A DNA stretch of 37,426 bases from Bacteroidales bacterium (GTDB taxonomy: Bacteria > Bacteroidota > Bacteroidia > Bacteroidales > TTA-H9), in the NCBI GenBank assembly GCA_030656615.1, contig JAUSOY010000051.1, forward strand, positions 1 to 37,426, written 5' to 3'. The notes beneath the pieces were generated by a model. That model searched no databases. It was not told the DNA's origin and saw nothing but the letters and a program-made list of their open reading frames with translations. Of this stretch, positions 1 to 37,426 are shown in pieces. Both the position numbers and the translations under genes were made by a program. The stretch's first letter is position 1; the number at the start of each line of letters is the position of its first letter.

Positions 1-3
1 TGG

Positions 4-312
4 ATCTTCGCCCTATCAAATTACAAAGTGGCATCGGCATTGATTTCTGCCGGCTTATCGGCCAGCTTAGGCATCATCTGATCCAGCACAGGCTTATTTT
101 GTAACAGTAGAACGTTATCAAGATTCGTTGGCGGTATACGAAACACGTACGTATACCGATAGCTATCGGAACCTGCTACATCAGAACTCTTTTGCATTCA
201 TGTGAAAGGGTTCTTTTTTAAGTCAAAAGTATCAGAAAATTTTGTCGGATTCATATCCGTCAGGCGACGGACATGAGTTCAACTTCTCCCGATAGCTATC
301 GGGAGCCGCTAC
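4..312. repeat. Long direct repeat, copy 1
   Basis: This stretch is repeated with point changes at 1202-1511. It contains three inverted repeats. One is a palindrome reading CCGATAGCTATCGG near 146, seen again near 290. One is a 10-bp stem (183-192 with 205-214, one wobble) followed by six T, which looks like a plus-strand intrinsic terminator. One is a TCCGTC/GACGGA hairpin at 256-271. On the minus strand it holds a 58-codon open frame (197 down to 21), matched by a 61-codon frame in copy 2. I do not recognise that peptide. The copy may extend beyond the left edge of the window. Confidence 0.8.
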
Positions 313-464
313 ATCAGCACGGCGTGTCGCTTATTAAAAACCAGCAAAAGTCGTATGGCATACCAATCCATTAAGGACGACAGCTATATCATTGAATATT
401 TGCCGCAATTAGCAACAGAACAGAATTGAACTGTCTTTTACATCATGTTGATTGTCAGACTTAT
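313..464. other. Gene-free stretch, possible coding remnant
   Basis: There is no convincing gene here. On the plus strand about 24 codons (357-428) read open to a stop and look protein-like (containing SIKDDSYIIEYLPQLA), but there is no complete gene around them. It could be the remnant of a decayed gene associated with the repeat cassette. Confidence 0.3.
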
Positions 465-791
465 TTATAATAAAATAATTAAGAGTAATATAATAATAAT
501 TGCCGCTCCTACTGTAAGATGAACTCCGTCATTTAATTCATTAAGACGATGTTTGATGGTGCGTACTTCTTTTCGTAATACTCTCTTTTCTGAGAATTTC
601 ATGTTTGATTTATCAATCCCTTTAATTTCGTCTAACCTTAGCAATAAGGCTTTAGCTTCTGACGATTCCTTTGGTTTTGGAGCAAACACAGTGGTAGTAA
701 CAGATTCATCAGTAGTTGCAGCATTTGATTGTACTGGATAAAACGTTAGCAACATACAAGATACAATTAAGCATAGAGTGATCTTTTTCAT
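465..791 (-). CDS. Small secreted or membrane protein, hypothetical
   Basis: A 108-residue protein of unknown function. Residues 1-24 form a signal peptide or N-terminal membrane segment (MKKITLCLIVSCMLLTFYP, ending near SNAA). The middle (about 40-90) is charged and probably helical, rich in Lys, Arg and Glu. The last 17 residues are almost all Ile and Leu (AAIIIILLLIILL), a tail-type membrane segment. Small Bacteroidota proteins with this layout are common and usually unnamed. It is a single gene on the minus strand, lying between two copies of a 310 bp repeat. Its leader carries a 6-bp hairpin (835-849) about 44 bases before the start. The coding call rests on the signal peptide and C-terminal hydrophobic tail; the function is not known. 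Confidence 0.7.
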   Translation of the reverse strand: MKKITLCLIVSCMLLTFYPVQSNAATTDESVTTTVFAPKPKESSEAKALLLRLDEIKGIDKSNMKFSEKRVLRKEVRTIKHRLNELNDGVHLTVGAAIIIILLLIILL

Positions 792-1201
792 GATTTTAGT
801 TTTGAATATGAAATAATTTCAATTAATAAAAGTCAGCACTAAAAGTGCTAAAATCATTACACATTTATTAGTAAGAGTTACATGATTCACACATATTCGG
901 TTTTGGTCAAATAATTGTCAGAACAATAGTCTGACAGTGAACAGATTAGCCAATCTCTAGTTGTTTTCGTACAACCAACAGTTTTTAATAACTATTCTTT
1001 CGCCCATTCTTGGAAAGAATCTGAACACTTACACTCCTACTTTTATTTCTCTTTTTACGAATAAACATGCCCCAAAATAGCGCTGGTCACCCAAATTCGC
1101 AATTTTTAAATTGTAAATTGCTGATAATCATATATCCATTTTTTGAGCGTCCACCTCGCGCACAAAACAGGAAAAACGGAAAAATTTGTGAAGCCCTAAC
1201 G
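792..1201. other. Intergenic region, no gene seen
   Basis: AT-rich sequence upstream of the minus-strand gene starting at 791. An AGCACT/AGTGCT hairpin (835-849) lies in its likely leader. Open frames here (for example 1067-1249 on the plus strand) have no protein-like composition and run into the second repeat copy, so I do not call a gene. Confidence 0.5.
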
Positions 1202-1511
1202 TATCTTCGCCTACTCAAAATTCAGTGCTGCAGCGGCATTGATTTCTGATAGTTTATCAGCCAGCTGTGGCATCATCTGATCCAGCACAGGCTTATTTTG
1301 TAACAGTAGAAAGTCATCAAGATTCGTTGGCGGTATACGAAACACGTACGTATCCCGATAGCAGTCGGGACCTGCTACATCAGAACTCTTTTGCATTCAT
1401 GTGAAAGGGTTCTTTTTTAAGTCAAAAGTATCAGAAAATTTTGTCGGATTCATATCCGTCAGCTGACGGACACGAGTTCAATCGCTCCCGGTAGCTATCG
1501 GGACTCGCTAC
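1202..1511. repeat. Long direct repeat, copy 2
   Basis: Second copy of the cassette at 4-312, offset by about 1198 bases. It keeps the 10-bp terminator-like stem (1382-1391 with 1404-1413, then T6) and the TCCGTC-type hairpin; the palindromes have changed at single bases. The minus-strand open frame 1396-1211 encodes 61 residues, closely similar to the 58-residue frame of copy 1 (shared VFRIPPTNLD and LLLQNKPVLDQMMP). The right end reaches the stop codon of the response regulator gene at 1508-1510. Confidence 0.8.
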
Positions 1512-1915
1512 AAAAGAAAATCATCTTCGGCAGGTATTTCTTTATCCAGAACTCTCGCAATGGTTTCATATAAATCCTGAATACTGAATGGTTTATGCAT
1601 AATTGCGAAGGCTCCGATGTTACGTGCCATTTGCAGTAAGTCCTCTGCTAAAATGCGCCCGCCTGCCGACATGGCAATCGTTTTTATATGGGGATAATGC
1701 CTGCGTATAGTAAACAGGAGTTCAACACCATCACGTTCGGGCATAATGATATCTGTAATTACCAGATCGAATGGATGAAGGCTTAGCTCTTTTATTGCAA
1801 TTGCGCCATCCTCTGCTACTACAACGTTATAGCCTCTTTTGCTTAGTGCATTTAATAACACCTCGCGAATGGCTAAATCATCATCAACTACTAATATGTT
1901 TTTCGCCTGATGCAT
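1508..1915 (-). CDS. Receiver-only response regulator
   Basis: A 135-residue single-domain CheY-like receiver. Visible signature residues are the acidic pocket DDD (11-13), phospho-acceptor Asp55 in VITDIIMPE, Ser83 in AMSAGG, and Lys108 in MHKPF. No output domain follows, so it probably acts by protein contact or as a relay to another regulator. The partner kinase is not in this window. The stop codon falls inside the end of a 310 bp repeat, so the last residues may have been altered by that insertion, although the receiver fold is complete before it. A terminator at 1962-1998 separates it from yidC, so it is probably transcribed on its own. Confidence 0.88.
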   Translation of the reverse strand: MHQAKNILVVDDDLAIREVLLNALSKRGYNVVVAEDGAIAIKELSLHPFDLVITDIIMPERDGVELLFTIRRHYPHIKTIAMSAGGRILAEDLLQMARNIGAFAIMHKPFSIQDLYETIARVLDKEIPAEDDFLL

Positions 1916-1961
1916 ATATGTTTATCGTCCGGTATTTTCAAAAAGTACTTGCTTCTACGAT

Positions 1962-1998
1962 AAAAAAAAAAAAACGTTGCATAAATCATGCAACGTTT
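1962..1998 (-). terminator. Intrinsic terminator after yidC
   Basis: A perfect 11-bp stem (1972-1982 with 1988-1998, loop AAATC) is flanked on its left by a run of 13 A, which is a T-run in the yidC transcript. A shorter A/T run on the other side may allow weak bidirectional action. Confidence 0.9.
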
Positions 1999-2023
1999 AA
2001 AAAAAAGTATTTCTGGCCTGATA

Positions 2024-3958
2024 TTAACGGCTGTTTTTCTGTTTGGCCATTTCCTCAAGTTTCTTCTGGAATGACGATTTCTTGATGGTTTTCTTTTGGT
2101 TTTCAGCAATACGGGCCCTGAGTTTATCTTCGTTGATGGTGCGTTTTATCACGAGCATTTGTCCGAAGGTAATCATGTTGGCTAAAAAGTAATAATAACT
2201 GAGTCCGGATGAGAAATTATTGAAAATACCAAGGAACATGATTGGCATCAGGTACATCATCGTTTTCATGCCTGGAAGCTGTTGCGATGAACTCATCATG
2301 TCATTATTCATCTTTGTATACAGCAGTGTTGAAACGGTCATCAGTAAGGTAAATAAACTGACATGGTCGCCGTAAAAGGGAATGTTAAACGGAAGGCTCA
2401 TAATACTATCGTAGCTCGATAAATCATGCGCCCATAAAAATGCCTCCTGACGTAATTCTATGGAAGATGGAAAGAAGCGGAACATGGCAAGCAGAATCGG
2501 AAATTGCAACAGCATCGGAATACATCCCGCCATGGGATTGACCCCGGCTTTTTTGTATAATTCCATGGTGGCCTGCTGCTTTTTCATAGCATCTTCCTTC
2601 TTTGGGAATTTTTTTCCTAACTCATCAATATCAGGTTTTAATACCTTCATTTTTGCACTCGATTTATACGATATGTATGCAATAGGGAAGAGTACAATCT
2701 TTAGCATGATGGTCAGTATCAGGATAATGATACCGAAATTGATGTTGTAACTATTAAGCCAGTCAAACACAGGTATAACAGCATAAATATTGATGGCCCA
2801 CATCAGGATGAAACTCCATCCCAATGGAATCTGACGTTCGAGTTTTAAATCAAACTTTTTAAGCGTTTTATATTTATTTGGACCGAAATAAAGCTGCATT
2901 GGATATTCAAGTTGCTGCTTTTGTCCATATTCGAGTGGTATAACCGCTGATAAAGTACGTAGATAATGAGGATTGTCTAACTCGGATGCTTTTGTCTGAC
3001 TTTCGATTTCTGCACTGGGGAATGCTTCTTTTGCAATTAACGTAGAGACAAAAAACTTGGACTTAAAAGAAATCCATTTCAGATTGGTAGGCAGATTTTT
3101 TTTATCGTCTTTTCGTTCAGAGAGATAATCAACGTCTTCATTGCGCGAATCACGATAATATACTGTAGTTTCATTTATCTCATTATCAAGACTCTGTTCA
3201 TGCCGATTGAGTTCAGAGGTCCAGAGCAGATTGATAAAACTGGTATTCTGCTCGATGATTTGCCCCATTTTATTCAGACGGATATCAAAATCGAGCATGT
3301 ATTGATTTGGATACATGGTGTATACAAACTCTACATAACTTTGAAGTGAATCGGCATCATTTCTGTCGGCATATAAACGCATACCCACTTTGGCCGGTAT
3401 TTCACCATCGGGACGAAGAATGCCTTCTGCATCCACGACTCCTGTATAAACATGGGGTTTGAAATATAACTCGTTTGTGTTGATATTCCGTTTCCCGGCA
3501 AAAAACTGTAAGCCAAATTTTGATTTAATACTATCGAATAAAATAAGTGGTAAGGTATCCCAGGTTTGATACTTTATGAGTTTAACCTCATAAGGTCTGC
3601 CACCCTGATTAACCAGCGTAATATTTAGCAATTCGTTTCCAAATCGGGTGAATCCTTTTTTACCGGCAGCAGCAGTACCGAAAAAACCGAATTTTTCCTG
3701 CAGCAGCTTTGATGCCGAATCCTGACTGATAGTCTTGAGCGTAGCTTCTATAGTCTGGTCCTCATTGTTTTCGGCATTCAGTTTGGCAGCAGTTGTTATC
3801 AATGCAACCGAATCGCTGATTTTTTGATGAATTATTGCAACCGAATCTTGTGAATGCCTCCGTTTTTCAAGCTCTTCTTTCGAAGGTGATTGCCAGATGC
3901 TCCAGCCCACAAAAACGACAAAAATGAGTCCTAAACCAATAATGGTATTCCTGTCCAT
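2024..3958 (-). CDS. yidC: Membrane protein insertase YidC
   Basis: A 644-residue YidC/Oxa1 insertase that integrates proteins into the inner membrane, alone or with SecYEG. Residues 5-22 form the N-terminal membrane anchor (IIGLGLIFVVFVGWSIW). A large periplasmic beta domain occupies about 60-370. The conserved five-helix insertase core runs from about 385 to 610, including KMKVLKPDIDELGKKF and YKKAGVNPMAGCIPMLLQFP. The tail is lysine-rich, as in proteins that touch the ribosome. Length fits the Bacteroidota family. The start is ATG at 3958, where the anchor begins. It is followed by a strong terminator and has no co-directional neighbour close upstream, so it is likely monocistronic. Confidence 0.97.
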   Translation of the reverse strand: MDRNTIIGLGLIFVVFVGWSIWQSPSKEELEKRRHSQDSVAIIHQKISDSVALITTAAKLNAENNEDQTIEATLKTISQDSASKLLQEKFGFFGTAAAGKKGFTRFGNELLNITLVNQGGRPYEVKLIKYQTWDTLPLILFDSIKSKFGLQFFAGKRNINTNELYFKPHVYTGVVDAEGILRPDGEIPAKVGMRLYADRNDADSLQSYVEFVYTMYPNQYMLDFDIRLNKMGQIIEQNTSFINLLWTSELNRHEQSLDNEINETTVYYRDSRNEDVDYLSERKDDKKNLPTNLKWISFKSKFFVSTLIAKEAFPSAEIESQTKASELDNPHYLRTLSAVIPLEYGQKQQLEYPMQLYFGPNKYKTLKKFDLKLERQIPLGWSFILMWAINIYAVIPVFDWLNSYNINFGIIILILTIMLKIVLFPIAYISYKSSAKMKVLKPDIDELGKKFPKKEDAMKKQQATMELYKKAGVNPMAGCIPMLLQFPILLAMFRFFPSSIELRQEAFLWAHDLSSYDSIMSLPFNIPFYGDHVSLFTLLMTVSTLLYTKMNNDMMSSSQQLPGMKTMMYLMPIMFLGIFNNFSSGLSYYYFLANMITFGQMLVIKRTINEDKLRARIAENQKKTIKKSSFQKKLEEMAKQKNSR

Positions 3959-4638
3959 TGAAGGTAATTTGTTGATATTTAATGTTTAATAGCCGGTAAT
4001 TCCGGCGATGGCAAAGGTAGTAATTTTCGGCGAATTTTGGTTTTCGCTTATGACCTCATTTTTATATTGCCCACATTAGAGTTGTAAATTGCAGTTAGAT
4101 TAAGGATGAAAAGTCATGTTTATACTGTTTTGAGCGGATATTTCAAGTTATTTATTGTCAATCTATGTCAGGATGAAGCATTTACTCCCTTCCCCCAGAT
4201 GAGGGAAGAGTTGGGGATGGGGGCTTCTAGAGCCTTAGGTTCTACTTTCTTTTCCCTGCGGGCGAAAAGAAAGTACCAAAGAAACGCCCTTAATAATTCG
4301 CTCTGAGACTGTTTTGTAAATTACTACGGAATTTTGCCGTGTGCGCAACCCGAGCCGTTCAGGTGCTTGTTTCATGTTGTATTAAAAAATGCCACGCCCT
4401 TCACTCGCGGGTTGCTCTATATAAACGGACTTCCGACATTAGTGCGACGGCCTAATTCCTTGAATTTATGGCAACAGTCTCAAATGCTCCATGGAAACAC
4501 ATACCAAGCTTGTGCTTTCTGGCGTTTATTTTTAATACTTTATTTCAATTCCGCGAGATGAAAGGATTGGTAGTAATTTTTATAAAAAATCTCCCTTCCC
4601 CCATTTGGGGGAAGGGCCGGGGATGGGGGCTTACCCAT
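3959..4638. repeat. Gene-free region with dispersed inverted repeats
   Basis: I see no real gene in these 680 bases. Two related inverted repeats, about 40 bp each, lie at 4186-4228 and 4591-4632, built on CTCCCTTCCCCCA and GGGGATGGGGGC. Between them is a 10-bp inverted repeat (4244-4253 with 4265-4274, ACTTTCTTTT/AAAAGAAAGT). Elements of this kind are scattered between genes in Bacteroidota. The open frames 4106-4306, 4334-4561 and 4468-4656 cross these repeats and look non-coding. Confidence 0.65.
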
Positions 4639-6915
4639 TTATTTGCAAACACTTAACTTCTTTGAAACCAATGTCTGATTTGTTGTAGATAATGTCAAAA
4701 GATACACGCCCGGGGCAAATTTCTGCAAGTCTATGCTTTTGTTTCCGGTTTTTCCCGTCAGGCTGAGTTGGTATTTCTCTTGTCCTGCTATGTTGAAGAT
4801 TTTCAGTTGACCCACCTGGCATCCTTCAGGCAGTTGCCACTCAATATTTATGTTATCACTGGCCGGATTTGGAGATACCTCCAGCCTGGCCATGTCAGCA
4901 TTGAGAACCGGCAGGCCAATCGGATAACCATTTCCTAATTTCAGCAACCTCCCATAATCGCCGTAGGCAAATCCATTCTGATCATAAAATATTTTTAATC
5001 CATTAAAAGCAGGGTAGGGGCCGTATTGTACCCAATCGGTGCCGGCATTGTTGGTTTGAAAAATCCATGAAGTATCGTTATTAGCTGCATCATTCACCAA
5101 TACGTAACCTGTCTCATACGACGTAAATCCGAAATCTGCCACCGAAGTTCCCACGCCGGAAAATACCGGACTTACGATGTTTTGGCCATTCACCATTTGT
5201 AATGCATAAATAGTATGGGTCGATTCTTCCAAAACAAATCCAAGACTGTCGTTCAGCATACGGCCTTTTTTGATTTTCTGTAAGCCAAGGTCATTAAAAT
5301 TCCAGGTATTTCCTCCATCGATTGTTTTGTAATACCCTCCGGAAGTGGTACTTCCGCCAAAGAGGAAGCCTGTTTGCGGGTTTATAAACTGCATATTGTT
5401 TAAAGAATCATCCGGAAGATTGAGTTCACTCCATGAATTTCCCATGTTTTCTGAGACAAAGAGTTTTTTATGTACCTGATACGGTTGAAACGTATAATTC
5501 TCGCCAAAGAGATATGCACTGTTCCAGGCCATAAAGTTTAGATCAATGGGCTTTGCCAGACTGTTGTGAACGATTCTTTCCCAGGATACTCCACCATTTT
5601 GGGTTCTGAATATATCTGCAGTTCCTGCATTGCTGTATGAAATTCCTGTGGCAAGCCCTTCGGTTCCGCTGGCAAATGCAATCTTATTGAGGTTTAGCTC
5701 AACGTTTGATGTATTGGGTTCGATGTTTACCGTGTCGAAGCTGTTGCCCCCGTTGGTACTGTGCAGGACGAAAAGCTCGGTACAAAAATTAACCGTGTTG
5801 CCGGTAAAACTACCATCCGTTAAATGACCGCCAAATGCGCCATCGAAAAAATTAAAATTCAATGCATTCTCTGTTTTAATAGGTAGCTCAACACCGGTGG
5901 TATAAGCAACAACTCTCAGTTGGTTGCTGATACCCAGTGCCGTGATTGCAGGATTGTAAATCCACTCATATACGTTTGGAATATTGGCTTTTTCCCAGCT
6001 CTGCCCTCCGTTAAAACTTACAAAGATGGGGGGTATGTGATGCGATTCTTCACCAGCCACTATGCCGTAAGTGTATATTGTCTGCTGATCGTACGCCTTT
6101 ATCCCTTTGAGCGTGTTGCCAATGCCCAAATCGTTAATAGGAAAAGTGCTAAGCCAATTATTTCCGTGGTCGGTCGATTTGTATACAAGTGCTCGCGAAA
6201 TTGAATTTATATCATTGTCAGTGATTAAGAATCCTGAGGTATAATAATAACCCCCGCCAGCATATTCTGCACTTAAGAACCGTATGGAGCCGTTTTGATT
6301 GAAAACCAGTGAAAAAGTTACTCCACCGTTGCTTGTTTTGTAAATGGAAGCATCTTCAGAATTTCGGCGAATAAGAATTCCTTCGTTTTCGTTTTCAAAG
6401 GCAATATCAGAATAGTAGTCAAGATCAGGGAGCGAATCAAGGATGGTGTAGGCCCATGTGATTCCACCATCGGTGGTTCTTCCAACTTCAAAGGTATAAT
6501 TCCCGCTGTTTTTTTTAACCAATGAAAAGCCATTAGAGGCATTCACCATATCAATAGAAATGTATTTTCTGTTTTGTAACTGATGCAATGGCTGCCATGT
6601 GGTTCCATAATTATCGGTTTTCAAAAGTTTATCGTCAGACATAATAATGGCCGAAGAAGTGCTTGTGATGGCAGCTTTAAGAAAGGTATTGTTTGTTCCG
6701 CTTGTAACAGTTATCCAACTTTGTCCCCCGTCGGAAGTAAGGGCAACAGCGCCCATGGTACCCACCATCATGCCTTTATTGGCATTAAAAAACCCAATAT
6801 CATTTACTTTGTATCCAAATGGTTTTGGATTAAGCCATTCGGGCTGTTGTGCAAAACCAAAGCAGGCTGAGCAAATGGCCAGCACTGTTAAAAATATGCC
6901 TGGTAGTGTTTTCAT
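4639..6915 (-). CDS. T9SS-exported BNR/Ycf48-like repeat protein
   Basis: About 758 residues. The first codons upstream (to 6936) begin with TTG, whereas ATG at 6915 starts a clean signal peptide (MKTLPGIFLTVLAICSACFG, cut near AQQ). The body repeats the pattern T-x-DGG-x-x-W (for example TSDGGQSWITV, TTDGGITWAYT, TIDGGNTWNF), typical of BNR / Ycf48-like beta-propellers. The last 80 residues are a Por secretion-system C-terminal sorting domain (LEVSPNPASDNINIEW ... PGVYLLTLST), so it is probably exported by the type IX system and attached to the surface or released. The substrate is unknown. It is a single gene; its promoter is not clear, though CAAACATA at 6997-7004 is a weak -7 candidate on the minus strand. 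Confidence 0.88.
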   Translation of the reverse strand: MKTLPGIFLTVLAICSACFGFAQQPEWLNPKPFGYKVNDIGFFNANKGMMVGTMGAVALTSDGGQSWITVTSGTNNTFLKAAITSTSSAIIMSDDKLLKTDNYGTTWQPLHQLQNRKYISIDMVNASNGFSLVKKNSGNYTFEVGRTTDGGITWAYTILDSLPDLDYYSDIAFENENEGILIRRNSEDASIYKTSNGGVTFSLVFNQNGSIRFLSAEYAGGGYYYTSGFLITDNDINSISRALVYKSTDHGNNWLSTFPINDLGIGNTLKGIKAYDQQTIYTYGIVAGEESHHIPPIFVSFNGGQSWEKANIPNVYEWIYNPAITALGISNQLRVVAYTTGVELPIKTENALNFNFFDGAFGGHLTDGSFTGNTVNFCTELFVLHSTNGGNSFDTVNIEPNTSNVELNLNKIAFASGTEGLATGISYSNAGTADIFRTQNGGVSWERIVHNSLAKPIDLNFMAWNSAYLFGENYTFQPYQVHKKLFVSENMGNSWSELNLPDDSLNNMQFINPQTGFLFGGSTTSGGYYKTIDGGNTWNFNDLGLQKIKKGRMLNDSLGFVLEESTHTIYALQMVNGQNIVSPVFSGVGTSVADFGFTSYETGYVLVNDAANNDTSWIFQTNNAGTDWVQYGPYPAFNGLKIFYDQNGFAYGDYGRLLKLGNGYPIGLPVLNADMARLEVSPNPASDNINIEWQLPEGCQVGQLKIFNIAGQEKYQLSLTGKTGNKSIDLQKFAPGVYLLTLSTTNQTLVSKKLSVCK

Positions 6916-7086
6916 TTTTTTAATTTTCTTCAACAATTACTACTGTACCCAAAGACGCTAGTTGTATAGAATTACCCATGCAATATACAAACAAAACAAA
7001 CATATTGAACGATGGTGAAATTTTTTTGAATTTTTTTTGAATGAAAAAACCACCACTCATTTGCTGCGCTTCCGCTCACTAATCGG

Positions 7087-8701
7087 AGTGTCTTATATTC
7101 CAATTCTTCTTCAAACCACAACTCCGGTTTATGCCGTTAGGGCTTTCAATTTAGTGTCTTATATTCCAATTCTTCTTCAAACCACAACTATTCCTGTGTA
7201 AATAATACCGCTGCATTCAGTGTCTTATATTCCAATTCTTCTTCAAACCACAACTGCATTCATTCATTTGCTCAATTCAAAGAAAGTGTCTTATATTCCA
7301 ATTCTTCTTCAAACCACAACCATCCAAGTTCATGTTATAAATTTCCGTTAGTGTCTTATATTCCAATTCTTCTTCAAACCACAACCTTTCTAATCATATT
7401 CATAAATTTAAAAAAAGTGTCTTATATTCCAATTCTTCTTCAAACCACAACTCTTCAACAGCTTCCAATTTCTCAACCGCCAGTGTCTTATATTCCAATT
7501 CTTCTTCAAACCACAACTAGCACATGCTACAATGACAAACGCATGGAAGTGTCTTATATTCCAATTCTTCTTCAAACCACAACCTTACTTCACTTACTAA
7601 CGTCTAATCCAAAAGTGTCTTATATTCCAATTCTTCTTCAAACCACAACTCAAAATGTACCTGACGGATGATACTGGTGAGTGTCTTATATTCCAATTCT
7701 TCTTCAAACCACAACCATGTTACCGCTGGTAATTCTGTTTGTATCAGTGTCTTATATTCCAATTCTTCTTCAAACCACAACACATTTTGAGTATATGTTA
7801 ATGCCTGAAATAGTGTCTTATATTCCAATTCTTCTTCAAACCACAACTTTCTTTCTATCCATGTATTATGTAAATTAGTGTCTTATATTCCAATTCTTCT
7901 TCAAACCACAACTTACTATTTATACGACACTGTTCATAGCCGAGTGTCTTATATTCCAATTCTTCTTCAAACCACAACCGAAAACCGTGAATGTCTCTGG
8001 ACGAATTAAGTGTCTTATATTCCAATTCTTCTTCAAACCACAACACAAATGAAGGAAATTCTTTCATCATTTTAGTGTCTTATATTCCAATTCTTCTTCA
8101 AACCACAACGGCAGGCAGTTACACCCGGCGCATTAATCTAGTGTCTTATATTCCAATTCTTCTTCAAACCACAACGTTGACACGAAAGATGAATCTTTTT
8201 ACAAAAGTGTCTTATATTCCAATTCTTCTTCAAACCACAACAGAGTAAAGAGAAATATTTTGAAGTCGTTAAGTGTCTTATATTCCAATTCTTCTTCAAA
8301 CCACAACTGTATTTAATATAATATATATATCTAATATAGTGTCTTATATTCCAATTCTTCTTCAAACCACAACACAGCCAGGTATATTCGTAAAAGACTT
8401 TTAGTGTCTTATATTCCAATTCTTCTTCAAACCACAACCAACTTAAACTGTTTTAAGAAGCGTTGGCAGTGTCTTATATTCCAATTCTTCTTCAAACCAC
8501 AACTACCGAGGAAATTGAATTTAATGAAGAAGTAGTGTCTTATATTCCAATTCTTCTTCAAACCACAACCCTCGAAATGTTCGGTATTGTTAAGCCAAAA
8601 GTGTCTTATATTCCAATTCTTCTTCAAACCACAACTCGGTACTCATGCGGCTGAATTTTGGCGTAAGTGTCTTATATTCCAATTCTTCTTCAAACCACAA
8701 C
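7087..8701 (-). CRISPR. Type II-C CRISPR array, 25 repeats and 24 spacers
   Basis: Twenty-five 36-nt repeats, all identical by eye, start at 7087 and then every 65 or 66 bases (19 spacers of 30 nt, five of 29 nt); the last repeat is 8666-8701. In the crRNA direction (minus strand) the repeat begins GTTGTGGTTTGAAGAAG and ends ATAAGACACT, the usual form for type II-C arrays of Bacteroidota. The direction is set by the anti-repeat of the tracrRNA near 15577, which pairs with this strand. It is also the direction of the cas genes, so the leader is on the 8702 side. Several spacers read as open protein-like frames, as expected for phage-derived DNA. I saw no spacer matching elsewhere in the window. 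Confidence 0.99.
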
Positions 8702-9459
8702 CTATTGCCTAAAATGCTATATTTTATTATGGATTCAGCGCTTTTGCCTCAAAAGAAAATCCATGAAAACAGCAGGAAGTGGTATGATCGAGTTGATTTT
8801 TTCAATCCCAGGATGCCAATGAACCTAATTTCAACAAATATAATGCTTTGAAAATAATTTTGAACAATGCATGTAAATATTTCATTCTAACTGTTTCATT
8901 TTTACCGCAGAGAACGCAAAGATGGATTTTAGTTTTCGCTAACCCACTTTCCTATTTTAAATCGCAAATTCAACCGCAGAGAGCCGCAAAGAATTCAGTT
9001 TTAATGCAATGGTCTCTGCGTACCTCTGCGTTTTCTTAGCGTCCTTTGCGGTTAAAGGTCGTTTTTTACCACAGTGAGCCGCAGAGAATTCAGTTTTAAT
9101 TTAATGGCCTCTGCGTACCTCTGCGTCTTCTTAGCGTTCTTTGCGGTTAATGGTCGTTTATTACCTCAGAGAGCCGCAAAGAATTCAGTTTTAATTTAAT
9201 GGCCTCTGCGTCTACTTAGCGTTCTTTGCGGTTAAAGGCCGTTTGTTACCGCAGAGATCCGCAGAGAAATTGTAGTATAATTTGTATTTGTTTCTCTCTT
9301 CATTAATGGTGTATAGAACCGCAGAGAATCGCAGAGAAAAACGAAATTCGGGTATTTGAATTCTCAGCGGTACTTTGCGTTTGCTTTGCGTACTCTGCGT
9401 TCAAAAGAGTTTCAATATCCGCACTATTGGAAATGCCAAGTTTTTAACAAAGATTTTTA
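8702..9459. repeat. Array leader and tandem GCAGAG-type repeats
   Basis: Gene-free stretch between the array and the GxxExxY gene. The first 190 bases are AT-rich leader. From about 8908 to 9405 there are diverged copies of an 85-100 bp unit. The clearest three start near 8971, 9068 and 9162, with partial copies at 8908, 9247 and 9319. Each unit opens with ACCGCAGAGAGCCGCA and closes with CTTAGCGTTCTTTGCGGTTA, so it can fold on itself. Such repeats are widespread between genes in Bacteroidota. Open frames across them are not credible genes. Confidence 0.8.
8835..8867 (-). promoter_or_regulatory. Candidate array leader promoter
   Basis: On the minus strand TATATTTG (8842-8835) fits the Bacteroidota -7 element TAnnTTTG. 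A TTG lies 22 bases upstream (8867-8865), slightly longer than the usual 19-21. Transcription would start near 8828 and enter the array after a leader of about 125 bases. The same -7 octamer occurs upstream of cas9 and of the tracrRNA. Confidence 0.5.
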
Positions 9460-9837
9460 TTATAGTTTATAAACCAATCTTTTTAAACCATCAATTATCC
9501 GAAGGACATTGAAATTCATTAGCAAACCTAATTTGCACCCTGACAGCTTTAAATATGTTAATACCTGGGCTGTGTGAATTTCATTCAAAGCTTCTACCGA
9601 CTTAACTTCAATAATTACTTTGTTTTCGACTATCAAATCAAGCCTATATCCGGCATCCAGTTTAACATCTTTATAAATCAATGGCAGAGCCTTTTGTTTT
9701 TCAACTCTTAAGCCTGCCTCCATCAGTTCATAGTAAAGACATTCTACATATGCATTCTCAAGCAAACCCGGTCCTAAGGATTTATGTACTTCAATTGCCC
9801 GACCTATAATTTTTTCTGAGATTTCGTTCTCGCTCAT
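9460..9837 (-). CDS. GxxExxY family protein (PD-(D/E)XK-like)
   Basis: A 125-residue protein of the GxxExxY family (PDDEXK_3). The naming motif is GLLENAY at 24-30. A nuclease-like core follows: Asp67 in YRLDLIV, then Glu77-Val-Lys79 in IIEVKS, and Gln91 in AQVLTYLKL, which together fit the D...ExK...Q pattern of PD-(D/E)XK enzymes. Nuclease activity has not been seen in the sequence, only the fold signature. It starts 18 bases after the cas2 stop on the same strand, so it is probably co-transcribed with cas9-cas1-cas2 and lies between them and the array. The family is very common in Bacteroidota outside CRISPR loci, so the association could be chance. ATG at 9837 gives the usual family length. 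Confidence 0.88.
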   Translation of the reverse strand: MSENEISEKIIGRAIEVHKSLGPGLLENAYVECLYYELMEAGLRVEKQKALPLIYKDVKLDAGYRLDLIVENKVIIEVKSVEALNEIHTAQVLTYLKLSGCKLGLLMNFNVLRIIDGLKRLVYKL

Positions 9838-9855
9838 TATATACTCTCCTTTTAT

Positions 9856-10194
9856 TTAAAATAACTCTAGTTGTTTCGGTACGGGGCCGAGCGGTTTTGA
9901 CTCCCTACCCCAGAAATTGAAAATATCTCCGTATTGCTTATCTGTAATCATTAAAATACTAACTTGACCTTTCTCCGGAATAAAGGATTTCGTTCTCTTT
10001 ATATGCACATCAGCACTTTCTCTGCTTGCACAATGACGAGTATAAACAGAAAATTGCATCATGCTAAAACCATCCTTCTCCAGTTTTTTTCGGAAACCTG
10101 TTGCCTCCTTTCTTTCTTTTTTTGTACCGACAGGAAGGTCAAAAAATACAAACAGCCACATAATATGGTAGGCATTTAATCGTATTTGTGACAT
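9856..10194 (-). CDS. cas2: CRISPR-associated endoribonuclease Cas2
   Basis: A 112-residue Cas2, the structural partner of Cas1 in the spacer integration complex. The ferredoxin-like fold opens with the first strand MWLFVFFDLP, whose Asp19 is the conserved metal-site residue. A basic helix (GTKKERKEATGFRKKLEKDG) follows, then FSVYTRHC and a strand VSILMITDKQ. The N-terminus carries about ten residues before the first strand, as in other type II-C Cas2 proteins of the phylum. It begins 7 bases after the cas1 stop, so the two are tightly linked. No key residue is missing. Confidence 0.97.
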   Translation of the reverse strand: MSQIRLNAYHIMWLFVFFDLPVGTKKERKEATGFRKKLEKDGFSMMQFSVYTRHCASRESADVHIKRTKSFIPEKGQVSILMITDKQYGDIFNFWGRESKPLGPVPKQLELF

Positions 10195-10201
10195 TTTCCA
10201 T

Positions 10202-11101
10202 TTAAATAGTGTGTTTAAAATCCGGATACTGAATTTTTTTAGAGTCGCCTGCGAAACATCTTGCCAAGGAGGCTGAGGTTTGAGATAATGCGACCATCAG
10301 TGGTCTCATATTTTTCCCAATTTCCACATCAGCAGTCAGAATCTCAAGAAGTTTCATTTTTAACTGAGTATTCAGTTCTGAACGACCGCCTTCACTATTC
10401 CAGATTTTATACACTGCTTCATCAACCCATGGCCGATAAGGTTCCATAATATCATCAGCCAGACAGAAAGCATTGTATCGGTTTTTGTGAAAAATGCCCA
10501 GAGTTGAAAGTAAGCCGGAACCTGCCAAAGCCCGGGCAACAGCAGCCCGTAATATGATATACCCATAATTTAATAAAGGATTTGGCGGTTCCCCGTATCG
10601 ATCCCTGACAAATTCTTTTCCAAAGAGTCTGGGCCAGTATAGCCGGGCAGCAACCCCTTCGCGGTTATCTGTATCCCCGCTTTTTACCTCATTGGCGAGA
10701 ATATACAAATCTTTATAATTGAATCCGAGTTTTTTAAGAAATGCTGACTGGTTGGTAATTTTTTGTTCAACCGTTTGTTTCCAAAGTTGTTTTTTGAGAG
10801 GTTCAGAGGCCGCAATTTGTTGAGAAAATAGTTCACCCTGAATGTTGTTGCTATCCAGATTCAGGAGCATAGACGAAGGCATATGCTTTTCATTGCAGAA
10901 TACTACGGCTATGTTATTTTCGTTCAGCGCCGAAAGCAATGGCAAAGTGATGCTTACTTGCATATTCTCCACTACCACAAAACCAATATCCTCAATGGGT
11001 ACCGACCTGAGCTCGGAAGTTTCAGTTAGATTTATTACTAATTGATTGTCTTTTAAATTAAGACGCGAAGGCTTGCTGAAAAAGATGGTGCGTTTGAGCA
11101 T
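10202..11101 (-). CDS. cas1: CRISPR-associated endonuclease Cas1 (type II)
   Basis: A 299-residue Cas1 integrase that, with Cas2, inserts new spacers at the leader end of the array. The N-terminal beta domain is about 1-85. The helical catalytic domain shows the three metal ligands: Glu148 in NREGVAARLYW, His205 in LGIFHKNRYN and Glu220 in ADDIMEPYRPW. These match positions known from type II-A Cas1 of Streptococcus. It starts 53 bases after the cas9 stop and is followed at once by cas2. No cas4 or csn2 gene is present, which makes the locus type II-C. Confidence 0.98.
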   Translation of the reverse strand: MLKRTIFFSKPSRLNLKDNQLVINLTETSELRSVPIEDIGFVVVENMQVSITLPLLSALNENNIAVVFCNEKHMPSSMLLNLDSNNIQGELFSQQIAASEPLKKQLWKQTVEQKITNQSAFLKKLGFNYKDLYILANEVKSGDTDNREGVAARLYWPRLFGKEFVRDRYGEPPNPLLNYGYIILRAAVARALAGSGLLSTLGIFHKNRYNAFCLADDIMEPYRPWVDEAVYKIWNSEGGRSELNTQLKMKLLEILTADVEIGKNMRPLMVALSQTSASLARCFAGDSKKIQYPDFKHTI

Positions 11102-11154
11102 GTTTTAAATAGGTGTTTTGCATGTTTCACTACACATTCGGCCAACTGAAAAAA

Positions 11155-14100
11155 CTATAAAAAAACAATCTTACTTGTTGGAGTAATTTTAAAGTCATAG
11201 CCTTCTACAAGACAATCAAATGAATTGACTCCGATTTTAATCCATGGATATTTTTTATGTTCTCCAATATTTTTCCCGCCCTTCATTCCGGTTTTTAAAC
11301 CCATAAATGGTGTGATCTCTTTTTTCTCTCTTGCTTCAATATGGTGTAATAATTTAATTGCGGATTGTTCCACATCCAATTGGGTAATTTGGAAAAGCCT
11401 TTCAAGAATTTTCGAATCTGTCATTTCCTTAAGTTCACTGGGTGAATCGTTGTAAAGTAGCACCATTTTACCTTTTGTTATGATATATTTTAATGGATTT
11501 CCATCGCTATCCTTTTCTGGAGATATCGGATATTGTTTTTTATTTACATTACTCGATTTAAAATAACTGCCAGCATCGAACATATTAATTAAGATGCTTG
11601 ATCGCTTGATTTTTCCGTTATTATCAACCCCTTCATAGATAGCCATGCAATAATTCTCATTATTTTGAGCATAAATCTTCTGTTTATGAAGTTGACGAGA
11701 TATTGAAAGGGCGGGATGGTCTTTAATTATTAATGGATTTTTTACTGAGTTGGCATAAATTCTTACTTTCCGAATTGGGATGCCCTTTTCTTCATTCATC
11801 CAAATTGTGCCAATGAGTTTGTTTTTTTGTTTGGGATTTGATGAAATCATCAATATTTTATCCTTGACACCATTCTGAACTTTGACTTTTACTGCTTCAT
11901 CAACAATATTATCAATATCAGTCGCTTTCAAACTTTCCAAATTCTTTCGGATTACAGTTCTTATCTCGCCATGGTTTGAGGAGGTTTTAATTCTGCCATA
12001 AATACTTTCCTGATGCAAAGAGCCCCTTACTGTATCACCCTGCTGTAGTCTTGGCATTTTCAAACCCAGCTCATCAAGTTTGTATTTGACCTTATTGTTA
12101 CTGTCCTTTATAACAATAGTTTTTCCATTTTCATCTTTTTCTGTTTCAGCCACATACTGTTTTTTACCTCTAATTCTCAGGACTTTTATTGTTTGTTTTC
12201 CTGCATTGTCTGGCGTATGATGCGATACTAAAATTTCATCTTCAAGTCTCTTTAAGTCTTGGGTAAATGTTGGCCATGGTTTTGAGCCTTCAAAAAGCTC
12301 TTTCACCCTTTTATAGTTTTCCTTATCTGGGTCGTCTTCTAAAGTCCATGCATGTGCCAAGATATCATATTTGTCTTTGGTCATACAAGCAATGGTAATG
12401 GCATCTATTGTGTGATGTGTATGTTTGCTCCTATCCTTTATTGCATAATACTTATTGCCATTTTCAACAAACCCTGGCTGCAATCCCCATGCCTTTCTAA
12501 ATTCTGAAACCATTCCTCCTTTTACAGATTCCACTCGTTCAAAGTATGATTTTAAGTAAGCCCTTGCATATTTAGTAATTAAACCAGTATCTGGAATTTG
12601 GCTGTTTTTAAATCCAACTTTAGGTTCTTTCATAATAAAACGTTCATATTTTCCTTTTAAATAATCACGTTTTAATGTAAGGTAATGCCTTCTCCTGATT
12701 TTTTTGTCCTTAGCCTCTTTAGTTGTAGCTTGTGAAGTAGATTTAACAATTCGTTCAATTTCCCATGATAGCTTTTCAGCCTCCTTCAGCCAGTGTTCAA
12801 CTCTGTTTTTAATATCTTCATAATTTGCCAATTCAATCGGCATCTTATTTCTTTTAATTTCTCTATTAAATCGTTGACTACATAAAGTTTTGTTCATTAA
12901 TGAATTGTCCTGAGATATGCTTCTGGGTATTGTATGTTCAATGTCATATTTTGGGTTAGTACCTATTATGTCACAAATACTAATATTGTTGCCGCCTTCA
13001 TAAATGTCTTTTTTGTCTTGTTCAAGCCACAATTGATAGCGAAGAATGTCATCTTCGGTGGGCTCTATTTCTTTTTTGCATTCTCCAAAATACAGATTCT
13101 TTATTTCTTCCCTGTATAGCTCACGATTCTTTTTGTTTTCATTTTGGAAATCCTGAATCCCTTTACGTCTATTAGAATCATTTAATTCACGGGCCAACTC
13201 GATATGAACTCTGGTTTTTGGATCAATTTGACCTTCTTTTATCAATGTATTAAGTACTTTACGTAATTGATGTAAAGCACGCATAGCCATTGGATTTTTA
13301 ATAGAAGAAACCATAGGACTACCCAAAATCATTTGCTCATTACCGTGCTCATCTTTACTTACCTTTACTTTATAAACTTCAATGTCTGAAGGATGATAGA
13401 GTTTTTTGATACAAGATTCGTCACTACAAAAAACTTCACCTGTTTCATTTTTTCCCATTAAGAATTCTAATAGTTTCTCATCCAGTCTTTTAATCGCAAT
13501 AAATTCATGCTTTTTAAGTTGCTCAATAAATCGTGGAAATAACTCATCGACAACTTCTTTTTGTCTGTCCGTTATTTTATAAGTGTTGAAGTATGGTTGT
13601 AATTTTTCAAGTAGTTCTTTTCTGTAGTAATTTTCAGCTTCTACAGAGTAATAATAGTTGTTTATTTTACAGGCTTTGATTAGAGCATTTATTACATCTA
13701 ATCTGTCATTTTCCGCTGTGTAGTTATCTATTATATCAACAACTTTGTTCTGAATTTTCGATCTTTCATATAAGTCACTCCATATGCTTTCATCAACTAT
13801 ATTACAAATATTTGCCATAAAAACAGCATGCGAATACAAAAATCCATTTTTCAAGAAGGGTATGATTTTATTTATCGCATTCAAGCTTAAGCTTGCAAAA
13901 TCTTTTTTCATCCGGATTTTACTAAAAGATTTAGCTCTTTTTTCGTCCAGCCTTAATTTGTCTTTTGCATATTCCTCTAGGTAAAGATCGGATTTAGAAA
14001 CGGAAATCAAATGCCAAATATCTTTGTAGTCAACAATTCTGGTTACTGGCTCTCCTTTTTTATTTTTTGTCTGGTATGTGTATTTTTTAGTATTCCATTC

Positions 14101-15537
14101 CTCACCAAATATATTTTTCAAGGATGATGATACTGGACAACCTATCACGGTATCTTTCCTCTTATAATTGAATATAAATTGCGCAGTATCCTTTGCCGAT
14201 GATTTGTAGTATGCAAATATGCATCCTTTAGGTATTAGCTCATTAGCCAAATCTTCAAAATTGAATTTATCTTTCTTCCGTAAAAACTTGGGAACAAGTT
14301 TTTGTTTTTCCTCAAGTGTTAAAAACCTCAAATAAGTATCCTCTGGTCCTTGAAATTTTATTGTATTAATATATGACCACATCCTGTATTCTTCAAAATC
14401 AGGGTGAGAAATGGAACAACGTGTTTTGCTTTTTTCAAGAGAGCATTTGCCAACTGAACCTTTTTGGGATTTTAATGGTCTTTGGAAAAAAATTGCCCTA
14501 TATAATTCTCTTATTAAGCCATTGTAACGCTTTTCCGGAAGCTTTTCAGCGTAGTTTATACCTTCAATACCCTGGATTTTGCAGATGTGTTCTAATTCAG
14601 CTAAATAGTGATCTTCTCTAGCTGTATAATGATTCCTAATTTTTGCTCGGTTAATTTTTTCTTTTTTCTTAGTGGTTTTGTTTTCTACTTCAATCTCCTT
14701 ATTATAAAGACTATAAAAGTATTGACCAAGTGTTTCATGATTTCCTTCTTCCATTTTCTGAGTAATCTCATGGATTTGTTTTTTTACCTCTCCCAAATCC
14801 TCTTTTCTATTAAGTCTGGCAATAATTTTACTCTTCAACTCATCAATATCCGGCATGTTTTCCTTGAAAATCTTTTCAAAAGCTTTATAAAGAGTTAGAA
14901 TCTTTTTTTCACCTTCATCTAAATCGTTGGATTTTTTCTCAAATATGTCTAAACCATCAAAATATTCTTTAACGTCAATCATCATTTCATCAATTGTATC
15001 TGATTCATTAATGATATCTTCCAAATTCGGTATATGTTTTTCAATTATTCCATCTGCCGATTGATCTAAACGATTACTCAAGAATCCTCTTCTCTGTGCT
15101 ATATGGTATAATGCTCGCCCTAATTCAAAAAGTTGTACTTTTTGTTTGCTGGCTTTATCTCTCAAATGATAGGGAGTAATATTTAAAACATCATCCGTGC
15201 GTAACCAACTAATAAACTCCGGATTTAAAGGATACTTTTGAAAACCGGATTTTCTCCACTCTTCAACTTCAATAACTGATAGTGGACACATTTTGTGTTT
15301 AACCAGTACCATAAGTGTTTCATACTTTCGAAGTTTTCTTCTAAACTTGATTCTCCTTGCACTTCTATAACTTGTTCTTTCAGATGCTCTTGAACTCTCG
15401 ACCCCATTTTCGTTTTTTACACCTTCTGAAAATATTCTGACACCTTGGTCCATGAGTGAAAATGCACCATCATACATTTCTACCACAGCCCATCCAATGC
15501 TGTTGGTTCCCAAATCAAGTCCTAAAATTTTTGTCAT
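11155..15537 (-). CDS. cas9: CRISPR-associated endonuclease Cas9 (type II-C)
   Basis: A 1460-residue Cas9 that cuts DNA matched by a crRNA:tracrRNA guide. RuvC-I starts the protein (KILGLDLGTNSIGW, Asp8). The arginine-rich bridge helix is 50-75 (SARRIKFRRKLRKY). A long recognition lobe runs to about 745. RuvC-II holds Glu780 (HIELARELN). HNH holds His868 (YDIEHTIPRS), Asn882 and Asn891, spaced +14 and +23 as in SpCas9. RuvC-III holds His1042 and Asp1045 (HHTIDAITIA). The rest is the WED/PAM-interacting region. Both nuclease sites therefore look active. Start: ATG at 15537 begins directly at the RuvC-I strand; the frame stays open to 15606, but those 23 extra codons lie on the tracrRNA anti-repeat and are not protein. 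PAM cannot be read from here. Confidence 0.98.
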   Translation of the reverse strand: MTKILGLDLGTNSIGWAVVEMYDGAFSLMDQGVRIFSEGVKNENGVESSRASERTSYRSARRIKFRRKLRKYETLMVLVKHKMCPLSVIEVEEWRKSGFQKYPLNPEFISWLRTDDVLNITPYHLRDKASKQKVQLFELGRALYHIAQRRGFLSNRLDQSADGIIEKHIPNLEDIINESDTIDEMMIDVKEYFDGLDIFEKKSNDLDEGEKKILTLYKAFEKIFKENMPDIDELKSKIIARLNRKEDLGEVKKQIHEITQKMEEGNHETLGQYFYSLYNKEIEVENKTTKKKEKINRAKIRNHYTAREDHYLAELEHICKIQGIEGINYAEKLPEKRYNGLIRELYRAIFFQRPLKSQKGSVGKCSLEKSKTRCSISHPDFEEYRMWSYINTIKFQGPEDTYLRFLTLEEKQKLVPKFLRKKDKFNFEDLANELIPKGCIFAYYKSSAKDTAQFIFNYKRKDTVIGCPVSSSLKNIFGEEWNTKKYTYQTKNKKGEPVTRIVDYKDIWHLISVSKSDLYLEEYAKDKLRLDEKRAKSFSKIRMKKDFASLSLNAINKIIPFLKNGFLYSHAVFMANICNIVDESIWSDLYERSKIQNKVVDIIDNYTAENDRLDVINALIKACKINNYYYSVEAENYYRKELLEKLQPYFNTYKITDRQKEVVDELFPRFIEQLKKHEFIAIKRLDEKLLEFLMGKNETGEVFCSDESCIKKLYHPSDIEVYKVKVSKDEHGNEQMILGSPMVSSIKNPMAMRALHQLRKVLNTLIKEGQIDPKTRVHIELARELNDSNRRKGIQDFQNENKKNRELYREEIKNLYFGECKKEIEPTEDDILRYQLWLEQDKKDIYEGGNNISICDIIGTNPKYDIEHTIPRSISQDNSLMNKTLCSQRFNREIKRNKMPIELANYEDIKNRVEHWLKEAEKLSWEIERIVKSTSQATTKEAKDKKIRRRHYLTLKRDYLKGKYERFIMKEPKVGFKNSQIPDTGLITKYARAYLKSYFERVESVKGGMVSEFRKAWGLQPGFVENGNKYYAIKDRSKHTHHTIDAITIACMTKDKYDILAHAWTLEDDPDKENYKRVKELFEGSKPWPTFTQDLKRLEDEILVSHHTPDNAGKQTIKVLRIRGKKQYVAETEKDENGKTIVIKDSNNKVKYKLDELGLKMPRLQQGDTVRGSLHQESIYGRIKTSSNHGEIRTVIRKNLESLKATDIDNIVDEAVKVKVQNGVKDKILMISSNPKQKNKLIGTIWMNEEKGIPIRKVRIYANSVKNPLIIKDHPALSISRQLHKQKIYAQNNENYCMAIYEGVDNNGKIKRSSILINMFDAGSYFKSSNVNKKQYPISPEKDSDGNPLKYIITKGKMVLLYNDSPSELKEMTDSKILERLFQITQLDVEQSAIKLLHHIEAREKKEITPFMGLKTGMKGGKNIGEHKKYPWIKIGVNSFDCLVEGYDFKITPTSKIVFL

Positions 15538-15541
15538 CGTA

Positions 15542-15571
15542 TTGCTTTTTGAATTTTTAATCGTATATTTG
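15542..15571 (+). promoter_or_regulatory. Predicted tracrRNA promoter
   Basis: TTG at 15542-15544, a 19-base spacer, then TATATTTG at 15564-15571 match the Bacteroidota -33 / -7 promoter pattern. The start point would be near 15577, just before the anti-repeat. The promoter lies between the cas9 start codon and the tracrRNA, pointing away from cas9. Confidence 0.7.
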
Positions 15572-15576
15572 TCTCT

Positions 15577-15667
15577 TAAGATTAATTTCCAATTCGATCT
15601 TATCACAATAAGGCTATATGCCGAAGGAATTTATTCCTATACTCTCGCTTCGGTGGGAGTTTTTTTT
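15577..15667 (+). ncRNA. tracrRNA
   Basis: Predicted trans-activating CRISPR RNA of about 90 nt. The anti-repeat pairs with the crRNA repeat in two blocks: 15602-15609 with repeat bases 1-8 (TATCACAAT, two wobbles) and 15587-15595 with repeat bases 17-25 (TTCCAATTC, perfect), leaving the usual internal bulge. Next comes AAGG and a small nexus hairpin GGC/GCC (15612-15622), then a second hairpin AGGAA/UUCCU (15625-15638). The end is a terminator, an 8-bp stem with a UUCG tetraloop (15641-15660), followed by a T-run to 15667. CACAATAAGGC resembles the same position in the Neisseria tracrRNA. It is antisense to the cas9 leader. The exact 5' end is inferred. Confidence 0.9.
15641..15667 (+). terminator. 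tracrRNA intrinsic terminator
   Basis: Stem 15641-15648 with 15653-15660 (two G-U wobbles) closed by a C(UUCG)G tetraloop, then eight T. The opposite strand has no T-run after the stem, so a cas9 transcript entering from the right should read through. Confidence 0.88.
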
Positions 15668-15696
15668 ATGCTACTAATTGATTTAAACTTATCATA

Positions 15697-15726
15697 CAAA
15701 TATAAATAAGAAGTTAATTACTGCAA
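15697..15726 (-). promoter_or_regulatory. Predicted cas9 operon promoter
   Basis: On the minus strand, TTG (15726-15724), a 19-base spacer and TATATTTG (15704-15697) fit the Bacteroidota pattern exactly as the tracrRNA promoter does. Transcription would start near 15690, giving a cas9 leader of about 150 bases that runs antisense through the whole tracrRNA. Confidence 0.6.
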
Positions 15727-15729
15727 TGC

Positions 15730-16189
15730 TTTACGTGAGATTTTTCTATCCTATTTTATATATTGTGTTTTTTAATGCTTAGTATTGGTTTTATTCTAAA
15801 AGGGTGATATTGACAATCCTCAATGCAATACTCTAATGGAATACACTCAAATAGTATTTTCCCCAGATCTTAAAATATCAATAAGTTTGGGGAAATCTCT
15901 TCACCAAAGTGGTATAATTGACGGAGGCTTCGATACGAATTAATGTAGATTTCAAAATCCCTTTGATATTCAACCTCCCTTCCCTCCGTTTTATATCCTT
16001 ACAGTCCAATACTTAAGGAATTTTTTTAATCAATTCTTTCTTCTTAGCTTTGCTCCAAATTATCATCCACGCGATTGTAAAAATCGTTAGCAGCCTTCGA
16101 CAATGGTTTCGCCTGCGCCTGAGGTTGTTTTCTTTTTTACATGGCGGTTGGAAATTGAGCATCTTAAAAATTTATATTATTCGCATTCT
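15730..16189. other. Intergenic region before carbamate kinase
   Basis: This is a 460-base AT-rich stretch without a credible gene. An 8-bp inverted repeat (TTTCCCCA 15858-15865, TGGGGAAA 15888-15895) overlaps TAAGTTTG (15882-15889), which fits a -7 element on the plus strand, although no good -33 TTG lies at the right distance. It could be an operator for the downstream genes, but that is a guess. The open frame of arcC extends to 16103, but those codons do not resemble the family. Confidence 0.4.
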
Positions 16190-17134
16190 ATGAAAAAACT
16201 TGCAGTTGTAGCATTTGGTGGCAATGCCCTTCTTAAAGGCGATCAGAAAGGTACCATCGACGAGCAGGAAGCCAATGTTTACGAAACCTGTGAACATCTG
16301 GTTCAGTTAATCCGTGCCGGATACGATGTGGTTCTGGGTCATGGCAATGGTCCTCAGGTAGGTAATGTTTTGCTTCAGCATGAGGCCGGCGAAAAACTTT
16401 ATGGTATTCCGGCTCAGCCCATCGATTTCTGTGTGGCAGAAACCCAGGGTTCTATCGGGTATATGATCGAACAGCAGCTTCGCAATGTACTCGAAAAAGA
16501 AGGTCTCGAACGCGATATTCTTACACTTATTACCGAGGTAATTGTTGATAAAGAAGATCAGGCATTTAAAAATCCCAACAAACCGGTTGGTCCATTCTAC
16601 ACAAAAGCTGAGATGGAAAAACTGGTCGAAAACAGTAAAGGAGTATATCACGAAGATCCTCGTGGTCGTGGTTGGCGTAAAGTAGTTGCCTCACCGCGGC
16701 CTGTGCGCATTAATAATGTAAAATCGATCGAAAAACTGGCCCGCGATGGTCAGATTATTATTACTGTAGGTGGTGGTGGCATTCCTGTTTTTTATGTTGA
16801 GCCCAACAAACTTCAGGGAATTGATGCCGTTATTGATAAAGATTTGGCCTCGGCCATGCTGGCTAGCCAGATTCATGCAGATGAGTTTTTTATTCTCACC
16901 GATGTGCCTAAAGTATATATCAATTTCCGCAAGCCTGATGAAAAAGCACTCAATCGTATTTCGGTGAGTGAAGCAAAACAATATCTTGCCGAAGGTCATT
17001 TTACCGAAGGCAGTATGGCTCCAAAAGTCAGGGCTTGTATTATGTTCTGCGAATTAGGCGGACGTGAAGCAACCATTACTGAAGCTTCCGAACTTGGCAA
17101 GCCTGACGCAGGAACGACTATCTTTGCAGAATAA
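16190..17134 (+). CDS. arcC: Carbamate kinase
   Basis: A 314-residue carbamate kinase, which makes ATP and carbamate from carbamoyl phosphate and ADP, or runs in reverse. The amino-acid kinase fold shows VVAFGGNALL near residue 6, the nucleotide and carbamate loop GHGNGPQVG, and VGGGGIPV in the middle, then DKDLASAMLA and a C-terminal GSMAPKVRAC. ATG at 16190 starts exactly at the first strand (MKKLAVVAFGG); 29 extra in-frame codons upstream are not family-like. It is followed 39 bases later by ornithine carbamoyltransferase, so the pair would split citrulline and phosphate to ornithine, CO2, ammonia and ATP. Arginine deiminase is not in this window. Confidence 0.96.
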   Translation: MKKLAVVAFGGNALLKGDQKGTIDEQEANVYETCEHLVQLIRAGYDVVLGHGNGPQVGNVLLQHEAGEKLYGIPAQPIDFCVAETQGSIGYMIEQQLRNVLEKEGLERDILTLITEVIVDKEDQAFKNPNKPVGPFYTKAEMEKLVENSKGVYHEDPRGRGWRKVVASPRPVRINNVKSIEKLARDGQIIITVGGGGIPVFYVEPNKLQGIDAVIDKDLASAMLASQIHADEFFILTDVPKVYINFRKPDEKALNRISVSEAKQYLAEGHFTEGSMAPKVRACIMFCELGGREATITEASELGKPDAGTTIFAE

Positions 17135-17159
17135 ATCACAATTTTAAACCAATAAAAAA

Positions 17160-17176
17160 ATCCGGAGGTTATTATG
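17160..17176 (+). promoter_or_regulatory. Strong ribosome binding site
   Basis: CCGGAGGTTATTATG places a near-perfect Shine-Dalgarno (GGAGGT) 5 bases before the ATG at 17174. Such sites are rare in Bacteroidota and fix the start of the carbamoyltransferase. Confidence 0.7.
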
Positions 17177-18175
17177 GCTTTCAATCTTAGAAACAGAAAT
17201 TTTTTAAAACTTTTAGATTTTACCCCCGAAGAAATCAGATACTTACTGAAGCTTTCGGCCGATTTAAAAAGTGCCAAATATGCTGGTATTGAGCAGCAGC
17301 GCCTGACAGGCAAAAACATTGCGCTGATTTTTGAAAAAGACTCTACCCGCACACGTTGTGCTTTCGAAGTGGCAGCTTTAGATCAGGGTGCTCATGTTAC
17401 GTATCTTGGACCTTCAGGTTCACAGATTGGTAAAAAAGAATCGATGAAAGATACTGCCCGCGTTCTCGGACGTATGTATGATGGTATCGAATATCGTGGC
17501 TATGGTCAGGATATTGTTGAAACCCTGGGCGAATATGCCGGCGTACCAGTTTGGAACGGTCTTACCACAGAATTTCATCCTACGCAGATTCTTGCCGATT
17601 TTCTTACCATGATGGAAAATTCTGACAAACCCTTACACAATGTTTCATTTGCATATTTAGGCGATGCCCGCAATAATATGGGCAATAGCCTGATGGTAGG
17701 TGCCGCTAAAATGGGTATGGATTTCAGAGCAGTTGCTCCAAAAGCATGTTGGCCAACGGATGAACTGGTTGCTAAATGCCGCGAAATTGCAAAAGAAACC
17801 GGAGCAAAAATCACATTGACCGAGAATGTTGATGAAGGCGTTAAGGGCGTTGATTTCCTTTACACGGATGTTTGGGTATCGATGGGCGAACCTGCCGAAG
17901 TATGGGCAGAGCGTATCAAATTACTCACACCATATCAGGTGAATATCAATGTTGTGAAAGCAACTGGTAATCCTCATGTAAAATTCCTGCATTGCTTACC
18001 CGCTTTCCATAATCGTGAAACAACCGTTGGAGAAGATATCTTCAAGAAATTCGGACTCGAAGCGATGGAAGTAACAGACGATGTATTTGAATCACCCATG
18101 TCATTGGTATTCAGTGAAGCTGAAAATCGCTTACATACCATTAAAGCGGTGATGGTTGCCACATTGGGAGCCTAA
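17174..18175 (+). CDS. argF: Ornithine carbamoyltransferase
   Basis: A 333-residue ornithine carbamoyltransferase. It shows the carbamoyl phosphate loop [12 protein letters not shown], then [20 protein letters not shown] and [14 protein letters not shown]. The ornithine-binding region DVWVSMGE and the catalytic HCLPAFH follow. The SMG motif argues for ornithine over putrescine or N-acetylornithine as substrate. The protein resembles the long enzymes shared by biosynthetic ArgF and catabolic ArcB. The adjacent carbamate kinase favours a catabolic (arcB-like) role, but the sequence alone does not decide. A terminator follows 20 bases after the stop, closing a two-gene operon. Confidence 0.96.
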
Positions 18176-18194
18176 TTACTTGCTTATATTAATC

Positions 18195-18240
18195 TCAAGA
18201 GGCCCTGCGGAATAAGATTCTGCAGGGCCTCTTGAATTTA
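18195..18240 (+). terminator. Terminator after the arcC-argF operon
   Basis: A perfect 14-bp stem (18195-18208 with 18222-18235, containing GAGGCCCTGC) with a 13-base loop lies between convergent genes. The flanking T-run is short, so it may serve both directions. Confidence 0.8.
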
Positions 18241-18273
18241 TTTTAATCCGGAAGCGGAAATTTATTAAAAGTT

Positions 18274-19161
18274 CTATTGAATTTTTAGGGTACGTCCTGG
18301 GCGAAGGATGGTCTTTTTTGTAATCTTGTTTGCTTTGCACAGCGCGGCAATCGTTGTACCGTGCCTTGCAGCAATCCGTCCGAGAGTATCACCCTTTTTA
18401 ATGATGTGTAAATCGGGGCCCGATGCCAGATTGTTGGCACGTGATGATGAGAGAAAAAGGTTTTTACTGATCCACAACTCATTAATTTTAAGTGTGGCGT
18501 TTTCAAAATCTATCACTTTTTCAGGATCAAATGGCCGGTCGCAAAAACGAATTTCGAAATGCAGATGAGCACCTCTCGAGCGGCCTGTACTGCCGCCCAA
18601 TCCAATAACATCGCCGGCAACTACCTGATCGCCAGGCTGAACATTCAATTTGCTTAGGTGGGCATAATACGTTTCGAGGCCATTAAAATGTCTTAAAACG
18701 ACCAGATTACCAAAGCCCCGACGATTTTTTTTGGCATAACGTACGACGCCATCAAATGCAGCTCTGACGGGATCGCCTGTTTGGAGACCGATGTCAATTC
18801 CTTTGTGCATACGTCTTTTGCGCGGACCAAATCCATGCCATTTCTTTCCAAGTACGGGTAAAACAAAAATCCGGTTGGTATCACTCAGATTGAGTAAAAC
18901 AGAGTCCATAATATCGGTAAGGCTACGGTAAGCGAAAACCTGATCAGTAATCCAGAAAGAACTGACTAGTGAATCGATTTCCTCTGAATCCTCATCCTCA
19001 ATGGAATCGCCTTCTGCTTCATCTTCAAAATGTACAGGCTGTAATGCTGCCGATTTAATGGTGTCTGGGGGAAGTTCATGATTCTGGCCGGCAAAGGCGG
19101 AAGGAATCATAATCAGCATAATGAAACTGGCTGTGAAAAATAGTCTTATTAAAGTCAGCAT
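18274..19161 (-). CDS. M23 peptidase with C-terminal LysM domain
   Basis: A 295-residue cell-wall hydrolase. ATG at 19161 starts a signal peptide (MLTLIRLFFTASFIMLIMIP, ending SAFA); the frame is open 21 codons further, without leader character. An acidic stretch (about 40-65) follows. The M23 / LytM domain (about 115-225) shows its zinc ligands in HKGIDIG and in the closing GAHLHFEIR. The last 45 residues are a LysM peptidoglycan-binding repeat (HIIKKGDTLGRIAARHGTT ... RPGRTLKI). The domain order M23 then LysM fits a secreted, wall-anchored endopeptidase or an EnvC-like activator. Convergent with the carbamoyltransferase gene. Confidence 0.93.
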   Translation of the reverse strand: MLTLIRLFFTASFIMLIMIPSAFAGQNHELPPDTIKSAALQPVHFEDEAEGDSIEDEDSEEIDSLVSSFWITDQVFAYRSLTDIMDSVLLNLSDTNRIFVLPVLGKKWHGFGPRKRRMHKGIDIGLQTGDPVRAAFDGVVRYAKKNRRGFGNLVVLRHFNGLETYYAHLSKLNVQPGDQVVAGDVIGLGGSTGRSRGAHLHFEIRFCDRPFDPEKVIDFENATLKINELWISKNLFLSSSRANNLASGPDLHIIKKGDTLGRIAARHGTTIAALCKANKITKKTILRPGRTLKIQ

Positions 19162-19280
19162 TATGTTGGTTTTTAGGTTATTGGATAAGCAATCTGCTGC
19201 TTTTCCGAAATTCTCTGTTTGCAAAAATATAAAATACTGAATACTTGCAAATTGTATTAACTACTTTTAACTTATTGATT

Positions 19281-20063
19281 TCACATCCGTTTAATAAGCC
19301 TGAGTTTGTGTGTGTAACGGTTTTCATGTGTATTATATATTCCTTCGTGGTCAATTCGGTCGATGCGAACCTGTCCAGAGGCATGAATTATCTGACCTTC
19401 GCCATCCAGTATACCGGTATGAATAATTTTACCTTCTTCGTTTTCGAAAAAGGCAACATCTCCGGGCTCACATTCGGTTAAAAAGCTGACAGTGGAACCC
19501 TGAAGGGCTTGCTGCCATGCGTCTCTTAAAAGATTGATGCCATTCACTTTAAATACGATTTGAACAAATCCGGAGCAATCGATTCCCATAAGCGTTCGTC
19601 CGCCCCATAAATACGGTGTATTTATAAGACCGATGGCTGTTTTTAGCAGCTTTGTATTATTGTATCCTGTCGACATGTAAGAAACGCGTCCATTGTAGTT
19701 ATATCGGAAAGGCCCGATAGAAAATCCGCCCCTGGAATATCCCGGCAAAGGTGAACCCAGACAAATGTTAAAATCTTCGGCAGTTGTTTCGTTATTAACC
19801 TTAAAAATTGGTTCATTGCAAAAGGCTGTATAATCAGCCGCCATTGCTTCATATTCTTCGCGTGTAATTTTAAACATTTGCTTAGCATCAGCCCAACCGG
19901 AATAGTTATCATCTGTATTCCGCACGAGTATCCAACCAGCCTTTTCTTCGAGTATTTCAGCAGCTTCAGCAAAAAGCATCTGGGTAACCATTTCTGATCG
20001 GTGAGAGGGATCTGAACGAAGAGGGGCAGCACTAACGGTACAAAAAACGTAATTACTCATCAT
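19281..20063 (-). CDS. NlpC/P60 family (C40) peptidase
   Basis: A 260-residue protein. N-terminal SH3-like segments (about 1-110: CTVSAAPLRSDPSHRSEMV, GWILVRNTDDNYSGWA) precede an NlpC/P60 domain. The catalytic residues are Cys163 in GIDCSGFVQ, His215 in KIIHTGIL and His227 in IIHASGQ. This matches the gamma-D-glutamyl dipeptidase group that trims peptidoglycan peptides. No clear signal peptide is visible, so recycling of imported peptides in the cytoplasm is possible. Two ATG codons in a row (20063, 20060) overlap the mqnE stop by about 10 bases; the longer open frame to 20234 lies inside mqnE and is rejected. The overlap implies translational coupling. Confidence 0.92.
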   Translation of the reverse strand: MMSNYVFCTVSAAPLRSDPSHRSEMVTQMLFAEAAEILEEKAGWILVRNTDDNYSGWADAKQMFKITREEYEAMAADYTAFCNEPIFKVNNETTAEDFNICLGSPLPGYSRGGFSIGPFRYNYNGRVSYMSTGYNNTKLLKTAIGLINTPYLWGGRTLMGIDCSGFVQIVFKVNGINLLRDAWQQALQGSTVSFLTECEPGDVAFFENEEGKIIHTGILDGEGQIIHASGQVRIDRIDHEGIYNTHENRYTHKLRLIKRM

Positions 20064-21171
20064 ATACTTTGAGTTTGCGATATAACGAATCCCTTTCAAC
20101 AGGTATGAATCCGGCCTGCCTAACAAAGTTAATAAATTCTTCAATCTGCATACTCGGGTTTTGTTCTTCTGAACCTGCCAGTGAATAAATTCTGGTGCTG
20201 TCTTCAATGGTACCATCAATATCATCAACGCCAAAATTCATTAACATCTGTGTATGCGATTTTCCGAGCATTGGCCAGTATGCTTTTATATGTTTAAAAT
20301 TATCGAGAAAAATGCGTGAAAAGGCAAAGATACGGATATCATCCGTGAGGGGAGTTTCTTGTAATTGGCTAAGTTTATTGTTTTTGTTTCTGAATTTCAG
20401 CGGAATAAAAGCATTGAATCCACCAGTAATATCTTGTGTTTGGCGGAGCAGGTCTAAATGGTGAATGCGTTGTTCTGTATTTTCGAAATGGCCATATAGC
20501 ATGGTGGCGTTCGAAGAAATACCCAATTGATGCGCGTTGGTATGTATTTCGAGATACCGCTCGGCGGTGGATTTATCACCACAAATTTTTTTTCGCAAAA
20601 CAGAATCAAATATTTCGGCTCCGCCTCCCGGAATGGAATCCAAACCATGGTCTTTGAGGAATTGCAGGCCATCGGCAAGGTTCATTCCTGATTGGGTAAT
20701 CATATCATCTAATTCAACAGCGGAAAATGCTTTAATGTGAATGTCGGGCCGGATGTTTTTTATCCCTTTAATCATTGAGGCATAATAATATATGTCTCTA
20801 TCGGGATGAACACCTCCGGTGATATGAACCTCAAGAGCGTTTTTAGCTTCTTTTTCAATTTTTCCCAGAATTTCTTCGGGCGTTAATTCCCAGCCAAAAC
20901 CCGCATACCGATGATTATACGAGCAAAATAAACACTCATGTTTGCAAATGTTTGTAGGTTCGATATGGATATTTCGCAAAAAATAGGTTTCCTGTCCGTT
21001 TTTTTTCACCCGAATATCATGAGCAAGCAAACCCAAAAGACTCAGAGGCGCTTTTTCGTACAAAAGAAGACCTTCTTCGGTCTTAATGCGTATACCTTCA
21101 GTGATTTTTTGAACTATTTCAAAAAGCCCGGGCGGTATGTGTTTTTCAAAAATCTGATTTGTCAATGGCAT
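20053..21171 (-). CDS. mqnE: Aminofutalosine synthase MqnE
   Basis: A 372-residue radical SAM enzyme. The 4Fe-4S ligands are Cys76, Cys80 and Cys83 (CKHECLFCSY). Family marks follow: HITGGVHPD, then SIPGGGAEIFDSVLRKKICG, which distinguishes aminofutalosine synthase from the related MqnC. It joins 3-enolpyruvoylbenzoate and adenosine units in the futalosine route to menaquinone. mqnB and mqnD lie a few kilobases away on the other strand. Its ATG overlaps by one base the stop of the upstream protease gene, and its own stop overlaps the start of the C40 peptidase, so the three genes form a coupled operon. Confidence 0.94.
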   Translation of the reverse strand: MPLTNQIFEKHIPPGLFEIVQKITEGIRIKTEEGLLLYEKAPLSLLGLLAHDIRVKKNGQETYFLRNIHIEPTNICKHECLFCSYNHRYAGFGWELTPEEILGKIEKEAKNALEVHITGGVHPDRDIYYYASMIKGIKNIRPDIHIKAFSAVELDDMITQSGMNLADGLQFLKDHGLDSIPGGGAEIFDSVLRKKICGDKSTAERYLEIHTNAHQLGISSNATMLYGHFENTEQRIHHLDLLRQTQDITGGFNAFIPLKFRNKNNKLSQLQETPLTDDIRIFAFSRIFLDNFKHIKAYWPMLGKSHTQMLMNFGVDDIDGTIEDSTRIYSLAGSEEQNPSMQIEEFINFVRQAGFIPVERDSLYRKLKVYDE

Positions 21172-22802
21172 TACCTTTTAATAAAACGTGCCTGGAAACT
21201 TTCCTTGCTGGTTTGAATCAGCATGATGTAAATGCCGGCAGGTAAATCTTCTATATTAATGTTTATAAATTGTGATGATGTTGTCAGACTCTGCGTTAAT
21301 ACAGGTTTGCCAGAAACATCATAAACTTTGAGGATGGAATTATGTGTAAGAGGCGTAGATAACTGAAGTTGAATAACATCAGTGGCCGGATTGGGAGATA
21401 GTATGATGTTTGCCGCCTTAAAATCATTCACGGAACTAATAAGAAGACCATTCATATCGAGTATACCTGAATTTTGTGGATCGAGCCAGGGACGAAGTTG
21501 CAAAGAATCTACGGTTCCTGTTTTATCCCAATGGTACCATAATTTGCCGAAATAGTCGGGTTTTGTAAGATAAATACTGTCGCAGGATGCATCGCCACCG
21601 GTTAAGGTACCAATCAGTTTTCCTTGTGAATTAAAAAGCGGGCTACCTGATGAGCCGCCTTCGGTAACTCCATGCCCGTTCGTTGTCTTCACCCAACTTA
21701 CTTTCCAATGGGTATTGGGTGTGCCAGACCAATTTGATGAAATCAGAGGAGATGTATACGTCGATATTTTTTTAATATCTCCCTGCGGATGATGTATTGC
21801 AACACCAGTAGCACTGCCAATATCCTCGGCATTCCAGCCACAATAATAGGGTTTATAGGTGTCCGGAACGTTTTGGTTTAATTTCAAAAGTAAAAAGTCA
21901 GAATCCAATTGAGAAATATTTTTACTTGAAGCTACTTTTTGTGCTCCGGTAATCTTCTGAAAATTTGGTTGAACTATGGGATTGGCACAAAATTGCGATT
22001 CAAAATTGAAATAAAACTGCCATTGACTAATATCATTAACTCCAGCGCCATTCCCACAATGAAAAGCGGTTAGCAAATATGGTGTTTTATCTTGTAGTGT
22101 ATTATTAATCAGCGCCCCGGAACACCAATAGGTGGCTGCGCCATTTTTTACAAGTATTCTTACAATTCCCTTTTTCTGGTTTTGCCAATTGTTACCTTCG
22201 CTGCATATCGCATTGACTTCACATTTTCCGGCATGACCAAAATCGTTGGTACCGTATACATCTTTATAGGCATATGCAATACCGGATAATTGTATTTCTG
22301 TGGGATATTGCGTACCGGAGGGTTGAAAATATTCGATGAGAATGCTATCGCCTGGGATGGTTTCTGTGGCATAACTAAACCCTGATTCGTTTTCACCAGC
22401 AATATAGGATGATTTGATAAAGGTTTTGGATGGGTTATCAACACATAAACGGCTGCCTGCCGGAATATTAATTTTATTGTAATACGGAATAAGGGCTTTG
22501 GCATCTGCAGAGGTTATTATTAACCGAAGGTAACTTCCTTCTCCGACCACGTAAACCCAGTTTCCTGATTTTAAAACATCAATTTGTGTTGGAATAATTT
22601 GACCGAAACGATATGGTGTTGCATCTTTTTCAGTGATTTTATCCTGATTTATAAGATTTTGTACATCAGGGCCCGGTAGACTGATACATGGAATTATTTG
22701 TCCGTAACGATAAATCTGTTGATTGATGGGGCTTGTTTTTTGTGCAATACCTTGCATAAATATAATTAGGAATAGACCAGTAATAAGCTGTTGGAATTTC
22801 AT
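21171..22802 (-). CDS. T9SS-exported trypsin-like serine protease
   Basis: About 543 residues. ATG at 22802 begins a signal peptide (MKFQQLITGLFLIIFMQGIA); the frame extends ten codons upstream without purpose. The protease domain resembles lysyl endopeptidase (Lys-C / Achromobacter protease I): His248 in LLTAFHCGNG, Asp302 in LDSDFLLLKL and Ser385 in GVTEGGSSGSPLF. The last 80 residues are a type IX sorting domain (LSPNPATDVIQLQL ... PAGIYIMLIQTS). It is therefore probably an exported, processed protease. Specificity for lysine is likely by family but not shown here. A candidate -7 element, TAGGTTTG on the minus strand (22820-22827), lies close upstream. The gene is coupled to mqnE by a one-base overlap. 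Confidence 0.92.
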   Translation of the reverse strand: MKFQQLITGLFLIIFMQGIAQKTSPINQQIYRYGQIIPCISLPGPDVQNLINQDKITEKDATPYRFGQIIPTQIDVLKSGNWVYVVGEGSYLRLIITSADAKALIPYYNKINIPAGSRLCVDNPSKTFIKSSYIAGENESGFSYATETIPGDSILIEYFQPSGTQYPTEIQLSGIAYAYKDVYGTNDFGHAGKCEVNAICSEGNNWQNQKKGIVRILVKNGAATYWCSGALINNTLQDKTPYLLTAFHCGNGAGVNDISQWQFYFNFESQFCANPIVQPNFQKITGAQKVASSKNISQLDSDFLLLKLNQNVPDTYKPYYCGWNAEDIGSATGVAIHHPQGDIKKISTYTSPLISSNWSGTPNTHWKVSWVKTTNGHGVTEGGSSGSPLFNSQGKLIGTLTGGDASCDSIYLTKPDYFGKLWYHWDKTGTVDSLQLRPWLDPQNSGILDMNGLLISSVNDFKAANIILSPNPATDVIQLQLSTPLTHNSILKVYDVSGKPVLTQSLTTSSQFININIEDLPAGIYIMLIQTSKESFQARFIKR

Positions 22803-23038
22803 AAGGGCTAAGTTTATTACAAACCTAATCATTTTTTTAGACGATGATGTCAGATTCGGGCCATCAAATTCAAAGGATTGTTCAAAAAAAATATTGAGAA
22901 CAATACTGAAATGAAAATCATTCCTTTTTTTTGGTTAATCGGGTTTAATATTTAAGAAAATTTTTTCAGTATAAATGTTTGAAAAATAGAGATATGTATA
23001 TCTCGTTGATTTTCGGTACTAAATTTAATTGTTAGGTC

Positions 23039-23078
23039 GTAAAAAAAAGCCACCCCAAAAAGGATGGCTTTTAGCATA
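23039..23078 (-). terminator. Terminator after the MFS gene
   Basis: Stem built on AAAAGCCA and TGGCTTTT, extended by CC/GG, with a run of eight A on the left, which is a T-run for the minus-strand transporter transcript. Located 13 bases after its stop. Confidence 0.85.
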
Positions 23079-23090
23079 TTGCGGTATGTT

Positions 23091-24488
23091 TTATTTCTTG
23101 TTTGGTAATTCAAGACCGTAACCTTTTTTGCGATCAACGGCTTTGAGCACGAATGCAAGGATGAAGGCGAGTCCACCAAAACTGGCGAATATAAGTTCAG
23201 GAACTGTATAATCATATTTTGCTCCTACAACGCCTGCTGCAATTTGTTCGGAAACGCCAGGATTGGAAGCAGATAATGCCCATCCGATGAGTACAGGAAC
23301 TGCCAGAAGTCCGATGTTCTGAATCCAGAAAATACTACCGAAGGCAGAACCCAAATAGCGTTCTTCAACAATTTTTGGAATTGATGGCCACATGGAAGCC
23401 GGAACGAGTGAAAATGCAACTCCGAGAATTACAATAGTTGCAATTGCGAAGGCTTTATTAAACATTTCAGCAGGGACTAATGCAAAAATCAAATGAGATA
23501 CGGTCAAAAGAACAGCTCCATAAATCATCATCGTTGCGCCTTTTCCTTTTAAATCAAGATAATATCCAATAAAAGGCGTCAGGACCATCGCTCCGATAGG
23601 GAAATATGAAACAAATGCTGAAGCGGTTTTTAAATCCACATCCAGTTTAGATGCCAGCATGTCGGTAGCAAATTTCTGAAAGGGGAAGATGGCCGAATAA
23701 AATAAAACGCAAAGACCGGCAATGGCAAGAAAGCCAGGATTCATAAAAATCTTTTTGATGTCCGACAATTTAAATTCGTCTTCAGGTGAAGCTTCACTGG
23801 TAGTGCCAGTTTCCTTGTCGAATCGTTTATCCATAAAGGTATAGATGAAGAATGTCAACAGCCCCATGGTTAGGAATGCCAGTCCCCATAATACAGAATT
23901 GGATACGCCACCGCGTTCTGCAAAGATTGGAGAGAGCTGGAATACGGCAAAAACACCCAAACGGGCAATTGCCATTTCAATGCCCATGGCTAATGCCATT
24001 TCTCTGCCTTTAAACCATTTTACAATTGTTTTGGAAACCGTAATTCCCGCCATTTCAACCCCTATACCAAAAATAGCAAAACCGATGTATGCTAATTTTG
24101 CTGTTGCCGGAATACTAACGATAAAGGAACCTAATACTTCATGCAAACCGGTAGTCTGGAATGCATCAGTAAGTGCGTAATATTTTAATGCTCCACCAAA
24201 TACCATTGCTAAACCGGAGGTAATCAGTGTAAACCGAATGCCCATTTTATCGAGAATAATACCCGATAGAATTAGGAAGAAAGCAAAAACATTCAGAAAA
24301 AACTCTGATCCACCGAGCATACCATATACTTCCGGTGTCCATTTGTAATGAGTCTCGAACATTTTTTGAAGTGGCGATGCTACATCTACGAAGAAATAAG
24401 AGAAAAACATCGTTAGAGAAATAAGCCCAAGAGCCACCCACCGCGCGGTCTTTGACTCACTGAGTAAGAGCTGTACTTTATCTTTCAT
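23091..24488 (-). CDS. MFS transporter
   Basis: A 465-residue major facilitator superfamily permease with about twelve hydrophobic segments in two halves, separated by a charged loop near residues 215-245 (MDKRFDKETGTTSEASPEDE). Residues such as LDKMGIRFTLITSGLAMVFG after segment 2 are the family's conserved loop. The substrate cannot be read from the sequence; related Bacteroidota proteins are usually annotated only as MFS transporters. It is transcribed on its own, with a terminator at 23039, and is divergent from mqnB. Confidence 0.88.
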   Translation of the reverse strand: MKDKVQLLLSESKTARWVALGLISLTMFFSYFFVDVASPLQKMFETHYKWTPEVYGMLGGSEFFLNVFAFFLILSGIILDKMGIRFTLITSGLAMVFGGALKYYALTDAFQTTGLHEVLGSFIVSIPATAKLAYIGFAIFGIGVEMAGITVSKTIVKWFKGREMALAMGIEMAIARLGVFAVFQLSPIFAERGGVSNSVLWGLAFLTMGLLTFFIYTFMDKRFDKETGTTSEASPEDEFKLSDIKKIFMNPGFLAIAGLCVLFYSAIFPFQKFATDMLASKLDVDLKTASAFVSYFPIGAMVLTPFIGYYLDLKGKGATMMIYGAVLLTVSHLIFALVPAEMFNKAFAIATIVILGVAFSLVPASMWPSIPKIVEERYLGSAFGSIFWIQNIGLLAVPVLIGWALSASNPGVSEQIAAGVVGAKYDYTVPELIFASFGGLAFILAFVLKAVDRKKGYGLELPNKK

Positions 24489-24623
24489 AAGATTTGTTTG
24501 AAATGATTTTTAACGTAATTGTTTTGCTGCGATTTTTAAATTGCAGATTCAAAAAGCAGCCAAATGTAAGAAATCTTTTTTACTTTACTTTTGTTGTGAA
24601 ATAATGAACTTATCCGGTAAATT

Positions 24624-25301
24624 GTGAATATTCTAATCGTAATACCTACCCGTTTCGAAGCCCGGTTTTTACTTGATGGTTTCGATGGTTCAAAAGAAGA
24701 ATTGGTCAGGCCATTTTCTTTTTTGAAGCATACCATTCATCCGTTTATTTGTGGCACTGGTCCTGTTGCCTGTGCTGCTTCCACAGCGGCTATTTTGCAA
24801 AATCAACATTTCGATTTGGTCATAAATGCTGGGATAGCCGGATCGTATCTTTTGGATTTAGCACCCGGTAGTCTCGTGCATATCACCTCAGAATGTCTAC
24901 CGGAGTTTGGTGAAATGAATCCTAAAAAATGCATTTTCACACCAATACATCAAATGAGTTTTGATGCCAGTTTACCCGATTTTTATTCCAGTGAAACATT
25001 AGTAAATCCTTTCGCCGAAAATTATGAACTTCCTGAATCAATTATTAAAGTAAAAGGCGCTACTGTTATTGGACTCGATTATAGCCGTAATTTTTATAAA
25101 TCCACGGCAGCTTCTGTGGAAACTATGGAAGGTGCTGCCTTTTTCTTTGCCTGTTTGCTTTCATCGGTTCCTTTTCTTCAGTTACGGGCGATTAGTAATT
25201 ATACCGGAATCAAAGGCAAAACCGCATGGGAAGCTGAATCGGCACTCAATAAATTGGCAACTGCTCTTCATGCTTTTATTAGCAATTTGACGAATGAATA
25301 A
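24624..25301 (+). CDS. mqnB: Futalosine hydrolase MqnB
   Basis: A 225-residue nucleoside hydrolase of the phosphorylase/hydrolase fold that releases hypoxanthine from futalosine to give dehypoxanthine futalosine for menaquinone synthesis. The motifs are CGTGPVACAAST, VINAGIAGSY, and the purine and ribose site ASVETMEGAAFFFAC, followed by RAISNYTG. The start is GTG at 24624 (VNILIVIPTRFEA), because no ATG fits the first strand. The gene begins the series mqnB-mqnD-hldD on the plus strand, 84 bases before mqnD. TACTTTTG at 24586-24593 is a good -7 element about 30 bases upstream. Confidence 0.93.
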   Translation: MNILIVIPTRFEARFLLDGFDGSKEELVRPFSFLKHTIHPFICGTGPVACAASTAAILQNQHFDLVINAGIAGSYLLDLAPGSLVHITSECLPEFGEMNPKKCIFTPIHQMSFDASLPDFYSSETLVNPFAENYELPESIIKVKGATVIGLDYSRNFYKSTAASVETMEGAAFFFACLLSSVPFLQLRAISNYTGIKGKTAWEAESALNKLATALHAFISNLTNE

Positions 25302-25385
25302 TAAAGTCATCGCAGATCTAATTCCTTTACCAGAATTTCTATTGAATCTGCTCTCTGACCATTTAATTTTAAATAATTATTGTCA

Positions 25386-26231
25386 ATGAATCTTAGTCTG
25401 AATTTTTCTCCCTGCCCGAACGATACGTTTATTTTTGATGCATTAGTACATCATCGGATTGATTCATATGGCCTGGATTTCACAGTATATATGGCTGATG
25501 TTGAGGAATTAAATCAACGGGTACTACAGGGTATGCCTGATATTAGCAAGCTAAGTTTCAACGCATATACAAAGGTTTATAAAGATTATGTGATGCTGGA
25601 TGCCGGGGCTGCCCTTGGTAAAGGCGTAGGGCCGTTACTGATTTGTCGGCCAGGAAATTCGCTTGAAAAGATTTTGAATAAAACGATTGCGATTCCTGGA
25701 ATTAATACCACAGCCGCATTTCTTTTGAATTTTGCATTTGGTAAATCGCTAAATATCAAGGAAATGTTGTTTTCAGATATTGAAAATGCGGTGCTTTCCG
25801 GCGAAGTAGATGCCGGGGTGATAATTCATGAAAATCGTTTTACCTATCAGGATAAAGGCCTTATTTGTTTGGCCGATTTAGGTTTGATATGGGAAGAAAA
25901 GACATTAATGCCAGTTCCTCTTGGAGGTATTGTAGCTAAAAGAAGTCTTGGGAATGAAATAATTTCTCAAGTTTCTCAGCTGATATCATCTTCCGTTATT
26001 TATGCGTGGAATAACCCATTGGATGCTTTTCCTTTTATTAAACAACATGCCCAGGAAATGGAAGAAGTCGTGATGAGAAAGCATATCGCTTTGTACGTCA
26101 ATGATTTTTCAGTGAGTTTACGACAGGAGGGAAGACGTGCTATCCAAAAAATGTTCGATACCTATGGAATTTCAACCGGTAATCTGCCGCTTGTATTGCC
26201 GGAAAGCCTCGCTCAAAATTCTTACCTTTGA
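25386..26231 (+). CDS. mqnD: 1,4-dihydroxy-6-naphthoate synthase MqnD
   Basis: A 281-residue enzyme with the periplasmic-binding-protein-like fold, converting cyclic dehypoxanthine futalosine to 1,4-dihydroxy-6-naphthoate. Typical features are the N-terminal FSPCPNDTFIFDALVH, then DISKLSFNAYTKV and GAALGKGVGPLLICR, and the catalytic-site region VDAGVIIHENRFTY with its His. ATG at 25386 is preferred over an in-frame TTG two codons earlier. It lies 84 bases after mqnB and 15 bases before hldD, so the three are probably one transcript. Confidence 0.95.
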   Translation: MNLSLNFSPCPNDTFIFDALVHHRIDSYGLDFTVYMADVEELNQRVLQGMPDISKLSFNAYTKVYKDYVMLDAGAALGKGVGPLLICRPGNSLEKILNKTIAIPGINTTAAFLLNFAFGKSLNIKEMLFSDIENAVLSGEVDAGVIIHENRFTYQDKGLICLADLGLIWEEKTLMPVPLGGIVAKRSLGNEIISQVSQLISSSVIYAWNNPLDAFPFIKQHAQEMEEVVMRKHIALYVNDFSVSLRQEGRRAIQKMFDTYGISTGNLPLVLPESLAQNSYL

Positions 26232-26246
26232 AAAAAATTCAGAAGC

Positions 26247-27212
26247 ATGTTTGTTGTAACAGGAGCCGCAGGATTTATCGGAAGTTGTATGGTTTCCCGC
26301 CTTCTATCATCCGGGATTAAAAAAGTTATTGCTGTTGATGATTTCTCAAGGGAGGATAAAAATCGAAATATTCTTTCCATTCCTTCGGAATCACGAATCG
26401 AACGCAGTGTGTTTTTTGAATGGCTTTCAAAAAATTATGATGATGTTGAGGCAATTATTCATCTGGGCGCCCGAACCGATACCACCGAATTTGATAAATC
26501 CGTATTTGACGAACTGAATCTTTCGTATAGTTGTAAGGTCTGGGAAGCCTGTGTGCAATACAATATTCCGTTACTATACGCATCAAGCGCAGCTACATAT
26601 GGTGAAGGAGAATTTGGTTATAAGGATGATCATGATTTGATTCCGAAGCTCAAACCTCTCAACCCATATGGAGAATCAAAGAATGAATTCGATAAATGGG
26701 TATTGAAACAAAAGCATCATCCGCCTTTTTGGGCCGGATTTAAATTTTTTAATGTTTTCGGACCCAACGAATACCATAAAGGCCGTATGGCGTCTGTGGT
26801 ATATCATTCGTTCAAACAAATACATCAAACGGGGCTTGTAAAATTATTTCGATCGCATCGTCTTGATTTTGATGATGGGATGCAATTACGCGATTTTGTT
26901 TTTGTGGGTGATGTCGTCGAAATTTTATTCAGGATGATTCAGGAGAAGCCGGCAAGTGGTATATACAATTTGGGAAGCGGTCATGCAAGAGCTTTTCTTC
27001 ATCTGGCCAAGGCTGTTTTTTCCGCTTTGGGTTTGGAGCCTCGAATCGAATTTGTGGATACACCGGAAGACATTCGTGACAAATATCAATATTTTACCGA
27101 AGCCGATATGGGAAAATTGATGAGTGCGTTACCCGGATTTGTTTTTACTCCACTCGAAGATGCCGTGGGGATATACGTAAGCGATTATCTCAAAAACGGA
27201 TTGTATTATTGA
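26247..27212 (+). CDS. hldD: ADP-L-glycero-D-manno-heptose 6-epimerase
   Basis: A 321-residue short-chain dehydrogenase/epimerase. The NADP site TGAAGFIGS is at 5-13; substrate and catalytic residues are Ser113-Ser114, Tyr141 and Lys145 (YGESKNEFDKW). HLGARTDTTE and FKFFNVFGPNEYHKGRMAS are typical of HldD. It inverts C6 of ADP-heptose for the inner core of lipopolysaccharide. It starts 15 bases after mqnD. Its end overlaps by 23 bases the convergent membrane protein gene. Confidence 0.95.
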   Translation: MFVVTGAAGFIGSCMVSRLLSSGIKKVIAVDDFSREDKNRNILSIPSESRIERSVFFEWLSKNYDDVEAIIHLGARTDTTEFDKSVFDELNLSYSCKVWEACVQYNIPLLYASSAATYGEGEFGYKDDHDLIPKLKPLNPYGESKNEFDKWVLKQKHHPPFWAGFKFFNVFGPNEYHKGRMASVVYHSFKQIHQTGLVKLFRSHRLDFDDGMQLRDFVFVGDVVEILFRMIQEKPASGIYNLGSGHARAFLHLAKAVFSALGLEPRIEFVDTPEDIRDKYQYFTEADMGKLMSALPGFVFTPLEDAVGIYVSDYLKNGLYY

Positions 27213-27594
27213 TTTTACGTTTCTGGCGGTAATCGCGGAAATTCAATATTACACTCAGTATTATCGCTATAAGAAAGCCTCCGGCGGTAATTATATCAGC
27301 CAACTGAGCGCCTGTATTAAATCCGGTAATACGAAGTATAAGGTATTGTATATATGAAGCTGGAATATCAGTTTTCCCGAGATGGTCAAGAATAATCCAG
27401 TGCCAATCTGTAAGAAAACAATACCCCCAACCAAACCAGATCCCCAGAAAAAACCATGAAAGTGCGGTGAAAATTAATGCAATAAGATGCGACGGCCGTA
27501 AAGTTTTGAAAATCCAGCCCGTTAAAATAAAAACGAGAAAAGCTGAATGAAAGATTACAAAAAAAACATCTCCTGAGTGATACCAGAAATTCAT
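27190..27594 (-). CDS. Small membrane protein, DUF2784-like
   Basis: A 134-residue protein with four hydrophobic segments (about 10-28, 33-53, 82-92, 98-120). His16 in the first segment, the pair SWFFLGIWFGWGYCFLTDWH in the middle and the basic tail RDYRQKRK resemble the DUF2784 family; its function is not known. The assignment is by pattern only. Its last 23 bases overlap the end of hldD on the other strand. It lies 27 bases from the stop of the divergently named MerR gene on the same strand, so the two may be read together. Confidence 0.7.
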   Translation of the reverse strand: MNFWYHSGDVFFVIFHSAFLVFILTGWIFKTLRPSHLIALIFTALSWFFLGIWFGWGYCFLTDWHWIILDHLGKTDIPASYIQYLILRITGFNTGAQLADIITAGGFLIAIILSVILNFRDYRQKRKINNTIRF

Positions 27595-27621
27595 AATGTA
27601 TTCTGTTTTCAGTAATTTCTA

Positions 27622-27957
27622 CTATAATTCATCCCTGATTTGTATCAGAAAATCTTTAATACTTTCCAATGATCGTACAACATCCATACTCTTCTTCGTG
27701 CTTTCTGCATGAGACTTTAATTGATCACGGGCTCCCTGAATAGTAAATCCCTTATCTTTTAGTAAGTAATGAATCATGCGGATGCTTTCTATATCAGAAG
27801 CAGTATAAAACCGGTTACCCTTTTTATTGCGATGAGGTCGAATGTTATCGAATTCTTTTTCCCAATAACGGAGTGTAGATGCATTTACATCCATCAGTTC
27901 GGCAACTTCACTGATGGGATAATATAATTTTCCGATGGGTTTATCTCTTAAAGGCAT
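27622..27957 (-). CDS. MerR family transcriptional regulator
   Basis: A 111-residue regulator. A winged helix-turn-helix at about 10-75 has the MerR marks YYPISEVAELMDV, then NASTLRYWEKEF and NRFYTASDIESIRMIHYLL. A short coiled coil follows (about 80-111). There is no effector domain, so it senses through the dimer or by partner. ATG at 27957 is chosen because the helix-turn-helix family usually begins 5-15 residues after the start; the open frame continues 11 codons upstream. The family often controls its own promoter. The membrane protein gene follows in the same direction. Confidence 0.9.
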   Translation of the reverse strand: MPLRDKPIGKLYYPISEVAELMDVNASTLRYWEKEFDNIRPHRNKKGNRFYTASDIESIRMIHYLLKDKGFTIQGARDQLKSHAESTKKSMDVVRSLESIKDFLIQIRDEL

Positions 27958-28194
27958 CACATTAAATATTCTATTGCAAATATATAACAATGCTGTTAGA
28001 GTTATAATAAGGCAGGATTGGTGAGAAAGATAAAATTATAATGATAACAATCTGATTTTAATGAAATCAAATGCCTAAAAGAACCTGAAATAATTTTTTT
28101 TGACAGGTCTAAAACCAGAAAAGAGGGTAATTAAGTATATCTTAAATGAAAAATAAAGAAAATTGACAGGCAGATTTTCAGGAATTAAGGAAAA

Positions 28195-29163
28195 CTATTG
28201 CATTCCATATTCGGTTGACTGTTCAATAATTTCTTTGAAACGAGCAGGATCGAGGTCAAACATAAAATAAACCGGATTTACCTTACGGTTATTCCAAACA
28301 ACCTCATAATGCAGATGAGGACCGGAGGTTAGTCCGGTATTTCCAACAGTGCCTATATAATCACCACGTTTTACTTTTTGCCCGGGTCTAACATTGAAGC
28401 CATTCAGATGGGCGTATATGGTTTGGTACCCAAATCCGTGGTCAATAATTATTTTTTTCCCAAAACCATCGCGGATAATATAAGCTACATCTGATACGAC
28501 TCCATCGCCGGTAGCATAAACTTTCGTGCCGATAGGAGATGTATAATCGATGCCCTCATGAAAAATCCTTCGCTTATAGATGGGGTGGATTCTGAAACCG
28601 AAATACGATGAAATATATTTGATATCCCGGTCGTTCACAGGTTGTATGGCAGGAATACTTAACATCATTAGCTCCTTGCTTTTGGCAAGTTTAAAAACGT
28701 CGTCATATGACTTAGACTGAACGTATAACTGGCTGGCTAATTGATCAATTTTTTTGGTTGTTTCAATGACGATTTCCGAATTATTAAAACCTTCAAGTTT
28801 CGAATATCGATCGGCACCGCCTATACCCGCTTTTCGTACATCAGATGGAATGGGTTCGGCTTCAAAAATAATGCGGTAAATATTATCATCACGATTTTGA
28901 AGGTCGGAAGTTACCTTTTGTAGTTGTTCCAGACGATCGTTGAGAATGCTAAACTGAAGCTTGTATTGATCGATTTCTCTATCCAGTACACGTTCTTTCG
29001 GGGAAGAGAAAAAATTATACGCAATTAGTAATACCACAGCGGCAAATACACTTCCCGTTGCCGTTGTCCACAACAATGGTTTTAATTTATCGCGCCAATG
29101 GGTGTGAATAATTTCATACGTCAGGGAAATAGGATCAAAATGATATTTGGTTTTTTTGGCCAT
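28195..29163 (-). CDS. M23 peptidase with membrane anchor and coiled coil
   Basis: A 322-residue protein. One membrane segment (about 34-52, ATGSVFAAVVLLIAYNFF) is followed by a coiled coil (60-95) and a second helical part (130-165). The LytM / M23 domain (about 185-300) has zinc ligands in HEGIDYTSPIG and GPHLHYEV, with the intermediate His in YQTIYAHLNG. It resembles the MepM / NlpD type of inner-membrane anchored endopeptidases or division activators in Bacteroidota. It is divergent from alaS, with 120 bases between the two starts. Confidence 0.93.
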   Translation of the reverse strand: MAKKTKYHFDPISLTYEIIHTHWRDKLKPLLWTTATGSVFAAVVLLIAYNFFSSPKERVLDREIDQYKLQFSILNDRLEQLQKVTSDLQNRDDNIYRIIFEAEPIPSDVRKAGIGGADRYSKLEGFNNSEIVIETTKKIDQLASQLYVQSKSYDDVFKLAKSKELMMLSIPAIQPVNDRDIKYISSYFGFRIHPIYKRRIFHEGIDYTSPIGTKVYATGDGVVSDVAYIIRDGFGKKIIIDHGFGYQTIYAHLNGFNVRPGQKVKRGDYIGTVGNTGLTSGPHLHYEVVWNNRKVNPVYFMFDLDPARFKEIIEQSTEYGMQ

Positions 29164-29222
29164 TTACCGATATTAAATATTTTTTTAAATCACCTGAGGT
29201 TCGCAAAATTAACCAAATGCAG

Positions 29223-29230
29223 TAAATTTG
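29223..29230 (+). promoter_or_regulatory. Candidate -7 element for alaS
   Basis: TAAATTTG fits TAnnTTTG and lies 53 bases before the alaS ATG. A good -33 TTG at 19-21 bases is not seen, so it is a weak call. Confidence 0.35.
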
Positions 29231-29282
29231 CAAGCATTTTCACAAACGAGCATTCACTGACAATATTATAAAAAAATACTTG

Positions 29283-31904
29283 ATGAATTCAAAACAGGTT
29301 CGACAAACATTTCTTGATTTCTTTCAATCCAAACAACATCAGATAGTTGCATCTGCTCCCTTGGTCATTAAAAATGATCCAACGCTTATGTTTACAAATG
29401 CAGGCATGAATCAGTTCAAAGATCTATTTCTTGGAAACAGTCCGATTAAATACTCACGGATTGTGGATTCACAAAAGTGTTTAAGGGTATCAGGCAAACA
29501 TAACGATTTGGAAGAAGTTGGGCATGACACATATCATCATACGATGTTTGAAATGCTCGGCAACTGGTCGTTTGGCGATTATTTTAAAAAGGATGCCATT
29601 GGCTGGGCATGGGAATTGTTAACAAAAGTGTATGGTGTCGAGCAAGAAGATTTGTATGTAACAGTATTTGGTGGTGATCAGGAAGATGGTCTTGATAAGG
29701 ATATGGAGGCTTTTGATTTCTGGAAAGCTTTCGTACCCGAAAATCGTATTCTTTTTGGTTCTAAAAAGGATAATTTCTGGGAAATGGGTGATACAGGTCC
29801 CTGTGGACCTTGTTCAGAAATACATGCCGATATTCGTTCAAAGGAAGAAAAATTGGCCATTCCTGGGCGTGATTTGGTGAATGAATCTCATCCTCAGGTT
29901 ATTGAAATATGGAATCTTGTATTTATCGAATTTAACCGCATGTCTAACGGAAGTCTTCAACAGCTTCCGGCAAAGCATGTAGATACCGGAATGGGCTTCG
30001 AACGCCTCTGCATGGTTTTGCAGAAAACGCAAAGCAATTACGATACTGATGTTTTTCAACCAATTATTTCCGTCATTGCAAAACATGCTGGTCTGGAATA
30101 TGGTCTGGAATTGAAAGCCGATATCGCCATGCGCGTTATTGCTGATCATCTTCGTGCCGTCGCTTTTGCTATTGCTGATGGTCAGTTACCATCCAATAAT
30201 AAAGCCGGGTATGTTATCCGAAGAATTTTGCGTCGTGCTGTTCGTTATGGATTTACTTTTCTTGGTATCCGTGAAGCATTCATTTTTAAGTTGGTTGATG
30301 TTCTGGTAAATCAGATGGGCGATGCTTTCCCCGAATTGAAGTCACAGCAGGAACTCGTTAGTCGTGTAATCGCAGAAGAAGAAGGAAATTTTTTACGCAC
30401 TTTGGCAACAGGAATTCAGAAATTCCATCACTATCTTCTGTCTGCACCAAAACAGGGAATTATTGAAGGGCAGTTTGCGTTTGAACTATTTGATACTTAC
30501 GGTTTTCCGGTAGATCTTACCCAGCTTATGGCGCGTGAAGAGGGATGGGAAGTGGATATGGAAGGTTTTCTTGCGCGTCTGAACGAACAGAAAGAACGCT
30601 CGCGTGCCGCTGCCATTAAGGATACAGATGATTGGGTTTCGGTGAGTTCTGAGGCCGATGAAACCTTATTTACAGGGTATGATTTGCTTGAAGATCAGGT
30701 CGAAATTATTAAATATCGTAAAGTTACCACTCCTAAAAAGAATTTTTTTCAGGCAGTATTTAACCGCACTCCGTTTTATGCCGAGTCTGGCGGACAGCTT
30801 GGTGATTGTGGTGTGTTGATATCGGAAGAGGGTGAGCAGATTATTGTAGAAGATACCCAGAAGGAGAATAATCTGATTGTTCATGTGATTTCTAAATTGC
30901 CTTCGGATATTACTGGAACTTTTGTAGCCCGGGTTGATAAAATAAAGCGTTCAGCTACAGCTTCCAATCATAGTGCTACCCATTTGTTGCATGCGGCATT
31001 ACGTCAGGTAGTTGGAAATCATGTTGAACAAAAGGGTTCATTGCTTGACCAAAACCGCTTGCGTTTCGATTTTTCGCATTTCTCTAAACTTACCGATGAA
31101 GAAATTATTCAAATTGAGGAAATTGTAAATAGCCGTATCCGTGAAAATATTTCATTAACGGATATGCGCACGGTTAATATAGAAAAGGCTCGAGAAATGG
31201 GAGCCATTGCGCTTTTTGGAGAAAAATATGGTGATGAAGTGCGGGTAATAGCTTTTAATCCTGAATTCAGTATTGAACTTTGTGGTGGAACACATGTACA
31301 GGCAACCGGACAAATCGGGCTCGTAAAAATTGTTTCTGAAAGTGCCATTGCTGCTGGTGTAAGGCGTATTGAAGCCATAAGTGGAATTGCAGCACTGGAG
31401 TTTTATAACGAACAATTGCGATTGGTAGAAGAGGCCAAAGCGATGGTGAAAAATCCGGTAGATGTTATCCGCGGTATTCAAAATCTTCTAGACGAGAATA
31501 AAAAACTTCAATCGGAGCTTGATGAACTAAAGAAAGAGAAAATAGCTAGTCTAAAGTCTGATTTACAGAAGCAGATAATTTCTATGGATGGATATAACTT
31601 TTTATCAGCCATCATTGAAACCGATGCGAATTCTGCAAAAGATCTGGTATTTGCTTTACGGGCAGAGAATGAAAATCTGTTTGCACTGATAGGATATGTT
31701 TATCAGTCAAAACCTGGCCTTGCACTTATTATTTCTGAAGATTTGGCTACTTCAAAAGGATGGAATGCCGGTCAGATGATTCGTGAACTTGCTAAAGATA
31801 TACAGGGTGGGGGAGGCGGACAGCCTTTCTTTGCAACAGCCGGAGGCTCTAAAAAAGAAGGTCTGGAAGCAGCTCTTGAAAAAGTTAAAACACTGTTTCT
31901 ATAA
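29283..31904 (+). CDS. alaS: Alanyl-tRNA synthetase
   Basis: An 873-residue class II synthetase that charges tRNA-Ala. The aminoacylation core starts at once (FLDFFQSKQHQIVASAPLV, PTLMFTNAGMNQFKDLFLG). The editing domain holds the zinc residues HSATHLLH (563-570) and Cys667 in CGGTHV. A coiled region and the C-terminal C-Ala domain with GGGGGQPFFATAGG close the protein. ATG at 29283 is preferred to the TTG one codon earlier. Length fits the bacterial enzyme. A palindromic terminator follows the stop. Confidence 0.98.
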   Translation: MNSKQVRQTFLDFFQSKQHQIVASAPLVIKNDPTLMFTNAGMNQFKDLFLGNSPIKYSRIVDSQKCLRVSGKHNDLEEVGHDTYHHTMFEMLGNWSFGDYFKKDAIGWAWELLTKVYGVEQEDLYVTVFGGDQEDGLDKDMEAFDFWKAFVPENRILFGSKKDNFWEMGDTGPCGPCSEIHADIRSKEEKLAIPGRDLVNESHPQVIEIWNLVFIEFNRMSNGSLQQLPAKHVDTGMGFERLCMVLQKTQSNYDTDVFQPIISVIAKHAGLEYGLELKADIAMRVIADHLRAVAFAIADGQLPSNNKAGYVIRRILRRAVRYGFTFLGIREAFIFKLVDVLVNQMGDAFPELKSQQELVSRVIAEEEGNFLRTLATGIQKFHHYLLSAPKQGIIEGQFAFELFDTYGFPVDLTQLMAREEGWEVDMEGFLARLNEQKERSRAAAIKDTDDWVSVSSEADETLFTGYDLLEDQVEIIKYRKVTTPKKNFFQAVFNRTPFYAESGGQLGDCGVLISEEGEQIIVEDTQKENNLIVHVISKLPSDITGTFVARVDKIKRSATASNHSATHLLHAALRQVVGNHVEQKGSLLDQNRLRFDFSHFSKLTDEEIIQIEEIVNSRIRENISLTDMRTVNIEKAREMGAIALFGEKYGDEVRVIAFNPEFSIELCGGTHVQATGQIGLVKIVSESAIAAGVRRIEAISGIAALEFYNEQLRLVEEAKAMVKNPVDVIRGIQNLLDENKKLQSELDELKKEKIASLKSDLQKQIISMDGYNFLSAIIETDANSAKDLVFALRAENENLFALIGYVYQSKPGLALIISEDLATSKGWNAGQMIRELAKDIQGGGGGQPFFATAGGSKKEGLEAALEKVKTLFL

Positions 31905-31914
31905 TGATTTAATT

Positions 31915-31945
31915 AAAAAGCCCGCCGGATTCCGGCGGGCTTTTT
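31915..31945. terminator. Bidirectional terminator between alaS and S9 peptidase
   Basis: A near-perfect palindrome (31915-31929 with 31931-31945, GCCCGCCGGA / TCCGGCGGGC) is flanked by five A on one side and five T on the other, serving both convergent genes. Confidence 0.93.
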
Positions 31946-31950
31946 AATTA

Positions 31951-34038
31951 CTATTTAAGCCATTTATCTAGCCAATGATAAAAGACCCTTTGCCATAGAA
32001 CAGAATTCTGTGGTTTTAGAATCCAATGGTTTTCATCAGGGAAATAAAGGTATTCAGAAGGAATTCCTTTTAATTGTGCTGCATTAAATGCCTGCATGCC
32101 CTGTGATGCTACGATACGGTAATCGAGTTCGCTATGAATAATTAAAATAGGGGTGTCCCAATTCTGAACAAATTTGTGGGGCGAGTTTGCGAAGGAACGC
32201 TGAGCCACTGCATTGTTTTTATCCCAGAAAGACCCACCTAAATCCCAATTTGCAAACCACATTTCTTCCGTTTCGAGATACTGTGCTTCCAGATTAAACA
32301 TTCCATCATGAGCAATGAATGCTTTAAAACGTTTGTTGTGATTGCCGGCCAGCCAATAAACCGAGAAGCCACCATAACTGGCACCCACAGCACCCATACG
32401 GGTTTCATCTGCCCAGGGTTCTTTAGCAACTTCGTCAATGGCTGCCAGATAATCTTTCATATTCTGACCACAATAATCGCCGCTAATCTGTTCGTTCCAC
32501 GCTTGTCCAAAGCCAGGAACACCTCTTCGGTTTGGTGCTACAATTACATAATCATTGGCGGCCATCATCTGGAAATTCCATCGGTACGACCAAAACTGAC
32601 TTACTGTACTTTGAGGTCCACCCTGGCAATAAAGTAGTGTGGGATAGGTCTTTGTGCTATCAAAATTTGGAGGTAGAATCACCCATGTCAGCATCTTTTT
32701 GTTATCGGTGGTTTTGATCCATCTTTTAGTGACCGTTCCCAAATTAAGTTGATCGAGCAGCGATTTGTTGATAAATGAGATTTCAGTATCCAAACCATCG
32801 CTAAGGTTTACACTATAGATTTCTGCGGGTTTCGACATGGAGGTCATGGTAGCCAGAACTTTATTGCCAATCAGTGTAAAACTGGTGTAATCGTGAACTC
32901 CTTCGGTAATTTTTTTGAATTCTTTTGTTTCTGTCGAATACGAATGCAGTTCTTCGGTGCCCTGAGCATTGCTTATGAAATAAATTATTTTTCCGTCTTT
33001 GCTCCATTGGGGTTGATTCACATCTTGGTCGAAGCTGGCAGTGAGGTTTGTGCGGCTTCCATCAGCCAGTATGAGTGAATATAGTTCGAGTTGATCGGCC
33101 TCGTAACCATCGCGGGCCATAGAGGTAAAAATGAGTAGTGAACCATTGGGCGAAAAAACAGGATTCATATCATAACCCATCATGCCTTCGGTAAGGTTTT
33201 TAGTGACAGAAGTATTCAAATCGTATTGATATAAATCTGTATTTGTTGACAGGGTGTATTCTTTACCCTTTTTCTTACGGCAGGTGTATACAATGCTTTT
33301 ATTGTCAGGAGCCCAGGTAATCTGTTCCATTCCACCAAAAGGAGCTACCGGCGATTCCCATTGTTCACCTTTCATGATGTCGGTTGCTTCACCCAGTCCA
33401 TTTCCATCATAATTTGCCACAAAAATGTGACTATAAGTGTCTACCCACTGATCCCAATGCCGATACATCATATCATTCATAAGGCGACCGGAAGTTTTAT
33501 CAAGACCTTCAAAAAGATTTTGTTCAGGCTTTTCAGCAGCAACATTTGCAGCGTATAATAATTTACTGAAGTCTGGGGAGAAGATATAGCCGTTAATTCC
33601 ACCTTCAATATTCGTGAGCTGACGTCTGTTTGTTCCGTCGGCATTCATTTCCCATACCTGTATTCCTTTTTCGGCAGAAGCCATAAAGGTTATTTTACCT
33701 TCCGGTGTGAATCGGGCATCATATTCACCACCTGCAGTTGATGTGATTTGTTTTTGATCCGAACCATCGGGTTTCATGGTGTAAAGCTCACGATTTCCTT
33801 TGTTTTGTTGTACATCGTACCACGAAACGCCGAATAATACGAGGCTTTCATCCGTATTGGTCTGGATATCACCAACACGACCAAATTCCCACATCAACTC
33901 TGCAGTCAATTTATCGCTATCAAGTTTTAATTCTTTTTTCCCAATAAGGGGAGCGTCTTCTTTTTTCTGATTATCAGGAGCTTTGCATGAAGCCAGCATC
34001 ACAAATACCAGACTCAATAAAAATAGCCGGGTTTTCAT
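31951..34038 (-). CDS. S9 family peptidase, probable lipoprotein
   Basis: A 695-residue prolyl-oligopeptidase family enzyme (dipeptidyl peptidase / acylaminoacyl peptidase type). The signal peptide ends in a lipobox LASC (Cys18), so it is probably anchored as a lipoprotein. The middle (about 40-420) is a TolB-like beta-propeller with repeated DG and W/F-x-P motifs (FTPEGKITFMA, FSPNGSLLIFTSMA). The C-terminal hydrolase domain carries Ser554 in GASYGG, Asp639 in HSELDYRI and His671 in ENHWIL. It probably cuts peptides in the periplasm for amino acid uptake. Convergent with alaS. Confidence 0.93.
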   Translation of the reverse strand: MKTRLFLLSLVFVMLASCKAPDNQKKEDAPLIGKKELKLDSDKLTAELMWEFGRVGDIQTNTDESLVLFGVSWYDVQQNKGNRELYTMKPDGSDQKQITSTAGGEYDARFTPEGKITFMASAEKGIQVWEMNADGTNRRQLTNIEGGINGYIFSPDFSKLLYAANVAAEKPEQNLFEGLDKTSGRLMNDMMYRHWDQWVDTYSHIFVANYDGNGLGEATDIMKGEQWESPVAPFGGMEQITWAPDNKSIVYTCRKKKGKEYTLSTNTDLYQYDLNTSVTKNLTEGMMGYDMNPVFSPNGSLLIFTSMARDGYEADQLELYSLILADGSRTNLTASFDQDVNQPQWSKDGKIIYFISNAQGTEELHSYSTETKEFKKITEGVHDYTSFTLIGNKVLATMTSMSKPAEIYSVNLSDGLDTEISFINKSLLDQLNLGTVTKRWIKTTDNKKMLTWVILPPNFDSTKTYPTLLYCQGGPQSTVSQFWSYRWNFQMMAANDYVIVAPNRRGVPGFGQAWNEQISGDYCGQNMKDYLAAIDEVAKEPWADETRMGAVGASYGGFSVYWLAGNHNKRFKAFIAHDGMFNLEAQYLETEEMWFANWDLGGSFWDKNNAVAQRSFANSPHKFVQNWDTPILIIHSELDYRIVASQGMQAFNAAQLKGIPSEYLYFPDENHWILKPQNSVLWQRVFYHWLDKWLK

Positions 34039-34426
34039 TTTTTAAGATTTTGTATTTGGTAAAAAGTAATAGTTGAATTATTTCTTTAGAATTATCAGAC
34101 TTACCGATATTCTTAATCGAATAGTAAATCAGCGGTACAATTTACGAAAAATGATGATCGCAGCGCAAATTTGTGCTTTTTGATGAATCAATTTGCAAAT
34201 AAATTTGTTTTTATAGGTGGTGTTCTGAAATTATTATCATCATTTTAAAAATTCACCAATTATTGGTTGGTTTTGCTTTGGAAAATTTTGTGTCAATATT
34301 TTTTTCTATGGATACAAATGCAAAGAATTTTACGAATTTTGCGGCCGATCCTGAATTTTAGAAATTAGATTAGAAATGTAACTTTTTACATTTTTTGTGG
34401 TATAATATGATAAACCATTGGTTTAA
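34039..34426. other. Intergenic region, no gene seen
   Basis: This 388-base AT-rich gap separates divergent genes and should contain their promoters. I see no clear TTG-N19-TAnnTTTG pair, RNA structure or long repeat. Confidence 0.5.
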
Positions 34427-35191
34427 ATGCAAATTAAATTGAATCTAAAAGTTTTGTATGTCGAAGACGAAGAAATTGTAAGAGAACCAATTTCTGAAAT
34501 GCTGAGTCGTAAAGTCTCCAGCGTCGTCACGGCTACTAATGGAGCCGAAGGAATACAAAAATATCTATTGGAGAGTCCTGATGTTATTATAACCGATATA
34601 AAAATGCCTGTAATGGACGGTTTTGAAATGATTCAAAAAATCAGGGAAAGCAATCCATTCATTCCTATCATTGTTACTTCAGCGTTTGATTTTAAAGATT
34701 ACCTGAAAAAGTCCATTGAGCTCGGAATTAATAAATATCTCATCAAGCCCATTGAGCGTACGGTGCTTTGCACTGCAATCGATGATATGGTTCAACTTCT
34801 CGAGTTAAAGCGTTCGGTTGATAAGTATAATGACATTCTCGAACTGCTGTTTGGTATGGCTAAGCTATCTGTGATTATGGCCGAATCCGATTCGATGAAC
34901 ATTATTGATAATCAGTTTTTGAAATTTTTTGGATTCGAGAATCGTGAGAGTTTCTACAGTAAAAATGCTTCAGTTTTCCAATTTCTTAACGATTTAGAGG
35001 AAAAGGAGTTTATTTACAATCCTTCGATGCATGGTTATTGGCTTGATATTTTCCTGAAAAATAATGGTATAGAGAATAATACTTTTCTAAATTGCAATCA
35101 TCAAGATGGGGACGGACAGTATTTTTTGAGGTTTAAATCGATGAGAAACCAAAATCGTATGGCTATTATCATTGGTTCGTCTGCTGCCTGA
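34427..35191 (+). CDS. Response regulator with PAS-like C-terminal part
   Basis: A 254-residue two-component protein. The receiver (about 5-120) has acidic residues in YVEDEE, phospho-acceptor Asp57 in IITDIKMPVMDGF, Thr/Ser84-85 in IVTSAF and Lys107 in IKPIE. A helical linker follows. Residues about 140-250 look like a PAS or similar sensing domain (SDSMNIIDNQFLKFFGFENR ... FLRFKSM). No DNA-binding helix-turn-helix or enzymatic GGDEF motif is visible. It may signal through protein contacts. No kinase gene is adjacent. Start ATG at 34427. Confidence 0.85.
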   Translation: MQIKLNLKVLYVEDEEIVREPISEMLSRKVSSVVTATNGAEGIQKYLLESPDVIITDIKMPVMDGFEMIQKIRESNPFIPIIVTSAFDFKDYLKKSIELGINKYLIKPIERTVLCTAIDDMVQLLELKRSVDKYNDILELLFGMAKLSVIMAESDSMNIIDNQFLKFFGFENRESFYSKNASVFQFLNDLEEKEFIYNPSMHGYWLDIFLKNNGIENNTFLNCNHQDGDGQYFLRFKSMRNQNRMAIIIGSSAA

Positions 35192-35237
35192 ATTTGATTA
35201 AATCTGTGTTTTTTCTTCAGCTATCTTCCTAAATTCC

Positions 35238-35245
35238 TACTTTTG
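35238..35245 (+). promoter_or_regulatory. Candidate -7 element for the pnuC operon
   Basis: TACTTTTG followed by CGGCATCA resembles frequent Bacteroidota promoter cores; it lies 18 bases before the pnuC ATG, giving a very short leader. Confidence 0.4.
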
Positions 35246-35262
35246 CGGCATCAATATTGCCT

Positions 35263-35886
35263 ATGTTCGCATCCATTTTTTTTGATACCCTGTTCCAAAA
35301 CATTATTCAGACGTCCTGGATTGAGTTTGTGGCTGTTGTTTTTGGCCTTATCAGCGTTTGGTACTGTCGAAAAGAAAATATTCTGGTTTATCCCACCGGA
35401 ATCATTAATGTAGGATTGTATATCTATATTTTTGGAGTTACCGGTTTATATGGCAATATGGGTATAAACGGAGTTTATCTCCTGATGTCGGTTTATGGAT
35501 GGTGGAAATGGGCCCGGAAAGGCGAAGATCAGGAGCCACTTCGGGTAACACGCCTTAAGACCTGGTCGGTAATCGTTCATTTGATAGTCATTGCGATCCT
35601 GTTTTTTGTCGTAAAAGAATTACTTTTAAGATTATCAGAGAGTCAGAATCCTGTTATGGATGCATTTACTACCGCGGTATTTATTGTTGCTATGTGGCTT
35701 CAGGCTCGTAAGAAATTGGAATCATGGATTTTATGGATTGTTGGTGATCTGATAGCCATTCCTTTGACCTTTTCGTCACAACTGGTGTTCACCAGTTTCC
35801 AGTATTTTATTTTCCTGCTTCTGGCAGCCAGCGGTTTATATGAATGGTATAAAAGTTATCTGAAGAATAAAATCAATGTTTTATAG
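35263..35886 (+). CDS. pnuC: Nicotinamide riboside transporter PnuC
   Basis: A 207-residue inner membrane protein of the PnuC family with six to seven hydrophobic segments. Family marks are WIEFVAVVFGLISVWYCRKEN, then YPTGIINVGLYIYIF and GVYLLMSVYGWWKWARKG near the middle. The last segments (WILWIVGDLIAIPLTF and FTSFQYFIFLLLAASGLYEW) form the substrate pore. It moves nicotinamide riboside (or a related vitamer) inwards. ATG at 35263 is preferred to the TTG two codons before. The kinase gene begins inside its last codons (11-base overlap), fitting uptake plus phosphorylation in one unit. Confidence 0.94.
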   Translation: MFASIFFDTLFQNIIQTSWIEFVAVVFGLISVWYCRKENILVYPTGIINVGLYIYIFGVTGLYGNMGINGVYLLMSVYGWWKWARKGEDQEPLRVTRLKTWSVIVHLIVIAILFFVVKELLLRLSESQNPVMDAFTTAVFIVAMWLQARKKLESWILWIVGDLIAIPLTFSSQLVFTSFQYFIFLLLAASGLYEWYKSYLKNKINVL

Positions 35887-36451
35887 AATCGCAATAACTG
35901 GTCCGGAATCTACCGGAAAATCCTTGCTAACCGCACGTTTGGCGCAAATGTTCAGGACATCTTATGTGAATGAATTTGCCCGCGATTATATCGATGCATT
36001 CGACAGGCCCTACCAATACGAGGATTTATTAAGCATTGCCCAAGGACAAATTGCTTCTGAAGATGAGGCGGCCAAAAATGCCACACGAATATTATTTTGC
36101 GATACAGAATTGACGGTCATTAAAATATGGAGTGAGGTCCGTTATGAAAAATGCGATCATCGAATTATTGATCTCCTGAATAATCGTTCGTATGATCTTT
36201 ATTTGGTCATGGACGTAGATTTACCCTGGGAATATGATCCTCAGCGTGAGCATCCTGGATTCAGACCTCAGCTTCTTGAAATGTATATTCAGGAAATGAA
36301 AAACCGTAGCTTACCATGGGAACTTGTTAGTGGCGATGGACCGGATAGGTTATTGAATGCACTCAACCATATCTACCGTCATTTTCCTGAACTGGAATCC
36401 GTAATTTTGAATGATAAAATCCCACAGATTAATATCTTTCCCCATGATTGA
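35876..36451 (+). CDS. NadR-like nicotinamide riboside kinase
   Basis: A 191-residue P-loop ATPase of the NadR kinase type. The Walker A motif GPESTGKS is at residues 9-16; YVNEFARDYID and LFCDTELTVIKIW provide the substrate and base contacts, and VMDVDLPWEYDPQREHP is the family's lid region. It phosphorylates nicotinamide riboside to NMN, trapping what PnuC imports. The adenylyltransferase and helix-turn-helix domains of full-length NadR are absent. The ATG at 35876 lies inside the pnuC gene (11-base overlap), and the end overlaps the YggS gene by 8 bases. Confidence 0.93.
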   Translation: MFYRIAITGPESTGKSLLTARLAQMFRTSYVNEFARDYIDAFDRPYQYEDLLSIAQGQIASEDEAAKNATRILFCDTELTVIKIWSEVRYEKCDHRIIDLLNNRSYDLYLVMDVDLPWEYDPQREHPGFRPQLLEMYIQEMKNRSLPWELVSGDGPDRLLNALNHIYRHFPELESVILNDKIPQINIFPHD

Positions 36452-37121
36452 TTTAAAAGTAAATCTATTGCAGGTTCTCAAAAGTTTACCAGAAATCGTA
36501 AAATTGGTAGCCGTATCCAAAACCCATCCCGTTGAAGATATTCTGGAATTATATGATGCCGGACAGCGCGTTTTTGGCGAAAACCGTGTGCAGGAATTTA
36601 TTGAAAAATATCCAAAACTACCTACAGATATCGAATGGCATTTTATCGGGCATTTACAAACAAACAAGGTAAAACAAATTGTACCATTGGTACATACCAT
36701 ACACTCGGTTGATAGTTTTAAACTGCTGAAAGAGATTGATAAAGAGGCGGCTAAAGTACAGCGTTGTATCTCTTGTTTGTTCGAGTTTCATATTGCCGAT
36801 GAGGATTCAAAGTTTGGCCTGAACCTCAATAGTGCTTCTGAATTTTTATCATCTCCCGAATATTTCGCACTGAAAAATGTCCAAATAATTGGAGTTATGG
36901 GCATGGCTACCTTTACTGATGATCATAATCAGGTACGTATAGAATTCCGTAAACTGAGAAGCATTTTTGATAGCCTCAGACAAGCCTTTTTTGTGAGTGA
37001 TAAACGTTTTAAAGAAATTTCAATGGGTATGACACTCGACTATCCCATCGCCATTGAAGAAGGCTCAACCATGGTCCGGATTGGAAGTGCAATTTTTGGC
37101 GAACGAACTTCCATTCGTTAG
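36444..37121 (+). CDS. yggS: YggS family PLP-binding protein
   Basis: A 225-residue pyridoxal-phosphate homeostasis protein of the YggS / PLPBP family with the alanine-racemase barrel. PLP would bind Lys26 in VAVSKTHP; GENRVQEFIEK, WHFIGHLQTNK and the C-terminal SMGMTLDYPIAIEEGSTMVRIGSAIFG are the family's signatures. It acts in PLP balance; no enzyme activity is known. ATG at 36444 begins the expected N-terminus; the frame stays open to 36411. It overlaps the kinase gene by 8 bases, so pnuC, kinase and yggS form one operon; both cofactor themes (NAD, PLP) are vitamin related. Confidence 0.94.
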   Translation: MIDLKVNLLQVLKSLPEIVKLVAVSKTHPVEDILELYDAGQRVFGENRVQEFIEKYPKLPTDIEWHFIGHLQTNKVKQIVPLVHTIHSVDSFKLLKEIDKEAAKVQRCISCLFEFHIADEDSKFGLNLNSASEFLSSPEYFALKNVQIIGVMGMATFTDDHNQVRIEFRKLRSIFDSLRQAFFVSDKRFKEISMGMTLDYPIAIEEGSTMVRIGSAIFGERTSIR

Positions 37122-37340
37122 TGCTGCTTATCTTATCCTTGATTTATACTTGGCCTTCGGCCAATATTTGTTGTTTAATATTCCTAAACCAGAAATTAGA
37201 AATCGGCTTACTTCTTAATTTCTCGAATTATTTCAATAATAATTTTCCTTTAATAAGTTCAGAATCAGTTCTGATGGAATAAATATATTGAGGTCAGTAG
37301 ATAAATGCATATATTAGCATCCAATAAAAACAAGGGATAC
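37122..37340. other. Intergenic region before partial transposase gene
   Basis: AT-rich. A short hairpin TTGGCC/GGCCAA near 37149-37163, closed by TTC, could end the pnuC operon, but its T-run is poor. One end of an insertion sequence should lie here if the following partial gene is a transposase, but I could not identify the terminal repeat. Confidence 0.35.
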
Positions 37341-37426
37341 ATGAATTTATTTAAAGGTCAAAACCTGATAGAGTTTGCTGAACGCTTCAAAACGGATGAA
37401 GACTGCATTGAATACTTAGCTTATTT
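37341..37426 (+). CDS. IS1595-type transposase, 5' part only
   Basis: Twenty-eight codons and two bases are visible before the window ends. The peptide reads FKGQNLIEFAERFKTDEDC followed by IEYLAY. This resembles the start of IS1595 / ISXO2-like transposases, where a short F-x-x-x-F segment and D/E-E-x-C-x-x-Y-L precede a zinc ribbon. The ribbon cysteines and the DDE-type catalytic core would lie beyond the window, so the family call rests on this short stretch and could be wrong. It is cut by the window edge, so its integrity is unknown. Confidence 0.55.
   Translation, partial: MNLFKGQNLIEFAERFKTDEDCIEYLAY

What the first reader, a model, noticed from the sequence alone, without database searches (positions are those of the whole stretch)
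15577..15667. tracrRNA gene antisense to the cas9 leader
The sequence shows an anti-repeat with two paired blocks to the CRISPR repeat (8 and 9 bp), nexus, second hairpin and a UUCG-loop terminator with eight T, with its own TTG-N19-TATATTTG promoter. It sits on the strand opposite to cas9, immediately upstream of its start. Standard gene annotation would leave this as a gap or as part of cas9. The anti-repeat also fixes the direction of the array.
Basis: partly seen in the sequence, partly recalled or inferred. Interest (0 to 1): 0.75.

Follow-up and report, generated by a model that had tools for sequence, protein, structure and literature searches.

The report
tracrRNA nested opposite the cas9 leader
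This is the small helper RNA that a bacterial CRISPR-Cas9 immune system needs to load its guides; it is an ordinary member of a known family, but here the cas9 message is predicted to start beyond it and run through it on the other strand, which could let the two control each other.

Summary
15578-15667(+) reads as a type II-C tracrRNA: anti-repeat with 8- and 9-bp blocks, nexus, second hairpin, UUCG-loop terminator, TTG-N19-TATATTTG promoter. Repeat complementarity alone is not decisive (third-best site in the window). Relatives decide it: 44 of 46 loci with related Cas9 carry the same RNA, divergent from cas9; L028's contig ends too soon and L039 has none. Six of 20 distinct repeat/anti-repeat pairs, the window's included, prefer each other both ways, and all 15 modelled pairs show two-sided changes. 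The model finds one copy in the genome. As a tracrRNA it is ordinary.

Less ordinary is the word "antisense". Cas9 starts at ATG 15537. The only strict -7 box on the cas9 strand within 350 nt of the tracrRNA core, part of TTG-N19-TATATTTG at 15726-15697, lies beyond the tracrRNA terminator, so a leader of about 153 nt should be antisense to the whole tracrRNA. Among 108 loci such a distal promoter occurs in 9 of 30 with a short cas9-tracrRNA gap and 0 of 78 others. Antisense overlap is likely here, a regulatory effect possible; neither is shown, for lack of transcript data.

The parts
15542..15571 (+). predicted tracrRNA promoter TTG-N19-TATATTTG (Bacteroidota-type -33/-7)
   Evidence: a strict TAnnTTTG box lies 8 to 55 nt before the core in 83 of 120 loci, against 7 of 120 on the other strand of the same stretch
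15578..15667 (+). tracrRNA gene; 5' end inferred, about 7 nt after the -7 box
15587..15609 (+). anti-repeat (9-bp block TTCCAATTC 15587-15595, 8-bp block ATCACAAT 15602-15609)
15612..15622 (+). nexus hairpin GGC-TATAT-GCC
15625..15638 (+). second hairpin
15641..15667 (+). intrinsic terminator: 8-bp stem, TTCG loop, run of eight T (the first T also closes the stem)
15697..15726 (-). predicted cas9 promoter TTG-N19-TATATTTG, beyond the tracrRNA terminator
15538..15690 (-). predicted cas9 5' leader (about 153 nt) antisense to the whole tracrRNA; start site inferred
11155..15537 (-). cas9 (1460 aa), ATG at 15537
10202..11101 (-). cas1 (type II)
   Evidence: TIGR03639
9856..10194 (-). cas2
   Evidence: TIGR01573
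7087..8701 (-). CRISPR array, 25 repeats of 36 nt, crRNA strand is minus

Best explanation
A type II-C tracrRNA gene. Its anti-repeat pairs with each repeat of the minus-strand pre-crRNA, the duplex is bound by Cas9 and probably trimmed by RNase III, and the nexus and hairpins hold it in Cas9. It is transcribed away from cas9 from its own promoter. cas9 is most likely transcribed from a promoter beyond the tracrRNA terminator, so its leader is the exact antisense of the tracrRNA and the two transcription units face and overlap each other. Shown here: sequence parts, conservation, co-variation, single copy, promoter motifs and their distribution across loci. Inferred: transcription of either RNA, RNase III processing, Cas9 binding, and any effect of the overlap. 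The confidence given is for the tracrRNA identity; for the antisense leader I hold about 0.75.
For: 44 of 46 loci with related Cas9 carry the RNA divergent from cas9. The window's repeat binds its own tracrRNA best among 20 distinct loci and the reverse (-24.4 against -13.6 to -21.9 kcal/mol with the other 19 tracrRNAs); 6 of 20 loci rank first both ways. 15 of 15 modelled pairs have two-sided changes, 98.2% of cells paired, 0 of 500 shuffles as good. One model hit in the genome. TTG-N19-TAnnTTTG has 3 matches in the 37-kb window, two of them flanking this RNA face to face; TTG-N19-TATATTTG has 12 distinct sequences in the 3.56-Mb genome, two of them here. Distal cas9-strand promoter in 9 of 30 short-gap loci, 0 of 78 others, 0 of 30 short-gap loci on the opposite strand; 200 shuffles of the short-gap regions gave mean 0.3, largest 3.
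Against: No transcript data. Anti-repeat complementarity alone is not the best in the window. The window's upper stem (9 bp) is shorter than the continuous 14 to 16 bp of most of the 30 relatives compared. 14 of 20 distinct loci do not rank first on at least one side of the partner test. L039 has no tracrRNA in the stretch held, though its cas9 match lacks the first 215 residues. 21 of 30 short-gap loci show no strict distal cas9 promoter. The gap cut-off of 82 and the scanned stretch were chosen after seeing the data; the cut-off-free test gives p = 5.7e-5, and loci are not fully independent. With a weight matrix instead of the strict motif the best cas9-strand site lies beyond the tracrRNA in 22 of 30 short-gap but also 37 of 71 long-gap loci, a much weaker contrast. 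The motif's window-wide count alone is not above chance (3 against 1.29 expected, 11 of 100 shuffles as many).
Confidence: 0.95

Rival explanations
1. tracrRNA with a regulatory second role: the antisense leader of cas9 pairs with the tracrRNA over about 90 bp, competes with pre-crRNA and is cut by RNase III, or the two polymerases collide, so that Cas9 and tracrRNA levels restrain each other.
For: Predicted face-to-face promoters of the same motif and spacing; perfect duplex of -156.7 kcal/mol against -21.3 for repeat and tracrRNA; distal promoter recurs in 9 of 30 short-gap loci.
Against: No expression data; the paired stretch ends 40 nt before the start codon, so a direct block of translation is unlikely; 78 of 108 loci keep a longer gap and none of these shows the strict distal promoter.
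Confidence: 0.3
2. The cas9 promoter lies in the 40 nt between ATG and tracrRNA, or overlaps the tracrRNA, with a box that departs from the consensus; the two genes are simply divergent and the distal motif is unused.
For: 0 of 78 long-gap loci have the strict distal motif and presumably start cas9 in the gap; two short-gap loci have a full cas9-strand motif near the 5' part of the tracrRNA (L139, L144).
Against: No TAnnTTTG on the cas9 strand in the window's gap; the tracrRNA promoter already fills it (15542-15571); the distal motif has the highest weight-matrix score of the 101 loci scored.
Confidence: 0.22
3. A long tracrRNA form guides Cas9 to the cas promoter, as in some type II-A systems.
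For: tracrRNA and cas9 are divergent and closely spaced; nothing else.
Against: Only about 40 nt lie between the cas9 start and the tracrRNA, and no word of 14 to 16 nt from 15536-15600 recurs elsewhere in the window; the longest found, 13 nt, is a T-rich word at 7023. One tracrRNA-strand -7 box was seen upstream.
Confidence: 0.02
4. Chance complementarity in AT-rich DNA, no RNA gene.
For: Energy of pairing alone ranks third in the window.
Against: Conservation, co-variation and promoter position across the related loci.
Confidence: 0.01

Closest known systems
tracrRNA of Flavobacterium type II-C systems (Fp2Cas9 of F. psychrophilum: PMC10309648, PMC12609912; F. columnare: PMC8092290; passages read)
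   Same: Type II-C; cas9 lies between tracrRNA and cas1; TAnnTTTG and TTG promoter elements are discussed there too; a 99-nt tracrRNA and a crRNA guide Fp2Cas9 cleavage in vitro. The F. columnare and F. covae loci fetched here (L033, L037) have tracrRNAs of this family and repeats that share the first 12 letters with the window's.
   Different: Window repeat and anti-repeat have a different upper stem; the window gap is short and its predicted cas9 promoter is beyond the tracrRNA. In F. psychrophilum CN46 a cas9 promoter is predicted in an IS982 gene inserted between tracrRNA and cas9. The F. columnare tracrRNA is called putative and not validated in PMC8092290.
Riemerella anatipestifer type II-C anti-repeat upstream of cas9 (PMC5006608, passages read)
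   Same: Anti-repeat ending in TTCACAA upstream of cas9, like several loci here.
   Different: Only a 16-nt anti-repeat is given in the passages read, with no tracrRNA promoter or cas9 leader.
Type II-A tracr-L control of the cas promoter (PMC11417352, passages read)
   Same: tracrRNA used to lower cas expression; compares only with the regulatory rival here.
   Different: There Cas9 with a long tracrRNA binds promoter DNA; here a leader-tracrRNA duplex or polymerase collision is proposed, without long form.

Membership tests
tracrRNA (type II) | anti-repeat complementary to the cognate CRISPR repeat | tested here: met
   8- and 9-bp blocks; best partner among 20 loci both ways; energy alone only third in the window
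tracrRNA (type II) | nexus, further hairpins and terminator 3' of the anti-repeat | tested here: met
tracrRNA (type II) | encoded near cas9 and the array | tested here: met
tracrRNA (type II) | match to a curated RNA family model (supporting, not defining) | tested here: not met
   no Rfam 15 family at its gathering score; one permissive hit, an unrelated snoRNA, E 4.3. That tracrRNAs are too diverse for one model is my inference.
tracrRNA (type II) | transcribed as a small RNA and needed for crRNA maturation and Cas9 cleavage | not testable with these tools
   no expression data, no bench
type II-C CRISPR-Cas | cas9, cas1, cas2 and array, without csn2 or cas4 | tested here: met
   cas9, cas1, cas2 called by NCBIfam and Pfam; the only listed ORF of at least 80 aa between cas2 and the array is a GxxExxY protein, and the two ORFs after the tracrRNA are carbamate kinase and ornithine carbamoyltransferase; ORFs elsewhere in the genome were not scanned
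type II-C CRISPR-Cas | promoter in each repeat | tested here: inconclusive
   repeat holds TTG at positions 2-4, as argued for F. columnare (PMC8092290), but no TAnnTTTG box; read by eye
tracr-L type autoregulation | 5' extension matching the cas promoter | tested here: not met
   (exact words of 11 to 16 nt, within the window only)

The most novel reading that the evidence does not exclude
In a short-gap class of Bacteroidota type II-C loci the cas9 leader is the perfect antisense of the tracrRNA. The leader acts as a decoy repeat: it pairs with tracrRNA, both are cut by RNase III, and the cell thereby ties Cas9 output to free tracrRNA, a form of control unlike tracr-L.
Probability: 0.2. Interest if true: 0.6.

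Novelty: new member of a known kind. Interest (0 to 1): 0.35.

Why it matters
The tracrRNA completes the annotation of a type II-C system whose Cas9 is at most 66% identical (best segment) to the relatives found, and gives a candidate guide scaffold. The layout matters more: if cas9 is read through its tracrRNA gene on the other strand, such systems have a built-in way to couple Cas9 and tracrRNA levels, and a simple 5'-end map would settle it. One passage I read (PMC10309648) says that the transcription mechanism of tracrRNA in F. psychrophilum was not revealed there.

Tried and rejected
Rejected: chance complementarity; a better anti-repeat near + 12991 (opposite cas9 coding sequence, no core seen); a long guide-like form; cas9 start at GTG 15606, since homologues begin at the equivalent of ATG 15537.

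Led nowhere: protospacers in the phage collection (3 records, none a convincing spacer match, so no PAM was tested); sigma-70 scan (4 promoter-like sites against 3.3 expected); Rfam; weight-matrix scan of cas9-strand promoters (in 71 long-gap loci the best site was beyond the tracrRNA in 37, in the gap in 28 and over the tracrRNA in 6, so no clear position; the window's own tracrRNA promoter was mis-scored there because the stored stretch began too close to it).

Rows dropped: of 46 loci, L028 (contig ends 186 nt before cas9) and L039 (cas9 match begins at residue 216) gave no core; the model found no tracrRNA in either, only weak matches opposite their arrays (best E 0.041). The core pattern itself was used to pick the 44, so its identity in the alignment is partly by selection. 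Of 83 loci scanned, L089 (the window itself), L077 (same contig as L132) and L133 (cut off) were dropped; five duplicates were removed; four loci without a core were first lost and one core (L115) was misplaced, all corrected, which gives 120 loci, 108 with a cas9 start. The cas9 start was recognised by a short N-terminal motif in the second set (69 of 83 loci, every one divergent; 14 had none).

Literature: the listings showed me no paper on a cas9 leader antisense to tracrRNA; these listings are capped, the library lacks most subscription papers, and PMC3737331 was not held. RNase III processing, ribosome footprint and general type II-C statements not tied to a call or paper are recalled.

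Full report
What is there. On the minus strand lie cas9 (11155-15537, 1460 aa), cas1, cas2 and a GxxExxY protein, then a 25-repeat array at 7087-8701. The cas9 reading frame runs on to a GTG at 15606, but homologues begin with M-(x)-(K/R)-I-L-G-L-D-L-G-T-N-S-I-G-W or close variants, which puts the start at ATG 15537. On the plus strand, 15578-15667 encodes a candidate tracrRNA with promoter and terminator.

Is it a tracrRNA. Pairing with the repeat has an 8-bp and a 9-bp block. Scanning 45-nt pieces (step 3, both strands) outside the array gave two sites with better energy (-27.6 and -24.5 against -24.4 kcal/mol), so complementarity alone would not prove it; the best of these lies opposite cas9 coding sequence and shows no core, the other was not inspected. 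The proof is comparative. Of 46 loci with Cas9 relatives at 43 to 66% best-segment identity, 44 have the same RNA, divergent from cas9. They were picked by the pattern ACAATAAGGC; the alignment is invariant beyond it, over CACAATAAGGCTATATG in all 45 sequences including the window. The two misses are L028, whose contig ends 186 nt before cas9, and L039, whose cas9 match lacks the first 215 residues and in which the model finds no tracrRNA.

Co-variation. Thirty-one loci had both a repeat (at least 2 copies) and a tracrRNA, 20 of them distinct. The window's repeat and anti-repeat each rank the other first, and so do L022, L036, L038, L043 and L051, the last two with quite different repeats. The other 14 fall below first place on at least one side; most share the consensus stem, and the worst are L012 (16th and 15th), L015 (14th and 1st) and L044 (7th and 13th). 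A covariance model of the 45 sequences found the RNA in 53 of 393 genomes drawn from the order and 27 of 395 drawn from the phylum, the window's genome counted in both, with one hit in the window's own genome. On 82 distinct sequences of that search all 15 modelled pairs show two-sided changes and 98.2% of cells pair, with 0 of 500 shuffles as good; this alignment was fitted to the model, which favours the structure, though sliding the partners by 1 to 3 columns dropped pairing to 42-53%. Rfam has no family that reports it.

How common is the layout. In 69 of 83 loci of the second set a cas9 start was recognised, each time on the strand opposite to the tracrRNA and upstream of it. A strict TAnnTTTG box sits 8 to 55 nt before the core on the tracrRNA strand in 83 of 120 loci, against 7 of 120 on the other strand. 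A divergent tracrRNA beside cas9 is thus the normal arrangement in these loci and not a surprise.

Where does cas9 start. In the window 40 nt separate the ATG from the tracrRNA, and the tracrRNA promoter fills most of them. No TAnnTTTG lies on the cas9 strand there. The next one upstream, within TTG-N19-TATATTTG at 15726-15697, lies beyond the tracrRNA terminator. The form TTG-N19-TAnnTTTG occurs 3 times in the 37-kb window (1.29 expected; 11 of 100 shuffles as many), and two of the three face each other around this RNA; the third is 41 nt before an ORF at 28195-29163. The N20 form has no match, 1.04 expected. In the whole genome TTG-N19-TATATTTG has 24 matches against 8 for the reversed control, 12 distinct sequences, one of them present 13 times; 7 of the 12 have an ORF of at least 60 aa beginning within 140 nt downstream without lying in an ORF of 150 aa or more; cas9 is among them through its GTG frame start, its ATG being about 160 nt downstream.

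Across 108 loci with a placed cas9 start, a full promoter of this kind (spacing 18 to 21) beyond the tracrRNA on the cas9 strand occurs in 9 of 30 with a gap up to 82 nt and 0 of 78 with a larger gap (Fisher 3.7e-6; cut-off chosen after looking). Other cut-offs from 60 to 120, on the 106 loci placed before correction, gave p from 0.05 to 2e-5; the rank test without cut-off gives 5.7e-5. On the opposite strand the counts are 0 of 30 and 4 of 78. Shuffled short-gap regions gave a mean of 0.3 and at most 3 in 200 rounds. Against this, the looser weight matrix puts the best site beyond the tracrRNA in 22 of 30 short-gap and 37 of 71 long-gap loci, and 21 of 30 short-gap loci lack the strict motif. 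Of the nine, seven (the window and six others) belong to seven numbered families of the order search, and two are L013 and L040, so one shared recent origin is unlikely; I built no tree.

Mechanism. The established part, by membership, is guide loading and cleavage as for Fp2Cas9, where a tracrRNA and crRNA were shown to direct cleavage in vitro (PMC12609912, passages). The proposed part is that the cas9 leader (about 153 nt) contains the whole tracrRNA in antisense. A duplex of the two is far more stable (-156.7 kcal/mol) than tracrRNA with repeat (-21.3 for 15578-15667). It ends 40 nt before the start codon, so I expect effects through RNase III, sequestration or polymerase collision and not a direct block of ribosomes. 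None of this is shown.

Verdict. A new member of a known kind. The interest is in the testable overlap, not in the RNA itself.

Noticed in passing
L046, core at 5784 on the minus strand (first copy's core at 5877): Flavobacterium granuli has a second, altered tracrRNA copy directly after the first, with a GC-rich changed nexus.
   Followed up: no
L132 1501-1592 and 2844-2935: One genome of the order carries two full tracrRNA copies 1.34 kb apart.
   Followed up: no
gap between tracrRNA promoter and cas9 in L011, L022, L025, L030, L033, L055: These loci carry a dyad of the kind TACGG-N-CCGTA whose arms seem to vary together, seen by eye; possibly an operator of cas9.
   Followed up: no
window 9460-9837 and 8973-9257: A GxxExxY (PD-(D/E)XK-like) gene and three 95-nt tandem repeats lie between cas2 and the array.
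   Followed up: no
window 4-303 and 1203-1502: A 300-nt direct repeat, 90% identical, 1199 bases apart.
   Followed up: no
L162, L163 and eleven more places in the genome: TTGTAATTCAAATATATATAGCTATATTTG occurs 13 times, many at contig ends, so it probably marks a repeated element.
   Followed up: no
MT838156.1, 5516-5623: The end of a 5.6-kb record labelled Bacteriophage sp. matches the array query in several pieces, probably CRISPR repeats.
   Followed up: no
L012 and L030: Contigs labelled Woesearchaeota and Limnohabitans carry cas9 and tracrRNA like those of Flavobacterium; wrong binning is my guess.
   Followed up: no
L039: A locus with a 47-repeat array and a cas9 match lacking the first 215 residues, in which the model finds no tracrRNA; possibly a decayed system.
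   Followed up: partly
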